Shown here piece by piece: positions 1 to 39,694 of a stretch of DNA of 39,694 nt. Below the pieces are notes generated by a model, which ran no database searches, had not been told where the DNA came from, and worked only from the letters and a program-made list of their open reading frames with translations. The DNA is taken from positions 1-39,694 of the IMG/VR virus record IMGVR_UViG_3300044961_000223; one strand, given 5' to 3'. The position numbers and the translations under genes are program-made. The DNA is from a virus. Within the stretch, counting starts at the first letter, position 1. Each line of letters opens with the position of its first letter.

Positions 1-292
1 GTGACTTTTTCTTTCCGTCTCTGCTTAGCTCACGCGCGCGCTTGTATGTTTTCTCACTCACTTTTGTCGGCGGCCGCCAGCCTTTTTGACACGCACGAAA
101 AATCGCGATCATAAATTCGTTGCTGTCTGACGAATACACGCACCTGAACGCATCAGCCGCAAAAACAGTCATACCCGCCCCACCGCAAAAAGGCTCATAA
201 AAATCGAAATGCTTTAAGTCTGCCTGCAAATACTCACGCATAGCAGATATTATTTGCTTCGCGTGTCGCTGTTTTCCGCCCATATATTGCAT
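1..292 (-). CDS. dam: DNA adenine methylase (Dam family), N-terminal part, cut by the window edge
   Basis: This is the first 97 codons of a Dam-type N6-adenine methyltransferase, which would methylate adenine in a short DNA site. The protein begins MQYMGGKQRHAKQI and carries the SAM-binding motif I as YEPFCGGAGM near residues 31-40, then a NEFMIAIF segment typical of the family. The ATG at 292 lies 2 nt after the stop of the nuclease gene, so the two are probably translated together. The gene runs off the left edge. The C-terminal half with the DPPY catalytic motif is at the right end of the window on the same strand. Family members have about 50-70 residues between these parts, and those are not present here. 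The identification is strong; the recognition site cannot be read from the sequence. Confidence 0.85.
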   Translation of the reverse strand, partial: MQYMGGKQRHAKQIISAMREYLQADLKHFDFYEPFCGGAGMTVFAADAFRCVYSSDSNEFMIAIFRACQKGWRPPTKVSEKTYKRARELSRDGKKKS

Positions 293-294
293 TT

Positions 295-648
295 TCACAT
301 CCCCAAAAAATTCTCAGCGGTCGCTTTATCTACGTCAAATACGCGCATCGAATGCGACAGCGTGAATGCCCCGCCATCTTCACTAAATCGCAGAACGAGA
401 TAGCGGCATTGCGCGCGCTGCACTACCGCACGCGTCAGCACTTGCCAACTGCTCAAAGGTCGATTGCCAATTTTTGCTTCGACGAATGCCACACGATTAT
501 CCATTGCGATCAAAAAATCCCAGCCAGACAACGTATGTCTGACTGCGCCTGAGTCGCGGTCAACGTAAATGTAAGCGTCTGGCGAATTGCGTCGCAAGCA
601 TGCAATTAGCTTGTTGACCGCCTCGCGTTCAGTTTTCGATCTTTTCAC
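295..648 (-). CDS. VRR-NUC-type PD-(D/E)XK nuclease
   Basis: The 117-residue protein has the size and motif order of phage VRR-NUC nucleases, which are related to Holliday-junction resolvases. The visible catalytic set is Glu7 in the first helix, Asp44 in GWDFLI, Glu57-Ala-Lys59 in VEAK, and Gln69 in the following helix. Such proteins are common in replication modules of phages that also carry family A polymerases and SNF2 helicases, as here. The start is a GTG at 648, 3 nt after the preceding membrane-protein gene. A role in cutting branched or replicating DNA is inferred from the family. Confidence 0.8.
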   Translation of the reverse strand: MKRSKTEREAVNKLIACLRRNSPDAYIYVDRDSGAVRHTLSGWDFLIAMDNRVAFVEAKIGNRPLSSWQVLTRAVVQRAQCRYLVLRFSEDGGAFTLSHSMRVFDVDKATAENFLGM

Positions 649-651
649 AAT

Positions 652-1371
652 TTACCCCGCAAGTTCTTTTTCGAGCATCGATTCTTCACGCTTCTTTCTC
701 GCGCGATACCGCGCGCCGCGCTCAGCAACTTTCAATTTTTGTGTCTCTTCACGCTCAAATCCGTCTTTTGCAGCGAGCATAACCCGCCCGATAATGATTG
801 ACGCAAAAACGAGAAGCGGGATGAGCCCGCCGCGCTGCCAAGCCTCAGCGCGCTCGCCGGCTGTCAAATACTGCTCTACATTCGCTTCATTCACACTGAT
901 TTTCTCTCTCTTCACACACACAGCGTCTTCATCGTATGCTGCGCAAATGCCTTGCGGATATTTCACTTCAACCCGCTTTTCCCATTCGTAACGTAAATTT
1001 GCTCGCATCGAAATATACATGAGTGTGAGCAGCACGAACCACAGCAGCGCTTGCCAGGCAGCATGAACGCGCACAGCGCGCGCGTGACTGATTGTGCGAT
1101 TGATCAGCCACACACCTGCTTCGATGAACGCAGCTTTGCCAATCGCTGAGAGAATCGAAAACGCAGAGCCGAAAAAAGAAGGAGTGATGTAAGCAAACGT
1201 AACGGCAAGCTGTATGCCTGAGACAGCAAGCCCGATCTTAATATACCAGTCATTCAAAATTAAATCGGCAGCTATCTCACGCAACTGCTTCCTGACTCTG
1301 CGTTCGCGCAGCGTCAGTTTTTCACGCGGCGCGCGCTCTGTTTTCTTTTGCTTCGTTTTTGTTCTGCTCAT
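652..1371 (-). CDS. Integral membrane protein of unknown function
   Basis: A 239-residue protein with a basic N-terminus (MSRTKTKQKKTER), several hydrophobic stretches (about residues 45-65, 70-90, 110-130 and 185-205) and a highly charged, probably cytoplasmic C-terminal tail. The ATG at 1371 overlaps the stop of the repeat-protein gene as ATGA and has an AAGGAAG ribosome site about 8 nt upstream. That is why it is preferred to a start 30 codons earlier. An unusual Lys/Arg-rich start of the form xKTKQKKTER is shared with the small gene at 2024-2305. No family is recognised. Position in the early operon makes a host-takeover or superinfection role possible, but nothing in the sequence proves it. 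Confidence 0.7.
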   Translation of the reverse strand: MSRTKTKQKKTERAPREKLTLRERRVRKQLREIAADLILNDWYIKIGLAVSGIQLAVTFAYITPSFFGSAFSILSAIGKAAFIEAGVWLINRTISHARAVRVHAAWQALLWFVLLTLMYISMRANLRYEWEKRVEVKYPQGICAAYDEDAVCVKREKISVNEANVEQYLTAGERAEAWQRGGLIPLLVFASIIIGRVMLAAKDGFEREETQKLKVAERGARYRARKKREESMLEKELAG

Positions 1372-1988
1372 TTTTGTTCTTCCTTTTTGATTTCCGATAA
1401 ACCTAAAATTTTCGCTCTGCGCGGCGTCAGTCTGCCACGCACGTTGCTGACATCGCCACACACACCAGTAAGATCACCCCAAACGCCGGTAAGATCACCC
1501 CAAACGTCGGTAAGGTCGCCACGCGCGTTGCTGACATCGCCGCGCACACCACTGAGGTCGCCATACACGTTGCTGACATCGCCACACACACCAGTAAGAT
1601 CACCCCAAACGCCGGTAAGGTCGCCCCAAACGCCGGTAAGGTCGCCGCGCACGCCGGTTATACAGCCCCAAACGCCGCAAAGGTCGCCGCGCACGCCGTC
1701 GAACACGCCGTAAAGGCCGTTTATCAATGCGTAGCGCACGTCGTGTAAGTCACCATGAACACCCTCGCTTAGACTCAACGGCAAATCTAAATTATCCTGC
1801 GCCCACGATAAATAAGGACGCAAGCTTTTTTCACGACAAAGCGTGCGCTTGTCGCGCTCGTCGCCGTACAAAATCAAAACGCCTGTCTCGCCATAACGAC
1901 GCAAAAACGCTTCGAGCCCTTCGCCGCACGCGCCTTTCTCGCGCAATAGCGCTGCTGTGATATGATATTCTTTTTTTTCGTTTTCCAT
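1368..1988 (-). CDS. Heptapeptide-repeat (GDLTGVW) protein
   Basis: A 206-residue protein. The first 60 or so residues (MENEKKEYHITAALLREKGA onward) form a globular-looking part with an LxxxGACxxGxxxFxxRYG pattern that I recall from phage hypothetical proteins. From about residue 85 it becomes a tandem array of 7-residue units with consensus G-D-[LV]-[TS]-[GN]-[VA]-[WCRY]. About 13 units are contiguous and a few degenerate ones precede them. Leu/Val at position 3 and Val at position 6 repeat every seven residues. This fits a narrow left-handed beta-roll or a glycine-rich trimeric stalk, but neither is proven. The ATG at 1988 was chosen because GGCGGGA precedes it; an ATG at 2036 is possible. 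Function unknown. Confidence 0.7.
   Translation of the reverse strand: MENEKKEYHITAALLREKGACGEGLEAFLRRYGETGVLILYGDERDKRTLCREKSLRPYLSWAQDNLDLPLSLSEGVHGDLHDVRYALINGLYGVFDGVRGDLCGVWGCITGVRGDLTGVWGDLTGVWGDLTGVCGDVSNVYGDLSGVRGDVSNARGDLTDVWGDLTGVWGDLTGVCGDVSNVRGRLTPRRAKILGLSEIKKEEQK
1440..1700. repeat. Tandem 21-bp coding repeats with a 126-bp higher-order period
   Basis: The array encodes the GDLTGVW heptads of the overlapping minus-strand gene. A 54-bp block at 1440-1493 recurs identically at 1566-1619, exactly six 21-bp units away. That indicates recent in-frame unit duplication or gene conversion. There are no unique spacers, so it is not a CRISPR array. Confidence 0.9.
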
Positions 1989-2023
1989 TGCTATTTTTCC
2001 CGCCGTTGACTTATTTTTTTTGT

Positions 2024-2305
2024 TCAACTGTCCCATATGTCGCAAATTCGCTCAAACTCTGTTATGGCCGCGCGCAACTCGACACGTAGAAGACCAGCAA
2101 TCGGGATATTGTCCAGTTCCCACAGCACAGCCTTAGCGGGGTATAGGTACTTGTGCCGCATCTCGTCCGCAGTCAGGTTTACGTCTTCTGGTGCGCCATC
2201 GTTGCGCAGTTCTGCGATAGTCGCTTCTGCTCTGTCTATCCAGAATTGATAATTCTCAATGTCATATTGTCGTTCTGTTTTCTTCTGCTTTGTTTTTGCT
2301 CTCAT
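2024..2305 (-). CDS. Small helical protein of unknown function
   Basis: A 93-residue acidic protein after a basic N-terminus (MRAKTKQKKTERQYDIENYQ). The rest looks alpha-helical, with WIDRAEATIAELRN and a C-terminal FERICDIWDS. The ATG at 2305 overlaps the stop of the DNA polymerase gene as ATGA and is preceded by GGTGGGG, so it is probably translated by coupling. The first ten residues closely resemble the start of the membrane protein at 652-1371, which may reflect a duplicated start region. No family is recognised. Confidence 0.6.
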   Translation of the reverse strand: MRAKTKQKKTERQYDIENYQFWIDRAEATIAELRNDGAPEDVNLTADEMRHKYLYPAKAVLWELDNIPIAGLLRVELRAAITEFERICDIWDS

Positions 2306-4188
2306 TTTCCCCACCTCTGCGTTATTTTCTGCTCAACTTCTAATTTCATATCCGGCGCCCAATCAGGCGCTGAGCGCATAACATCGCTTACTCGCTGCGC
2401 TATACTCTCTGCCTCGCGCGTTTTCGACTCAACGACGATCTCGTCGTAAACGTGCAGCACGACGCACACGTCATCAAACTCAAGCTGTACAAGTGCACGA
2501 CGCAATAGCTGTGCAGCAACTGCTTGCATCAGATTTTCCCACAAAAGCCCGCCGTAAATTTTTTCACGCGTTACGCCGTCCGGCGTCCAAAACAGACTGC
2601 CTTGTTCGTCCACCCCGGCGCCACGATAATACAACTCATAGCCGCTCGGCAGCGTAACGCAGACAGTGTTTTTGCCGCGACGTGAAAAGCAAAAACTGTG
2701 TGTCTCGACAGACGCGCCGTTAACTGCATCGCGAAACGCTTGCTCGACCGCAGACCAGGCGCTTGTCACGTACTTATTCGCGCTTCGCCACACTTTGACA
2801 ATCTGACGCGACATAGACTCGTTAATCGCAATGCCTGCCTGCATTTTCGCAATCGCCCCAAACTTCACATGCCCGGCCCCGTAGCCAAGCGACAGAACAG
2901 CGATTTTCGCGAGGTTATATTCTTGCGCGTCTTTTTTTGATATGGGCCGGCTAAACAGCTTTTCGCCAAAAATCAAATACTGGCTCTCGCCTGCTTCGAC
3001 ACGCTTGCGTTGCTCTGCATCACCTGAATAATAAAGCGACAAATAATTTTCAATCCCACGCCAATCTGTCGTGATGAGTTTATAGCCACGCGGCGCACAG
3101 ACCAGGCCGCGCTGCAGCGACGCAAGACCTTTTTTCGTCGGGTTTTCGAGCTGCGTTTTAAGCGTCTCTTCCCACTTGTCGCTTTCAACCGCAAACTTGT
3201 AGAAGTTGAAAAAATTCACGCCCCACGACTGCCACCGGCCCGTATGCGCGGCAGCGTAGGTCGATACATTGTAGCATCGCCCGTCGGCGGCAGTCATCTC
3301 TTTCAGCTTCGCAGCTTTGTCTACCGCACGCGTCATCAGCATTGTGCGAATGTCTAACGCTTCGCGCAGCTCAGCATTATCTGTCTCTGCGTATAGCTGA
3401 GCGAGCGTGTCAGCGCGCGCATCAGACAATTTCACGCCGTGCGTCTTTTCAAGCCACAGCAAAAACTCATCGCGACCTGAAAGCACAAGGGTGCCTGCGT
3501 CGTTGCGTCCGGCGATTTCCTCAGCACGCTTTTCCGCACGTTCAATAAAAATCTGTTCAGCGCGCAGCAGCGCGTCGACGCCTTTTAGGTCGATAGGGAC
3601 GCCGCGCGCTTGTTGTCTTTTGTCAGCCTCGAAAACCGCTTTTTCGGCATCAGAAAAACGAGGCCACAGCCGCGCGAAAATCGCAGACTCTGCCTCAACG
3701 TCATCAGCGCAGTATCGCATCCACGCCGCTTTGTCTTTTTCAGTCACAGGTAAAAAACGACCTGTTTGGCGATAGGGCACAGAATACGTCGCAATCAATC
3801 GCTTGCCGTCGGCATTTTTTTGCGCCTCTACTTTCATTAGCGCGGCAACGTTAGCCAGGCTCGACCGAGGCGCAGCGAGGCCAAATCGCCGCGACATTGC
3901 TTGCGTACAGAGCCAGCTCGACACGTCAGCAAGCCGTGTGCCTGGAAAAAAGCGCTTGAAAGCGCAGTATTCAAAAAACCAATTATGAGCAACAAAGCGA
4001 CCCTGAAATTGCAAAAGCTCATTAGGCAGACGCATCTCGTCAGTAAGCCAAACGACTTTAACAGGCTCACTATTGATTTTGTACGCGACACAAAAAAGGC
4101 CGGCCTGCGCGTCTGCAAAATAATTCACCGGCCCGCGCTCGATCGGGCAAGCAGAGAATGACTCAACGTCAACGACACAAAAACTCAT
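2302..4188 (-). CDS. polA: Family A DNA polymerase with 3'-5' exonuclease domain
   Basis: The replicative DNA polymerase of the phage, 628 residues. The N-terminal exonuclease domain has motif I as DVES (residues 7-10), motif II as VAHNWFFEYC and motif III as YCADDVEAE. The palm has motif A as TDWRGIENYL near 376, motif B in the LAKIAVLSLGYGAG segment near 435 and motif C near 580. Motif C reads HVYDEIVVE: the usual His of HDE is Tyr (codon TAC), which is unusual. There is no 5'-nuclease domain, as expected for phage enzymes. It overlaps the genes on both sides by ATGA. It lies with the ssDNA-binding protein, nuclease, SNF2 helicase and PrimPol/helicase of the same replication module. Confidence 0.93.
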   Translation of the reverse strand: MSFCVVDVESFSACPIERGPVNYFADAQAGLFCVAYKINSEPVKVVWLTDEMRLPNELLQFQGRFVAHNWFFEYCAFKRFFPGTRLADVSSWLCTQAMSRRFGLAAPRSSLANVAALMKVEAQKNADGKRLIATYSVPYRQTGRFLPVTEKDKAAWMRYCADDVEAESAIFARLWPRFSDAEKAVFEADKRQQARGVPIDLKGVDALLRAEQIFIERAEKRAEEIAGRNDAGTLVLSGRDEFLLWLEKTHGVKLSDARADTLAQLYAETDNAELREALDIRTMLMTRAVDKAAKLKEMTAADGRCYNVSTYAAAHTGRWQSWGVNFFNFYKFAVESDKWEETLKTQLENPTKKGLASLQRGLVCAPRGYKLITTDWRGIENYLSLYYSGDAEQRKRVEAGESQYLIFGEKLFSRPISKKDAQEYNLAKIAVLSLGYGAGHVKFGAIAKMQAGIAINESMSRQIVKVWRSANKYVTSAWSAVEQAFRDAVNGASVETHSFCFSRRGKNTVCVTLPSGYELYYRGAGVDEQGSLFWTPDGVTREKIYGGLLWENLMQAVAAQLLRRALVQLEFDDVCVVLHVYDEIVVESKTREAESIAQRVSDVMRSAPDWAPDMKLEVEQKITQRWGK

Positions 4189-4430
4189 TTTACCGGCCCC
4201 GCGAACAGGATCGCATCAGCATAGACAAGCTCGCCGCATCGCTCATATACAAGCGACGTGAAGACCCGCCCCGGCGCACGTCTGTGCGTCAAAAATGCAA
4301 TTGCGACAGGCTCAAAAGGCGTGCTGTGCTTGAGTGAGACAACTCCGCGCAGCTTGTAACCGCGCGCGGTCAATACGTTATTTTTGTTGACGCGCTCGGC
4401 GTCATTCGATATGCTCTCTTTGTTCTTCAT
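4185..4430 (-). CDS. Small protein of unknown function
   Basis: An 81-residue protein beginning MKNKESISNDAERV. The middle looks like a small beta domain (RGYKLRGVVSLKHSTPFEPV). A strong AGGAGA ribosome site precedes the ATG at 4430, and the stop overlaps the polymerase start as ATGA, so it probably sets polymerase translation by coupling. The 58-nt gap upstream is one of the few real gaps in the operon and holds a GC-rich hairpin. No family is recognised. Confidence 0.65.
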   Translation of the reverse strand: MKNKESISNDAERVNKNNVLTARGYKLRGVVSLKHSTPFEPVAIAFLTHRRAPGRVFTSLVYERCGELVYADAILFAGPVK

Positions 4431-4451
4431 CGGTTTCTCCTGAAGTTCATT

Positions 4452-4482
4452 GCCCGACGCTGCTACCCGCCGGGCTTTTTTT
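4452..4482 (+). terminator. GC hairpin followed by seven T on the plus strand
   Basis: GCCCG at 4452-4456 pairs with CGGGC at 4471-4475 around a 14-nt loop, followed by T 4476-4482. On the plus strand this has terminator form, although all genes here are on the minus strand. It may stop antisense transcription. On the minus strand the same hairpin sits just before a strong ribosome site and could shape the mRNA instead. Confidence 0.3.
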
Positions 4483-4488
4483 ATGCGC

Positions 4489-5253
4489 TCACCAGATCAA
4501 GTCTGGGTTAATGTCCGCTGACTCATCAGCCGCCGCCGGTTCAATGCCCGCGAAGGGGTCAAAACCGCCAATGCGCTCGCCATCGCGCACTTTACGCAGA
4601 CCGTTCAGATATGCAGTCACGCCCGCGTTGCCGTTCACTTCATAAACTGATAGTGTCAACGCAACGTCAGCATAGACGCCTGAGTAAAACTCACGCTCGA
4701 TGAAGTGCGGCTCGACTGCACGTCCGGTCGCGTCTTGCAACGCAATCGGATACTTCTCAGTGAATGCGTCGTTTTTGTTCTCGCGCATAGCAGATTTTTT
4801 CACCTGCCAGGTCAGGCAGTCAGCAAGCTCTGCACGCACCTCGCCGCGCGAGTTCGGCCGTCCGCCGTCTTTTAGCAGCGAACCCTCAACGTCAATCGCA
4901 GTCGCAGTCTTGAATATCTGCATCTTCTCAGCGCTATCGACCACTTTTTTATTCAGCGCGATTGCCTGCTTTATCGCATCAGCAAGCTGACGCTGAAAAC
5001 CCTGAGCGCCCTTTTTTGGCACTAAGATTGTCACGCTCTTTGTACCCTTGCGCCAGTCAGTTTTGTCTTCACGAAACTCTTTCACGAAAACCCACGTCAA
5101 ACGCGCATTGCGTACAACACAGCTTACGCCCTTGTCGGTCGCGCGTTGCAGAACAAGCTGCGGCGTGCCAAGCAGCGCAACTGTCGCAGAAGGCGCTGTG
5201 TCGATTTTCTCGGGCTTTGTCTCTTTCTTTGTTTTTGTCAATGTTTTACTCAT
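4489..5253 (-). CDS. Single-stranded DNA-binding protein, DUF2815-like
   Basis: A 254-residue protein with a Lys/Thr-rich N-terminal tail (MSKTLTKTKKETKPEK) and a body resembling the DUF2815 family found next to family A polymerases in phages. Visible features are VVRNARLTWVFV (about 55-66), the KKSAMRENKNDAF stretch, HFIEREFYSGVYADVALTLS near 190 and an acidic end (GFDPFAGIEP then ESADINPDLIW). Acidic tails are common in ssDNA-binding proteins and recruit partners. The start at 5253 has GAGGT 8 nt upstream; the longer frame upstream overlaps the nuclease gene and lacks a site. It follows the DUF2800-type gene directly, the usual order for these two. Confidence 0.75.
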   Translation of the reverse strand: MSKTLTKTKKETKPEKIDTAPSATVALLGTPQLVLQRATDKGVSCVVRNARLTWVFVKEFREDKTDWRKGTKSVTILVPKKGAQGFQRQLADAIKQAIALNKKVVDSAEKMQIFKTATAIDVEGSLLKDGGRPNSRGEVRAELADCLTWQVKKSAMRENKNDAFTEKYPIALQDATGRAVEPHFIEREFYSGVYADVALTLSVYEVNGNAGVTAYLNGLRKVRDGERIGGFDPFAGIEPAAADESADINPDLIW

Positions 5254-5263
5254 TGTTTTTACC

Positions 5264-6427
5264 TCACTTTTTTGTCTTCTTTTGTGCTTTTTGTTTTTCC
5301 ATGATCGCGCCAAGCACCGGCGCAATCTGAATGAATTTTTCCTCGCCATCTTCGGCGGTCAAAAAATTCCGTTCATCTACCAGGCCAACAGACAAGTTTT
5401 GTGGCTGGTACACGACAGAGCGCAGCGCGTCTCTGTCCACACCTTTCAGCTTCTCGACCTGCGCGGGGCTTTTCACTTTCGGCGCTTCATACAGTTTGTC
5501 AGGCGACAGTTTTAGTTTCTCAGCTATCTGCTCAGGTGATAACTCGCGAAACCAAGCGCGCCTGCCTGCGCTTTTCGTTAGCCCCACACCGGGCAGTTTG
5601 CCACCAAGTTCAAGATATTGCTTCGCCTCGTCGAGAATTTCGTCGAAAAACTTCTTCGCTGGCCGCGCAAGAGCAATCAGTTTTGCCCACTCAGCAGGAT
5701 TCGCTGCTAAATTGTCTTTTTTCGCAGGGTCATAATATGCGTAAATCGCCTCGCGGAACACCTTGCAGCGCGTTATCGCTGCACACGATCTGCAATGCGC
5801 GCCGACGCGATACTGCCCCTCGCGTTTTTCAAGTTCGGCAGCAAGATCGGCAAAAAAGCGCTCGTCGTAAGCGATCTCTGCATAGTCGATAATTGACAGG
5901 CGAGGCTGTATAATGACGCCGCGAATTGCGGCAGGTTTCAGTCTGTATTTCGCGCAGAACGCATGCGCGTAAATCGCAAGCTGTTCATTCTGTGCAGCAG
6001 ATACAGGCACAAAGCCAGTTTTGTAGTCGATAACGATTAGCGTATTCTCAGTGCGTGAATAGATCACGCAATCTGGCCTTGCGCTGATGCGAATGTCAGC
6101 GCTTTCGTAATCTGCATCAGACTCGAAGTAAAGCTGCGCGCCTGTCACGCTCTCACTCAGTCTCTTTACAGCATCAACGCAGAATGCGATAACAGACTCT
6201 GCATCTTCACTCGCCGCAATCACGTTTTGCGCCTCTCTGCTCAGTGTTATTGAATTGTCAAAGGCTGCATGAATTGCAGCGTGAATTGCTACCCCCTCAG
6301 CCTGCTCAGGCGTCTGAGCTTTAAGAGGGTTTTTCGCTGCTCTACTCAGCTTCTCGCTCGGCTCGCAGTATGTCCACACATACGCGCGTGACGCAGCGTA
6401 AGTTTTATTTTCGTTGTTTTTCTTCAT
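5264..6427 (-). CDS. DUF2800-family PD-(D/E)XK nuclease (Cas4/RecB-like)
   Basis: A 387-residue protein of the DUF2800 type, part of many phage replication or recombination modules. The RecB-like nuclease motifs appear in order: His in EGVAIHAAIH near residue 48, Asp in SARPDCVIY near 118, then VIDYKTG near 132 and the Q-containing NEQLAIYAHAF helix near 147. A cysteine cluster, CRSCAAITRC, follows near 208-217 as in Cas4-like enzymes that bind an Fe-S cluster. Only three of the usual four cysteines are obvious. The ATG at 6427 overlaps the previous stop as ATGA. A role in DNA-end processing together with the ssDNA-binding protein is inferred. Confidence 0.75.
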   Translation of the reverse strand: MKKNNENKTYAASRAYVWTYCEPSEKLSRAAKNPLKAQTPEQAEGVAIHAAIHAAFDNSITLSREAQNVIAASEDAESVIAFCVDAVKRLSESVTGAQLYFESDADYESADIRISARPDCVIYSRTENTLIVIDYKTGFVPVSAAQNEQLAIYAHAFCAKYRLKPAAIRGVIIQPRLSIIDYAEIAYDERFFADLAAELEKREGQYRVGAHCRSCAAITRCKVFREAIYAYYDPAKKDNLAANPAEWAKLIALARPAKKFFDEILDEAKQYLELGGKLPGVGLTKSAGRRAWFRELSPEQIAEKLKLSPDKLYEAPKVKSPAQVEKLKGVDRDALRSVVYQPQNLSVGLVDERNFLTAEDGEEKFIQIAPVLGAIMEKQKAQKKTKK

Positions 6428-7047
6428 TTTTCGTTTTCTCCATCTTCTTCTTCTTCAATCAAATGCAGAAGATACTCAATCTGCGCAGCGCGCGTTTCAA
6501 CGCAAGCGGCAGAAACAGCAAAGCGTATTGCATAATCAGCGTTTTTTCGCGCCAGCTCTGTGTTTCTTAATTTGTTCGCATGTCGACCTGGCGGCGCTAT
6601 GCGCATAGCCGATTCTGTAGCATACACTGCTGCTGATGCGACAGACTGATCAGTCGAGTCAAACGGACTATTGACCACAACGCGCAATGCGTCTGAAAAT
6701 GCAATCTTGTATTCTACCGCGCTAACTGCGCTCGGCGTATCAATTAGCTTCTTCGCGACATAACACGCACGACGCAATCTTGTATCGCCTGGGTGTGCGC
6801 TCTCATATATATGTATCACTTGTTCTGCTAATTCAATCGCGGCGCGCACTGCCTTTCGTGTTGACAAGAATATCGGTCTCGTCAACGCCCAGACTTTTTC
6901 ATCATGCGCTATCTGCGATTCAGCTATATCTCGCGCGCTCAGCGACTCGCGACCGGAAAACAGCACCTCAAGCCGCTCTCTGCCACCCGACTCAACAAGC
7001 CAGCACGGGTCTGCGTCGATCGCGTCTTGTAGCGTTGCCCGTTTCAT
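6424..7047 (-). CDS. Alpha-helical protein resembling Imm5-like 'putative immunity' proteins
   Basis: A 207-residue, nearly all-helical protein. The pattern AIELAEQVIHIYESAHPGDTR followed by alanine-rich helices (AVYATESAMRI, ADYAIRFAVSAA) and a final QIEYLLHLIEEEE resembles the Imm5-like group often called putative immunity protein in phages and bacteria. The gene at 37502-38080 shares the same layout, so the phage carries two divergent copies. It is coupled by ATGA overlap at both ends. The family assignment rests on pattern only; biochemical function is unknown. Confidence 0.5.
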   Translation of the reverse strand: MKRATLQDAIDADPCWLVESGGRERLEVLFSGRESLSARDIAESQIAHDEKVWALTRPIFLSTRKAVRAAIELAEQVIHIYESAHPGDTRLRRACYVAKKLIDTPSAVSAVEYKIAFSDALRVVVNSPFDSTDQSVASAAVYATESAMRIAPPGRHANKLRNTELARKNADYAIRFAVSAACVETRAAQIEYLLHLIEEEEDGENEK

Positions 7048-7373
7048 TTGTGGTTTTCCTTAGCTTTCGCCATACGCTCAGTACCTCGCATTAGTGCGTC
7101 GTTAAACTTCTCGCCGCCTAAATGACGAAACAAGGTCGTCAGCACTTCCTCTGCTTTCGCGAGTGCTTCGCCAATGTTGCGCGCGTCAATGTCGCGCACT
7201 TTCATGCCGCTTTTGACCTCTGACAATCGGTAACGCTTTACGCCTGCGAGTTTTGTGACAAACCACTCAGCACCGCACACGGGGTGCGGCAGCGCGTAAC
7301 CCTCGACTGTTACAATAACGTCAACGCCGTCACGGCCTGCGAGGATGTCGAACGTCTGTTTTTTGGGTTTCAT
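7044..7373 (-). CDS. Small early protein of unknown function
   Basis: A 109-residue protein starting MKPKKQTFDILAGRDGVDVI. The N-terminal half is beta-like (VIVTVEGYALPHPVCGAEWF) and the C-terminal half helical and charged (ALAKAEEVLTTLFRHL). AAGGCGGT precedes the ATG, which overlaps the stop of a 14-codon leader as ATGA. It is the first full-length gene after the early promoter at 7457-7485, so it is probably made early and in quantity. No family is recognised. Confidence 0.65.
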   Translation of the reverse strand: MKPKKQTFDILAGRDGVDVIVTVEGYALPHPVCGAEWFVTKLAGVKRYRLSEVKSGMKVRDIDARNIGEALAKAEEVLTTLFRHLGGEKFNDALMRGTERMAKAKENHK

Positions 7374-7414
7374 GCGTTGACCGCCTTTTCAATCACTATG
7401 TATATCTTTTTCAT
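7370..7414 (-). CDS. 14-residue leader peptide
   Basis: The short frame MKKIYIVIEKAVNA has a strong GGAAGG ribosome site and ends in an ATGA overlap with the next gene. It is the first reading frame on the predicted early transcript. It probably helps load ribosomes on the following gene; no stalling motif is obvious. Confidence 0.45.
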   Translation of the reverse strand: MKKIYIVIEKAVNA

Positions 7415-7432
7415 TTTCTTTTTCCTTCCTTT

Positions 7433-7450
7433 GCCGGGCATCCACCCGGC
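7433..7450 (-). promoter_or_regulatory. 5'-terminal mRNA stem-loop of the early transcript
   Basis: GCCGGG and CCCGGC form a perfect 6-bp stem with a 6-nt loop. The predicted start site of the early promoter is near 7450, so the RNA would begin almost exactly with this hairpin. Such 5' hairpins are known to slow mRNA decay; that role is inferred here. Confidence 0.5.
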
Positions 7451-7456
7451 ACGATT

Positions 7457-7485
7457 AAGATAATAAACCCCGTTCAGGGCGTCAA
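7457..7485 (-). promoter_or_regulatory. Leftward sigma70-type early promoter
   Basis: On the minus strand a -35 TTGACG (7480-7485) is separated by 17 bp from a -10 TATCTT (7457-7462), with seven A just upstream as a possible UP element. The spacer holds a small CCC-TGAAC-GGG inverted repeat. The same architecture recurs at 32550-32578. Confidence 0.65.
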
Positions 7486-7520
7486 CTTTTTTTGCGTTTT
7501 AGTGGTGGGGGTTTTGGGTG

Positions 7521-7755
7521 TCATGTCGCATCTACCGGGCGGAACCAGCGCCAGCAGTGCTTCTTTGTAGCTTCATTGTACACCTGCACTCGACGATACC
7601 CCGCCTTTTTGAGCCACGCTGCCAGGCGCTTGTCGTCGGCACGCGGGCCGGCGGCAGCGACAAAAACTGCCAGTTCGCGCACAGACACGGAATCGACAAA
7701 AAAATGGCCCTTTGCGCTTGTTGTGGGCGAGAGTAAGAAGATCGTCAAGTGTCAC
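7521..7755 (-). pseudogene. Stand-alone primase C-terminal-type module, split by an apparent +1 shift
   Basis: Two overlapping frames together encode one protein. The GTG at 7755 overlaps the previous stop (GTGA) and starts MTLDDLLTLAHNKRKGPFF. After a run of seven T (plus-strand A 7698-7704) the other frame continues VDSVSVRELAVF, then LAAWLKKAGYRRVQVY and CWRWFRP. With one T fewer the frames join into about 77 residues that align end to end with the PrimPol C-terminus, including AKQGPF against NKRKGPF and LAVWLYGRGY against LAAWLKKAGY. The cause may be a sequencing slip, a mutation or programmed +1 shifting. A TTG start at 7748 could also give the downstream frame. Likely DNA-binding, by analogy with winged-helix C-terminal domains of phage primases. 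Confidence 0.6.
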
Positions 7756-8099
7756 TGCTCAGCATACCTCGCCCGCACAAGCCGAACAAACTCTTTTTGT
7801 GATAGTTTTGTCCAGGCTCGAATATGTCTGCCGGGTGGCCAAACTTCACGGCACGTGTAGCCGTTCGATCTCAACCATTTTGTGATTTTAGGGCGCGTGA
7901 TATACTGCTTCAACGCACCTGAATTTTGGCGGGCGTATGCCAATAAAGAAGAAATCAGAAAAAACGCTTGTTGTGTCGGCGCGTTGCGCTCGCGTGCGAT
8001 AGCTGACAGATAGCTGTTTATGTCGCTTTCGCTCGGCTTGACTTTTGGCGGGCGGCCGCGTTTTTTCTTTGGCTGTGTTGTTTTTTGTTTTGATTTCAT
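7752..8099 (-). CDS. AT-hook protein with a primase C-terminal-type module
   Basis: A 115-residue protein. Residues 1-25 are basic and contain a classic AT-hook, KKKRGRPPK, which binds the minor groove of AT-rich DNA. Residues 30-115 match the last part of the PrimPol/helicase at 34171-36333: between LRSNGYTCRE...RAWTKL here and LYGRGYQNRE...RAWTKL there, 14 of 24 positions are identical. It is the first gene left of the repeat-filled control region. It starts at the ATG at 8099 and no good ribosome site is seen; longer in-frame starts enter the operator repeats and look unlikely. A role as regulator or origin-binding protein of the adjacent repeats is inferred. Confidence 0.7.
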   Translation of the reverse strand: MKSKQKTTQPKKKRGRPPKVKPSESDINSYLSAIARERNAPTQQAFFLISSLLAYARQNSGALKQYITRPKITKWLRSNGYTCREVWPPGRHIRAWTKLSQKEFVRLVRARYAEQ

Positions 8100-8183
8100 G
8101 CGCCATTTTTGTGGTGATAAAGACGACCTGTCAAGGTTTTTTTGATTTTTTCTCGAATTTTTTCGTTTCCCATGTGGGACAAA

Positions 8184-8205
8184 ATATCCCACGATCATGG
8201 GATAT
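8184..8205. promoter_or_regulatory. 22-bp inverted repeat, operator-like
   Basis: ATATCCCA and TGGGATAT are perfect 8-bp arms around a 6-bp CGATCA centre, a dimeric-protein binding site by form. It is the most symmetric site of the TCCCAC cluster and lies about 85 bp upstream of the AT-hook gene. Confidence 0.65.
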
Positions 8206-8334
8206 TCTGCTGGTTTTTAGGGTGATAAAGCGTGTTTTGGTTTTGCGCAGCGCGCAATACGCGCCTGGCGCTATGCGATAGCTTATGTTATCCCACGACA
8301 TTTTTACGATTTTCGTGTGGGCGGGATGTCAATT

Positions 8335-8363
8335 TTGATCAATAAAATCAATGGTTTTCTATA
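8335..8363 (+). promoter_or_regulatory. Candidate rightward late promoter
   Basis: TTGATC (8335-8340), a 17-bp AT-rich spacer and TCTATA (8358-8363) precede the late operon. The tandem ATCCCACATCCCAC site begins at the end of the -10 box, where a bound protein would block initiation. The match to consensus is moderate and no other candidate in the region is better. Confidence 0.4.
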
Positions 8364-8595
8364 TCCCACATCCCACTAATAAAAATAAAACTTTCCAGAG
8401 AGTATTTTTTTTTTGAGAGAGAGGGTGGCAGGCGCAGAATAAAAAAACACTCCCCCTATATGCGACCCAAAACGGGTCGTGGGATACGGGATAAACACCA
8501 CTACTTGCCCCTCGCCGCAAGGCTATTTCGCCCGAACCTCGCATCGCAGTGCGTTTTCTACTTGACGCGCGCAGAAAAACGTCTTTTTTGCGTGC

Positions 8596-9306
8596 GTGGC
8601 GTTTTTACAGGGCTTGTCCGGCCTTGGCGACTCTGTTTTTTTGTATCCAACCGCTGCGCAAGCAGCGGAGCGCGGGCATCTTACTATCGGCACGAATTAT
8701 CCGGAAGTTTTTGCCGCGCTGCCTTTTCGCGACCGCGTGTCTTTTGTTCCTTTTGCGCGGTCAAAAGTGAACGTGAGCTACACGAGACAGCGCAACTCGA
8801 ATTATTTTGAGGACTATTTGAGAAGTTCAAAGATTGAGACGCAATTTTTTTACGACGTGCAGAAACCGTCTGAAACAGTTAGCGCGATTATGTGTGAAGC
8901 ACGGAAAAGCGGTAAAATTGTTACTCTTGTTCATCCGCCTTTGCCAGCAAACATGCACGTATCGCGAGCAGATTATTCATTTGCGCCGATGCGCGAGCGT
9001 TTTGTGGAGTGGCTGAGCGCGCGCAAAGATAGAATGTATTTTATATGCGCGCAAGATGTATCTGGCTATACATTTGACGTGCGTGTTAAACTCACCTTGC
9101 CTGATTATTTGGCGCTTTGTGGCGTCGTCGATCACATCGCGAGTCAATGGGGTCATTTACTTCCTATCGCGCAGGGTTTGGGCAAAGTCTTGACTGTATT
9201 TAATCCTCGGGGGCCGCTCAGCGGTTTTGCTCGCAATCTGACGACTGAAATGTTACTTGTCAGAGAGTCGCGCCTGCGTAACCCTGCGCCGGTTTTCATA
9301 TGGTAA
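8596..9306 (+). CDS. GT9-like glycosyltransferase (short)
   Basis: A 236-residue protein with the outline of a heptosyltransferase-like (GT9) GT-B enzyme. The N-terminal LSGLGDSVFLYPTAAQAAERG has the GxGD loop and following helix, and the C-terminal VVDHIASQWGHLLPIAQGLG matches the nucleotide-sugar site where GT9 proteins have a D-x-G-x-x-H-L-A segment. It is shorter than typical GT9 enzymes (about 320-350). It starts with a GTG at 8596 and no clear ribosome site. It overlaps the methyltransferase gene and opens the late operon. The target could be virion protein or host surface sugar; sequence alone does not decide. Confidence 0.5.
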   Translation: MAFLQGLSGLGDSVFLYPTAAQAAERGHLTIGTNYPEVFAALPFRDRVSFVPFARSKVNVSYTRQRNSNYFEDYLRSSKIETQFFYDVQKPSETVSAIMCEARKSGKIVTLVHPPLPANMHVSRADYSFAPMRERFVEWLSARKDRMYFICAQDVSGYTFDVRVKLTLPDYLALCGVVDHIASQWGHLLPIAQGLGKVLTVFNPRGPLSGFARNLTTEMLLVRESRLRNPAPVFIW

Positions 9307-9965
9307 GTGATAAATGCCCTGTGTGCGAAAAGTCCGCTTTTGTTAGCTGGCCGAAAAGTCGGCTGGCTTCTTGCGGGGTCTGTTCACACGTCTGGCAACC
9401 TGATTTTCAGCAGTTCGATTACGGCGATAATTATGTCAAGAATTATGCAGACAAACCGACGCGTGAAATGGCTTTTTTGCGGCTTGGTTTTTTATCGGCA
9501 TTCTTTCTGCCGCGCGGGGCTCTGCTCGATGTCGGCGCCGGTGACGGCGCTTTTGTGCGCGTTGCGCGGCAGGCGGGGTTTGACGCTGTGGCGCATGACG
9601 TAGTGCCCCGCGCGGACGATTTACCTCGCGTAACTGAGCTTCGCGGCGATTATAGCGTCGTGACGTGCTTTGACTCTTTGGAGCACTTTGCTAATCCTCA
9701 CGAAATATTCGCCCTGCGCCCGGTTTTGTTTGTCGTAACAATACCTCACAGGCCGCGCGATTTTTCAGACGACACGGCGATGATATGGCGGCACTACAAA
9801 CCCGATGAGCATTTACACTACTTTTCTTCGCGGTCGCTCGAATTGCTTTTTCACCGTAGCGGATACGAAATCATGGGAGCGGCGCCCGTTGAAGACGCGA
9901 TACGCAAAGGCCCGACAACGCCGAACACGATGACTTACGTATTTTCACGCAAGAGGGCGACATGA
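9300..9965 (+). CDS. Zinc-ribbon SAM-dependent methyltransferase (Methyltransf_23-like)
   Basis: A 221-residue protein. A zinc ribbon with Cys6, Cys9, Cys25 and Cys28 opens it. A class I methyltransferase domain follows, with motif I LLDVGAGDGAFVRVA near residue 80 and VTCFDSLEHFANPHE near 120, the pattern of Methyltransf_23 proteins that act on sugars or small molecules. HYKPDEHLHYFSSRSLELLF is a further typical stretch. It overlaps the neighbours on both sides (ATGA at 9962-9965). A sugar O- or C-methylation role within the GT cassette is inferred. Confidence 0.7.
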   Translation: MVSDKCPVCEKSAFVSWPKSRLASCGVCSHVWQPDFQQFDYGDNYVKNYADKPTREMAFLRLGFLSAFFLPRGALLDVGAGDGAFVRVARQAGFDAVAHDVVPRADDLPRVTELRGDYSVVTCFDSLEHFANPHEIFALRPVLFVVTIPHRPRDFSDDTAMIWRHYKPDEHLHYFSSRSLELLFHRSGYEIMGAAPVEDAIRKGPTTPNTMTYVFSRKRAT

Positions 9966-11365
9966 TCGACCTTTACACGCCTTCCGGCATCGGTGATATT
10001 TATTGGGTTTTGCAAAAGCTCGCGAGGGCAGCGAACGCGGCAGGCGAGCGTTTCAGGATTCATACTCCGCCCGGTAGCGACATTAAAATGTCGCGAGGCA
10101 AGTTTTTAGAGTATATCGACTGTGTCGAGAGCGTTGCGCCTGATGGATTGCCTTATCCTGAGTTAGTCAAGCGCGCGGCGGCTGAGGGGCATTATGCTGC
10201 ATTGCGTCCGGTCATGTATTGTGAAGCAAATACATGGCTTGAAGCTGGACGGCGGCTTGAAACATATCTGCCCGCGTTTCCTACCGAGTTTATTTTAAAC
10301 TGGCAGATTGATGTTGAATCGCAGCGGCGCGCGCTCATGCATTTAAAGCCAGGCGAGAAAAACATTGTCGTGTACACGTCTGGCATTGCGAACAACGAAT
10401 CGAAATCGACGGGCACGTGGTCTGCGGCTGATTGGGTTGCAAGGGTTTCAGAGTTGCGGGCAGACCCTGAACTAAATCTGATTTGGATCGGCGCGCAATA
10501 CGATGCGGACATTTTGCCGTCGCTGCACGGGTTTTTTGATTCTGTGCTGATTGACCTGCCTGCGCCGGTTATCGTCTCGCTGCTTAGGCATTGTGACGGG
10601 TTCGTCTCGTATCAAAGCGGGTTGTCTTGCATATCAGTTATCGAATCTATACCGACACTGATGCTTTACTTTCGCAAAATTGCGGCGCTCACAAAAACCT
10701 TTAACCCGCCGACCAGCAAAGATTACCACCCGGTTTTCTTCGACGAGAAGCCCCGTTTTCGGGCGTGGGTTGACGCGTTGCCTTTGCGTCATGTTTTAGG
10801 GCGAGGCGAGGTAAAACGCGACTACACGTTTTATGTTAATGAGAACATCGAGCGCACAGAGGCCGATTGGCTCGCGAATGGTTGGATTCACGACGATCAA
10901 TATGAAAGCATAAAATATCTGTCCGGCTCTTTGCTTGAAGTTGGTTGCGGGTCAGGGTGTTTAGCGCAGCGGCTAAGCAATGTTGAATATGTGGGCGTCG
11001 ATCAATCGGCCCCGCTTTTGGATTTGGCGCGCGCGAAGAATCCGGGCAAAAAGTTTATTGTGGGTGACGTGCGCGTTTTGCCGGTTGAACATTTTGACCA
11101 TGTGTGCGCGTTTGGTTTTCTAAAACACTTTTCACTTGCGGAGCATGACGCAATTTTCGCGGCATTAGCCGTGCGCGCGCGCAAAACGCTGACGGTCGAA
11201 ATGCCCGTGCGCCCGGTTGAATATGAAGACCCGGAGCACCCTTTCCCGCACACGTGGGCGAGTGAAAAACGGATTGCGGCGAACGCGGCAAAGGCAGGTT
11301 TTGAGATCGTCGCGACGGCGGATAATCGCAGCGGCGAAAAGATTTTTCACATGGTGAGGCGTTGA
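9962..11365 (+). CDS. Fusion of GT9-like glycosyltransferase and SAM methyltransferase
   Basis: A 467-residue two-domain protein. Residues 1-280 look like a GT-B glycosyltransferase: an N-terminal PSGIGDIYWVLQKLA loop, ADWVARVSELRADPELNLIW in the middle, and CDGFVSYQSGLSCISVIESI as donor site. Residues 290-467 are a class I methyltransferase with motif I LLEVGCGSGCLAQRL, acidic VGVDQSAPLLDLA and IVGDVRVLPVEHFDHVCAFG. The start is coupled by ATGA overlap. Fusion of sugar transfer and methylation in one chain, next to separate copies of each activity, suggests one pathway adding a methylated glycan. Confidence 0.65.
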   Translation: MIDLYTPSGIGDIYWVLQKLARAANAAGERFRIHTPPGSDIKMSRGKFLEYIDCVESVAPDGLPYPELVKRAAAEGHYAALRPVMYCEANTWLEAGRRLETYLPAFPTEFILNWQIDVESQRRALMHLKPGEKNIVVYTSGIANNESKSTGTWSAADWVARVSELRADPELNLIWIGAQYDADILPSLHGFFDSVLIDLPAPVIVSLLRHCDGFVSYQSGLSCISVIESIPTLMLYFRKIAALTKTFNPPTSKDYHPVFFDEKPRFRAWVDALPLRHVLGRGEVKRDYTFYVNENIERTEADWLANGWIHDDQYESIKYLSGSLLEVGCGSGCLAQRLSNVEYVGVDQSAPLLDLARAKNPGKKFIVGDVRVLPVEHFDHVCAFGFLKHFSLAEHDAIFAALAVRARKTLTVEMPVRPVEYEDPEHPFPHTWASEKRIAANAAKAGFEIVATADNRSGEKIFHMVRR

Positions 11366-11366
11366 C

Positions 11367-12077
11367 GTGGACGTTTTGAACATTCGGCAAAGAATCAAAG
11401 AGACCGAGGCGCGCCTTAAAACAATTGGCGACAACGCGACGTCAGACATTGCGAGCGACGCATTAAACGATGTGATGTTTTATGGGCGTGCAAAAGTTAA
11501 ACAGCACATGAAAGATGTGTTCGATAAACCGACGCCTCGAACGCTTAACTCTATTTTGTACCGCATGGCGACAGCGCAAAATCCTGAAGCAAAACTTTGG
11601 ATAAACGATGACACGACGAAAGGCGCAAGCCCTGCACAATGGCTGGCAGTGCAAGAAGCCGGTGGGGTGCGTAAAGACAAGCGGGTTGAAAACTGGTTGC
11701 AAAACGCGAGGATCTTAAAAGACAATGAGCAGGTTTACGCGATGCAGCCTGACTCGCGCGGTAATATGAAAGGCGGCGACGTGACAAAAATGCTTTCTGC
11801 TTTGCAGGCTGGTGACCCGTGGCAATGGTCGCGCGATAAAGCTAAGCAGTCCGGTTTTCGTATTGCGAGACGTAAAGTCGATGGCATGCCTTTTGGAATT
11901 TTTAAGATGCAGGGAGTGCACTCTAAATTGTTTCTCCTGTTCACACGTAAGCAGACTTACAGAAAGCGTTTCAAATTTCGCGAGGTATTGCAAGAAGCGT
12001 GGAATAAAAAGATTGATGGTGCATACGCGAAAGCGTGGGCGAAGCACGTGCAGAAATCGCTGCGCCCGATAGGTTAA
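11367..12077 (+). CDS. Phage virion-associated protein, probably minor tail or neck
   Basis: A 236-residue protein starting at a GTG. The stretch KDVFDKPTPRTLNSILYRMA followed by AKLWINDDT, SPAQWLAVQEAGG and a Lys/Arg-rich segment matches a protein type I recall from siphovirus structural clusters, sometimes placed with minor tail or head-tail completion proteins. It stands at the start of the structural block, before the terminase. The exact virion role is not established. Confidence 0.5.
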   Translation: MDVLNIRQRIKETEARLKTIGDNATSDIASDALNDVMFYGRAKVKQHMKDVFDKPTPRTLNSILYRMATAQNPEAKLWINDDTTKGASPAQWLAVQEAGGVRKDKRVENWLQNARILKDNEQVYAMQPDSRGNMKGGDVTKMLSALQAGDPWQWSRDKAKQSGFRIARRKVDGMPFGIFKMQGVHSKLFLLFTRKQTYRKRFKFREVLQEAWNKKIDGAYAKAWAKHVQKSLRPIG

Positions 12078-12078
12078 T

Positions 12079-12366
12079 ATGGAATTGAGTGAAATGGCAA
12101 TGCGGCAGGCGATGGGGCTTGGCCTGACGATTAGTAAGGCGCAGAATTTAGCGCGTGAAGCGAATAATATGTCGTCTGTTCCTCAGTACACGGGGAGCGC
12201 AGCGGCTTACATACGTTCGCTGAATCGTCAGTACCTTGGCGCTTTCGTTCGCGTGAAAAAAGGATTTATATTTATTCTAAGCGGCGGCATTTGCAAAGCT
12301 ATATACGCTATCCCCGATTCGTTGAAGGAGTTAAATAATGACGACAGAAAGAAAAAGAAAAAGTGA
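12079..12366 (+). CDS. Small protein of unknown function
   Basis: A 95-residue protein starting MELSEMAMRQAMGLGLTISK and ending in a run of five lysines. It lies one base after the previous stop. A hydrophobic stretch near residues 60-75 (GFIFILSGGICKAIYA) is too short for a certain membrane segment. Its last codons contain the ribosome site of the next short gene. Function unknown. Confidence 0.55.
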   Translation: MELSEMAMRQAMGLGLTISKAQNLAREANNMSSVPQYTGSAAAYIRSLNRQYLGAFVRVKKGFIFILSGGICKAIYAIPDSLKELNNDDRKKKKK

Positions 12367-12475
12367 TTTAACGACGCTAACGTGCTGCGCTCAGTGCGTA
12401 AATTTTTTTGTTGTGGTAGGTACTTCTAAAGGAAAAACACTCGCGCGGGTACTTGGCACCCCGGATGCGATTTAG
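12338..12475 (+). CDS. Short Cys-containing protein, 45 residues
   Basis: The frame MTTERKRKSDLTTLTCCAQC has a strong GAAGGAG ribosome site 7 nt before its ATG and overlaps the preceding gene's end. A CCxxC motif is followed by a hydrophobic stretch and a basic end. It fills most of the gap before the terminase. Function unknown; metal binding is possible. Confidence 0.5.
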   Translation: MTTERKRKSDLTTLTCCAQCVNFFVVVGTSKGKTLARVLGTPDAI

Positions 12476-12496
12476 CGTCTGACTAAAAATCAGCCT

Positions 12497-13042
12497 ATGA
12501 CGCAAGCGCAGTTGGCAAGAAAACTTGGCGTCACGCAACGCAGCGTCGCCGAAGCGATCGAGACAGGTCGCATCGTTTTGAACGCCGACGGCTCTTTGCC
12601 GGATGACGCAGAAAAACAATTTAATGATAACACAGACCCGGTGCGCTCGATGAACGGGCGCAAACTCGGCGGCAAAAAATCGTCTGCGGAGCCGGCGTCG
12701 TTCATGTCTGTAAAAATTAGAAAGGAGACAGCGGCAGCCCAGCTCAAAGAAATTGAACTTGCGAAAGAACGAAATAAACTTTTGGAAAAAGAAGCAGTGA
12801 AGGAAGCTGTTTTCAAATGGGCGCGGACAATACGCGATGCGGTTCTCGCAATACCCGACCGTGTAGCCGCTGACCTCGCGGCGCAAATTCTTGCGATGAA
12901 TAGCACAGGCAAAAAACTAAGCGCAAACGAAATCGAAAGAATCGTTCGCCAGGCGTGGGCGAAAGAATCGCGCGCGGTTTTAGTTGCTATCGAAAAAACG
13001 CCAAAACCAAAGAATAAAAAACGCGATGAAAGCGAAGCGTGA
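12497..13042 (+). CDS. Terminase small subunit (Nu1-like)
   Basis: A 181-residue DNA-recognition subunit of the packaging motor. The N-terminal MTQAQLARKLGVTQRSVAEA is a winged-helix/HTH as in lambda Nu1. A basic linker (GRKLGGKKSS) and long charged helices (AAAQLKEIELAKERNKLLEK) with an Arg-containing IRDAVLAIPDRVA segment follow, the usual pattern of this family. It overlaps the large-subunit start. It would bind the packaging start site on phage DNA, which was not located. Confidence 0.8.
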   Translation: MTQAQLARKLGVTQRSVAEAIETGRIVLNADGSLPDDAEKQFNDNTDPVRSMNGRKLGGKKSSAEPASFMSVKIRKETAAAQLKEIELAKERNKLLEKEAVKEAVFKWARTIRDAVLAIPDRVAADLAAQILAMNSTGKKLSANEIERIVRQAWAKESRAVLVAIEKTPKPKNKKRDESEA

Positions 13043-14936
13043 TAATGTTTTATCGGACGTCATTTTTGATGACGCAGACGAAATTTTCCGCGATGCTGTA
13101 AATGCAGGTTTAACGCCTGACGCGTCGTTGAGTGTCGCCGCGTGGTCAGACACGCATCGTGTTTTATCGAGCACAGGTTCAGCCGAGCCTGGCAAATGGC
13201 GAACGTCGCGCACGCCGTATTTAGCGGCAATTATGGACGCGTTGACGGTCGGCTCGCCATATCAAAAAATCGTGTTAATGAAAGGCGCTCAGGTTGGCGC
13301 GTCTGAAATGGCCGTCAATTTTTTGGGGTATGTCGCCGACGTGTCACCAGGCCCGGCGTTGTATCTCATGCCGACACTCGACGCGGCGAAAGAGTTTTCA
13401 AAAATCCGCATTGACCCTTTGATTGCAGAAAGTGAAGTTTTACGCGTTAAGGTCAAAGAGTCGCGTTCGCGTGACAGCGGCAACACAACTTTACTCAAAG
13501 AATTTTTGGGCGGCTATTGGGCGTTTACGGGCGCAAACTCAGCGGTCGGCCTGCGCTCGAAGCCCGTTCGTTTTGTTGTTATGGATGAAATCGACGCGTA
13601 CCCCGGCTCTATTGAGGGCGAGGGCGACCCGGTGAATTTAGCTTACGCGCGGACTCGCACGTATGGCAACCGGCGAAAAATTTTTATCGCGTCGACACCG
13701 ACCGTCGCGAATGAAAGCAGAATTGAAAAAGAGTTTGAGGAAACAGACAAGCGTTTTTATTTTGTGCCCTGCCCGCACTGCGGGCATAAACAAGTGCTGC
13801 AATGGCCGCGGTTGAAATGGACAGACAATGACCCGGACACCGCGCATTATGTTTGCGAATCATGCGAAGAAAAAATTTACAATCACGATAAAAACGAAAT
13901 GCTTGCGGCGGGCGAATGGCGCGCGACGCAGGAAAGCAAAGACCCGGTGACGATCGGCTTTCACTTATCTGCGCTTTATTCGCCTGTGGGGTGGTATTCT
14001 TGGTCTGACGCTGTGCGTGATTTTTTAGCGGCGAAAGAAGACTCGTCACTTTTGCGCGTTTTTGTAAATACTGTTTTGGGTGAAACATGGGTTGACCGCG
14101 CCGATGCCCCCGACTGGCAATTGATTTACGCGCGCCGCGAGGCGTATCAAATCGGCGTTGCACCTGCGCCAGTGGTTCTGCTCACTGCTGCCGCTGACGT
14201 GCAAAAAGACCGTATCGAAATTTTAGTTCAGGGGTGGCATAAGCACGGGCAGTATAGTGTAGACTATTTTCAACTGCTTGGTGATACAACGCAAAATGCT
14301 GTGTGGGAGCAACTTGACGCGTGGCTGGAAAAGCCTATTGAGCACGAAAGCGGCGCGGAAATGCGTTTGCGCGCGTTCGCGATTGACTCAGGATATTTGA
14401 CCAGCAAGGTATATGCGTGGGCGCGCAGACATCGCCCCGATTTTGTTTACGTTATGAAAGGTGTGTCGTCTGATTTGCCAGTGGGCCAGCCGCGCCTGGT
14501 CGATTTCAATTTCGAGGGTAAGCGGATAACGAACGGTGCGCGATTTTGGCCGATTGGCGTAAACCCGATTAAACGCGAATTGTACACGCGTTTACGTTTG
14601 GGCCTGACAGAGGCGGGCGAGTATCCGCAAAACTACATACACTTTCCCGAATACCCGCCTGAATTTTTTAGGCAGATCACGGCGGAGAGTTTGCAGCAAA
14701 CCGGCAAAAATCAGCGTAAGGCGTGGAAAAAACATTATGAGCGTAACGAAGCTTTAGATTTGCTGGTCTACAATCGCGCGCTCTCGATTATTTTGGGGCT
14801 CGATCGTTTACGCGATGCTGACTGGCAAACGTTAGAAAACCGCGTGCAGCGCGAGAAACAATCCGCCCCTGAAGCACAAAGGCTGATTCGTCGGCCCGCC
14901 CCGCGCCGGGTGATTTCTCGGGGCATTGATTTATGA
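13026..14936 (+). CDS. terL: Terminase large subunit (GpA family)
   Basis: The packaging ATPase and nuclease, 636 residues from the ATG at 13026 (a longer frame to 12984 is less likely). The ATPase domain shows a Walker A-like MKGAQVGASE near residue 86, a Walker B VVMDEIDAYP near 184, and a zinc finger CPHCGHKQ...CESCEEK near 248-282, a GpA hallmark. The RNase H-like nuclease begins with TAAADVQKDRIEILVQGW near 389 and has AIDSGYLTSKVYAW near 450. GpA terminases normally go with cos-type ends, so packaging from cohesive ends is likely but unproven. Confidence 0.93.
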   Translation: MKAKRDNVLSDVIFDDADEIFRDAVNAGLTPDASLSVAAWSDTHRVLSSTGSAEPGKWRTSRTPYLAAIMDALTVGSPYQKIVLMKGAQVGASEMAVNFLGYVADVSPGPALYLMPTLDAAKEFSKIRIDPLIAESEVLRVKVKESRSRDSGNTTLLKEFLGGYWAFTGANSAVGLRSKPVRFVVMDEIDAYPGSIEGEGDPVNLAYARTRTYGNRRKIFIASTPTVANESRIEKEFEETDKRFYFVPCPHCGHKQVLQWPRLKWTDNDPDTAHYVCESCEEKIYNHDKNEMLAAGEWRATQESKDPVTIGFHLSALYSPVGWYSWSDAVRDFLAAKEDSSLLRVFVNTVLGETWVDRADAPDWQLIYARREAYQIGVAPAPVVLLTAAADVQKDRIEILVQGWHKHGQYSVDYFQLLGDTTQNAVWEQLDAWLEKPIEHESGAEMRLRAFAIDSGYLTSKVYAWARRHRPDFVYVMKGVSSDLPVGQPRLVDFNFEGKRITNGARFWPIGVNPIKRELYTRLRLGLTEAGEYPQNYIHFPEYPPEFFRQITAESLQQTGKNQRKAWKKHYERNEALDLLVYNRALSIILGLDRLRDADWQTLENRVQREKQSAPEAQRLIRRPAPRRVISRGIDL

Positions 14937-14963
14937 TTGACGCAGCACGTAAGGCACGTTCAG
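14937..14963 (+). repeat. 27-bp direct repeat, copy 1
   Basis: TTGACGCAGCACGTAAGGCA and the next seven bases match 30101-30127 at 26 of 27 positions. This copy follows the terminase stop directly and precedes gpW. It contains GCACGT twice, 9 bp apart. A 17-codon frame (MIDAARKARSGGSCDNR) starting at 14933 runs through it. Confidence 0.8.
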
Positions 14964-14972
14964 GCGGTAGTT

Positions 14973-15194
14973 GTGACAATCGCTGAATTGACCGCGCAAC
15001 GCGATAAAGCGAAAGAAGCGTATGAAGCAGCGCTGACGGCGCAATCATACACGCTTAATATGGGTGGCACGTCGCGGAGCAAAACGAATCAGGACGTCGA
15101 AAAACTGCTAAAACTTTACGAATACTGGCAGGCAAAACTTGACCGCGCGAACGGCACAACGCGCCGGTACAAATTCGGGACGGTTCGCCTTTGA
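14973..15194 (+). CDS. Head-tail joining protein gpW-like
   Basis: A 73-residue protein that fits lambda gpW in size and position (after the GpA terminase, before the portal). It starts MTIAELTAQRDKAKEAYEAA and includes SYTLNMGGTSRSKTNQDVEK, close to the family pattern of two helices around a short hairpin. The GTG at 14973 is preferred; a TTG at 14937 would add 12 residues that are only the 27-bp repeat translated. gpW normally closes the portal channel after packaging. Confidence 0.75.
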   Translation: MTIAELTAQRDKAKEAYEAALTAQSYTLNMGGTSRSKTNQDVEKLLKLYEYWQAKLDRANGTTRRYKFGTVRL

Positions 15195-16645
15195 AATTTT
15201 ATCAAAAACCTGCGCGGGCTGTCGGCCGCTTTTTTTTGCAACTCGCCTCTGATTCGTATCAAGGTGCTGAGCGTTTTGCGCAGTGGGCGCGCCGATGGCA
15301 GACAAATCGCGCGCGTAAAGCTGACGAGGAAATTTTACTTGATCGTCCGACGCTGGTTGAGCGGTCGCGGTCGTTGTATAGAAATAACGCAATCGGTCGT
15401 GCAGCGATCAATACGCATCTATATAACTCAGTCGGGCGCGGATTTACGCTTAATGCGAATATCGACGCTGATTTTTTAGGGCTGACGCCTGAGCAAAAAA
15501 GCGAGTGGGAAACAATAACTGAGCGTAATTGGAAACGCTACGTTGACTCGACTGAGTGCGACGTTGAGGGCGTAATGACCTGGCATGAAATGACCGGGCT
15601 CGTAACACTCACGCGGTTGATTGACGGCGAGGCGTTCGCTGTGCTTAAATCAATACCACGTCGACACAGTATTTATTCGTTGCGCGCAAAACTCGTCGAC
15701 ACTTCAGTCATTACAAATCCTCTCGGTTTTTCAGCGTCGAATTACCTGTGGCGCGACGGCGTGCGGCTTGACATTAACGGGCGCCCGGTCGCGTACAATT
15801 TCCGTAACCCCGACAATACAGATTACGAAATTCCTGCGTTTGGTTTTTCGAGCGGGCGTAGAAATGTTTTGCATGTTTTTCGTCGCGAATTTCCTGGTCA
15901 ATCGCGCGGTCTGCCGTTTTTATCGGCGGTTATGCGTGAGCTGAGGAAACTCGAAGAGTATACAAAAGCAGAATTAGAGAGCGCAGCAGTCGCTGCGATG
16001 TATACTGCGTTCATTAAGTCAGCCGACAGCGGCGTTTTGGACTCGCCGCAGGATTTTTCGGATGACGCGCCGGAAGTTGCGGCCGATGAATACAGCTTAG
16101 GCCCGGCGGCAATTATGCACTTGCAGCCTGGCGAGGATGTGACGTTTGCAAATCCGGGCAGGCCGAATACAGGTTTTGCCGCGTATGTCGATTTTATGGT
16201 CAAAATGATTGCGGCGGCCCTCGGTTTGCCGTATGAAGTTTTAATGAAAACTTTCCAAAGTTCTTATTCAGCGACCAAAGGCGCACAAAACGAGGCGCGC
16301 AAGTTTTTTGCCGTTGAAAAAATGTGGATTGCGAATCGCTGGTGTCAGCCGTTTTATGAAGAATGGTTGACCGAGGAAATTATAGCGGGGCGAATTGTTG
16401 CGCCCGGTTTTTTTGATTCGCTCGAGACGCGCCGTGCGTATTTATGTGCAGAATGGATCGGCGAAACCACCGGCAGTGTCGATCTTATGTCAGAACTCAA
16501 CGCGTCCGAAAAACTCGTGCAACTTGGCTATTCGAACAGGCAGCGCGAAGCCGCGCAATTTACCGGCGTGGATTGGGAAGAGAACCAAAGAATTTTACGG
16601 CGCGAACAGGCGCAGCAAGTAAAGCCGGTTGAACCAAATGAATAA
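15191..16645 (+). CDS. Portal protein (lambda gpB-like)
   Basis: A 484-residue portal subunit starting with a TTG that overlaps the gpW stop (TTGA). It begins MKFYQKPARAVGRFFLQLAS. Family hallmarks are RSLYRNNAIGRAAINTHLYN (about 58-77), DGEAFAVLKSIPR (about 144), NVLHVFRREFPGQSRGLPFL (about 228) and VDFMVKMIAAALGLPYEVLM near 335, followed by SSYSATKGAQNEARKFF. It would form the dodecameric DNA channel at the head vertex. The C-terminal tail is short and polar. Confidence 0.92.
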   Translation: MKFYQKPARAVGRFFLQLASDSYQGAERFAQWARRWQTNRARKADEEILLDRPTLVERSRSLYRNNAIGRAAINTHLYNSVGRGFTLNANIDADFLGLTPEQKSEWETITERNWKRYVDSTECDVEGVMTWHEMTGLVTLTRLIDGEAFAVLKSIPRRHSIYSLRAKLVDTSVITNPLGFSASNYLWRDGVRLDINGRPVAYNFRNPDNTDYEIPAFGFSSGRRNVLHVFRREFPGQSRGLPFLSAVMRELRKLEEYTKAELESAAVAAMYTAFIKSADSGVLDSPQDFSDDAPEVAADEYSLGPAAIMHLQPGEDVTFANPGRPNTGFAAYVDFMVKMIAAALGLPYEVLMKTFQSSYSATKGAQNEARKFFAVEKMWIANRWCQPFYEEWLTEEIIAGRIVAPGFFDSLETRRAYLCAEWIGETTGSVDLMSELNASEKLVQLGYSNRQREAAQFTGVDWEENQRILRREQAQQVKPVEPNE

Positions 16646-16691
16646 AACACTTTACAGCACACACGGCGCAGGTAAGCGGAGCACGTAAGAT

Positions 16692-17918
16692 ATGTTGAAA
16701 CGAAAAGACATCGTTTGGGCTGCGCCAAAGCAGTGGGCGGCATTGATTACGTCAGAGCCTGTGACGGGGCGCGCGTATGCTGAACGCCCGGTTAAATATT
16801 TTGACGGTGTGGCAGTTATCGACATTTCAGGCGTTTTATTACGTGACGAGGACGACTTTTGCGAGTGCTTGGGCGGAGCGTCGTCTGTGCGTATTTCGCG
16901 CCAGCTTGCCGAAGCAGTTTCGTCGCCTGCTGTAAAATCTATTCTGCTTTTTATCAATTCGCCTGGGGGGCAGGTTAACGGCACAGCAGAGTTATCGGAT
17001 CAAATTTACGCAGTGCGGCGGGTAAAGCCTGTTCACGCATACGTCGCGGGCGATTGTTTTAGTGCTGGTTATTGGCTTGCGTCTCAGGCGCAAATAATAA
17101 CGATGCACGAAGCGTCAGGCGCGGGGGCGCTTGGCGTATGCTATCCGATCACAGACGATTACACGCAGTGGATAGTATCAGAATCGACGCCGAACAAATA
17201 CCCGGAAACGTCGACTGACGCAAGCCGGGCGCAGATGCAGATTTTTCTAAATGATCTCGCTGCAATTTTTATGCAGCACGTTGCGCGCGGGCGCGGCGTC
17301 GATGCCGCGACCGTTGCAGAAAAATTTGGTCAGGGCGATATTTTTATCGCCGGTGAAGCCGTGCGTCGTGGCATGGCTGACGTTGTGGGCACGTTTGAAA
17401 GCGCATTGCAAAGCGCGAAAGAGGCGGCGGCTGAAACGTCCGCTGAAAACGTAATTATCGACGAAAATAAAATTGGAGAAAATCAAATGGCAACAAAACA
17501 AACGCCGACCGCTGAAATGGTCGACACAGCCGATTTAACGGTCGACTGGATAAAAACAAATCTGCCAGAGCTTTACGATCAAATTCTGACTGAGGGCGCG
17601 GAACAAGAAGCGCAGCGTCAGGCAGAAATTGACGCAATGACCCCGGCAGATGAAGAAGAAAAAATGGCAATCGCCGCCGCGCGTAAAGATCGTAAGATCA
17701 CTGCTGCGAAATTGGCGTTTAATCTGCGGATTGCCGCGCAGGCGAAAGCGCAGGCACGAATTAATGCAGAGCGTGAAGCTCGTGAGCGTGACAGCGCGGC
17801 AGTAAACGTACCAGCTTCGCCTGATGCGTCAATAGCGCTAAGCGCTGAGGAAATCGCGGCGAAAGCGTGGAACGATAAAGTTATCGCTGCGATGCGAAAA
17901 AAACGCGGGCTCGCGTAA
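16692..17918 (+). CDS. S49-family prohead protease with C-terminal scaffold domain (gpC-like)
   Basis: A 408-residue protein. Residues 1-235 are a ClpP/SppA-type S49 serine peptidase: LFINSPGGQVNGTAELSDQI (about 94-113), VAGDCFSAGYWLASQA (about 119-134) with the likely nucleophile Ser in FSAGYW, and SGAGALGVCYP. Residues 266-408 are charged and helical, typical of scaffolding proteins. As in lambda gpC/Nu3 the scaffold is nested in the same frame with its own start (17487). GGAG lies upstream of the ATG at 16692. It would mature the capsid from inside the prohead. Confidence 0.9.
   Translation: MLKRKDIVWAAPKQWAALITSEPVTGRAYAERPVKYFDGVAVIDISGVLLRDEDDFCECLGGASSVRISRQLAEAVSSPAVKSILLFINSPGGQVNGTAELSDQIYAVRRVKPVHAYVAGDCFSAGYWLASQAQIITMHEASGAGALGVCYPITDDYTQWIVSESTPNKYPETSTDASRAQMQIFLNDLAAIFMQHVARGRGVDAATVAEKFGQGDIFIAGEAVRRGMADVVGTFESALQSAKEAAAETSAENVIIDENKIGENQMATKQTPTAEMVDTADLTVDWIKTNLPELYDQILTEGAEQEAQRQAEIDAMTPADEEEKMAIAAARKDRKITAAKLAFNLRIAAQAKAQARINAEREARERDSAAVNVPASPDASIALSAEEIAAKAWNDKVIAAMRKKRGLA
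17487..17918 (+). CDS. Nested capsid scaffold (Nu3-like), internal start
   Basis: An ATG in frame with the protease is preceded by GGAGAA (17475-17480) at ideal spacing, giving a 143-residue protein starting MATKQTPTAEMVDTADLTVD. It is rich in Ala, Glu, Lys and Arg and probably coiled. The same nested design is established for lambda C/Nu3. Seen directly are the ribosome site and frame; the separate product is inferred. Confidence 0.7.
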   Translation: MATKQTPTAEMVDTADLTVDWIKTNLPELYDQILTEGAEQEAQRQAEIDAMTPADEEEKMAIAAARKDRKITAAKLAFNLRIAAQAKAQARINAEREARERDSAAVNVPASPDASIALSAEEIAAKAWNDKVIAAMRKKRGLA

Positions 17919-17932
17919 AAAGGAGAATAAAA

Positions 17933-18316
17933 ATGGCAACTTTTTCAAGCAACGAAAGCGCTTACGACAATTTACTTGTCGCAGGCAAAGAATTTACGAC
18001 GGAGCGCGGGACGCTGCTTTCAGGGCAAAACGTCGTGCGCGGGCAGGCGTTGGGCAAAATCACCGCGACTGGTAAACTGAAAACCTGGGGCACAGGAGGC
18101 GCTGATGACGGCCACCGCACGTTTTTTGCGCTTGCTGCCGAAGACGTTGACGCGACCGGCGGCGACAAAAGCATCAGCTATTACAAAACCGGCACGTTTA
18201 TTCAGGGCGGCATTACGATTTCAGGCGAGGCTTCTGCTGACGATGTGACAGATATTGACGCAACGGCGCGCGATATTGGCATTATTATCGTCAAGGGCAC
18301 GACAGCGCAGGTGTAA
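17933..18316 (+). CDS. Head decoration protein (gpD/HDPD-like)
   Basis: A 127-residue protein between protease and capsid genes, the lambda gpD position. An N-terminal arm leads into the beta-rich body with FTTERGTLLSGQNVVRGQAL and GKITATGKLKTW, then FALAAEDVDATGGDKSI. This is the pattern of trimeric proteins that clamp the expanded capsid. AAGGAG lies 8-10 nt before the ATG, consistent with high expression. Confidence 0.85.
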   Translation: MATFSSNESAYDNLLVAGKEFTTERGTLLSGQNVVRGQALGKITATGKLKTWGTGGADDGHRTFFALAAEDVDATGGDKSISYYKTGTFIQGGITISGEASADDVTDIDATARDIGIIIVKGTTAQV

Positions 18317-18343
18317 CGCCGCGCAAATAGGAGAGAAAATAAA

Positions 18344-19384
18344 ATGGCAACTACACTTACTAATCCCTACACTCGGCAAAGTATGGACGAGGCAACGCGC
18401 CTCTTTCGTACACCGAACACTTTTCTGCTGAATACGTTTTTCAACCGTTTGCGAGTTGAACCTTCACCGTCAATTATGTTTGACCTTGTAAAAGGCGGTC
18501 GCACCGTCGGCGCGTATGTCGGCCCGAACGATATGGCGATTCCGGTTGACCGTCAGCTTTTTAACACTAAAACGCTGACGCCGCCGCTGCTTGCGTTCTC
18601 GCGATCAATTACGGGCGTTGACCTGGAGCGTCGTATTCCAGGCCGCAACCCGTTCGAGGCGGGCGACGGCGCGGCGGAGCTGATTGACCAGGATTACACT
18701 GACCTGCTTAACGTCATTGCGCGTGCTGAAGAATTGCAGGCCGCGCAGGCCGCGATTTCAGGTCAAATCACGTTAAAAGATATTAACGGCTCGACGCTTG
18801 GCGATGTTATCGACTTCGGCCCGACAGCCGCGATGCGCCCGGCGGCTCTCGCCGGTAACTACATGTGGGGCGGCTCAAACTCTGACCCGATCGGAAATTT
18901 GCGCACGCTTGCTGAGCTTGTGCAGACTTATGCTGACGTTATGGCTGACGTTGTTGTGATGCGTACTTCGCTTTTTAACAAGTTTGTCGCAGACACGCAC
19001 GTGCAAGCACAGCTTGACATGTATCGCGGGCCGGAAAGTGATCGTCTTGCGTATGAGGCGATGGGTCTCGGGGCGACTTATCGTGGCAAGATTGACGGCC
19101 TGCGCGTATATACTTATGACGGCGTGTATAAGGCCCCGGACTCAGACACACTGACGTACTACGTGCCGGCCAACAAAGTTATTGTCGGTTCAACTTTCGG
19201 CGAGGGCACACGCTATTATGCGCAGGTGTTCAGCGCGGCAGCGGGCGGTATGGTCACAACTGACCGTTATCTTGACACAAAAGAGAATTGGAACCCAGAC
19301 GCGATCATGGTACGCGCGCAAGCAAAGCCGCTGATTGTTCCGAAGCGTGTCGATATGTTTGCGGTTCAGCAAGTAGTCGCGTAA
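18344..19384 (+). CDS. Major capsid protein (gpE-like)
   Basis: A 346-residue coat protein of the lambda gpE type. Marks are an early TRLFRTPNTFLLNTFFNRL, LVKGGRTVGAYVGPNDMAIP, the RSITGVDLERRIPGRNPFEA region near 90 and a C-terminal AQAKPLIVPKRVDMFAVQQV. A strong AGGAGAG ribosome site precedes the ATG. It would form the icosahedral shell decorated by the preceding gene product. Confidence 0.92.
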   Translation: MATTLTNPYTRQSMDEATRLFRTPNTFLLNTFFNRLRVEPSPSIMFDLVKGGRTVGAYVGPNDMAIPVDRQLFNTKTLTPPLLAFSRSITGVDLERRIPGRNPFEAGDGAAELIDQDYTDLLNVIARAEELQAAQAAISGQITLKDINGSTLGDVIDFGPTAAMRPAALAGNYMWGGSNSDPIGNLRTLAELVQTYADVMADVVVMRTSLFNKFVADTHVQAQLDMYRGPESDRLAYEAMGLGATYRGKIDGLRVYTYDGVYKAPDSDTLTYYVPANKVIVGSTFGEGTRYYAQVFSAAAGGMVTTDRYLDTKENWNPDAIMVRAQAKPLIVPKRVDMFAVQQVVA

Positions 19385-19409
19385 ACTGAACTGAACTGAG
19401 CGGAGTGTG

Positions 19410-19763
19410 ATGCCGTTTCTCGACATAGTCGCCGACGACCTGCAAACCATGCTTGAAAACGAAACAAGCGGGTTTGCGGAGTCGGTGACGATTGATACGG
19501 GAGCGGCAGCGCACACCGGGTCAGGTGTTTTTGACTTAACCTTTCAAGAGGTCAATGTGCAGACCGGGCAAACGGTTCAGTCAAAAACCCCTCGATTATC
19601 AATCTATGCGCCGACGTGGGCGACCGCGCTCGGCGAAGAAATCACGTCAACAAATGCTGCCGATTGGCGAGTGACTGTGCGCGGTCTCGACTACACAGTT
19701 AAAACTGTACAGCCTGACGGCACGGGCTGGGTTATGCTGTATTTAACGCGCGCGAAAGTATGA
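19410..19763 (+). CDS. Head-tail connector protein (gpFII-like)
   Basis: A 117-residue beta-rich protein in the position of lambda gpFII, right after the capsid. The central TPRLSIYAPTWATALGEEIT and the end GLDYTVKTVQPDGTGWVMLY fit the small barrel of head-tail joining proteins. A GTG three bases earlier is possible, but the ATG has GGAG at good spacing. It would join the head to the preassembled tail. Confidence 0.7.
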   Translation: MPFLDIVADDLQTMLENETSGFAESVTIDTGAAAHTGSGVFDLTFQEVNVQTGQTVQSKTPRLSIYAPTWATALGEEITSTNAADWRVTVRGLDYTVKTVQPDGTGWVMLYLTRAKV

Positions 19764-20233
19764 ATTATTCTTTAAGTAAATATCGCGAAATCCGCGCGGC
19801 GATTGTCGCCGAATTATCAAACGTTGCAGAACTTGTCAGCGTTCACGACGCGCGGGTGAAACCTTTTTCTGACGAACTGACTGATTACCCACTTGCATCG
19901 GTTTTTACCGGCAACGACTCGGCAGAGTACAGCGCCGACGACGCGAACCTGCGCCGCGATTATGATGTTGATATCGTTGTCATTTCAAAAGGCTATGACG
20001 TTGCCGACGTTGCCAGCGCAGACGATTCTTTCATCGAAGCGTGCGACAAAGCGACGGCGGCAATTGAAAATGCGCTAACTAAATTTCGTTTTTCGCTCGA
20101 CGGTTTGATTTATCGGCTGACTTATCGCAGGTCGTCTCAGGTCATTGATGAAGATGGCGAGTATTTTACGTGTGTTCGTATTCTAACTTACAACGCGCAT
20201 TCTATTGAAAAGGTAGTTGACGCAGATGTTTGA
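19760..20233 (+). CDS. Tail terminator or tail completion protein
   Basis: A 157-residue alpha/beta protein. It starts MNYSLSKYREIRAAIVAELS and includes LASVFTGNDSAEYSADDANL, a DVDIVVISKGYD strand and a long helix (FIEACDKATAAIENALTKF). Size and position between the connector and tail tube match tail terminators such as gpU. It overlaps the connector stop by ATGA. Assignment is by position and fold pattern. Confidence 0.65.
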   Translation: MNYSLSKYREIRAAIVAELSNVAELVSVHDARVKPFSDELTDYPLASVFTGNDSAEYSADDANLRRDYDVDIVVISKGYDVADVASADDSFIEACDKATAAIENALTKFRFSLDGLIYRLTYRRSSQVIDEDGEYFTCVRILTYNAHSIEKVVDADV

Positions 20234-20969
20234 GAACAAACGCGTTTTTGTCATTGGTTCCGGCCCGTCGCTCGTCGGTTTTGATTTTTCAAGACTTGAC
20301 GGCGAAAAAGTCGTCACAATAAATCACGCTTACGCACTGTGCAGACATGATTTGCACGTGTTTTACGACACGTCTTTTTTGACCGAGGCAAAGCCGCACG
20401 GGTACGACCCGCGCGCGCATACCGCAAAAGTGCTGTGCAGGCGTGATTTAGTCGTGCCGAAAAATGAGAATATCATCGAGTTTAGACGCGCGGCGTTTGT
20501 TACAGAACGTTTCAAAGACGGGCTTTATATGGGCAGATCGTCGGCCTTGCCTGCAATCAATGCCGCATTGATTTACGGCGCGTCGGAAGTTTATCTGCTC
20601 GGTATTGACTGCCGTTTTTTATCTGCTGCCGAGGTTCGCGAAGCGGCGCGCCGCAACGGAAACCCGCGCGCGGCCGAACAGCTACTCGCCGGCGCAGATT
20701 TCGCGCATCACGTGTCGCAGCAAACAGTTGCGCACACAATGAGCGCGCGTGAAAAAGAGTCGAAATACGCTGACATGACGCGTCAGTTTGACGCATTTAT
20801 CGGCCGGCCTGTTTACAATTTGTCCCCGTTTTCTGCTCTTTCGCTGCCGTCAAAAAGTATTGACGACGTGTTAAAGCGCAGCACGAAAGACTCGTTTGGC
20901 GATAAAGTCAGTAAGCAATTTTTGAAAACTAAAAATGACGGGGAAACCCGCGAAAAAGAGGAGATTTAA
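20226..20969 (+). CDS. MAF/DUF115-like putative glycosyltransferase
   Basis: A 247-residue protein opening with MFENKRVFVIGSGPSLVGFD, the GxGPSL loop of the MAF (DUF115) and 6-hydroxymethylpterin pyrophosphokinase-like group. A second Rossmann-type region contains YMGRSSALPAINAALIYGAS and EVYLLGIDCRF. MAF proteins add nonulosonic-acid sugars to flagellin; related phage copies are poorly understood. It overlaps the tail terminator by 8 bp and precedes the tail tube gene, an unusual site for a sugar enzyme. Together with the cassette at 8.6-11.4 kb it suggests virion glycosylation. The catalytic role is uncertain. Confidence 0.6.
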   Translation: MFENKRVFVIGSGPSLVGFDFSRLDGEKVVTINHAYALCRHDLHVFYDTSFLTEAKPHGYDPRAHTAKVLCRRDLVVPKNENIIEFRRAAFVTERFKDGLYMGRSSALPAINAALIYGASEVYLLGIDCRFLSAAEVREAARRNGNPRAAEQLLAGADFAHHVSQQTVAHTMSAREKESKYADMTRQFDAFIGRPVYNLSPFSALSLPSKSIDDVLKRSTKDSFGDKVSKQFLKTKNDGETREKEEI

Positions 20970-20972
20970 TAT

Positions 20973-21566
20973 ATGGCAACAACGGCATGGGTGGCGGGCA
21001 ATAGCGAATTGTCTCTCGGCCCTGGAAATTTGTATGTCGCGCCGACTAACACAGCGCAAGACGATTGGTCGACGGCGTCTTATACTGCGCTTGGCGGGTG
21101 TTCGTCTGCGGTATTACGTGATGTGCGATCTTACACTGATTTAGTTGAGGCGCAAAAAGGCACCTCGTGGGCTGACCGCGTTTTAACGGGGTCAAATTCT
21201 GAAATCGAATATAGCCTGACGCGGCCCTACGTCGAGCGAATCGAGCTTGTCGACCCGGACTTTTATGTCGATTACGCGACTGACGGCGTGACGGTGAAAC
21301 AAGTATCACACCACCGCGCGATTGGTCGGCGCCTTTCGGCAAACAAAGTGTGGGTTTTGTTCAAAGCGTTTAACCCTGACGGCGTTGAGTCGACAAATAA
21401 ACTCGAATGGCGCTATATGCTCGCCGCGTTTTATTCAGAGACGCTCGAGTTGACTTTCGACGCGTCGACGCAGCGCACTTACCCGATCATGGCAGCGGCT
21501 TTCGAATGCTCTGACGTTGTTAACGCGAGCGGGCAGCCCGCGCTGTGGTGGTCAGGAGTTGCATAA
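20973..21566 (+). CDS. Major tail tube protein
   Basis: A 197-residue beta-rich protein with GAGGAG before the ATG. It starts MATTAWVAGNSELSLGPGNL and carries YTALGGCSSAVLRDVRSY and LTFDASTQRTYPIMAAAFEC. This matches siphovirus tube proteins in size and in position directly before the frameshifted chaperones. No Ig-like C-terminal domain is present. Confidence 0.75.
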   Translation: MATTAWVAGNSELSLGPGNLYVAPTNTAQDDWSTASYTALGGCSSAVLRDVRSYTDLVEAQKGTSWADRVLTGSNSEIEYSLTRPYVERIELVDPDFYVDYATDGVTVKQVSHHRAIGRRLSANKVWVLFKAFNPDGVESTNKLEWRYMLAAFYSETLELTFDASTQRTYPIMAAAFECSDVVNASGQPALWWSGVA

Positions 21567-21568
21567 AA

Positions 21569-21895
21569 GTGTTTGAACTTGACCTGTCAGAGCCGCCAAA
21601 GCGGGTTTTGCAAGTAAAACTTAAAGGAAACAAGAGCCTTTATTTTACGCTTAAAAGAATAAAGATTAAGGACGCAAAAGCGCACGCTGCGAAGATCAAA
21701 AAACTTTCGGATGCGCTTGCGGCTGGCGAGACAGATGGACTGACATTTTCTTATGAAATGTTAAAGCTGACCTGCGAGCCGTTCGATGAGACGCTCGCGG
21801 GGCAGCTTGACGACGAGCAACTTGGCGCGATTTGGTCGAAAGTGCGCGAACTGAAAGAAAAGCCGCTTGAAGAAACTGCGGAAAAAAAAAGCTAA
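21569..21895 (+). CDS. Tail assembly chaperone, short form (G-like)
   Basis: A 108-residue protein starting with GTG (AGGAG 11 nt upstream), MFELDLSEPPKRVLQVKLKG. A small beta part is followed by charged helices (IKDAKAHAAKIKKLSDALAA) and it ends in EETAEKKS at a run of nine A. It is the G-type partner that coats the tape measure during tail assembly. A longer frame upstream enters the tube gene and is rejected. Confidence 0.8.
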   Translation: MFELDLSEPPKRVLQVKLKGNKSLYFTLKRIKIKDAKAHAAKIKKLSDALAAGETDGLTFSYEMLKLTCEPFDETLAGQLDDEQLGAIWSKVRELKEKPLEETAEKKS

Positions 21896-22167
21896 TTCAC
21901 GCGCGTTATCACGCGCTGCCGTTGCTTAAAGCCGGGCTGTCTCTGTCTGATTTGCGCGAAATGTGCGCTGATGAGATCGAGCTGTGGCTGGAAGCGCTGC
22001 ACGCGCGTGATGAACTTGATTTCCAGGCGCGGCTGAATGAGGGCAACTTGTCGCGGCGTTTTGATAACGAGCTACACCGCGCGCGGCGTATGGCGCGCAT
22101 TCAGAGTGACTATACGTGGCACGATAAATTACGCTTGCCGGTCGATTTACGCAAGCGCAAATGGTGA
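21569..22167 (+). CDS. Tail assembly chaperone, -1 frameshifted long form (GT-like)
   Basis: A -1 shift at the A run joins the short form to the next frame: ...EKK then KLIHARYHALPLLKAGLSLS and on to LRLPVDLRKRKW, about 199 residues in total. The downstream frame has no ATG start near its beginning but reads as coherent protein right from the slip site. This matches the lambda G/GT arrangement found in most long-tailed phages. Confidence 0.8.
21883..21916 (+). promoter_or_regulatory. -1 ribosomal frameshift site
   Basis: The heptamer A-AAA-AAA (21883-21889) is in the correct phase within a run of nine A and is followed by AGC TAA. A GCGCG/CGCGC stem (21901-21905 with 21912-21916) begins 10 nt beyond the run and may stimulate slippage. 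Confidence 0.8.
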
Positions 22168-22194
22168 CAAGCGCAGCGGTCAAGAGAGGTTAAA

Positions 22195-25035
22195 ATGGCA
22201 GATTCTAAACTTGTTGTTTTACTGAAACTTGACGGCACTGAATTTGGCAAAGGCATTTCAAAAGCTCAGGCTGACATCGCAAAAATTGGCGCGGCGTTCT
22301 CTGGCGTAAGTATCGCGGCGGGCGCGGCGATAAAGTTTGCTGCTGATTTTCAGGATGCGACAATCAAAAGCGCGCGTTCGGCGGGTGTCGCCGTCGCCTC
22401 GTTTTCTTCTTTGAATTATGCAGCGAAAATGTCGGGGGTATCGACCGAAGAGCTGTCAAAAAATCTGGTTAAATTACAGAATCCTTCAGAAACGGCGGCA
22501 CGCACGTTCAAAGATTTAGGCATTAAGACCAAAGACGCGTCTGGCAAGCTCAAAGATCAATCGACACTTTTAGCTGAGTTATCAGATAAATTCGCGCAGA
22601 TTGAAAATCCTGCGTTAAAATCGCAGGCGGCTGTGCGTATTTTTGGCGAGCAGGGCGCGAAAATGGTGTCGATGCTCGAAGGCGGGAGTAAAGCACTTTC
22701 CGAAGCGCGTAAAGAGGCCGATGCGTTCGGGCAAATTGTTAGCGAGAAAGCGGGTAAAAACGCTGAAGCGTTCAATGATAACTTGTCAAAAGTAACGATG
22801 GGTCTGACCGGTGTTCGCAACGTCGTCGCCGAATCTGCGATCGAATTTATAAACCAGAGCCAGGCGCTTGAAAAAGTGCAGGATGTTCTTAAAAACGTGA
22901 TTTCCTGGTGGCGCGGGCTTAGCGACAATACACGCGAAACTATTATGCAAGTAGCTGCCGGCGTGGCTGCGTTCGGCGCGCTGCTTCTTGCTTTGTCCGC
23001 TATCGCCGCAATTATACCCGCCATCGCAGCCGGCTTTTCTCTTTTACTTGGCCCGGTAGGACTGGTTATCGCGGGCATCGGGCTTTTAGCGGCGGGTGTG
23101 ATTGCGTACAAAAACGCGAATAAAACCGCGCTCGAAGTTGCGCAAGAGCAGGAAAGACAGGCGGCAAAAAACGTAAAAGCATTGAGCGACACTGAGACTG
23201 CGTTATTGAAATTAGCGAGCAAAACGAAATTAACGAGCGCCGATCAGGCGGAACTTGCTCGTATTAAAGAAGATGTACGCAAGCGCGCTTTGGCTGCGGG
23301 GCAGGCGATTGACACGCAAACTATGAGTATGCAGCAGCTCATTAACAAAACGCGCGAACTCAGAGACATTGAAAAAAGAAATCAATTTGCCGCGCTTAAT
23401 AAGCAGTTAATTGAGCAGGCTAAACTCTATAACGAAGCTGAGGGGCGAATTAAAGTTTTCGGCGAAAGTCTGAAAAATCACGTAATGACCTCTGAGCAGT
23501 ACGACGCCGCGATTAAAAAAACTATTGCCGATATGGAAAAATATAAAACCGCGATGCGTGACACGGCGGTAAAAATTCAGGCGCTTAATTCTGCCGAAGA
23601 AAAAGCGGTTGGAACAGCGCTGAGATTGACTGACGGAAAAAAAGCGCAGCTAAAATCAATGGATGCGTTTAACAGCGCCCTTGCGACATATAGCGCGCGA
23701 AACACAAAAAGTTTAGAAGCCGAAGCGATTGAGGTCGAAAAATACCAAAAAGCCTATACAGAGAACTTTCAAAAAATAAAAGGGGCAATCGCGACGGCCG
23801 GTGTCGTTGAAGCGCTCGCGAATGTCGGTAATCAAATCATAAAGCCGTTTTCTCAGCTTACGGACACAATTGCAAAGGGTATAGAATACGATTCGCAGGT
23901 CGCGTTGCGTGATCTTGACGTTGTAGCAAACCGCGCGGCGGAAACATATAAAGCATCGCGTGAGGCGCTGGAAATGCAAGAAAACGAAAAAATCAAAGCG
24001 CTTTCTGATTCTTTCGACTCGCAGATCCGCGTTTTGACTGAGGGCGAGAGCGTTAAAAACGCGCTTGCGCAGCGATTTGCGGATGAGCGTTTATTGATCG
24101 CGAATGAAGAGTACGAAAAAGCAAAAGCAGCAGCAGAGCAAAAGTTCAAAGACGACCTCGCGCGCGACCAGGCAGAGTACGAACAGAAAATGGCCGTGCT
24201 CAACGAGCGCGCGCTCGACCGCGAGCAGCGGCAGCTTACTGAGTCGATAATGGAAGAAGACGCGCGGCTTTTGCGGCAGGAGCGTGAGCGTCAATACCAG
24301 GAAACGCTCGCGGCGCTCGCCAAGGAATTCGCAGGCAAACAGAAAAGCATCGACGCCGATCTAAAGCTGACGCAAAAAGCGAATGCTGAGAAAAACAGAG
24401 CAGAGATCGAAGCGCTAACGAACGCAAAAAACGAAGCGTTGACGCAAGCAGAAGAAGAAAAAAACGCAAAATTGAAAGCGCTCGATGACGCGCGCGCAAA
24501 AGAAGAAAAAGCGATTGAAAAGCAGCGGCTTGAAACGCAATATAAAGCGCAAGTTGACGCTTTTGAGAGCACAAAAGCTGTGAAGATAGCTGAAACTATC
24601 GCAAGCGGCATTGCCGCAGCGGCGCAGGCTTTTGCTGCTCTCGCGCCCATTCCTTTTGTCGGCCCGGCGCTCGGTGCGGCGGCAGCAGCAGTTATCACGA
24701 CAGCAACGACAATGCGCGTTGGGCAAATATCGTCGCAAAAACCGATCAAACCGGCGGGGCTGCTTGAAGACGGCGGGTACATCGGCGGCACGGGCAGACA
24801 CGAAAACGGCACAGATTACAACGCGAAAGTTGAGTCAGGCGAGTTTTATCTTGACCGAGGGCGCACAGCGAAAATGCTTTCGGCGATTGACAAAGGGCTC
24901 GCGGGTATCGGCGGCGGCATCGTGATTAACATTCAGGCGGGCGCGATACAGGGCGATATTCGCGACGAATCGACTCTGAATAAACTCGCTGACAAATTAG
25001 GCCAGCAAATTCAACGTCGGATGGTGTTCGCATGA
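22195..25035 (+). CDS. Tail tape measure protein
   Basis: A 946-residue protein preceded by a GAGAGG site. The N-terminal third has a glycine/alanine-rich hydrophobic part (FSGVSIAAGAAIKFAADF). A strongly hydrophobic segment at about 265-320 (AAGVAAFGALLLALSAIAAI onward) would insert in the host membrane during DNA entry. Residues 560-800 are long charged coiled coils. A second hydrophobic patch near 830 (FVGPALGAAAAAVITTATTM) and a glycine-rich tail close it. By the lambda length rule (about 0.15 nm per residue) the tail would be near 140 nm. No peptidase domain is seen. Confidence 0.93.
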   Translation: MADSKLVVLLKLDGTEFGKGISKAQADIAKIGAAFSGVSIAAGAAIKFAADFQDATIKSARSAGVAVASFSSLNYAAKMSGVSTEELSKNLVKLQNPSETAARTFKDLGIKTKDASGKLKDQSTLLAELSDKFAQIENPALKSQAAVRIFGEQGAKMVSMLEGGSKALSEARKEADAFGQIVSEKAGKNAEAFNDNLSKVTMGLTGVRNVVAESAIEFINQSQALEKVQDVLKNVISWWRGLSDNTRETIMQVAAGVAAFGALLLALSAIAAIIPAIAAGFSLLLGPVGLVIAGIGLLAAGVIAYKNANKTALEVAQEQERQAAKNVKALSDTETALLKLASKTKLTSADQAELARIKEDVRKRALAAGQAIDTQTMSMQQLINKTRELRDIEKRNQFAALNKQLIEQAKLYNEAEGRIKVFGESLKNHVMTSEQYDAAIKKTIADMEKYKTAMRDTAVKIQALNSAEEKAVGTALRLTDGKKAQLKSMDAFNSALATYSARNTKSLEAEAIEVEKYQKAYTENFQKIKGAIATAGVVEALANVGNQIIKPFSQLTDTIAKGIEYDSQVALRDLDVVANRAAETYKASREALEMQENEKIKALSDSFDSQIRVLTEGESVKNALAQRFADERLLIANEEYEKAKAAAEQKFKDDLARDQAEYEQKMAVLNERALDREQRQLTESIMEEDARLLRQERERQYQETLAALAKEFAGKQKSIDADLKLTQKANAEKNRAEIEALTNAKNEALTQAEEEKNAKLKALDDARAKEEKAIEKQRLETQYKAQVDAFESTKAVKIAETIASGIAAAAQAFAALAPIPFVGPALGAAAAAVITTATTMRVGQISSQKPIKPAGLLEDGGYIGGTGRHENGTDYNAKVESGEFYLDRGRTAKMLSAIDKGLAGIGGGIVINIQAGAIQGDIRDESTLNKLADKLGQQIQRRMVFA

Positions 25036-25811
25036 ATTTAGTTTTAACAAATTCTGAGGGCGAATACGATTTTTCAAAATGGGCAGTCGATTTATCGGGC
25101 CTGCGTTTTCGCGTGTCCTACACTGACCGCTACGGTCAACCTGGACAGGCGCCGCAAGGCGACAGAAAAGAGAGCGGGCGCAATATCGTTTTGACTTACA
25201 GCGTTGACGGTGAAACTGACGCAGCGTTTATTAGCGATGCCGAAGCACTTTATGCTGCTCTGCGCGCTGAGGTCGCCCCGTTTTATTTAGTCGATGACGA
25301 CAACGGACGCCGGTTAGAAGTCTCGCCTGACTCGCTCGATCTTAACCCGAAAGCGGGTACAGAGCTGCGTTACGCGTCTGCGCGCGTTCAGTTTACGGCC
25401 GTCGGTACGTTTTGGGAGTCAACGACCGAAACAGAGGTTGACTCAGGCAGCGCAGCACTTGACAACGGCGAATCGCTGAGCTGCACAAACGAGGGCAGCA
25501 TAACAATTTATCCGGTAATTACAGTAGAGCCTACTGAGCTAAATCAAAATTTCGCAATCTTTAACGACACGACCGCCGATCTTTTCACTTTTTCGTCGTC
25601 GTCATTTGCGCCCGGCACGACGCTTGAAATAGATTGCCGCGAGGGCACCGTATATTTGACGAACGGGTCAACGGTGACCGAGGTGTCGAACGGCATTGCC
25701 GACGGCACAGGCTTTTTGCACCTTGTACCTGGCGTCAATTCGTTGCGTTATGTCTCAGCGTTCGGGCCTGTCACTATGACTGTAAGTTTTCGGCGCAGGT
25801 GGGCATTTTAG
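25032..25811 (+). CDS. Distal tail protein (Dit-like)
   Basis: A 259-residue beta-rich protein right after the tape measure, the distal tail position. It starts MNLVLTNSEGEYDFSKWAVD. An N-terminal tube-like domain contains NIVLTYSVDGETDAAFISDA and RYASARVQFTAVGTFWES. The C-terminal part (ITIYPVITVEPTELNQNFAI, then VPGVNSLRYVS) resembles the galectin-like second domain. It would form the hexameric hub at the tail tip. The ATG overlaps the previous stop by ATGA. Confidence 0.75.
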   Translation: MNLVLTNSEGEYDFSKWAVDLSGLRFRVSYTDRYGQPGQAPQGDRKESGRNIVLTYSVDGETDAAFISDAEALYAALRAEVAPFYLVDDDNGRRLEVSPDSLDLNPKAGTELRYASARVQFTAVGTFWESTTETEVDSGSAALDNGESLSCTNEGSITIYPVITVEPTELNQNFAIFNDTTADLFTFSSSSFAPGTTLEIDCREGTVYLTNGSTVTEVSNGIADGTGFLHLVPGVNSLRYVSAFGPVTMTVSFRRRWAF

Positions 25812-25812
25812 T

Positions 25813-27588
25813 ATGCCCAAATTTGCGACGATTGGCAGCTCCGATTGTTTAGGCGGCACTCAGTTTGGCGAGTTTGAAAACGTCGGGCAAGTGGTCAATC
25901 CGCCCACAGCTGTCGGCACGTATCGCACTCAATACGGATTCGGACAGCGAAGCGCGCGCGGTTGGACACGTCCTGAATCGTACAGCCTGCCCGCCGTCGC
26001 CGCGTCAGGTAGTGAGTCAATCACCGTAACGGTGTCGAGCGTATCGGGCGCTGTTTTGGGCAGGCTCAGAACAGACATTGAAAAACCTGTGCTGCATTCA
26101 ATAGAATTCACACTTGATGAAAACGGCTGCGCTGATTTTACGCTTCGCCTCAATCGTCTGCCGACGTTTGAAATTCTGCCGTTCTCAATTATCGACGTGA
26201 CGATTGCGAATACATCGTTTCAATGGTTTTCCGGCGTTATCACGACTGTGGATGAAGCGGGCACGCGTGGCGGAGCGTTTGCGAACCCGGACAAAAACAG
26301 ACCTTTCGAATATCGCGGCTTCGGCCTGCGTCGGTACATTGACGATCTGCGCGCCGACGTCGATTTTGCTGCGCTGCGTGACGTAGGCGACGTTGCGCGT
26401 GAGCTTTTTCGCGATTATGTCGTCGGCGTAGATGAGGCCGCGCCGTTTTCTCCAGTGCGTTACAATGCGTCAAAAATTGACGCGACCACAGGCGTCGTTC
26501 TTGCTAACGCGATCGAGTTGGGAAAATTTTCTTTGCGGCAGGTTTTTGACACGTTGGCGCAGATGGCGTCCGCTCGTTGGGGCGTCGACGGCGACGGCGA
26601 AACGTATTTTGAGATGGACAGCGGCGCAATCGTGCGCACGTTTGCGATCGGCTATCGCGTCAATGAGTTTGAACCAAAATATAATTATGACGAAATTAAA
26701 AACGCGATTATTGTTCAGCGACAGGAAGGGCGCGGCAGCGGTGGCGCGGGGTGGTCGGTTGCGGGGATTTACAACGACGCGGCATCGGTCAAAACTTACG
26801 GGCGACGAGAACTTATTTATCAAATACCTGGTTTTTTCAGTGACGCTGACGCTGACATTATCGGCGAGAGCTTGCGTGATTCTTTGTCGCAGCCTCAACT
26901 TTCCGCTGAAATTGACGGCTTAGTGATTGAAAGCGGCGCAGATTATTTCGAGCGGGGAACGTATCGTTTTATTATGCCGCTTGCAATTTACCGCGAGACA
27001 ATTGACGACTTAAACGACGCGAGCGCAGCGGGTATAGCCGGTTCAGGTGACTTGGCGATAGCGACTGACGCTACGTTCGGTGACTTTATGTACTCGACTG
27101 GCTCTGTGCGCCTGGATTTTCAAAACGCGGCTAATCAGCGCGTTGAGTGGAATGTGACGGCGGAAGGTATCATAAAAGAAATCCGCTTTTACATTAAGTC
27201 AAGCGCGACGGGCGGTTTTTTGACCGTCGGTGTCGGCGAGAATCAGTGGAACGAAAACACAGCGACGATTGATCTAATTGAGGTCAACGAGTTTCGCCCG
27301 TTTATTTGGGACGTGTCAGAACTTAATTTACGGCGCATCGGTAAATTCGCTATTAAAGTTAACGCGAATCAGTCTTCCGCCGTCCAGGTTTGGGTGAATA
27401 AACTCGACGTGATTTTTCGCGGGCATAAGTCTTACAATATGCGCTTAAAGCGTGTGACGTACTCATTTTCCCCGCGCGGCGCAATTGCGCGGGCAGAGTT
27501 CGGCAAGTTGCCGAAACGCATTTCAGATTATGTGTCGGGGCTGCTCGCCACGGCGCAGGAATTAAAATTTACAGGTGAGGTGAGGTAA
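25813..27588 (+). CDS. Tail tip hub protein (Tal/gp27-like) with a C-terminal jelly-roll-type insert
   Basis: A 591-residue protein after Dit. From about residue 80 to 390 it follows the baseplate-hub pattern, with IEFTLDENGCADFTLRLNRL, WFSGVITTVDEAG, YRGFGLRRYIDDLRA and FSLRQVFDTLAQMASARWGV. Around residues 405-545 there is a beta-sandwich-like stretch (VRLDFQNAANQRVEWNVTAE, then IRFYIKSSATGGFLTVGVGE) like carbohydrate-binding modules. The hub pattern resumes with RLKRVTYSFSPRGAIARAEF. The first 70 residues are unusual and may be an extra domain. It probably forms the trimeric tail tip and touches the host surface. Confidence 0.7.
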   Translation: MPKFATIGSSDCLGGTQFGEFENVGQVVNPPTAVGTYRTQYGFGQRSARGWTRPESYSLPAVAASGSESITVTVSSVSGAVLGRLRTDIEKPVLHSIEFTLDENGCADFTLRLNRLPTFEILPFSIIDVTIANTSFQWFSGVITTVDEAGTRGGAFANPDKNRPFEYRGFGLRRYIDDLRADVDFAALRDVGDVARELFRDYVVGVDEAAPFSPVRYNASKIDATTGVVLANAIELGKFSLRQVFDTLAQMASARWGVDGDGETYFEMDSGAIVRTFAIGYRVNEFEPKYNYDEIKNAIIVQRQEGRGSGGAGWSVAGIYNDAASVKTYGRRELIYQIPGFFSDADADIIGESLRDSLSQPQLSAEIDGLVIESGADYFERGTYRFIMPLAIYRETIDDLNDASAAGIAGSGDLAIATDATFGDFMYSTGSVRLDFQNAANQRVEWNVTAEGIIKEIRFYIKSSATGGFLTVGVGENQWNENTATIDLIEVNEFRPFIWDVSELNLRRIGKFAIKVNANQSSAVQVWVNKLDVIFRGHKSYNMRLKRVTYSFSPRGAIARAEFGKLPKRISDYVSGLLATAQELKFTGEVR

Positions 27589-27589
27589 A

Positions 27590-28339
27590 ATGACTTTACT
27601 TTGTGTCAGCCTGTGGGTTTTCTACGCCATGCCGTATGCAGACCCCGAAAAACGCAAACAATACCACGCTGAATATAAGATCAAAAACGCGGAAAAACTA
27701 AAGGCGCTTTCTGTTATTTATCGTGAAACGAAGCGGGAAACGATAAGGGCAAAAGACAACCTGTACAAAAAGAACAACCGCGACAAAATCAATGCGCAGG
27801 CGCGCGAATACAGAGAACAGAACAGAGTCGAGATTAACGCGCGCAACAAAATTTACCGAGCGAACAACCGAAAGCAGCTTTCAGAGCGGCGAAAAGAAAA
27901 ATTTCAGCTCGACCGTGAAAGGATTTTAGACGCGCAAAACGAGCGGCGAGTAAAAAACTATGCGCATTATCGACAGCGTGAATTAAAGTATTATCGTGAA
28001 AACAAAGCTATGTGCCACGCATGGGCGAAAAAACGGCGTGCAGTTCAGCTTGCTATTGGCGAACCCGCAAACCCCGACAAAACATTTCGGGCGGAAACGC
28101 TGCGCAGGTTTAAAAATGCGTGTTTTAATTGTGGCACGGTTGAGCGGTTGAACCTTGACCACCACGTCCCGCTGCATCGCGGCGCGAAATTAGAACTTAC
28201 AAACGCGGTTGTGCTTTGCGCGAAATGTAACTCACGAAAAGCGCGCAGAATGCCGCGCGAATTTTATACAGAAAAACAACTAAAAAAACTTGAAAATACT
28301 TTCGGTGTGACCTCACACCTCGAAAGAGAGGCGGTGTAA
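27590..28339 (+). CDS. HNH endonuclease, probably a homing insertion
   Basis: A 249-residue frame; the protein most likely starts at the ATG at 27629 (MPYADPEKRKQYHAEYK, 236 residues), as related HNH proteins do. The N-terminal two thirds are basic helical repeats of the type YREQNRVEINARNKIY that bind DNA. The C-terminal nuclease domain has CFNCG...DHHVPLHRGAKLELTNAVVLC-AKC with His-His, Asn and two CxxC zinc pairs. The strong ribosome site at 27575-27585 serves the ATG at 27590. It lies inside the tail operon between hub and fibre, a typical place for a free-standing homing nuclease. Confidence 0.85.
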   Translation: MTLLCVSLWVFYAMPYADPEKRKQYHAEYKIKNAEKLKALSVIYRETKRETIRAKDNLYKKNNRDKINAQAREYREQNRVEINARNKIYRANNRKQLSERRKEKFQLDRERILDAQNERRVKNYAHYRQRELKYYRENKAMCHAWAKKRRAVQLAIGEPANPDKTFRAETLRRFKNACFNCGTVERLNLDHHVPLHRGAKLELTNAVVLCAKCNSRKARRMPREFYTEKQLKKLENTFGVTSHLEREAV

Positions 28340-28340
28340 T

Positions 28341-29657
28341 TTGGGACTGAACAATAGATGGCGCCGCAACCCATTCAACGCAAATGTCGTAAATTCGGTC
28401 GCGATTGTAGAAGAAGAGCACACAATCGAATTTCACGAAGAACCTAGCGCGTATGGGTTTTATGCAAATGAAGGCATTTTGCTCGACACTAACGACCCGG
28501 TGGTTTTGGTTCAGGATAACACAGCGCAAACAGCGTTTACAGAAATTCCGCGCACTATTGCGCCGTCGTCAGGACAATTCCGCGTCGATTATGACGCCGA
28601 CGGTTACTATAACACGGGTTTTGTTCAATGCAACGCGGCAGATACAGGCAAAGCCGTTTTGTTCACCTATCGCGGCACTGGTACACTTGTTCACCCAACT
28701 TTTCGACTTCAGACGGATTTTAATTACGCGGGCAATATCAACGTTGAGGGCGAGCTTAGCGTGCAAGGCAATGTTTCACTTGCTGAGGATACGGGAGCGA
28801 CTTTAACAGTCGAAGGCGACGCGACTTTTTCAGGGAACGCCGCTATGAACGGGGTAGTTACGCATAATGGACAAGTCAATTTTGAAAATGACACCACAGG
28901 CGAAAACGCGTTTGTTGTAAATGGCCAAGCGCAGTTTAACGTTTTTCCGAATTTGCCCGACGGAACAAATGACGAACCTGAAGACTATCAGGCAGCGCGT
29001 TACATAGATGTAAAAAATAATCACGGAATATTTTTTACGACCTCCGCGAGTGATTCTTTTACTGTGCCGCACGGCGTTTCGCAATTATACGTAGAGCTGG
29101 CAGGCGGCGGGGGCGGCGGGGGCGGCGGGTCGATCGGCGTTAACGTGTACACTCGCGGCGGGGGCGGGGGCGGCAGCTCGCTTAAAAAAGGTATTTTGAG
29201 CGTCACCCCGGGGCAAGTGCTTTCTATCTCGTTAGGTACTGGCGGAGCCGGCGGAGCAGCAGGCGGCGACGGTGTGGCCGGCGGAGATGGCGGTAATGGC
29301 GGCAATTCTACAATAACTATTAATGGCGCGCCTGTTTTTACTGCGTTAGGCGGCAACGGGGGCAAAGGCGCAAGAGCGACTGCTTTTTTTCCCGGCGACG
29401 GCGGGTCACGCACTACAGATAACGCCTCGTGCGGCGGCGGGGGCGGCGGATATACACCTGCAGCAAGTGGTGTGCAAGGCGTCGCTTACGGCGGCGTCGG
29501 CGGCGGCGTCGGCGGCGGCGGCTCTCCGATAAATGCGGCCGGTTCGGCCGGACAACTTGGCGCCGGTGGCGGCGGCGGGTCAGCTTCCGCAGGCCCAGTT
29601 AACGCAGCGCGGGCGGGCGGCGCGGGCGGTAATGGTTACTGTTTAATTCAATGGTAA
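28341..29657 (+). CDS. Tail adhesin with glycine-rich C-terminal domain
   Basis: A 438-residue protein with a TTG start just after the HNH stop. Residues 1-115 (MGLNNRWRRNPFNANVVNSV, then EEEHTIEFHEEPSAYGFYAN) form an anchor shared with the protein at 30137-31288. The middle (about 135-200) has short beta repeats (INVEGELSVQGNVSLAEDTG). From about 240 to the end it is a glycine-rich domain starting VPHGVSQLYVELAGGGGGGG and closing with GGNGYCLIQW, like the Pfam glycine-rich domain and reminiscent of the polyglycine sandwich of T-even gp38-type adhesins. It probably recognises the host receptor. GAGAGG lies 9 nt before the TTG. Confidence 0.75.
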   Translation: MGLNNRWRRNPFNANVVNSVAIVEEEHTIEFHEEPSAYGFYANEGILLDTNDPVVLVQDNTAQTAFTEIPRTIAPSSGQFRVDYDADGYYNTGFVQCNAADTGKAVLFTYRGTGTLVHPTFRLQTDFNYAGNINVEGELSVQGNVSLAEDTGATLTVEGDATFSGNAAMNGVVTHNGQVNFENDTTGENAFVVNGQAQFNVFPNLPDGTNDEPEDYQAARYIDVKNNHGIFFTTSASDSFTVPHGVSQLYVELAGGGGGGGGGSIGVNVYTRGGGGGGSSLKKGILSVTPGQVLSISLGTGGAGGAAGGDGVAGGDGGNGGNSTITINGAPVFTALGGNGGKGARATAFFPGDGGSRTTDNASCGGGGGGYTPAASGVQGVAYGGVGGGVGGGGSPINAAGSAGQLGAGGGGGSASAGPVNAARAGGAGGNGYCLIQW

Positions 29658-29664
29658 ACGGCCT

Positions 29665-29991
29665 TTAATCACTTTTCAAAAAAACCGCGCGGGCGATTTC
29701 GGACGGCTGCCAGTCTTTTTTACATGCCCGCGCTTTAATTATCATTGACTGCGAAATTGTAATTTCGCCGTGGTATTCAGCAGAGCTCTCGCAATGCGGC
29801 GCCGCACCGTCCATTGTATAAACTATCTTATCATAAGAGGCGTAAGACACCACTTGGATTTTTTGCGTAGTTGTAAACAACGCCCCGCCCGGTACGATTT
29901 CAGGACGTGACGTTAACGGAGAGCCGTCGGGCACGTTCGCAGCACACCCCGCAAAAACCACCCCGCAAAGAATCAATATAAATTTTTTCAT
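29665..29991 (-). CDS. Lipoprotein with a CHB_HEX_C-like domain (moron)
   Basis: A 108-residue protein encoded against the late operon between the two adhesin genes. A lipoprotein signal MKKFILILCGVVFAGC puts the mature Cys at residue 16 (lipobox FAGC, slightly off consensus). The mature part matches the small beta domain found at the C-terminus of chitobiase and hexosaminidases: GGALFTTTQKIQVVSYASYD, IVYTMDG, then ITISQSMIIKARACKKDW. GGAG precedes the ATG. It would sit in a host membrane; by analogy with other phage lipoproteins it may block superinfection or mask the receptor. No strong promoter was found upstream. Confidence 0.7.
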   Translation of the reverse strand: MKKFILILCGVVFAGCAANVPDGSPLTSRPEIVPGGALFTTTQKIQVVSYASYDKIVYTMDGAAPHCESSAEYHGEITISQSMIIKARACKKDWQPSEIARAVFLKSD

Positions 29992-30100
29992 GTGTTTTTC
30001 TCCATTTGTATTTTGTGCGGCTAACCGGCAAAACGCCCCGAAAAGGCAACCAAAAACGGAAAATGCCGGTGCAGCAGGACTAATAGAAAACCAAAACCAC

Positions 30101-30127
30101 TTGACGCAGCACGTAAAGCACGTTCAG
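30101..30127 (+). repeat. 27-bp direct repeat, copy 2
   Basis: This is the partner of 14937-14963 with one difference (AAAGCA for AAGGCA). It lies 9 bp before the ATG of the second adhesin. The rest of the 145-bp gap (29992-30136) holds only the lipoprotein ribosome site and no other clear signal. Confidence 0.8.
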
Positions 30128-30136
30128 TGAACGCAA

Positions 30137-31288
30137 ATGGCGCTTGTAAACAGACGCAGAAATCCGATAGATAGTTCAGTCAGCGCAGTGACAATCACTG
30201 ATGAAGAACACACAATTGCTGAACTTGACGAGCTTCCTGGCGTTTATGGTTTTATTTTAGAGGAACGCCCGGTCGCTGGCACCGTGTCGGTAAAAACGGA
30301 CGACACGGCACAGACGCCGTTCACAATCGTTTTATCGACACCGCTGCCGGGGCAAGTGTTCGTAGATTTTAATGAAAATCGCGGGTACTGCATTTTTAAC
30401 TCTGCCGACGACGGAAAAGCTGTTTTAGTAACGTATAATGGCGCAGGGGCGAATAACAGCGTTGAAAACATACGTGCAATCGCTGACGAGCAAATTGCAG
30501 CAAAAAAAAGCGCGGCGTCAGGTATTGTCGCGCTCAACGCAAACAGACAGATCAATATGCCCAACACGGCGGGCACAGTCACAAGTGTTTTGACGAACGC
30601 GAACACAGCGGCGCGCACTGTTACACTGCCGAATAAATCCGGCACCGTGGCGTTTTTAGACGACATCACGTCGCCAGACCTCGGCCCGATTATTGACGCC
30701 GCGACGGCCGCAACTGACATTGACGATACAGATAAATTTGCTGCCGCACGCGATGCGTCAGAAAATCTGATTTCAATTGCGTTTTCGCTTTTGAAATCGA
30801 AACTGAAAACCTACTTCGACACGTTATACGGTGTACAAATAAAATACGCAAAGCTCAGCGATACAAAATCCGCTGGCACCAGCGGCGGCACATTATCGAC
30901 AAGTACATGGAACACGCGCACGCTGAACACAGAAGACAACGACTCAGATAACATCGTTTCATTGTCATCGAATCAATTTACGCTGCAAGCCGGTACGTAC
31001 AGAATACATGCACGAGTGCCTGCATACGCTGTGAAGCGACACAAAGCAAAGCTTCGAAATGTTACAGACTCAGCAGATGTCATTATTGGTTCAGCAGAGC
31101 ATTGTGAGCCAAACTCGAACGTCGTAACGCATTCTGTGATTGTCGGCGAGTTCACAATTACAGCGACAAAAACCTTTGAAGTGCAGCACAGAATTGAAAT
31201 TTCTAACGGCGCAAGCGACGCTGGCCATGCGTGGAACGTCGGCGTTAATGAAGTTTATACTATCGTCGAAATCTGGAAAATTGGATAA
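30137..31288 (+). CDS. Second tail adhesin with a C1q/TNF-like C-terminal domain
   Basis: A 383-residue protein. Residues 1-110 (MALVNRRRNPIDSSVSAVTI, EEHTIAELDELPGVYGF, DDTAQTPFTIV) are a divergent copy of the anchor of the adhesin at 28341-29657. The middle has the common phage-fibre element RTVTLPNKSGTVAFLDDI (about 155-175). The C-terminal 140 residues (FTLQAGTYRIHARVPAYAVK, then VTHSVIVGEFTITATKTFEV and VNEVYTIVEIWKIG) form a jelly-roll of the C1q-like kind often used for receptor binding. There is no ribosome site in the 27-bp repeat before it; the start is the first ATG in frame. Confidence 0.75.
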   Translation: MALVNRRRNPIDSSVSAVTITDEEHTIAELDELPGVYGFILEERPVAGTVSVKTDDTAQTPFTIVLSTPLPGQVFVDFNENRGYCIFNSADDGKAVLVTYNGAGANNSVENIRAIADEQIAAKKSAASGIVALNANRQINMPNTAGTVTSVLTNANTAARTVTLPNKSGTVAFLDDITSPDLGPIIDAATAATDIDDTDKFAAARDASENLISIAFSLLKSKLKTYFDTLYGVQIKYAKLSDTKSAGTSGGTLSTSTWNTRTLNTEDNDSDNIVSLSSNQFTLQAGTYRIHARVPAYAVKRHKAKLRNVTDSADVIIGSAEHCEPNSNVVTHSVIVGEFTITATKTFEVQHRIEISNGASDAGHAWNVGVNEVYTIVEIWKIG

Positions 31289-31292
31289 CGCT

Positions 31293-31553
31293 ATGCTCGA
31301 CGACATCTTAAAAACAGCAACGCCTTATCTGCTCGCAGCGCTGAGCGCTATTGTGTGGCTCATCCGCCTCGAAGGCAAAGTGAAACAGATTGAGCGAACG
31401 CAAGAAACTGAAGGCGAGCGTCTTGCGCGTGCGGTCGAAAAAATGTCTGAGACGCAAGCAAAAATGGCTGAGCAAATTAACGACATGCGTGTGACGCTTG
31501 CAAGCGTCACGGGGTATGAAAAAGCCATCGTCGAAAATAGAAAGAAACGGTGA
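31293..31553 (+). CDS. Small membrane protein with a coiled coil, lysis-associated
   Basis: An 86-residue protein from the ATG at 31293, MLDDILKTATPYLLAALSAI. There is one N-terminal membrane segment (about 8-25). A charged helix with heptad pattern (EKMSETQAKMAEQINDMRVT) follows. The layout fits holin-accessory or haemolysin-like small phage proteins next to endolysins. A longer frame overlapping the adhesin end is rejected. Confidence 0.6.
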   Translation: MLDDILKTATPYLLAALSAIVWLIRLEGKVKQIERTQETEGERLARAVEKMSETQAKMAEQINDMRVTLASVTGYEKAIVENRKKR

Positions 31554-31561
31554 GGTGAAAA

Positions 31562-32128
31562 ATGATAAAAGAAGCATACGAAAAAGCGATTGCGGCGGCA
31601 AAAGCGCTGACGCAGAAAGCGCTCGGGCAAGAGCGTGTAAGTCAATTCAACTCTGACCCTGACAGCAAGTATGCCTGTTTCTTCACTTGCTGCTTTATGT
31701 ATTTTCGCACAGTTTACAAAATGAAAATGTCATTCGAGCGATACAAGTTTGAGTGTATGAAAGCAGGCGCAATGAGAAAAGACTTTTATATCTTGAATCG
31801 TGACAAAATGGCTGCAGCGGCAGGCTATCCACACCTGAGATGCAAAAGCACGACAAAAAATCTGAGAGAAAAAATCTATGAGCTTCTACTCAAAGACAAG
31901 CCTGTGATTTTTTCACTCGCTGGGCGTCATTATGAATCTATCGACGGCTTCGAGCTAACACAAAACGGCGATATTCTCTTTACAGTCGATGATCCTGGCG
32001 CACAAGGCGACATGCACTGTCTTGCGTCTGATTTGCTTGTTTTTCGATACAAAAACGGGGCGCCGGTTTATTCCAGGCACCCCAACGGCTCAAAACGTAA
32101 AATCACAACTGTCTATTGGTTCGAGTAG
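31562..32128 (+). CDS. Papain-like (C39-type) cysteine peptidase, candidate endolysin
   Basis: A 188-residue protein. A probable catalytic triad is visible: Cys39 in KYACFFTCC at the start of a helix, His123 in SLAGRHYESIDGF and Asp143 or Asp144 in FTVDDPG, the order of the C39 peptidase group. GGTGAGGTG precedes the ATG. It lies between two small membrane proteins in the lysis part of the late operon, and no other muralytic enzyme is seen in the window, so it is the best endolysin candidate. No signal peptide or wall-binding domain is evident. It ends tail to tail with the regulator gene at 32103. Confidence 0.6.
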   Translation: MIKEAYEKAIAAAKALTQKALGQERVSQFNSDPDSKYACFFTCCFMYFRTVYKMKMSFERYKFECMKAGAMRKDFYILNRDKMAAAAGYPHLRCKSTTKNLREKIYELLLKDKPVIFSLAGRHYESIDGFELTQNGDILFTVDDPGAQGDMHCLASDLLVFRYKNGAPVYSRHPNGSKRKITTVYWFE

Positions 32129-32348
32129 CTTCAGCTTGCATTATTCGATACGCAAGACGCCGCATCGCCAGCACACTGCGTCTGCGCAGTGTTAGCTCGA
32201 TTGTACTGCGCGGTATGCCAAGGCGCTCCGCGAGGCGGTAGTCATTGCCTGCCTCGGCGATCTTGCGCCGCAGGTATGATTCGAGGTGCTGCGCCGCTGA
32301 CGCAAGTGCTGCGTCAGCGTTTTCGATGTCGTTAGACTGCATAGACAT
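32103..32348 (-). CDS. Small helix-turn-helix DNA-binding protein
   Basis: An 81-residue protein from the ATG at 32348 (MSMQSNDIENADAALASAAQ). The C-terminal half contains a Fis-type helix-turn-helix: AEAGNDYRLAERLGIPRSTI followed by ELTLRRRS and a basic tail. It overlaps the 57-residue gene upstream and shares its promoter at 32550-32578. Only this pair is leftward within the lysis region. The 22-bp-spaced repeats over the opposing promoter at 32634-32662 are natural candidate targets. A longer frame upstream is a shadow of the neighbour. Confidence 0.65.
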   Translation of the reverse strand: MSMQSNDIENADAALASAAQHLESYLRRKIAEAGNDYRLAERLGIPRSTIELTLRRRSVLAMRRLAYRIMQAEATRTNRQL

Positions 32349-32505
32349 CGCGCCAAAACGCGAGCGCTTCTTTTTTCGTGCGAAAATGCACATGCTCAAA
32401 GCTGCCTGCATACGTCCAACGGCATTTATAGCCGCTGTCATTAAACACACGATCTGCTTTTTCGAGCTTTGCCTCAAATTGTTTTTTGGTGATTTTTGTT
32501 TTCAT
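32332..32505 (-). CDS. 57-residue basic protein
   Basis: The frame MKTKITKKQFEAKLEKADRV continues to AFWRDVYAV and has an ideal TAAGGAG ribosome site. It is the first gene after the minus-strand promoter at 32550-32578. An alpha-beta-beta-alpha pattern with aromatic residues (CRWTYAGSFEHVHF) suggests a small folded domain. It overlaps the regulator gene by 17 bp. No family is recognised. Confidence 0.65.
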   Translation of the reverse strand: MKTKITKKQFEAKLEKADRVFNDSGYKCRWTYAGSFEHVHFRTKKEALAFWRDVYAV

Positions 32506-32549
32506 TTTCGTTTCTCCTTATGAGCCCCTTCCCGGCGCTCACAAAAAAG

Positions 32550-32578
32550 AAGATACAAAAACGCATCTACGCTGTCAA
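32550..32578 (-). promoter_or_regulatory. Leftward sigma70-type promoter
   Basis: TTGACA (32573-32578), a 17-bp spacer and TATCTT (32550-32555), with six A upstream of the -35. It repeats the design of the early promoter at 7457-7485. A TGAGC...GCTCA stem lies between the start site and the ribosome site. Confidence 0.75.
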
Positions 32579-32621
32579 CTTTTTTGCAATTTTTTTTCGC
32601 CGGCCCGTTCGGGCAAAATCA

Positions 32622-32657
32622 GTATTATGTCGCTTGACGCGCTGTATTATGTCGCTT
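32622..32657 (+). repeat. Two 14-bp direct repeats GTATTATGTCGCTT, 22 bp apart
   Basis: Copies at 32622-32635 and 32644-32657 are identical. They lie on the same face of the helix (two turns apart) and cover the -35 and the edge of the -10 of the rightward promoter, as repressor operators do. Confidence 0.8.
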
Positions 32658-32662
32658 AAATA
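32634..32662 (+). promoter_or_regulatory. Rightward promoter for the second lysis pair
   Basis: TTGACG (32634-32639), a 17-bp spacer and TAAATA (32657-32662) precede the holin-like gene by a few bases. It is back to back with the promoter at 32550-32578 and is overlapped by the 14-bp repeats. Confidence 0.6.
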
Positions 32663-32666
32663 CAGC

Positions 32667-32888
32667 ATGAACAGAAAAATGTCTGCGCGCGACCGCACGC
32701 GCTGGTTCGGCATTCTGACCGGTGCGGCCTGCCTCATCACAGGCGCACTGCACCCTGTGCCGCTCGTAATTTTTGAAAAACAAATCACAGATAACGCGTT
32801 TTTAGCGCTTGGTGCAGCTGTCATGCTGCTGACATTTGGCGCGGTACAACTTGTAAAAGCTTGGAAAGGCGGCGGGCCGGCGCAGTGA
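32667..32888 (+). CDS. Holin-like small membrane protein
   Basis: A 73-residue protein (MNRKMSARDRTRWFGILTGA) with two membrane helices, about 13-32 and 44-63, a basic start and a short basic C-terminus. This is the shape of class II holins. The start could also be the ATG at 32649 or 32679; no good ribosome site precedes any of them and the predicted transcript begins near 32669. It is followed one base later by a spanin-like gene. Confidence 0.5.
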   Translation: MNRKMSARDRTRWFGILTGAACLITGALHPVPLVIFEKQITDNAFLALGAAVMLLTFGAVQLVKAWKGGGPAQ

Positions 32889-32889
32889 T

Positions 32890-33243
32890 ATGTCTTTTTA
32901 TCGCTTCGTGCTTCTTCTTGTCATTCTGCTATGCATCTTATGTGATGCCCGATGCGCAAGTCGTCAGCTTTCGCAGCGTGTCGCAGAACAGCAAAGTGAA
33001 AACGCGCAAGCAATAGCAATCGCTGAGCGCAGTATTGCAGACGACACAGAGCGGCGCATCGTAACGCGCGCGCTGAAAAACTCAAACGCTCTGCTTGCTG
33101 AGACAGACACTGCGCGACAAATAGCAGATGAGCGCGCAAAAGCTGCGCAGACTGACGCTGAAAAATGGCGGCTGATTAAATGGGGCAGCGTCGCTGCACT
33201 TATCGCTGCTATTGTGCTTGCTTTTCGGCGTTACGTCACCTAA
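32890..33243 (+). CDS. Membrane-anchored coiled-coil protein, possibly spanin or lysis-associated
   Basis: A 117-residue protein with an N-terminal hydrophobic segment (MSFYRFVLLLVILLCILCDA). A long polar helix rich in Gln, Ala and Glu follows (SQRVAEQQSENAQAIAIAER onward), and a second membrane segment near the C-terminus (WGSVAALIAAIVLAF). The long periplasmic-type helix between hydrophobic ends is compatible with an Rz-like role, but the C-terminal segment is unusual for that. Its end overlaps the opposite-strand gene at 33236 by 8 bp, marking where the two operons converge. Confidence 0.5.
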   Translation: MSFYRFVLLLVILLCILCDARCASRQLSQRVAEQQSENAQAIAIAERSIADDTERRIVTRALKNSNALLAETDTARQIADERAKAAQTDAEKWRLIKWGSVAALIAAIVLAFRRYVT

Positions 33244-33562
33244 CTTCACACACTAAGCTCTGAGCCGCCGGAAATTCGACACGATCAAAAAAATCTGTGC
33301 GGTTCTGCGCTGTGAATGACGCGTCAGTCATCACATAGCGACGATAACGCCCTTCACCCGCAACAAAGACGCAGGCCCCCTCGGCGACACCAACAAGACG
33401 CTTCTCACGCGCGGTAGTGTCGTATATTCGCACTTCATAACGTGACAGACGACACGTCTCTTTGACCTCAACCGGCGAGCACTTATACTCAGACGTGAGC
33501 GCGTACAGCAGCACAGCGAACGCGCCAAAAAACAAAAGAGCTGCAAGTGTATCTTTTGTCAT
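33236..33562 (-). CDS. Small protein with one membrane segment
   Basis: A 108-residue protein and the last gene of the leftward operon. An N-terminal helix LAALLFFGAFAVLLYALTSE anchors it. The remainder is beta-rich with four Cys (CSPVEVKETC, GACVF and LVCEVR), which suggests a disulphide-bonded domain outside the cytoplasm. Function unknown. Confidence 0.55.
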   Translation of the reverse strand: MTKDTLAALLFFGAFAVLLYALTSEYKCSPVEVKETCRLSRYEVRIYDTTAREKRLVGVAEGACVFVAGEGRYRRYVMTDASFTAQNRTDFFDRVEFPAAQSLVCEVR

Positions 33563-33563
33563 C

Positions 33564-33845
33564 TTAAATCTTCTCTACTGTGCCGTCGCGGAGAATTCGC
33601 AAATTAAGCGGCGCTCCTGTCGCAGATATATTATTCGACAATCTGAGGCTCAGAAGATGCACAAGCGCGCGCACCTGGCCTTCCAGCAGCACAACGTAAG
33701 CTGAGCCTTCGGTGTCAGTTATCGTTAGCTGCACAGCGGCGTTATCCTCGCCGGCAACGCACGCTGTTATGTTCAGCTCGCCTTCTTTCGGGTCGTAGCG
33801 CCTTTCAAAAGTACAAATCACCGCGCTGGTGGTGTTTTTTGTCAT
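33564..33845 (-). CDS. Small beta-rich protein of unknown function
   Basis: A 93-residue protein from the ATG at 33845, MTKNTTSAVICTFERRYDPK, with AAGGGAG upstream. Beta strands alternate through ELNITACVAGEDNAAVQLTI and one helix (EGQVRALVHLLSLRL) follows. The longer upstream frame lacks a ribosome site. No family is recognised. Confidence 0.6.
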   Translation of the reverse strand: MTKNTTSAVICTFERRYDPKEGELNITACVAGEDNAAVQLTITDTEGSAYVVLLEGQVRALVHLLSLRLSNNISATGAPLNLRILRDGTVEKI

Positions 33846-33916
33846 AAATTTTCTCCCTTTTAACCTGTTTTTCAACACTTTCACAAATTGCGACTGCTTT
33901 AACTTTTGCCCGCAAA

Positions 33917-34162
33917 TCACGCAGACTCCGGCGCGTGTTTATCGCACGTAAGACGATAACCGTCAGGCGTCGGCGTGCCACAAGTAACAATGCTGCGACA
34001 GCCGCGCGCGTCACACAATCGAAAAAGCGTATTTACTTCTTTGCACTTCGGGCAGCCGACAATGATTAAATCTGGCGCAAAAGGATTTTGCGCTTGAAGA
34101 TACTCGGTACAGCACGAACCACACACTTCGCATACGTACTCAGCTTTCTCTTTCCATTCCAT
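33917..34162 (-). CDS. Small zinc-binding protein
   Basis: An 81-residue Cys-rich protein. Cys11, Cys14, Cys17 and Cys18 form one knot and Cys37-Pro-Lys-Cys40 another. Further Cys are at 50, 55 and 61 and a CDKH motif is near the end. This suggests two zinc ribbons. TGAGGC precedes the ATG, 8 nt after the PrimPol/helicase stop. Possible nucleic-acid or protein binding; function unknown. Confidence 0.6.
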   Translation of the reverse strand: MEWKEKAEYVCEVCGSCCTEYLQAQNPFAPDLIIVGCPKCKEVNTLFRLCDARGCRSIVTCGTPTPDGYRLTCDKHAPESA

Positions 34163-34170
34163 TTTATGCC

Positions 34171-36333
34171 TCAGTACGGTATATCGTCGATTTCTTTCTT
34201 CACTTCATTTTTCAACGCGTCTAAAAACTGCGTGTGCTCTAACTTTGTCCACGCGCGCACGTGCCGCCCGTGAACATGCGCCTCGCGATTTTGGTAACCT
34301 CGTCCATAAAGCCAAACAGCTAAAGCTCTGTTCGTCGCATAGCGCGCGCATGATTGCGCGTTGAGTTCAATATGCACGTGCAGATCATGCAGCGTAAAAT
34401 ACTCACTTGCAAACGGCCCTTGTTTTGCAGCTTCGCATTCTGACAAGAAAGCTGACAGATCAGATTCTGACGCGCGCGCCAGCATTTCCCACCCCGCTGT
34501 TTTTGGCGGGCGGCGGTGCGGGTTGAACGACGATACGTCAACTGTCAGCAGATATTCTCTGACTGCCTCCGCATCGTTTTCGATCATGCGAAATAATCTG
34601 GTATAGTATTCTTGTTCGCGCGGGTCAGTGTTATTGTAGATCACAAACAAACGCCTGTCTTCACGATCACTCTTTATCGCGTCGATCTTATTCGACAGAA
34701 AAATAAAATTTGCTGCGTTCGTTGTCGTGTAAGTGCGCGCATACTTTGTTTCGACGCGCAAACGCTTCTCGCTGATTAAACTCTTAAGACGCGCCATAGC
34801 CTCTTTCTCGCCGGTCTCGACCTCGTGCGCGACGACCCATAATTTTTCAGCAAGATAGTCATTGTATTTCGATAGCAAATCGTGTGACATCACGTGTGAT
34901 ACGTTCTGCTCGCCGCAAATACGTGCCAAAAACTCAGCAAAAAACGACTTCCCGACGCCGGTTTTAGGCGTGATAATCAGCGGCGACCACATAATCTTTT
35001 TACCAGGGTTTTGCAAAGCGTAAGCAAAAAACTGTAAGAGCGTCTGTTCTTCTTGTTCACTTGTCGTAATGTAAGCAATATGCTCACGAAAAATTTTTAC
35101 TGCCTCTTTCGCGCGCTCAGATTCCGGGTCAACTGGCGCAAGCTCAGGTGCGCGGTAAGCGTTGTAGTATGTCACCCCGCCGCGCACAAAGATTTTCTCT
35201 GTCATGTCAGGCGCATAGTCTAACTCATCGACAGTATTCACCGCCCCGGCAGCGATCAAATCGGCAAAATCAATACGCTCGCCAAGCTGCGAAATCAGAT
35301 ACAAATTGATTTGTTCAATAGATGTCAGAACGCGCGTCGTCGTCGTATCGAGCAGACGAACAGCGCTGTGGCAATAGACCCACGCACTTAGAAGCTCGCG
35401 CGCGCGGTTTATTAGCTCAAACTTCCTCAGCTCTTTCTGTCTCTGCTTGTCTGTGAGCGATTCGCTTTTTCGCAACAAATCGCCAAAATCGCCGCGACGA
35501 TACTTAAAAGCAGACGCTATCTGATGCTTTATGACTTTTTCGCTCTCAGGCGGTTCGTGGCGCAGATCACTGATTCGCTGCGCAAGTGCTACTGCGTCGC
35601 TTTCAGGCACGCCCCACGCATGGCAGTCAAGCCCGATGAAAAAAAGTTCCTGCGAGCGGCCATCGCTCGCGACGCGCACAGGCTTTTTTGAGTACAGAGC
35701 AAAAAGATAGTCAACGATGCTATTCACACGTTGCGGCGCCTGGGCCGGCGGTTGCGAAATTAAAGCAGATAAAAAAGCAAAACGCTGCTCGAAGCTGACG
35801 CGCTCTGTCTGCTCGCGGACATAGACAATTTCATAACCAGGCGACCTAACTCCGTTTTTCCGGTGCGAAAAATCCGGCAAACGGGCGACGCGCGCGCTAT
35901 CGTGTGCAGCACGCTCTTTTGACTGCGTAAGCGTCAATAACTGCTTAACGACCGCAGAGTAAGACGCTTTGTTCGTTTCGTTCTCGTCGCGCGGCTCAAA
36001 AACAAAATAAAGGTGATGGTGCGTGCTATCGCGCGAGCAGATTATGTCAGCGTGTTCGTGCGCCCAAACGGGCAGTGCTGCATTATCAATGTCAACAAAT
36101 ACAGTTTGCTGTCTCGCGACATTGCCTTTTTTGTCGCGTGGGTTTACGCCCGCGCAAGGGTACAACTGCGCGTCGAGTACAATATCGCGCATTTGCGCAA
36201 GCGTGTCGCGTGCTGCGTCTATGCCTGAGCACAATTTTTTGAGCGGCCTGGCAGCGGCGCCGCGCTCTGGCAGAAAGCGTAATTCTATTATGTCGTCAGG
36301 AAAGAAAAGATATGAGAGCAGATCAGCGTTCAT
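34171..36333 (-). CDS. PrimPol-SF3 helicase fusion (primase-helicase)
   Basis: A 720-residue replication initiator. The N-terminal archaeo-eukaryotic primase/PrimPol domain has FVDIDN near residue 80, SRDSTHHHLYF near 100 and HDSARVARLPDFSHRKNG near 145. The superfamily 3 helicase has Walker A ITPKTGVGKSFF near 457, LWVVAHEVETGE near 495, motif C NFIFLSNK near 544 and the arginine pair DREDRR near 557. The design resembles the NrS-1 phage primase-polymerase. The last 90 residues (about 625-715) form a module repeated in two separate small proteins at 7.5-8.1 kb. GAGGA precedes the ATG at 36333. Confidence 0.88.
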   Translation of the reverse strand: MNADLLSYLFFPDDIIELRFLPERGAAARPLKKLCSGIDAARDTLAQMRDIVLDAQLYPCAGVNPRDKKGNVARQQTVFVDIDNAALPVWAHEHADIICSRDSTHHHLYFVFEPRDENETNKASYSAVVKQLLTLTQSKERAAHDSARVARLPDFSHRKNGVRSPGYEIVYVREQTERVSFEQRFAFLSALISQPPAQAPQRVNSIVDYLFALYSKKPVRVASDGRSQELFFIGLDCHAWGVPESDAVALAQRISDLRHEPPESEKVIKHQIASAFKYRRGDFGDLLRKSESLTDKQRQKELRKFELINRARELLSAWVYCHSAVRLLDTTTTRVLTSIEQINLYLISQLGERIDFADLIAAGAVNTVDELDYAPDMTEKIFVRGGVTYYNAYRAPELAPVDPESERAKEAVKIFREHIAYITTSEQEEQTLLQFFAYALQNPGKKIMWSPLIITPKTGVGKSFFAEFLARICGEQNVSHVMSHDLLSKYNDYLAEKLWVVAHEVETGEKEAMARLKSLISEKRLRVETKYARTYTTTNAANFIFLSNKIDAIKSDREDRRLFVIYNNTDPREQEYYTRLFRMIENDAEAVREYLLTVDVSSFNPHRRPPKTAGWEMLARASESDLSAFLSECEAAKQGPFASEYFTLHDLHVHIELNAQSCARYATNRALAVWLYGRGYQNREAHVHGRHVRAWTKLEHTQFLDALKNEVKKEIDDIPY

Positions 36334-36550
36334 ATTTCCTCGCAAAAAATGTCGCGTTTCGCTTAACATACAATTCATTCGCTATGAAAAATGGACACTT
36401 CATGCCAAAACCCTGCATGCATAATGGAGTAGCGATCCATTTTGGTGGTGACATCCAACTTTGTCCATCTGGCTTTGGGGGGATGGTAAACCTCATGCAC
36501 ACATCACGTACATGACACGATTCGCCAGTGCACTTTGTTATATCAGCCAT
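36323..36550 (-). CDS. Small Cys-rich phage protein
   Basis: A 75-residue protein starting MADITKCTGESCHVRDVCMR. Cys7, Cys12 and Cys18 plus two later Cys (LCMQGFGMKC) follow a pattern I recall from short conserved phage proteins, probably a single zinc or Fe-S site. It overlaps the start of the PrimPol gene by 11 bp. Function unknown. Confidence 0.6.
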   Translation of the reverse strand: MADITKCTGESCHVRDVCMRFTIPPKPDGQSWMSPPKWIATPLCMQGFGMKCPFFIANELYVKRNATFFARKYER

Positions 36551-36594
36551 ATCACGTTCTCATTTTTAACCACGGTTTTTGTTAGCACCATCTC

Positions 36595-37056
36595 TCACGT
36601 TTCCACCATCAACCACTCTTCATATAGTCCCTGTCCTTTTGAAAACATTTCGCTAATTTTTTCTTCGCCGCCAAGGATAGATATAGCATTTTTCGCAGCC
36701 TCTTCATTTGGAAATTTTCGTATTCCACGCAAAGATCGCGATTTGATTACTTCTAAGAAAAATCTGTTTGGTGTATTAGGGCTAATAACAAACGCAAAAA
36801 TCACACCTTCGCGCGAGTATGGATCAACCGTCGCTAACTGATTGTATACAATCCACCATGCCTGCGCTTCTCTGATATGTGCAGGGATAGGGCGACGAAT
36901 TGCCAATTTGTACGGAAAATATTTAACATCGTTTTCCGAAAAATCCCGCCAGCCATTACTGAACCACTCATCGCCATCCCGCCACTTATCTACTTCTGGA
37001 ATCAGCAAAACGTGCGTCGGAAGTTTTTCGTAGACAGCTTTGATCTCCGGTGTCAT
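36595..37056 (-). CDS. Protein of unknown function in an AT-richer island
   Basis: A 153-residue protein, MTPEIKAVYEKLPTHVLLIP at the start. There are several Trp residues (DKWRDGDEWFSNGWRDF, AWWIVYN) and a beta-helical end (FFLEVIKSRSLRGIRKF, then EEAAKNAISILGGEEKI). The codon use is AT-richer than the replication genes around it. No ribosome site is obvious. No family is recognised; position suggests an accessory, perhaps counter-defence, gene. Confidence 0.55.
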   Translation of the reverse strand: MTPEIKAVYEKLPTHVLLIPEVDKWRDGDEWFSNGWRDFSENDVKYFPYKLAIRRPIPAHIREAQAWWIVYNQLATVDPYSREGVIFAFVISPNTPNRFFLEVIKSRSLRGIRKFPNEEAAKNAISILGGEEKISEMFSKGQGLYEEWLMVET

Positions 37057-37063
37057 TTACTTA

Positions 37064-37261
37064 TTACCCTATCCTATTACCAAGAATGCGCTCAACCTTG
37101 TTCTTGCATTCCATAAGTGGAAGATTTGTTGTTTTCTTGTATAATTTAATACACTCTGCTAAACTAAATGTTTCACCCCACTTTTCGATGATCTGTTTTT
37201 TGAGTTTAGCATTTTTACTGCTGAACCCTACGTAACTTACCTCAAAGCACAAGATTTTCAT
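37064..37261 (-). CDS. Small protein with an L7/L12 C-terminal-like fold pattern
   Basis: A 65-residue protein. The end AECIKLYKKTTNLPLMECKN followed by KVERIL resembles the helix-loop-helix of ribosomal protein L7/L12 C-terminal domains (IKLYREATGLGLKEAK type), seen in several small phage proteins. ATGA overlap with the 29-residue frame upstream. Ribosome or partner binding is only a guess. Confidence 0.5.
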   Translation of the reverse strand: MKILCFEVSYVGFSSKNAKLKKQIIEKWGETFSLAECIKLYKKTTNLPLMECKNKVERILGNRIG

Positions 37262-37347
37262 TTTACTTCCTCATAGGTTTTCTTTCTGTTTGACTTCTCA
37301 ACTGAAACGACCGCGCGAATAATTATATTGTTTTTAATGTGTTTCAT
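37258..37347 (-). CDS. 29-residue peptide linking two genes
   Basis: The frame MKHIKNNIIIRAVVSVEKSN continues nine more residues, has GGAG 9 nt upstream, and overlaps both neighbours by ATGA. It may be a real micro-protein or a coupling leader. Confidence 0.4.
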   Translation of the reverse strand: MKHIKNNIIIRAVVSVEKSNRKKTYEEVK

Positions 37348-37505
37348 TTTCTGCAACTCCAGTTGGCTAAAATTCTATGATACTCACAAATATACCCCGT
37401 TGTGCAATCGCATCGCGCCACGTTCCGATGAATCGGGCATACGGCTGCTGAATTGCACGTACACCTTGGGCTGTTCAGCCATTCTTGCGCTACTTGTGGG
37501 GTCAT
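37344..37505 (-). CDS. 53-residue Cys-rich protein
   Basis: The frame MTPQVAQEWLNSPRCTCNSA carries eight Cys (CTC, VCP, CDC, ICE, SC) and two CxxH-like elements (CPIHR, CEYHR). It looks like a compact zinc-binding domain with two similar halves (CTCNSAAVCPIHR and CDCTTGYICEYHR). It is joined by ATGA overlaps to the genes on both sides, which supports translation. A larger frame on the same strand at 37384-37653 is its shadow. Function unknown. Confidence 0.65.
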   Translation of the reverse strand: MTPQVAQEWLNSPRCTCNSAAVCPIHRNVARCDCTTGYICEYHRILANWSCRK

Positions 37506-38080
37506 ATAAATTCCTTGAGTTCTTTTCTACTTTCTCCTGCTTCACATAACAGGAAAATACGCTCAAGCTGTGCTTGTTTCTCGACTTTCTCGCATACTTC
37601 GCCGCGAACAATACGAACAGCACGCACTGCCTGATTACTTGCTTCGGTCGCATAGAATGACTTTGCGTGTGAAATTACAGTTTTAGCGGCGTTTAGTACC
37701 GCACAAAAAGTCAAATATGCAGCATACAATACTTCCGGGTTATCACGGCTGATGGCAGTAGATACTTTCAGTCCATTAAAATAGGCGTCGCTAACGGCCT
37801 CATAATTCTTTTTGGTCTTACTATTTAACCATTCTGACACAGGCTCTATAATCTCAGATGTACGTTTGTCCCAGTACATAGACTCATATATCGAAGCCAC
37901 GCGCTTAGCACAAAATAGCGCAAAGAGCTCAACTTTAGTATCAGACAGAAAAACAGGCTGCGTCAGAATCCCGACTTTTTCAACATGCTCAATAGACCGA
38001 GAAGCAATATAAGATGCGGTGTACAGCTCACGTCTTCTGTTCTTTTCAGTTACTTTTTCTTTTCTGTTTTTCGTGTTCAT
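37502..38080 (-). CDS. Second Imm5-like alpha-helical protein
   Basis: A 192-residue helical protein starting MNTKNRKEKVTEKNRRRELY. The segment ELFALFCAKRVASIYESMYW followed by WLNSK and Ala-rich helices (YAAYLTFCAVLNAAKTVISH) parallels the Imm5-like protein at 6424-7047, though sequence identity is low. The end QAQLERIFLL matches its QIEYLLHLI. It is coupled to the SNF2 helicase gene by ATGA. Function unknown; these proteins are widespread in phages. Confidence 0.5.
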   Translation of the reverse strand: MNTKNRKEKVTEKNRRRELYTASYIASRSIEHVEKVGILTQPVFLSDTKVELFALFCAKRVASIYESMYWDKRTSEIIEPVSEWLNSKTKKNYEAVSDAYFNGLKVSTAISRDNPEVLYAAYLTFCAVLNAAKTVISHAKSFYATEASNQAVRAVRIVRGEVCEKVEKQAQLERIFLLCEAGESRKELKEFI

Positions 38081-39414
38081 GTTACCCCTTTTATTTTCGC
38101 AATCGTGCGCGCTTTTGCGCTCACTTTCTTCTTCATCGCCTGGTCAACGCCGCGATCAAAAGTCATGTAGACCCAGCGAACAGGCTTTTTTTGCCCCACG
38201 CGGCGGGTGCGCCCCTCAGCCTGCTCAAGCGCCCAAGGTCGCCAATCGTATTCCACGAACAACGTCGTGTCAAACTCAATCAGATCGACGCCCTCGCGCG
38301 CGGCGTCAATCGTCGCAATCAGCACAATATCGTCTTCGCGCTGCGCGGCGTAAAGCATCTGTTCGCGCTCTAACGCGTCGCTGTTCGACCCGTGAACACA
38401 TTGCGCAGGTATTTTTTTCTTTGCGCACTCTGCCACAAACTTTTCGGCAACTTCTTTGTGATAGCAAAAAACAAGAATTTTCTTTTTCTCTTCCCGCGCC
38501 TCAAAAAGCCAATTTAACGCCGCCGGGATTTTTGCAAAACCTTGTCGTTTGCGAAATTCTGACAGACGCGAAAAATCAGGTACTGTGGCGAGAAGCTGCT
38601 CAAAAAACTCATCGTCATTGAGAATGTAATGAAGATCACGCTCAGAATGCCCCGCGGCAGTGAGCAATTCTGTAAACAACTGTTTTTCTTCTTTTTCCAA
38701 ATTTTTCGGTGTCTCGACAGTCTCAAACAGTCTAAGCCCGCCGGGTATCGCATCCGATACGTCGTCAATCTCGCGCGCTATAAAATACGGGTCAAACGCC
38801 GCACGCCATTCTGCAGAATCTCGAAAGCCTTCGTGCCGCAGGCCAAAATGCGTTTTTGCGGCAAATGCCGCGTGACGATAAACAAACGACTCAAAAGACA
38901 TTGACGCGAGTAAATTGTTCGACATACGAAGCCAAATATACGTGTCGCCCACGTTATTCGGCGGCCAGGTGCCTGACAATGCAAGCAAATAGTCAGCGCG
39001 TTTCGCTGCTTCCTGCGCGGCTTTTGTTCGCTGCGCTTTGTACGACTTGAAGTAGTGCGCTTCATCAAATATGAGCAGATCATAACGTCGCGAGCAGAAC
39101 GCGCGCAGCGTTGCAAGATCAGTTAACGCTGTGTATGATTCGATAACAAAGCGATATTTTCTATCTTGCAGACACTTCTCAGAAATTTCTCTGCGCCATT
39201 TCGGCACTAAAAACGCAGGACAAACAACTGCAATCAGATTTTCACGCTTCGGCAACTCGTCTGCAATCATTAACGCCTCAACTGTCTTACCGAGCCCCAT
39301 TTTGTCGCCAATGAAAAACCCGCGCACGCCGGTTTTGCCGGCGCCGGCAAACGCAGCAAGAGCTTTGTCTGCTGCTTGTCTTTGATACTCTAACGGCTCG
39401 ACGCTGTGCAGCAT
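38077..39414 (-). CDS. SNF2-family DNA helicase/translocase
   Basis: A 445-residue SF2 protein from the ATG at 39414, one base after the Dam stop. Motif I GDKMGLGKTVEAL is near residue 41, the DEAH box LLIFDEAHYFKS near 118 and motif III LALSGTWPPN near 145. The C-terminal domain has VHGSNSDALEREQM, IATIDAAREGVDLIEFDTTL and motif VI EQAEGRTRRVGQ near 405. Such compact SNF2 proteins are standard in phage modules with VRR-NUC, DUF2800 and family A polymerase. It would remodel or unwind DNA during replication. Confidence 0.9.
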   Translation of the reverse strand: MLHSVEPLEYQRQAADKALAAFAGAGKTGVRGFFIGDKMGLGKTVEALMIADELPKRENLIAVVCPAFLVPKWRREISEKCLQDRKYRFVIESYTALTDLATLRAFCSRRYDLLIFDEAHYFKSYKAQRTKAAQEAAKRADYLLALSGTWPPNNVGDTYIWLRMSNNLLASMSFESFVYRHAAFAAKTHFGLRHEGFRDSAEWRAAFDPYFIAREIDDVSDAIPGGLRLFETVETPKNLEKEEKQLFTELLTAAGHSERDLHYILNDDEFFEQLLATVPDFSRLSEFRKRQGFAKIPAALNWLFEAREEKKKILVFCYHKEVAEKFVAECAKKKIPAQCVHGSNSDALEREQMLYAAQREDDIVLIATIDAAREGVDLIEFDTTLFVEYDWRPWALEQAEGRTRRVGQKKPVRWVYMTFDRGVDQAMKKKVSAKARTIAKIKGVT

Positions 39415-39415
39415 T

Positions 39416-39694
39416 TTACGCCTCGAAGACAAAAAGTTTTTCGACTCTGTAGCTGGTCGGGCCCCGCGCGTCCGTGTTATGAAATACTGTTTTTCCCCAC
39501 ACCGCACGCCATTGCGCCGGCGCGACATAACTTGACACGAACACATGAACGCCCCGCCGCGCCTGACGTTCTGCCCACAGCCAAAATTCAGCGTGACTAA
39601 ACTTTTGGCCTTTATAGCCCGTCGTGTTTTCATACGGCGGATCGCAGTAAAGCACTGCGCCTTTTGGCACTTTTACGCTGCGATAATCGGCGCA
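39416..39694 (-). CDS. dam: DNA adenine methylase (Dam family), C-terminal part
   Basis: The frame enters from the right edge with CADYRSVKVPKGAVLYCDPP and continues YENTTGYKGQKFSHAEFWLW. DPPY is the catalytic motif IV of amino-methyltransferases and F-x-H-x-x-F/W is typical of Dam. A final SYVAPAQWRAVW, then RVEKLFVFEA closes the protein at a TAA (39416). Together with 1-292 it makes one enzyme; the target-recognition stretch between them is absent from the window. Confidence 0.85.
   Translation of the reverse strand, partial: CADYRSVKVPKGAVLYCDPPYENTTGYKGQKFSHAEFWLWAERQARRGVHVFVSSYVAPAQWRAVWGKTVFHNTDARGPTSYRVEKLFVFEA

Follow-up and report, generated by a model that had tools for sequence, protein, structure and literature searches.

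In phage P4, the winged-helix domain of the alpha protein binds the origin repeats (PMC4234260), and cnr controls copy number in the plasmid stage (PMC8628076). The origin-binding subunit of a replication machinery can also be a separate protein, as is RepC of RSF1010 (PMC4234260). The truncated Rep protein RepR′ of plasmid pIGRK opposes its initiator at the same control region (PMC6854812), and the small protein PrpA occupies iterons, blocks the initiator and lowers copy number (PMC7848731). The fold, the primase tail and small proteins opposing initiators are already known. We found no description in the open-access literature of primase tails repeatedly freed as genes beside control regions.

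The DNA analysed here, called the window throughout, is the viral IMG/VR record IMGVR_UViG_3300044961_000223 at its full length of 39,694 nucleotides (features in Table 1). Like P4 gp-alpha, which uses the domain to bind origin repeats, its primase-helicase carries a predicted winged-helix domain, but it is of the PrimPol (AEP) type, and we found no sequence link between the window proteins and P4. The small protein of the window is a clear sequence copy of its own initiator's tail. The RepR/RepR′ pair of pIGRK would be a parallel in that a truncated form of the initiator opposes the initiator; however, both come from one gene with an internal start, whereas the window has a separate, diverged gene. 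PrpA would also be a parallel, as a small DNA-binding protein that blocks an initiator, on the iterons of a conjugative plasmid, but it is another kind of protein, the antitoxin of a toxin-antitoxin pair.

Table 1. Features of the control region, the module copies and the parent primase in the window
Feature	Position	Strand	Evidence
Third module copy, more divergent, interrupted; start GTG 7755 overlapping the free gene's TGA	7521..7755	-	profiles, codon use
Run of seven T on the coding strand (T7); reading frame changes here	7698..7704	-	sequence, codon use
Free module copy, 115 aa, open frame up to 8198; first of the leftward replication genes	7752..8099	-	BLASTP, shuffles
Winged-helix domain of the free copy	7752..8033	-	AlphaFold2 mean pLDDT 95.5; best PDB Z 7.7
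Basic N-terminal arm, AT-hook-like core KKKRGRPPK	8034..8099	-	sequence; Pfam AT_hook 13.8 bits
Promoter-like TTGACA-18-AAAAAT	8105..8134	-	consensus match only, 10/12
TATCCCAC repeat, part of dyad ATATCCCA-N6-TGGGATAT at 8184-8205	8185..8192	+	
Control region, divergent and largely non-coding, flanked by the leftward replication genes and the rightward late genes	8199..8595		gene layout; GC-skew sign change
TATCCCAC repeat	8289..8296	+	
TATCCCAC followed directly by ATCCCAC	8362..8376	+	
AT-rich stretch, 19% G+C	8376..8412		
TATCCCAC repeat, opposite strand	8479..8486	-	
C-terminal winged-helix module of the primase, residues ~622-735	34171..34515	-	AlphaFold2 mean pLDDT 92.0
PrimPol-SF3 primase-helicase (parent protein), 735 aa	34171..36378	-	DUF5906 E 4.8e-19; phrog_1156 (phage DNA primase) E 4.6e-37

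The protein encoded at 7752-8099 aligns with residues 623-723 of the primase (BLASTP 63.9 bits, E 7e-17, 32/101 or 32% identical), and the local score of 148 is far above those of 2000 shuffles (mean 25.8, maximum 52). In the best block, GYTCREVWPPGRHIRAWTKLSQKEF against GYQNREAHVHGRHVRAWTKLEHTQF, 14 of 25 residues are identical. When the free protein was searched against the whole window, the primase tail was its sole other match (E 1e-15), and profile A2, built without the free copy, recognises it with an E value of 5.0e-5. The recurrence of the primase tail in this gene, first proposed in the initial annotation, is thus borne out, and the similarity is significant by profile as well. At the level of sequence, these comparisons show that the gene duplicates the C-terminal module of the phage's primase and adds a basic AT-hook-like arm to it. 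The arm of this protein, earlier designated an AT-hook protein, has the RGRP core, but its Pfam AT_hook score lies below the curated cut-off of 17.4 bits. Pfam detected no family above its curated cut-off for the free copy and no primase or helicase domain in it, whether taken as 115 or up to 148 aa. The gene is separate and 26 kb away from that of the primase, so that its protein is not an internal-start product of the initiator. No close relative of the window phage was found with the free copy, the primase, the terminase or the pair as a locus query, nor by DNA similarity or tblastn of the free copy.

In itself the module is nothing out of the ordinary, and many phage primases end in it. 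It can be aligned across Vibrio, Sphingomonas, Achromobacter, Rhizobium, Pseudomonas, Salmonella and other phages, and a profile search found it in 36 of 42 phage records at E <= 1. The window primase has the DUF5906/SF3 helicase core; in the DUF5906/SF3 primases of Casjensviridae, Vibrio, Rhizobium and other phages the homologous module is present, but inside the primase. What is unusual is the module as a free copy, not the module itself. The genome is a mosaic: the large terminase (12984-14936) is ~50% identical to that of Wolbachia phage WO and 45% to those of Rhodobacter phages, and the closest matches of the primase, at ~25-30% identity, come from other phage groups. Among the terminase relatives (~50% identity), a set that had no positive control, no primase relative was detectable.

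AlphaFold2 predicts, with high confidence, that the primase tail and the free copy share their succession of helices and strands and both form a winged helix with a two-stranded wing, as the initial annotation had supposed. Winged-helix chains head the PDB comparison of both models, with Z up to 7.7 for the free copy and 7.2 for the primase tail, values below 8 that alone are little proof and may reflect a common arrangement. RFX5 is among the winged-helix matches of both (Z 6.0 and 6.2), several full-length viral primases are found among the weak structural matches of the free copy's model, and the P4 origin-binding domain is absent among the matches listed for the window modules. Between free copy and primase the predicted recognition helix is poorly kept (2/10 residues), and the DNA targets of the two copies may therefore differ. 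The wing hairpin is well kept (11/18 residues). RFX proteins read DNA with the wing, and in light of this the conserved hairpin of the models would make shared targets possible.

The octamer TATCCCAC occurs in four exact copies, all within 8185-8486, with 0.15 expected in the whole window, and three further near-copies lie in the same control region. The position of the free copy beside a repeat-bearing control region is thus as initially described. The GC skew switches sign at the control region, a switch that gene direction alone could cause. A transcript from the promoter-like sequence would start near ATG 8099, ahead of which there is no clear ribosome site, a hint of a leaderless message. 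Two adjacent genes with methyltransferase matches (9300-11365) open the rightward genes. Just ahead of terL, a candidate small terminase gene (12497-13042) matches Cro/HTH_3 weakly. Among the head-tail genes there is one that matches a phage family labelled alpha-2,3-sialyltransferase and is weakly MptE-like (20217-20969). After the rightward late genes comes a leftward gene with a chitobiase C-terminal-like domain (29665-29991).

A further copy of the module was initially placed in 7521-7755, after repair of one base. With one T of the T7 run skipped, the segment gives a pairwise p of ~1e-4 in shuffles; read across T7 it matches profile A11 at 17.2 bits and profile A2 at 14.6 bits, scores that none of 1000 shuffles reached for either profile. 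The segment is a real module since these profile scores beat all shuffles, while the uninterrupted GTG frame alone has no match to the module profiles. Its body lies in the frame of the free gene, beyond that gene's stop, and GTG 7755, its natural start, lies in another; codon use fits the GTG frame over the first ten codons, but from about codon 20 onwards it fits the other, and T7 lies in the intervening stretch. In the sequence as it stands the frame breaks at T7, so the third copy cannot count as an intact gene. The DNA therefore holds two free modules, only the first of which is an intact gene as sequenced, and of the two small proteins announced in the initial annotation one is retained as an intact protein and the other becomes an interrupted frame. 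Either the third copy is decaying, or its product depends on a +1 shift or on transcript slippage at T7, or an assembly error has broken it. Read-through of the TGA, joining 7752-8198 to 7521-7748 in one frame, was not adopted as the main reading, since ahead of T7 both the homology and the codon use are in the GTG frame.

Searching the 42 phage records with profiles for second copies of the module yielded the window, G060 (E 2.3e-16; L131-L134 alike) and G064 (E 8e-7), the only places where a free module was seen; weak second matches in W07 (E 0.006) and W20 (E 0.0097) were left out of the count. The G060 copy (L106, ~4418-5203) is followed by terS across ~316 bp. L131, L132, L133 and L134 carry the same free gene at the same place, and L137 a fragment of it. 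In G060 and L131-L134, the five contigs of the L106 type, the free protein has 244-277 aa, with 51-84% identity across contigs, and its gene lies before the terminase genes, a non-coding stretch of ~315-350 bp separating it from terS. There is no more than a hint of a second, N-terminal module in the free proteins of this type (L133 11.2 bits, 0/1000 shuffles as high; L134 3.4 bits; hhalign probability 19%). The G064 free copy (L130, 7843-8460, minus strand, 205 aa) is encoded directly ahead of terS and terL; the opposite flank of its gene is a divergent non-coding region of ~456 bp (8461-8916) with dense nested inverted repeats (arms of 46, 36 and 23 nt), a candidate origin or operator array. 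Beside this gene TTACAATGGG has seven near-copies, with two elsewhere in the 14.7 kb. A TAGTAAGGT-like motif, occurring 2 to 5 times beside the free gene, is weak in the L106 group. Every free gene thus adjoins a non-coding region, which is clearly repeat-rich in the window and in G064; the search for stand-alone copies next to repeat arrays that the initial annotation proposed thus led to the G060 (L106) group and G064, both with the free gene beside a non-coding region, the repeat being strong in G064 and weak in the L106 group. Neither group gave a hit in scans of bacterial genomes, and a scan for relatives of the G064 copy returned only itself. In L138 (MG592551), four stretches annotated as CRISPR spacers lie inside a phage gene (9727-9944) and are probably a short in-gene repeat.

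The free copies formed one group in 0% of 200 bootstrap trees, and well-supported branches force three label changes. The free copy of the window is joined to the window primase at 99/95 support, and the free copies of the L106 group nest within a clade that also holds primases from their lineage (99/100); the G064 copy sits on a long branch and its placement is unsure. Since the two best-supported cases each join the primases of their own lineage, the module was freed as a separate gene at least twice, and we claim no more than this minimum because the tree rests on 126 columns.

We give about an even chance to the reading that the free copy is a DNA-binding regulator which restrains initiation and tunes the divergent promoters, in a manner close to that of phage P4. 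The initial annotation, which had the free copies recognise the same DNA as the initiator, is supported in part, namely in the homology, the predicted fold, the position and the existence of other phages with free copies. Origin binding by the primase would go through its C-terminal module, as in P4 gp-alpha, and the free copy would bind the same or related repeats, that is, those shared with or derived from the initiator's sites. Lacking primase and helicase, it would regulate negatively, in two ways. Its own leftward promoter and the rightward one would be repressed or tuned, and at the repeats it would compete with the initiator or form mixed dimers with it; initiation would drop as the free product accumulates. 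This reading is supported by the homology, by the same predicted fold with winged-helix matches for both modules, by repeats confined to the adjacent region and by the GC-skew sign change there, for which gene direction might suffice. The other free copies also speak for it, since they adjoin non-coding regions at the border between replication and packaging genes, have arisen more than once and in G064 have a strong repeat array. P4 alpha, PrpA and RepR′ offer parallels. It is weakened by the divergence of the recognition helix, the weak L106 repeat and the lack of a P4-domain match among those listed.

The divergence of the recognition helix from that of the primase would suit a plain transcription regulator that borrowed the module and reads its own operators, with no effect on initiator or origin. 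The free copy is first in its operon and adjoins dyads, and the free genes of G064 and the L106 group are just ahead of terminase genes. However, the wing hairpin GRHxRAWTKL is almost unchanged, and random borrowing does not favour repeated origin from the initiator of the same lineage; we regard this explanation as possible, if rather doubtful. The repeats and the AT-rich stretch adjoining the free gene could instead point to a positive factor that coats the repeats of the origin and assists in loading or positioning the primase-helicase, on the model of RepC of RSF1010, which shows that separate origin-binding subunits exist (mentioned in PMC4234260). This is unlikely, as the primase keeps its own module, so that recognition needs no loader, and most relatives do without a detectable free copy. 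The free copy might also serve the switch to packaging, for instance as a factor that strips the initiator off the DNA or that marks the DNA for terminase. Its gene is immediately ahead of terS in G064 and next before it, across the non-coding stretch, in the L106-type contigs, but in the window it lies 4.8 kb from terL, on the other strand and among replication genes, which makes a packaging role quite improbable. That the free copy is merely a functionless duplicate of a gene end, already decaying, as the interrupted third copy might indicate and with no close relative known for a conservation test, is highly improbable given that the first copy is an intact frame with its core kept and a basic arm added, and that the L106-group protein is kept across contigs and in place.

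Returning to the regulator that restrains initiation, the occurrence of the same arrangement in unrelated phages suggests that replication and gene switching are coordinated in this way repeatedly. More tentatively, and with less than even confidence, a freed initiator tail beside the control region could be a recurrent, independently evolved device of tailed phages in which one module sets both origin firing and the early and late promoters. If true, this would be a simple circuit coupling the start of replication to the late-gene switch, which is poorly understood in most phages, with the same DNA-reading part on the initiator and on a free regulator. Independent origins, if true, would show evolution reaching the same solution repeatedly. 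The proposal also provides a concrete hypothesis for free proteins that match no curated family, and it points to candidate replication origins in unannotated phages.

Follow-up and report, generated by a model that had tools for sequence, protein, structure and literature searches.

A TCCCAC-type repeat array between divergent gene blocks of a tailed-phage genome: candidate iteron origin or operator

The array of short repeats at 8168–8493 in virus record IMGVR_UViG_3300044961_000223 has, in our judgement, about an even chance of being an iteron-type replication origin, one that probably doubles as a divergent regulatory region or operator. The neighbouring gene encodes, as a separate protein, a copy of the predicted DNA-binding end of the candidate replication initiator, so the cluster most likely serves as a start site for replication, as a control switch or in both roles. 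A sequence-only reading of this DNA had proposed an origin or a switch operator, and both halves of that proposal are still live. They are favoured by the initiator-domain paralogue next door and by a similar layout in phages with related primases, whereas the support drawn from GC skew, from an adjoining AT-rich tract and from a late promoter proved weak.

RESULTS

Organisation of the genome record

The window, meaning the whole stretch of DNA that was analysed, is the entire virus record of 39,694 bases and has the gene content of a tailed phage. The array lies in the long non-coding gap where the leftward replication genes and the rightward structural genes diverge. The blocks and genes referred to below are as follows.

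8.6 kb to ~32 kb, + strand: structural block (GpA-type terminase, portal, head protease, major head protein, tape measure)
8.1 kb to ~33.2 kb, running leftwards across the record ends, − strand: replication block (DUF2800 exonuclease, Enc34-type SSB, family A polymerase, SNF2-like helicase, VirE/DUF5906 primase-helicase)
7752–8099, − strand: gene for a 115-aa protein, the first gene left of the array, with an AT-hook-like tail (KKKRGRPPK) and a winged-helix domain; the ORF can be extended to an ATG at 8198
2302–7373, − strand: remaining leftward replication genes near the array (family A DNA polymerase, Enc34-type ssDNA-binding protein, DUF2800 exonuclease, small genes)
8596–9306, + strand: first rightward (structural-block) gene, on the other flank of the array
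34171–36378, − strand: VirE/DUF5906 (D5/SaPI-Rep-like) primase-helicase, candidate initiator; residues ~620–719 form the predicted winged-helix domain common with 7752–8099

A gene that we read as encoding a Dam-like methyltransferase is cut by the record ends (1–300 and 39574–39694). Its N- and C-terminal parts lie at opposite ends and their frames do not join, which makes a circular map with a small gap probable. This suggests that the genome is nearly complete and circular or permuted, with a short gap at the ends; distances measured through the ends depend on the assumed circular map. Neither Rfam matches nor tRNA genes were found in the 39,694-base window. The three genes heading the structural block (8596–11365) resemble enzymes of sugar- or methyl-transferase type, one of them with a PHROG methyltransferase match, and their placement ahead of the terminase is unusual. 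Within the replication block, 1368–2045 encodes a protein with about ten short, pentapeptide-like repeats of the GDLTGVW type.

Anatomy of the repeat array

The elements of the array, with the AT-rich tract and the promoter match discussed further below, are listed here in map order.

8105–8134, − strand: sigma70-like match TTGACA-N18-AAAAAT just upstream of the ATG at 8099 (pattern match only)
8168–8205, no strand assigned: left cluster, comprising the imperfect palindrome TTCCCATGTGGGA and then the inverted repeat ATATCCCA-CGATCA-TGGGATAT; four TCCCA sites on alternating strands
8184–8205: the inverted repeat of that cluster, with 8-bp arms, ATATCCCA-N6-TGGGATAT
8289–8298, + strand: lone site TATCCCACGA
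8320–8328, − strand: degenerate site CATCCCGCC, its edge overlapped by a − strand TTGACA hexamer (~8336–8327)
8362–8376, + strand: tandem iteron pair TATCCCACATCCCAC, 7-bp pitch
8375–8414, no strand assigned: AT-rich tract, candidate melting (DUE-like) element; 82.5% AT, equal highest among the 40-mers of the record
8461–8481, no strand assigned: small hairpin CGACCC-N5-GGGTCG, ending at the right-hand inverted tandem pair
8478–8493, − strand: inverted tandem pair TATCCCGTATCCCACG, 7-bp pitch, one unit degenerate

The inverted repeat with 8-bp arms had been described before and is present. The two tandem pairs of opposite orientation and 7-bp pitch were also described; the pair at 8363–8376 is exact (ATCCCACATCCCAC) but that at 8479–8492, which reads ATCCCGT-ATCCCAC on the − strand, contains one degenerate unit. 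The arms 8362–8376 and 8479–8493 are 87% complementary and are separated by 102 nt. Regular pitch is confined to within the pairs. Iteron origins carry short direct repeats of regular pitch in non-coding DNA, and here these take the form of the two 7-bp-pitch pairs with further sites around them. The region is gene-free, as had been stated, if the winged-helix gene starts at 8099, but with a start at the ATG further upstream, at 8198, the gene would run into the leftmost sites.

At least six sites with the ATCCCAC core had been counted in the array. Five are exact (of six in the window), and the others are only variants, all on the − strand: GTCCCAC at 8174–8180, ATCCCAT at 8197–8203 and ATCCCG at 8322 and 8487. 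The dense TCCCAC-type array is nevertheless real, and its sites are not equally common elsewhere. All five TATCCCA occurrences of the record fall inside it (between 8185 and 8486), as do six of the eight ATCCCA occurrences (within 8168–8493) and 6 of the 13 TCCCAC occurrences in the window (8174–8484). Within 8100–8595, six TCCCAC were observed against a mean of 0.14 in local dinucleotide shuffles and five ATCCCAC against a mean of 0.04; none of the 2000 shuffles reached either count. When any motif was allowed, by taking the commonest non-simple 7-mer of each shuffle, five copies were reached in 3 of 2000. A position weight matrix built from the array sites placed the seven top-scoring sites of the record in the array, which is partly so by construction.

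The best non-coding 7-mer cluster in the first 20 kb of the window served as the benchmark for comparison with other viral loci, and a cluster at least as strong was present in 18 of 117 of them (~15%). At this frequency there is nothing unusual in a phage having a repeat array as such, and the case therefore rests on the surroundings of the array. Arrays at promoters or operators would look like this one.

A free-standing copy of the primase-helicase C-terminal domain

The 115-aa protein encoded at 7752–8099 matches the C-terminus of the primase-helicase by BLASTP (E = 3e-17) and by tblastn (33% identity over 97 aa, 5e-15), and by this similarity it is a paralogue of that C-terminal domain. 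The motif GRH[IV]RAWTKL, which corresponds to the predicted wing, is kept in both. The predicted recognition helices differ, RPKITKWLRSN in one and NRALAVWLYGR in the other, with only WL in common (2 of 11 residues); the paralogues could thus recognise different sites. In AlphaFold models (mean pLDDT 77), both domains have the order helix-helix-helix-strand-wing-strand. Structure comparison of both returned mostly winged-helix DNA-binding proteins as best matches, with middling Z scores (≤ 7.5), and Foldseek gave no match at E ≤ 0.001, only the common winged-helix arrangement. The KKKRGRPPK tail at the N-terminus of the free-standing protein matches Pfam AT_hook below the cut-off.

The helicase part of the candidate initiator matches DUF5906 (4.8e-19) and PDB chain 6k9c, named 'Primase' (4.8e-14), which we take to be SaPI5 Rep. 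On these matches it belongs with the D5/SaPI-Rep-type helicases. Relatives of the primase-helicase are found in 283 records of the phage collection, and distant phage primases show a recognisable C-terminal motif. No free-standing paralogue of the C-terminal domain was detected in other primase loci (35 + 10 loci with partial flanks, at the sensitivity of BLAST). In the window, no comparable repeat array accompanies the primase-helicase gene itself, at 33.1–34.2 or 36.3–36.7 kb.

Scans for relatives used the primase, the winged-helix alignment, the polymerase, the terminase, two primase alignments, the iteron pattern, and the terminase with the WO alignment. Among the viral and genome contigs scanned, no record had both the replication module and the array, and no close relative was found. 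A blastn search of 7000–9500 against phages gave no match, nor did a tblastn search with the 7752–8099 protein. Exact TATCCCACATCCCAC occurs at 31 loci in viral contigs, none of which encodes relatives of the window proteins tested; two other clusters, in L045 and L046, look unrelated.

AT-rich tract, GC skew and promoter matches

An AT-rich tract beside the array had been noted at 8130–8167. It is AT-rich (72.5% over 8130–8169) but weaker than the tract at 8375–8414, which abuts the tandem pair at 8362–8376 and lies between the two opposite pairs, supplying a candidate for the adjacent AT-rich melting element expected of an iteron origin. GC skew had been suggested as a check, and a flip was indeed seen at ~8 kb, but the coding strand switches at the same place, and at third codon positions, read on the coding strand, the skew does not change sign between the two arms. 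Gene orientation thus confounds the flip, and GC skew was rejected as independent evidence for an origin.

One tandem pair had been said to cover the candidate late promoter. This was not supported: the sole + strand sigma70-like match in the array (8413–8440, 9/12) is covered by neither pair. On the − strand, a start from the match at 8105–8134 would make a nearly leaderless mRNA. A 17-bp direct repeat (− strand CTTTATCACC..AAAAA, 88%) at 8105–8123 and 8213–8231 precedes both candidate starts of the winged-helix gene (8099 and 8198), and these are the only exact copies of CTTTATCACC.

Sites lying over divergent promoters, beside the gene for a DNA-binding regulator, would be expected of a divergent phage operator of the lambda-switch type. 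Here a regulator-like gene adjoins the array and the promoter matches are weak. It is possible, though we consider it clearly short of probable, that the array is an operator only, in which the winged-helix protein of 7752–8099 or another phage regulator controls divergent promoters through TATCCCAC sites while replication starts elsewhere. The position of the array, at the divergence of the gene blocks and beside a gene for a small predicted DNA-binding protein, is that of many autoregulated phage repressors. The inverted repeat ATATCCCA-N6-TGGGATAT would suit a dimeric regulator, and there is the TTGACA-type match just upstream of the ATG at 8099. However, the candidate regulator is akin to a replication initiator and not to a known repressor family, and the strongest sites overlap no good promoter match. 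Moreover, inverted pairs of 7-bp pitch flanking an AT-rich tract are more like an origin than like a simple operator.

Other functions for the array

The repeats might instead be small-terminase binding sites in a packaging region (cos or pac), given the terminase of the lambda GpA kind, its small subunit with an HTH, and the long non-coding gap that holds the array. This is improbable. The repeats are not next to the small terminase gene, whose start at 12497 is 4 kb from them, and the 130-bp gap directly before that gene, the usual place, has no repeat array. Furthermore, none of 80 loci with related terminases carries a comparable motif cluster, the maximum being four ATCCCA at one locus.

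The idea that the repeats bind a host regulator, or are the DnaA boxes of a host-type origin, has still less to recommend it. TTATCCCAC is superficially like the DnaA box TTATCCACA, but the consensus TTWTNCACA occurs once in the window (11343) and never in the array, where a DnaA-dependent oriC would have several boxes.

Least credible is that the array serves recombination in a temperate phage, as integrase arm-type sites or otherwise. The arms of attP typically mix short direct and inverted sites, and comparable AGTCACG sites in contigs L074 and L075 flank an apparent tRNA gene end. The window has no tRNA gene, however, and the gene scan identified neither an integrase nor a recombinase, in a record with open ends and with some small ORFs outside the scan. 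The L074 and L075 sites (AGTCACG/GCGTGAC, direct and inverted, at L074:12372–12670 and L075:12936–13235) are probable integrase arm-type sites and, flanking an apparent tRNA gene end, were left out of the origin evidence.

DISCUSSION

A model for the array

If the array is an iteron-type origin with a regulatory role, TATCCCAC would be the half-site of the winged-helix domain present both at the C-terminus of the 34171–36378 product and in the 7752–8099 protein. The primase-helicase would bind the opposite 7-bp-pitch pairs around 8375–8414, melt the AT-rich tract between them and load to begin synthesis in both directions, together with the phage polymerase and SSB. The free-standing domain may occupy the same kind of sites, where it would most likely repress its own leftward operon and, by competing with the initiator, act as a brake on replication.

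Against this model stand the distance of ~11 kb between array and helicase gene, the differing recognition helices and the ~15% of loci with arrays at least as strong. The most specific version is tentative, and we hold it to be rather unlikely as a whole: an origin-binding domain was duplicated and freed, with an AT-hook-like tail, beside the origin, and it acts on the same iterons as both a replication brake and an early/late transcription switch, so that paralogous initiator and repressor compete for one array. A free-standing paralogue of the initiator domain in this position would couple replication to transcription, which is directly testable. Should the array be an origin, it also offers a concrete layout, inverted pairs of 7-bp pitch around an AT tract, to be sought in other relatives of the primase-helicase.

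Comparison with known systems

No paper on iteron origins for relatives of VirE/DUF5906 primase-helicases was found in the open-access literature. A comparable layout is present in Roseobacter phage RDJL3 and five viral contigs (the set L002, L008–L011 and L023), which have a related VirE-type primase-helicase. These carry a tandem pair AGTCAA[AT]AGTCAAA, again of 7-bp pitch, ~2 kb downstream of the primase gene and, in the annotated RDJL3 record, in a 660-bp non-coding gap. The pair is invariant in all six records while much of the flank varies; five of the records also have inverted AGTCAAA copies close by, and an AT-rich stretch adjoins the pair. The differences from the array described here are the site sequence, the closeness to the primase gene and the lack of a detected C-terminal-domain paralogue. 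Judged from this conservation, constraint acts on such layouts in phages that have an initiator of this kind, although an origin role is not thereby proven. A search of the literature found no experimental origin mapping for RDJL3-like phages. The AGTCAAA array (L002:9228–9410 and its counterparts in the other five) stands as a second, conserved candidate origin. A 7-bp GTGTGGA array in L010 and an array in L026 lie within long ORFs and were set aside.

SaPI Rep is reported to recognise iterons through its C-terminal domain; binding by the SCCmec protein Cch2 requires direct repeats, and its C-terminal domain on its own binds specifically to the putative origin (PMC7581432). The helicase of the phage is of this D5/SaPI-Rep type, and a likely iteron-binding domain is thus encoded both in the initiator and beside the array. 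The likeness consists of a D5/Primase_Cterm-type helicase with a C-terminal domain, here a predicted winged helix with putative DNA binding, and of short direct repeats as the (putative) origin. SaPI and SCCmec elements have their origin immediately downstream of the helicase gene, whereas the phage array is ~11 kb from that gene on the circularised map, and the motif is AAGTG there but ATCCCAC here. We found no description of a free-standing C-terminal-domain copy in SaPI or SCCmec, while the phage array adjoins one. Because of its position the array is not classed with the SaPI/SCCmec kind, but it may well work like them.

Two further systems bear on the pairing of a long and a short protein. 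The alpha protein of satellite phage P4 is a multifunctional primase, helicase and origin-recognition protein. P4 has both the alpha gene and the cnr copy-number control gene (PMC8628076). P4 combines a multifunctional replication protein and a small replication-control protein in one element, as is proposed here for the phage.

Cnr is not, to our knowledge, a paralogue of the alpha DNA-binding domain. In papillomaviruses, E2 and the truncated E2 repressors have a common DNA-binding domain, and the short form competes with the replication and transcription protein for the same sites. Papillomaviruses are eukaryotic viruses whose short form comes from the same gene, whereas the phage has a diverged separate gene, but in both a DNA-binding domain is common to a long and a short protein.
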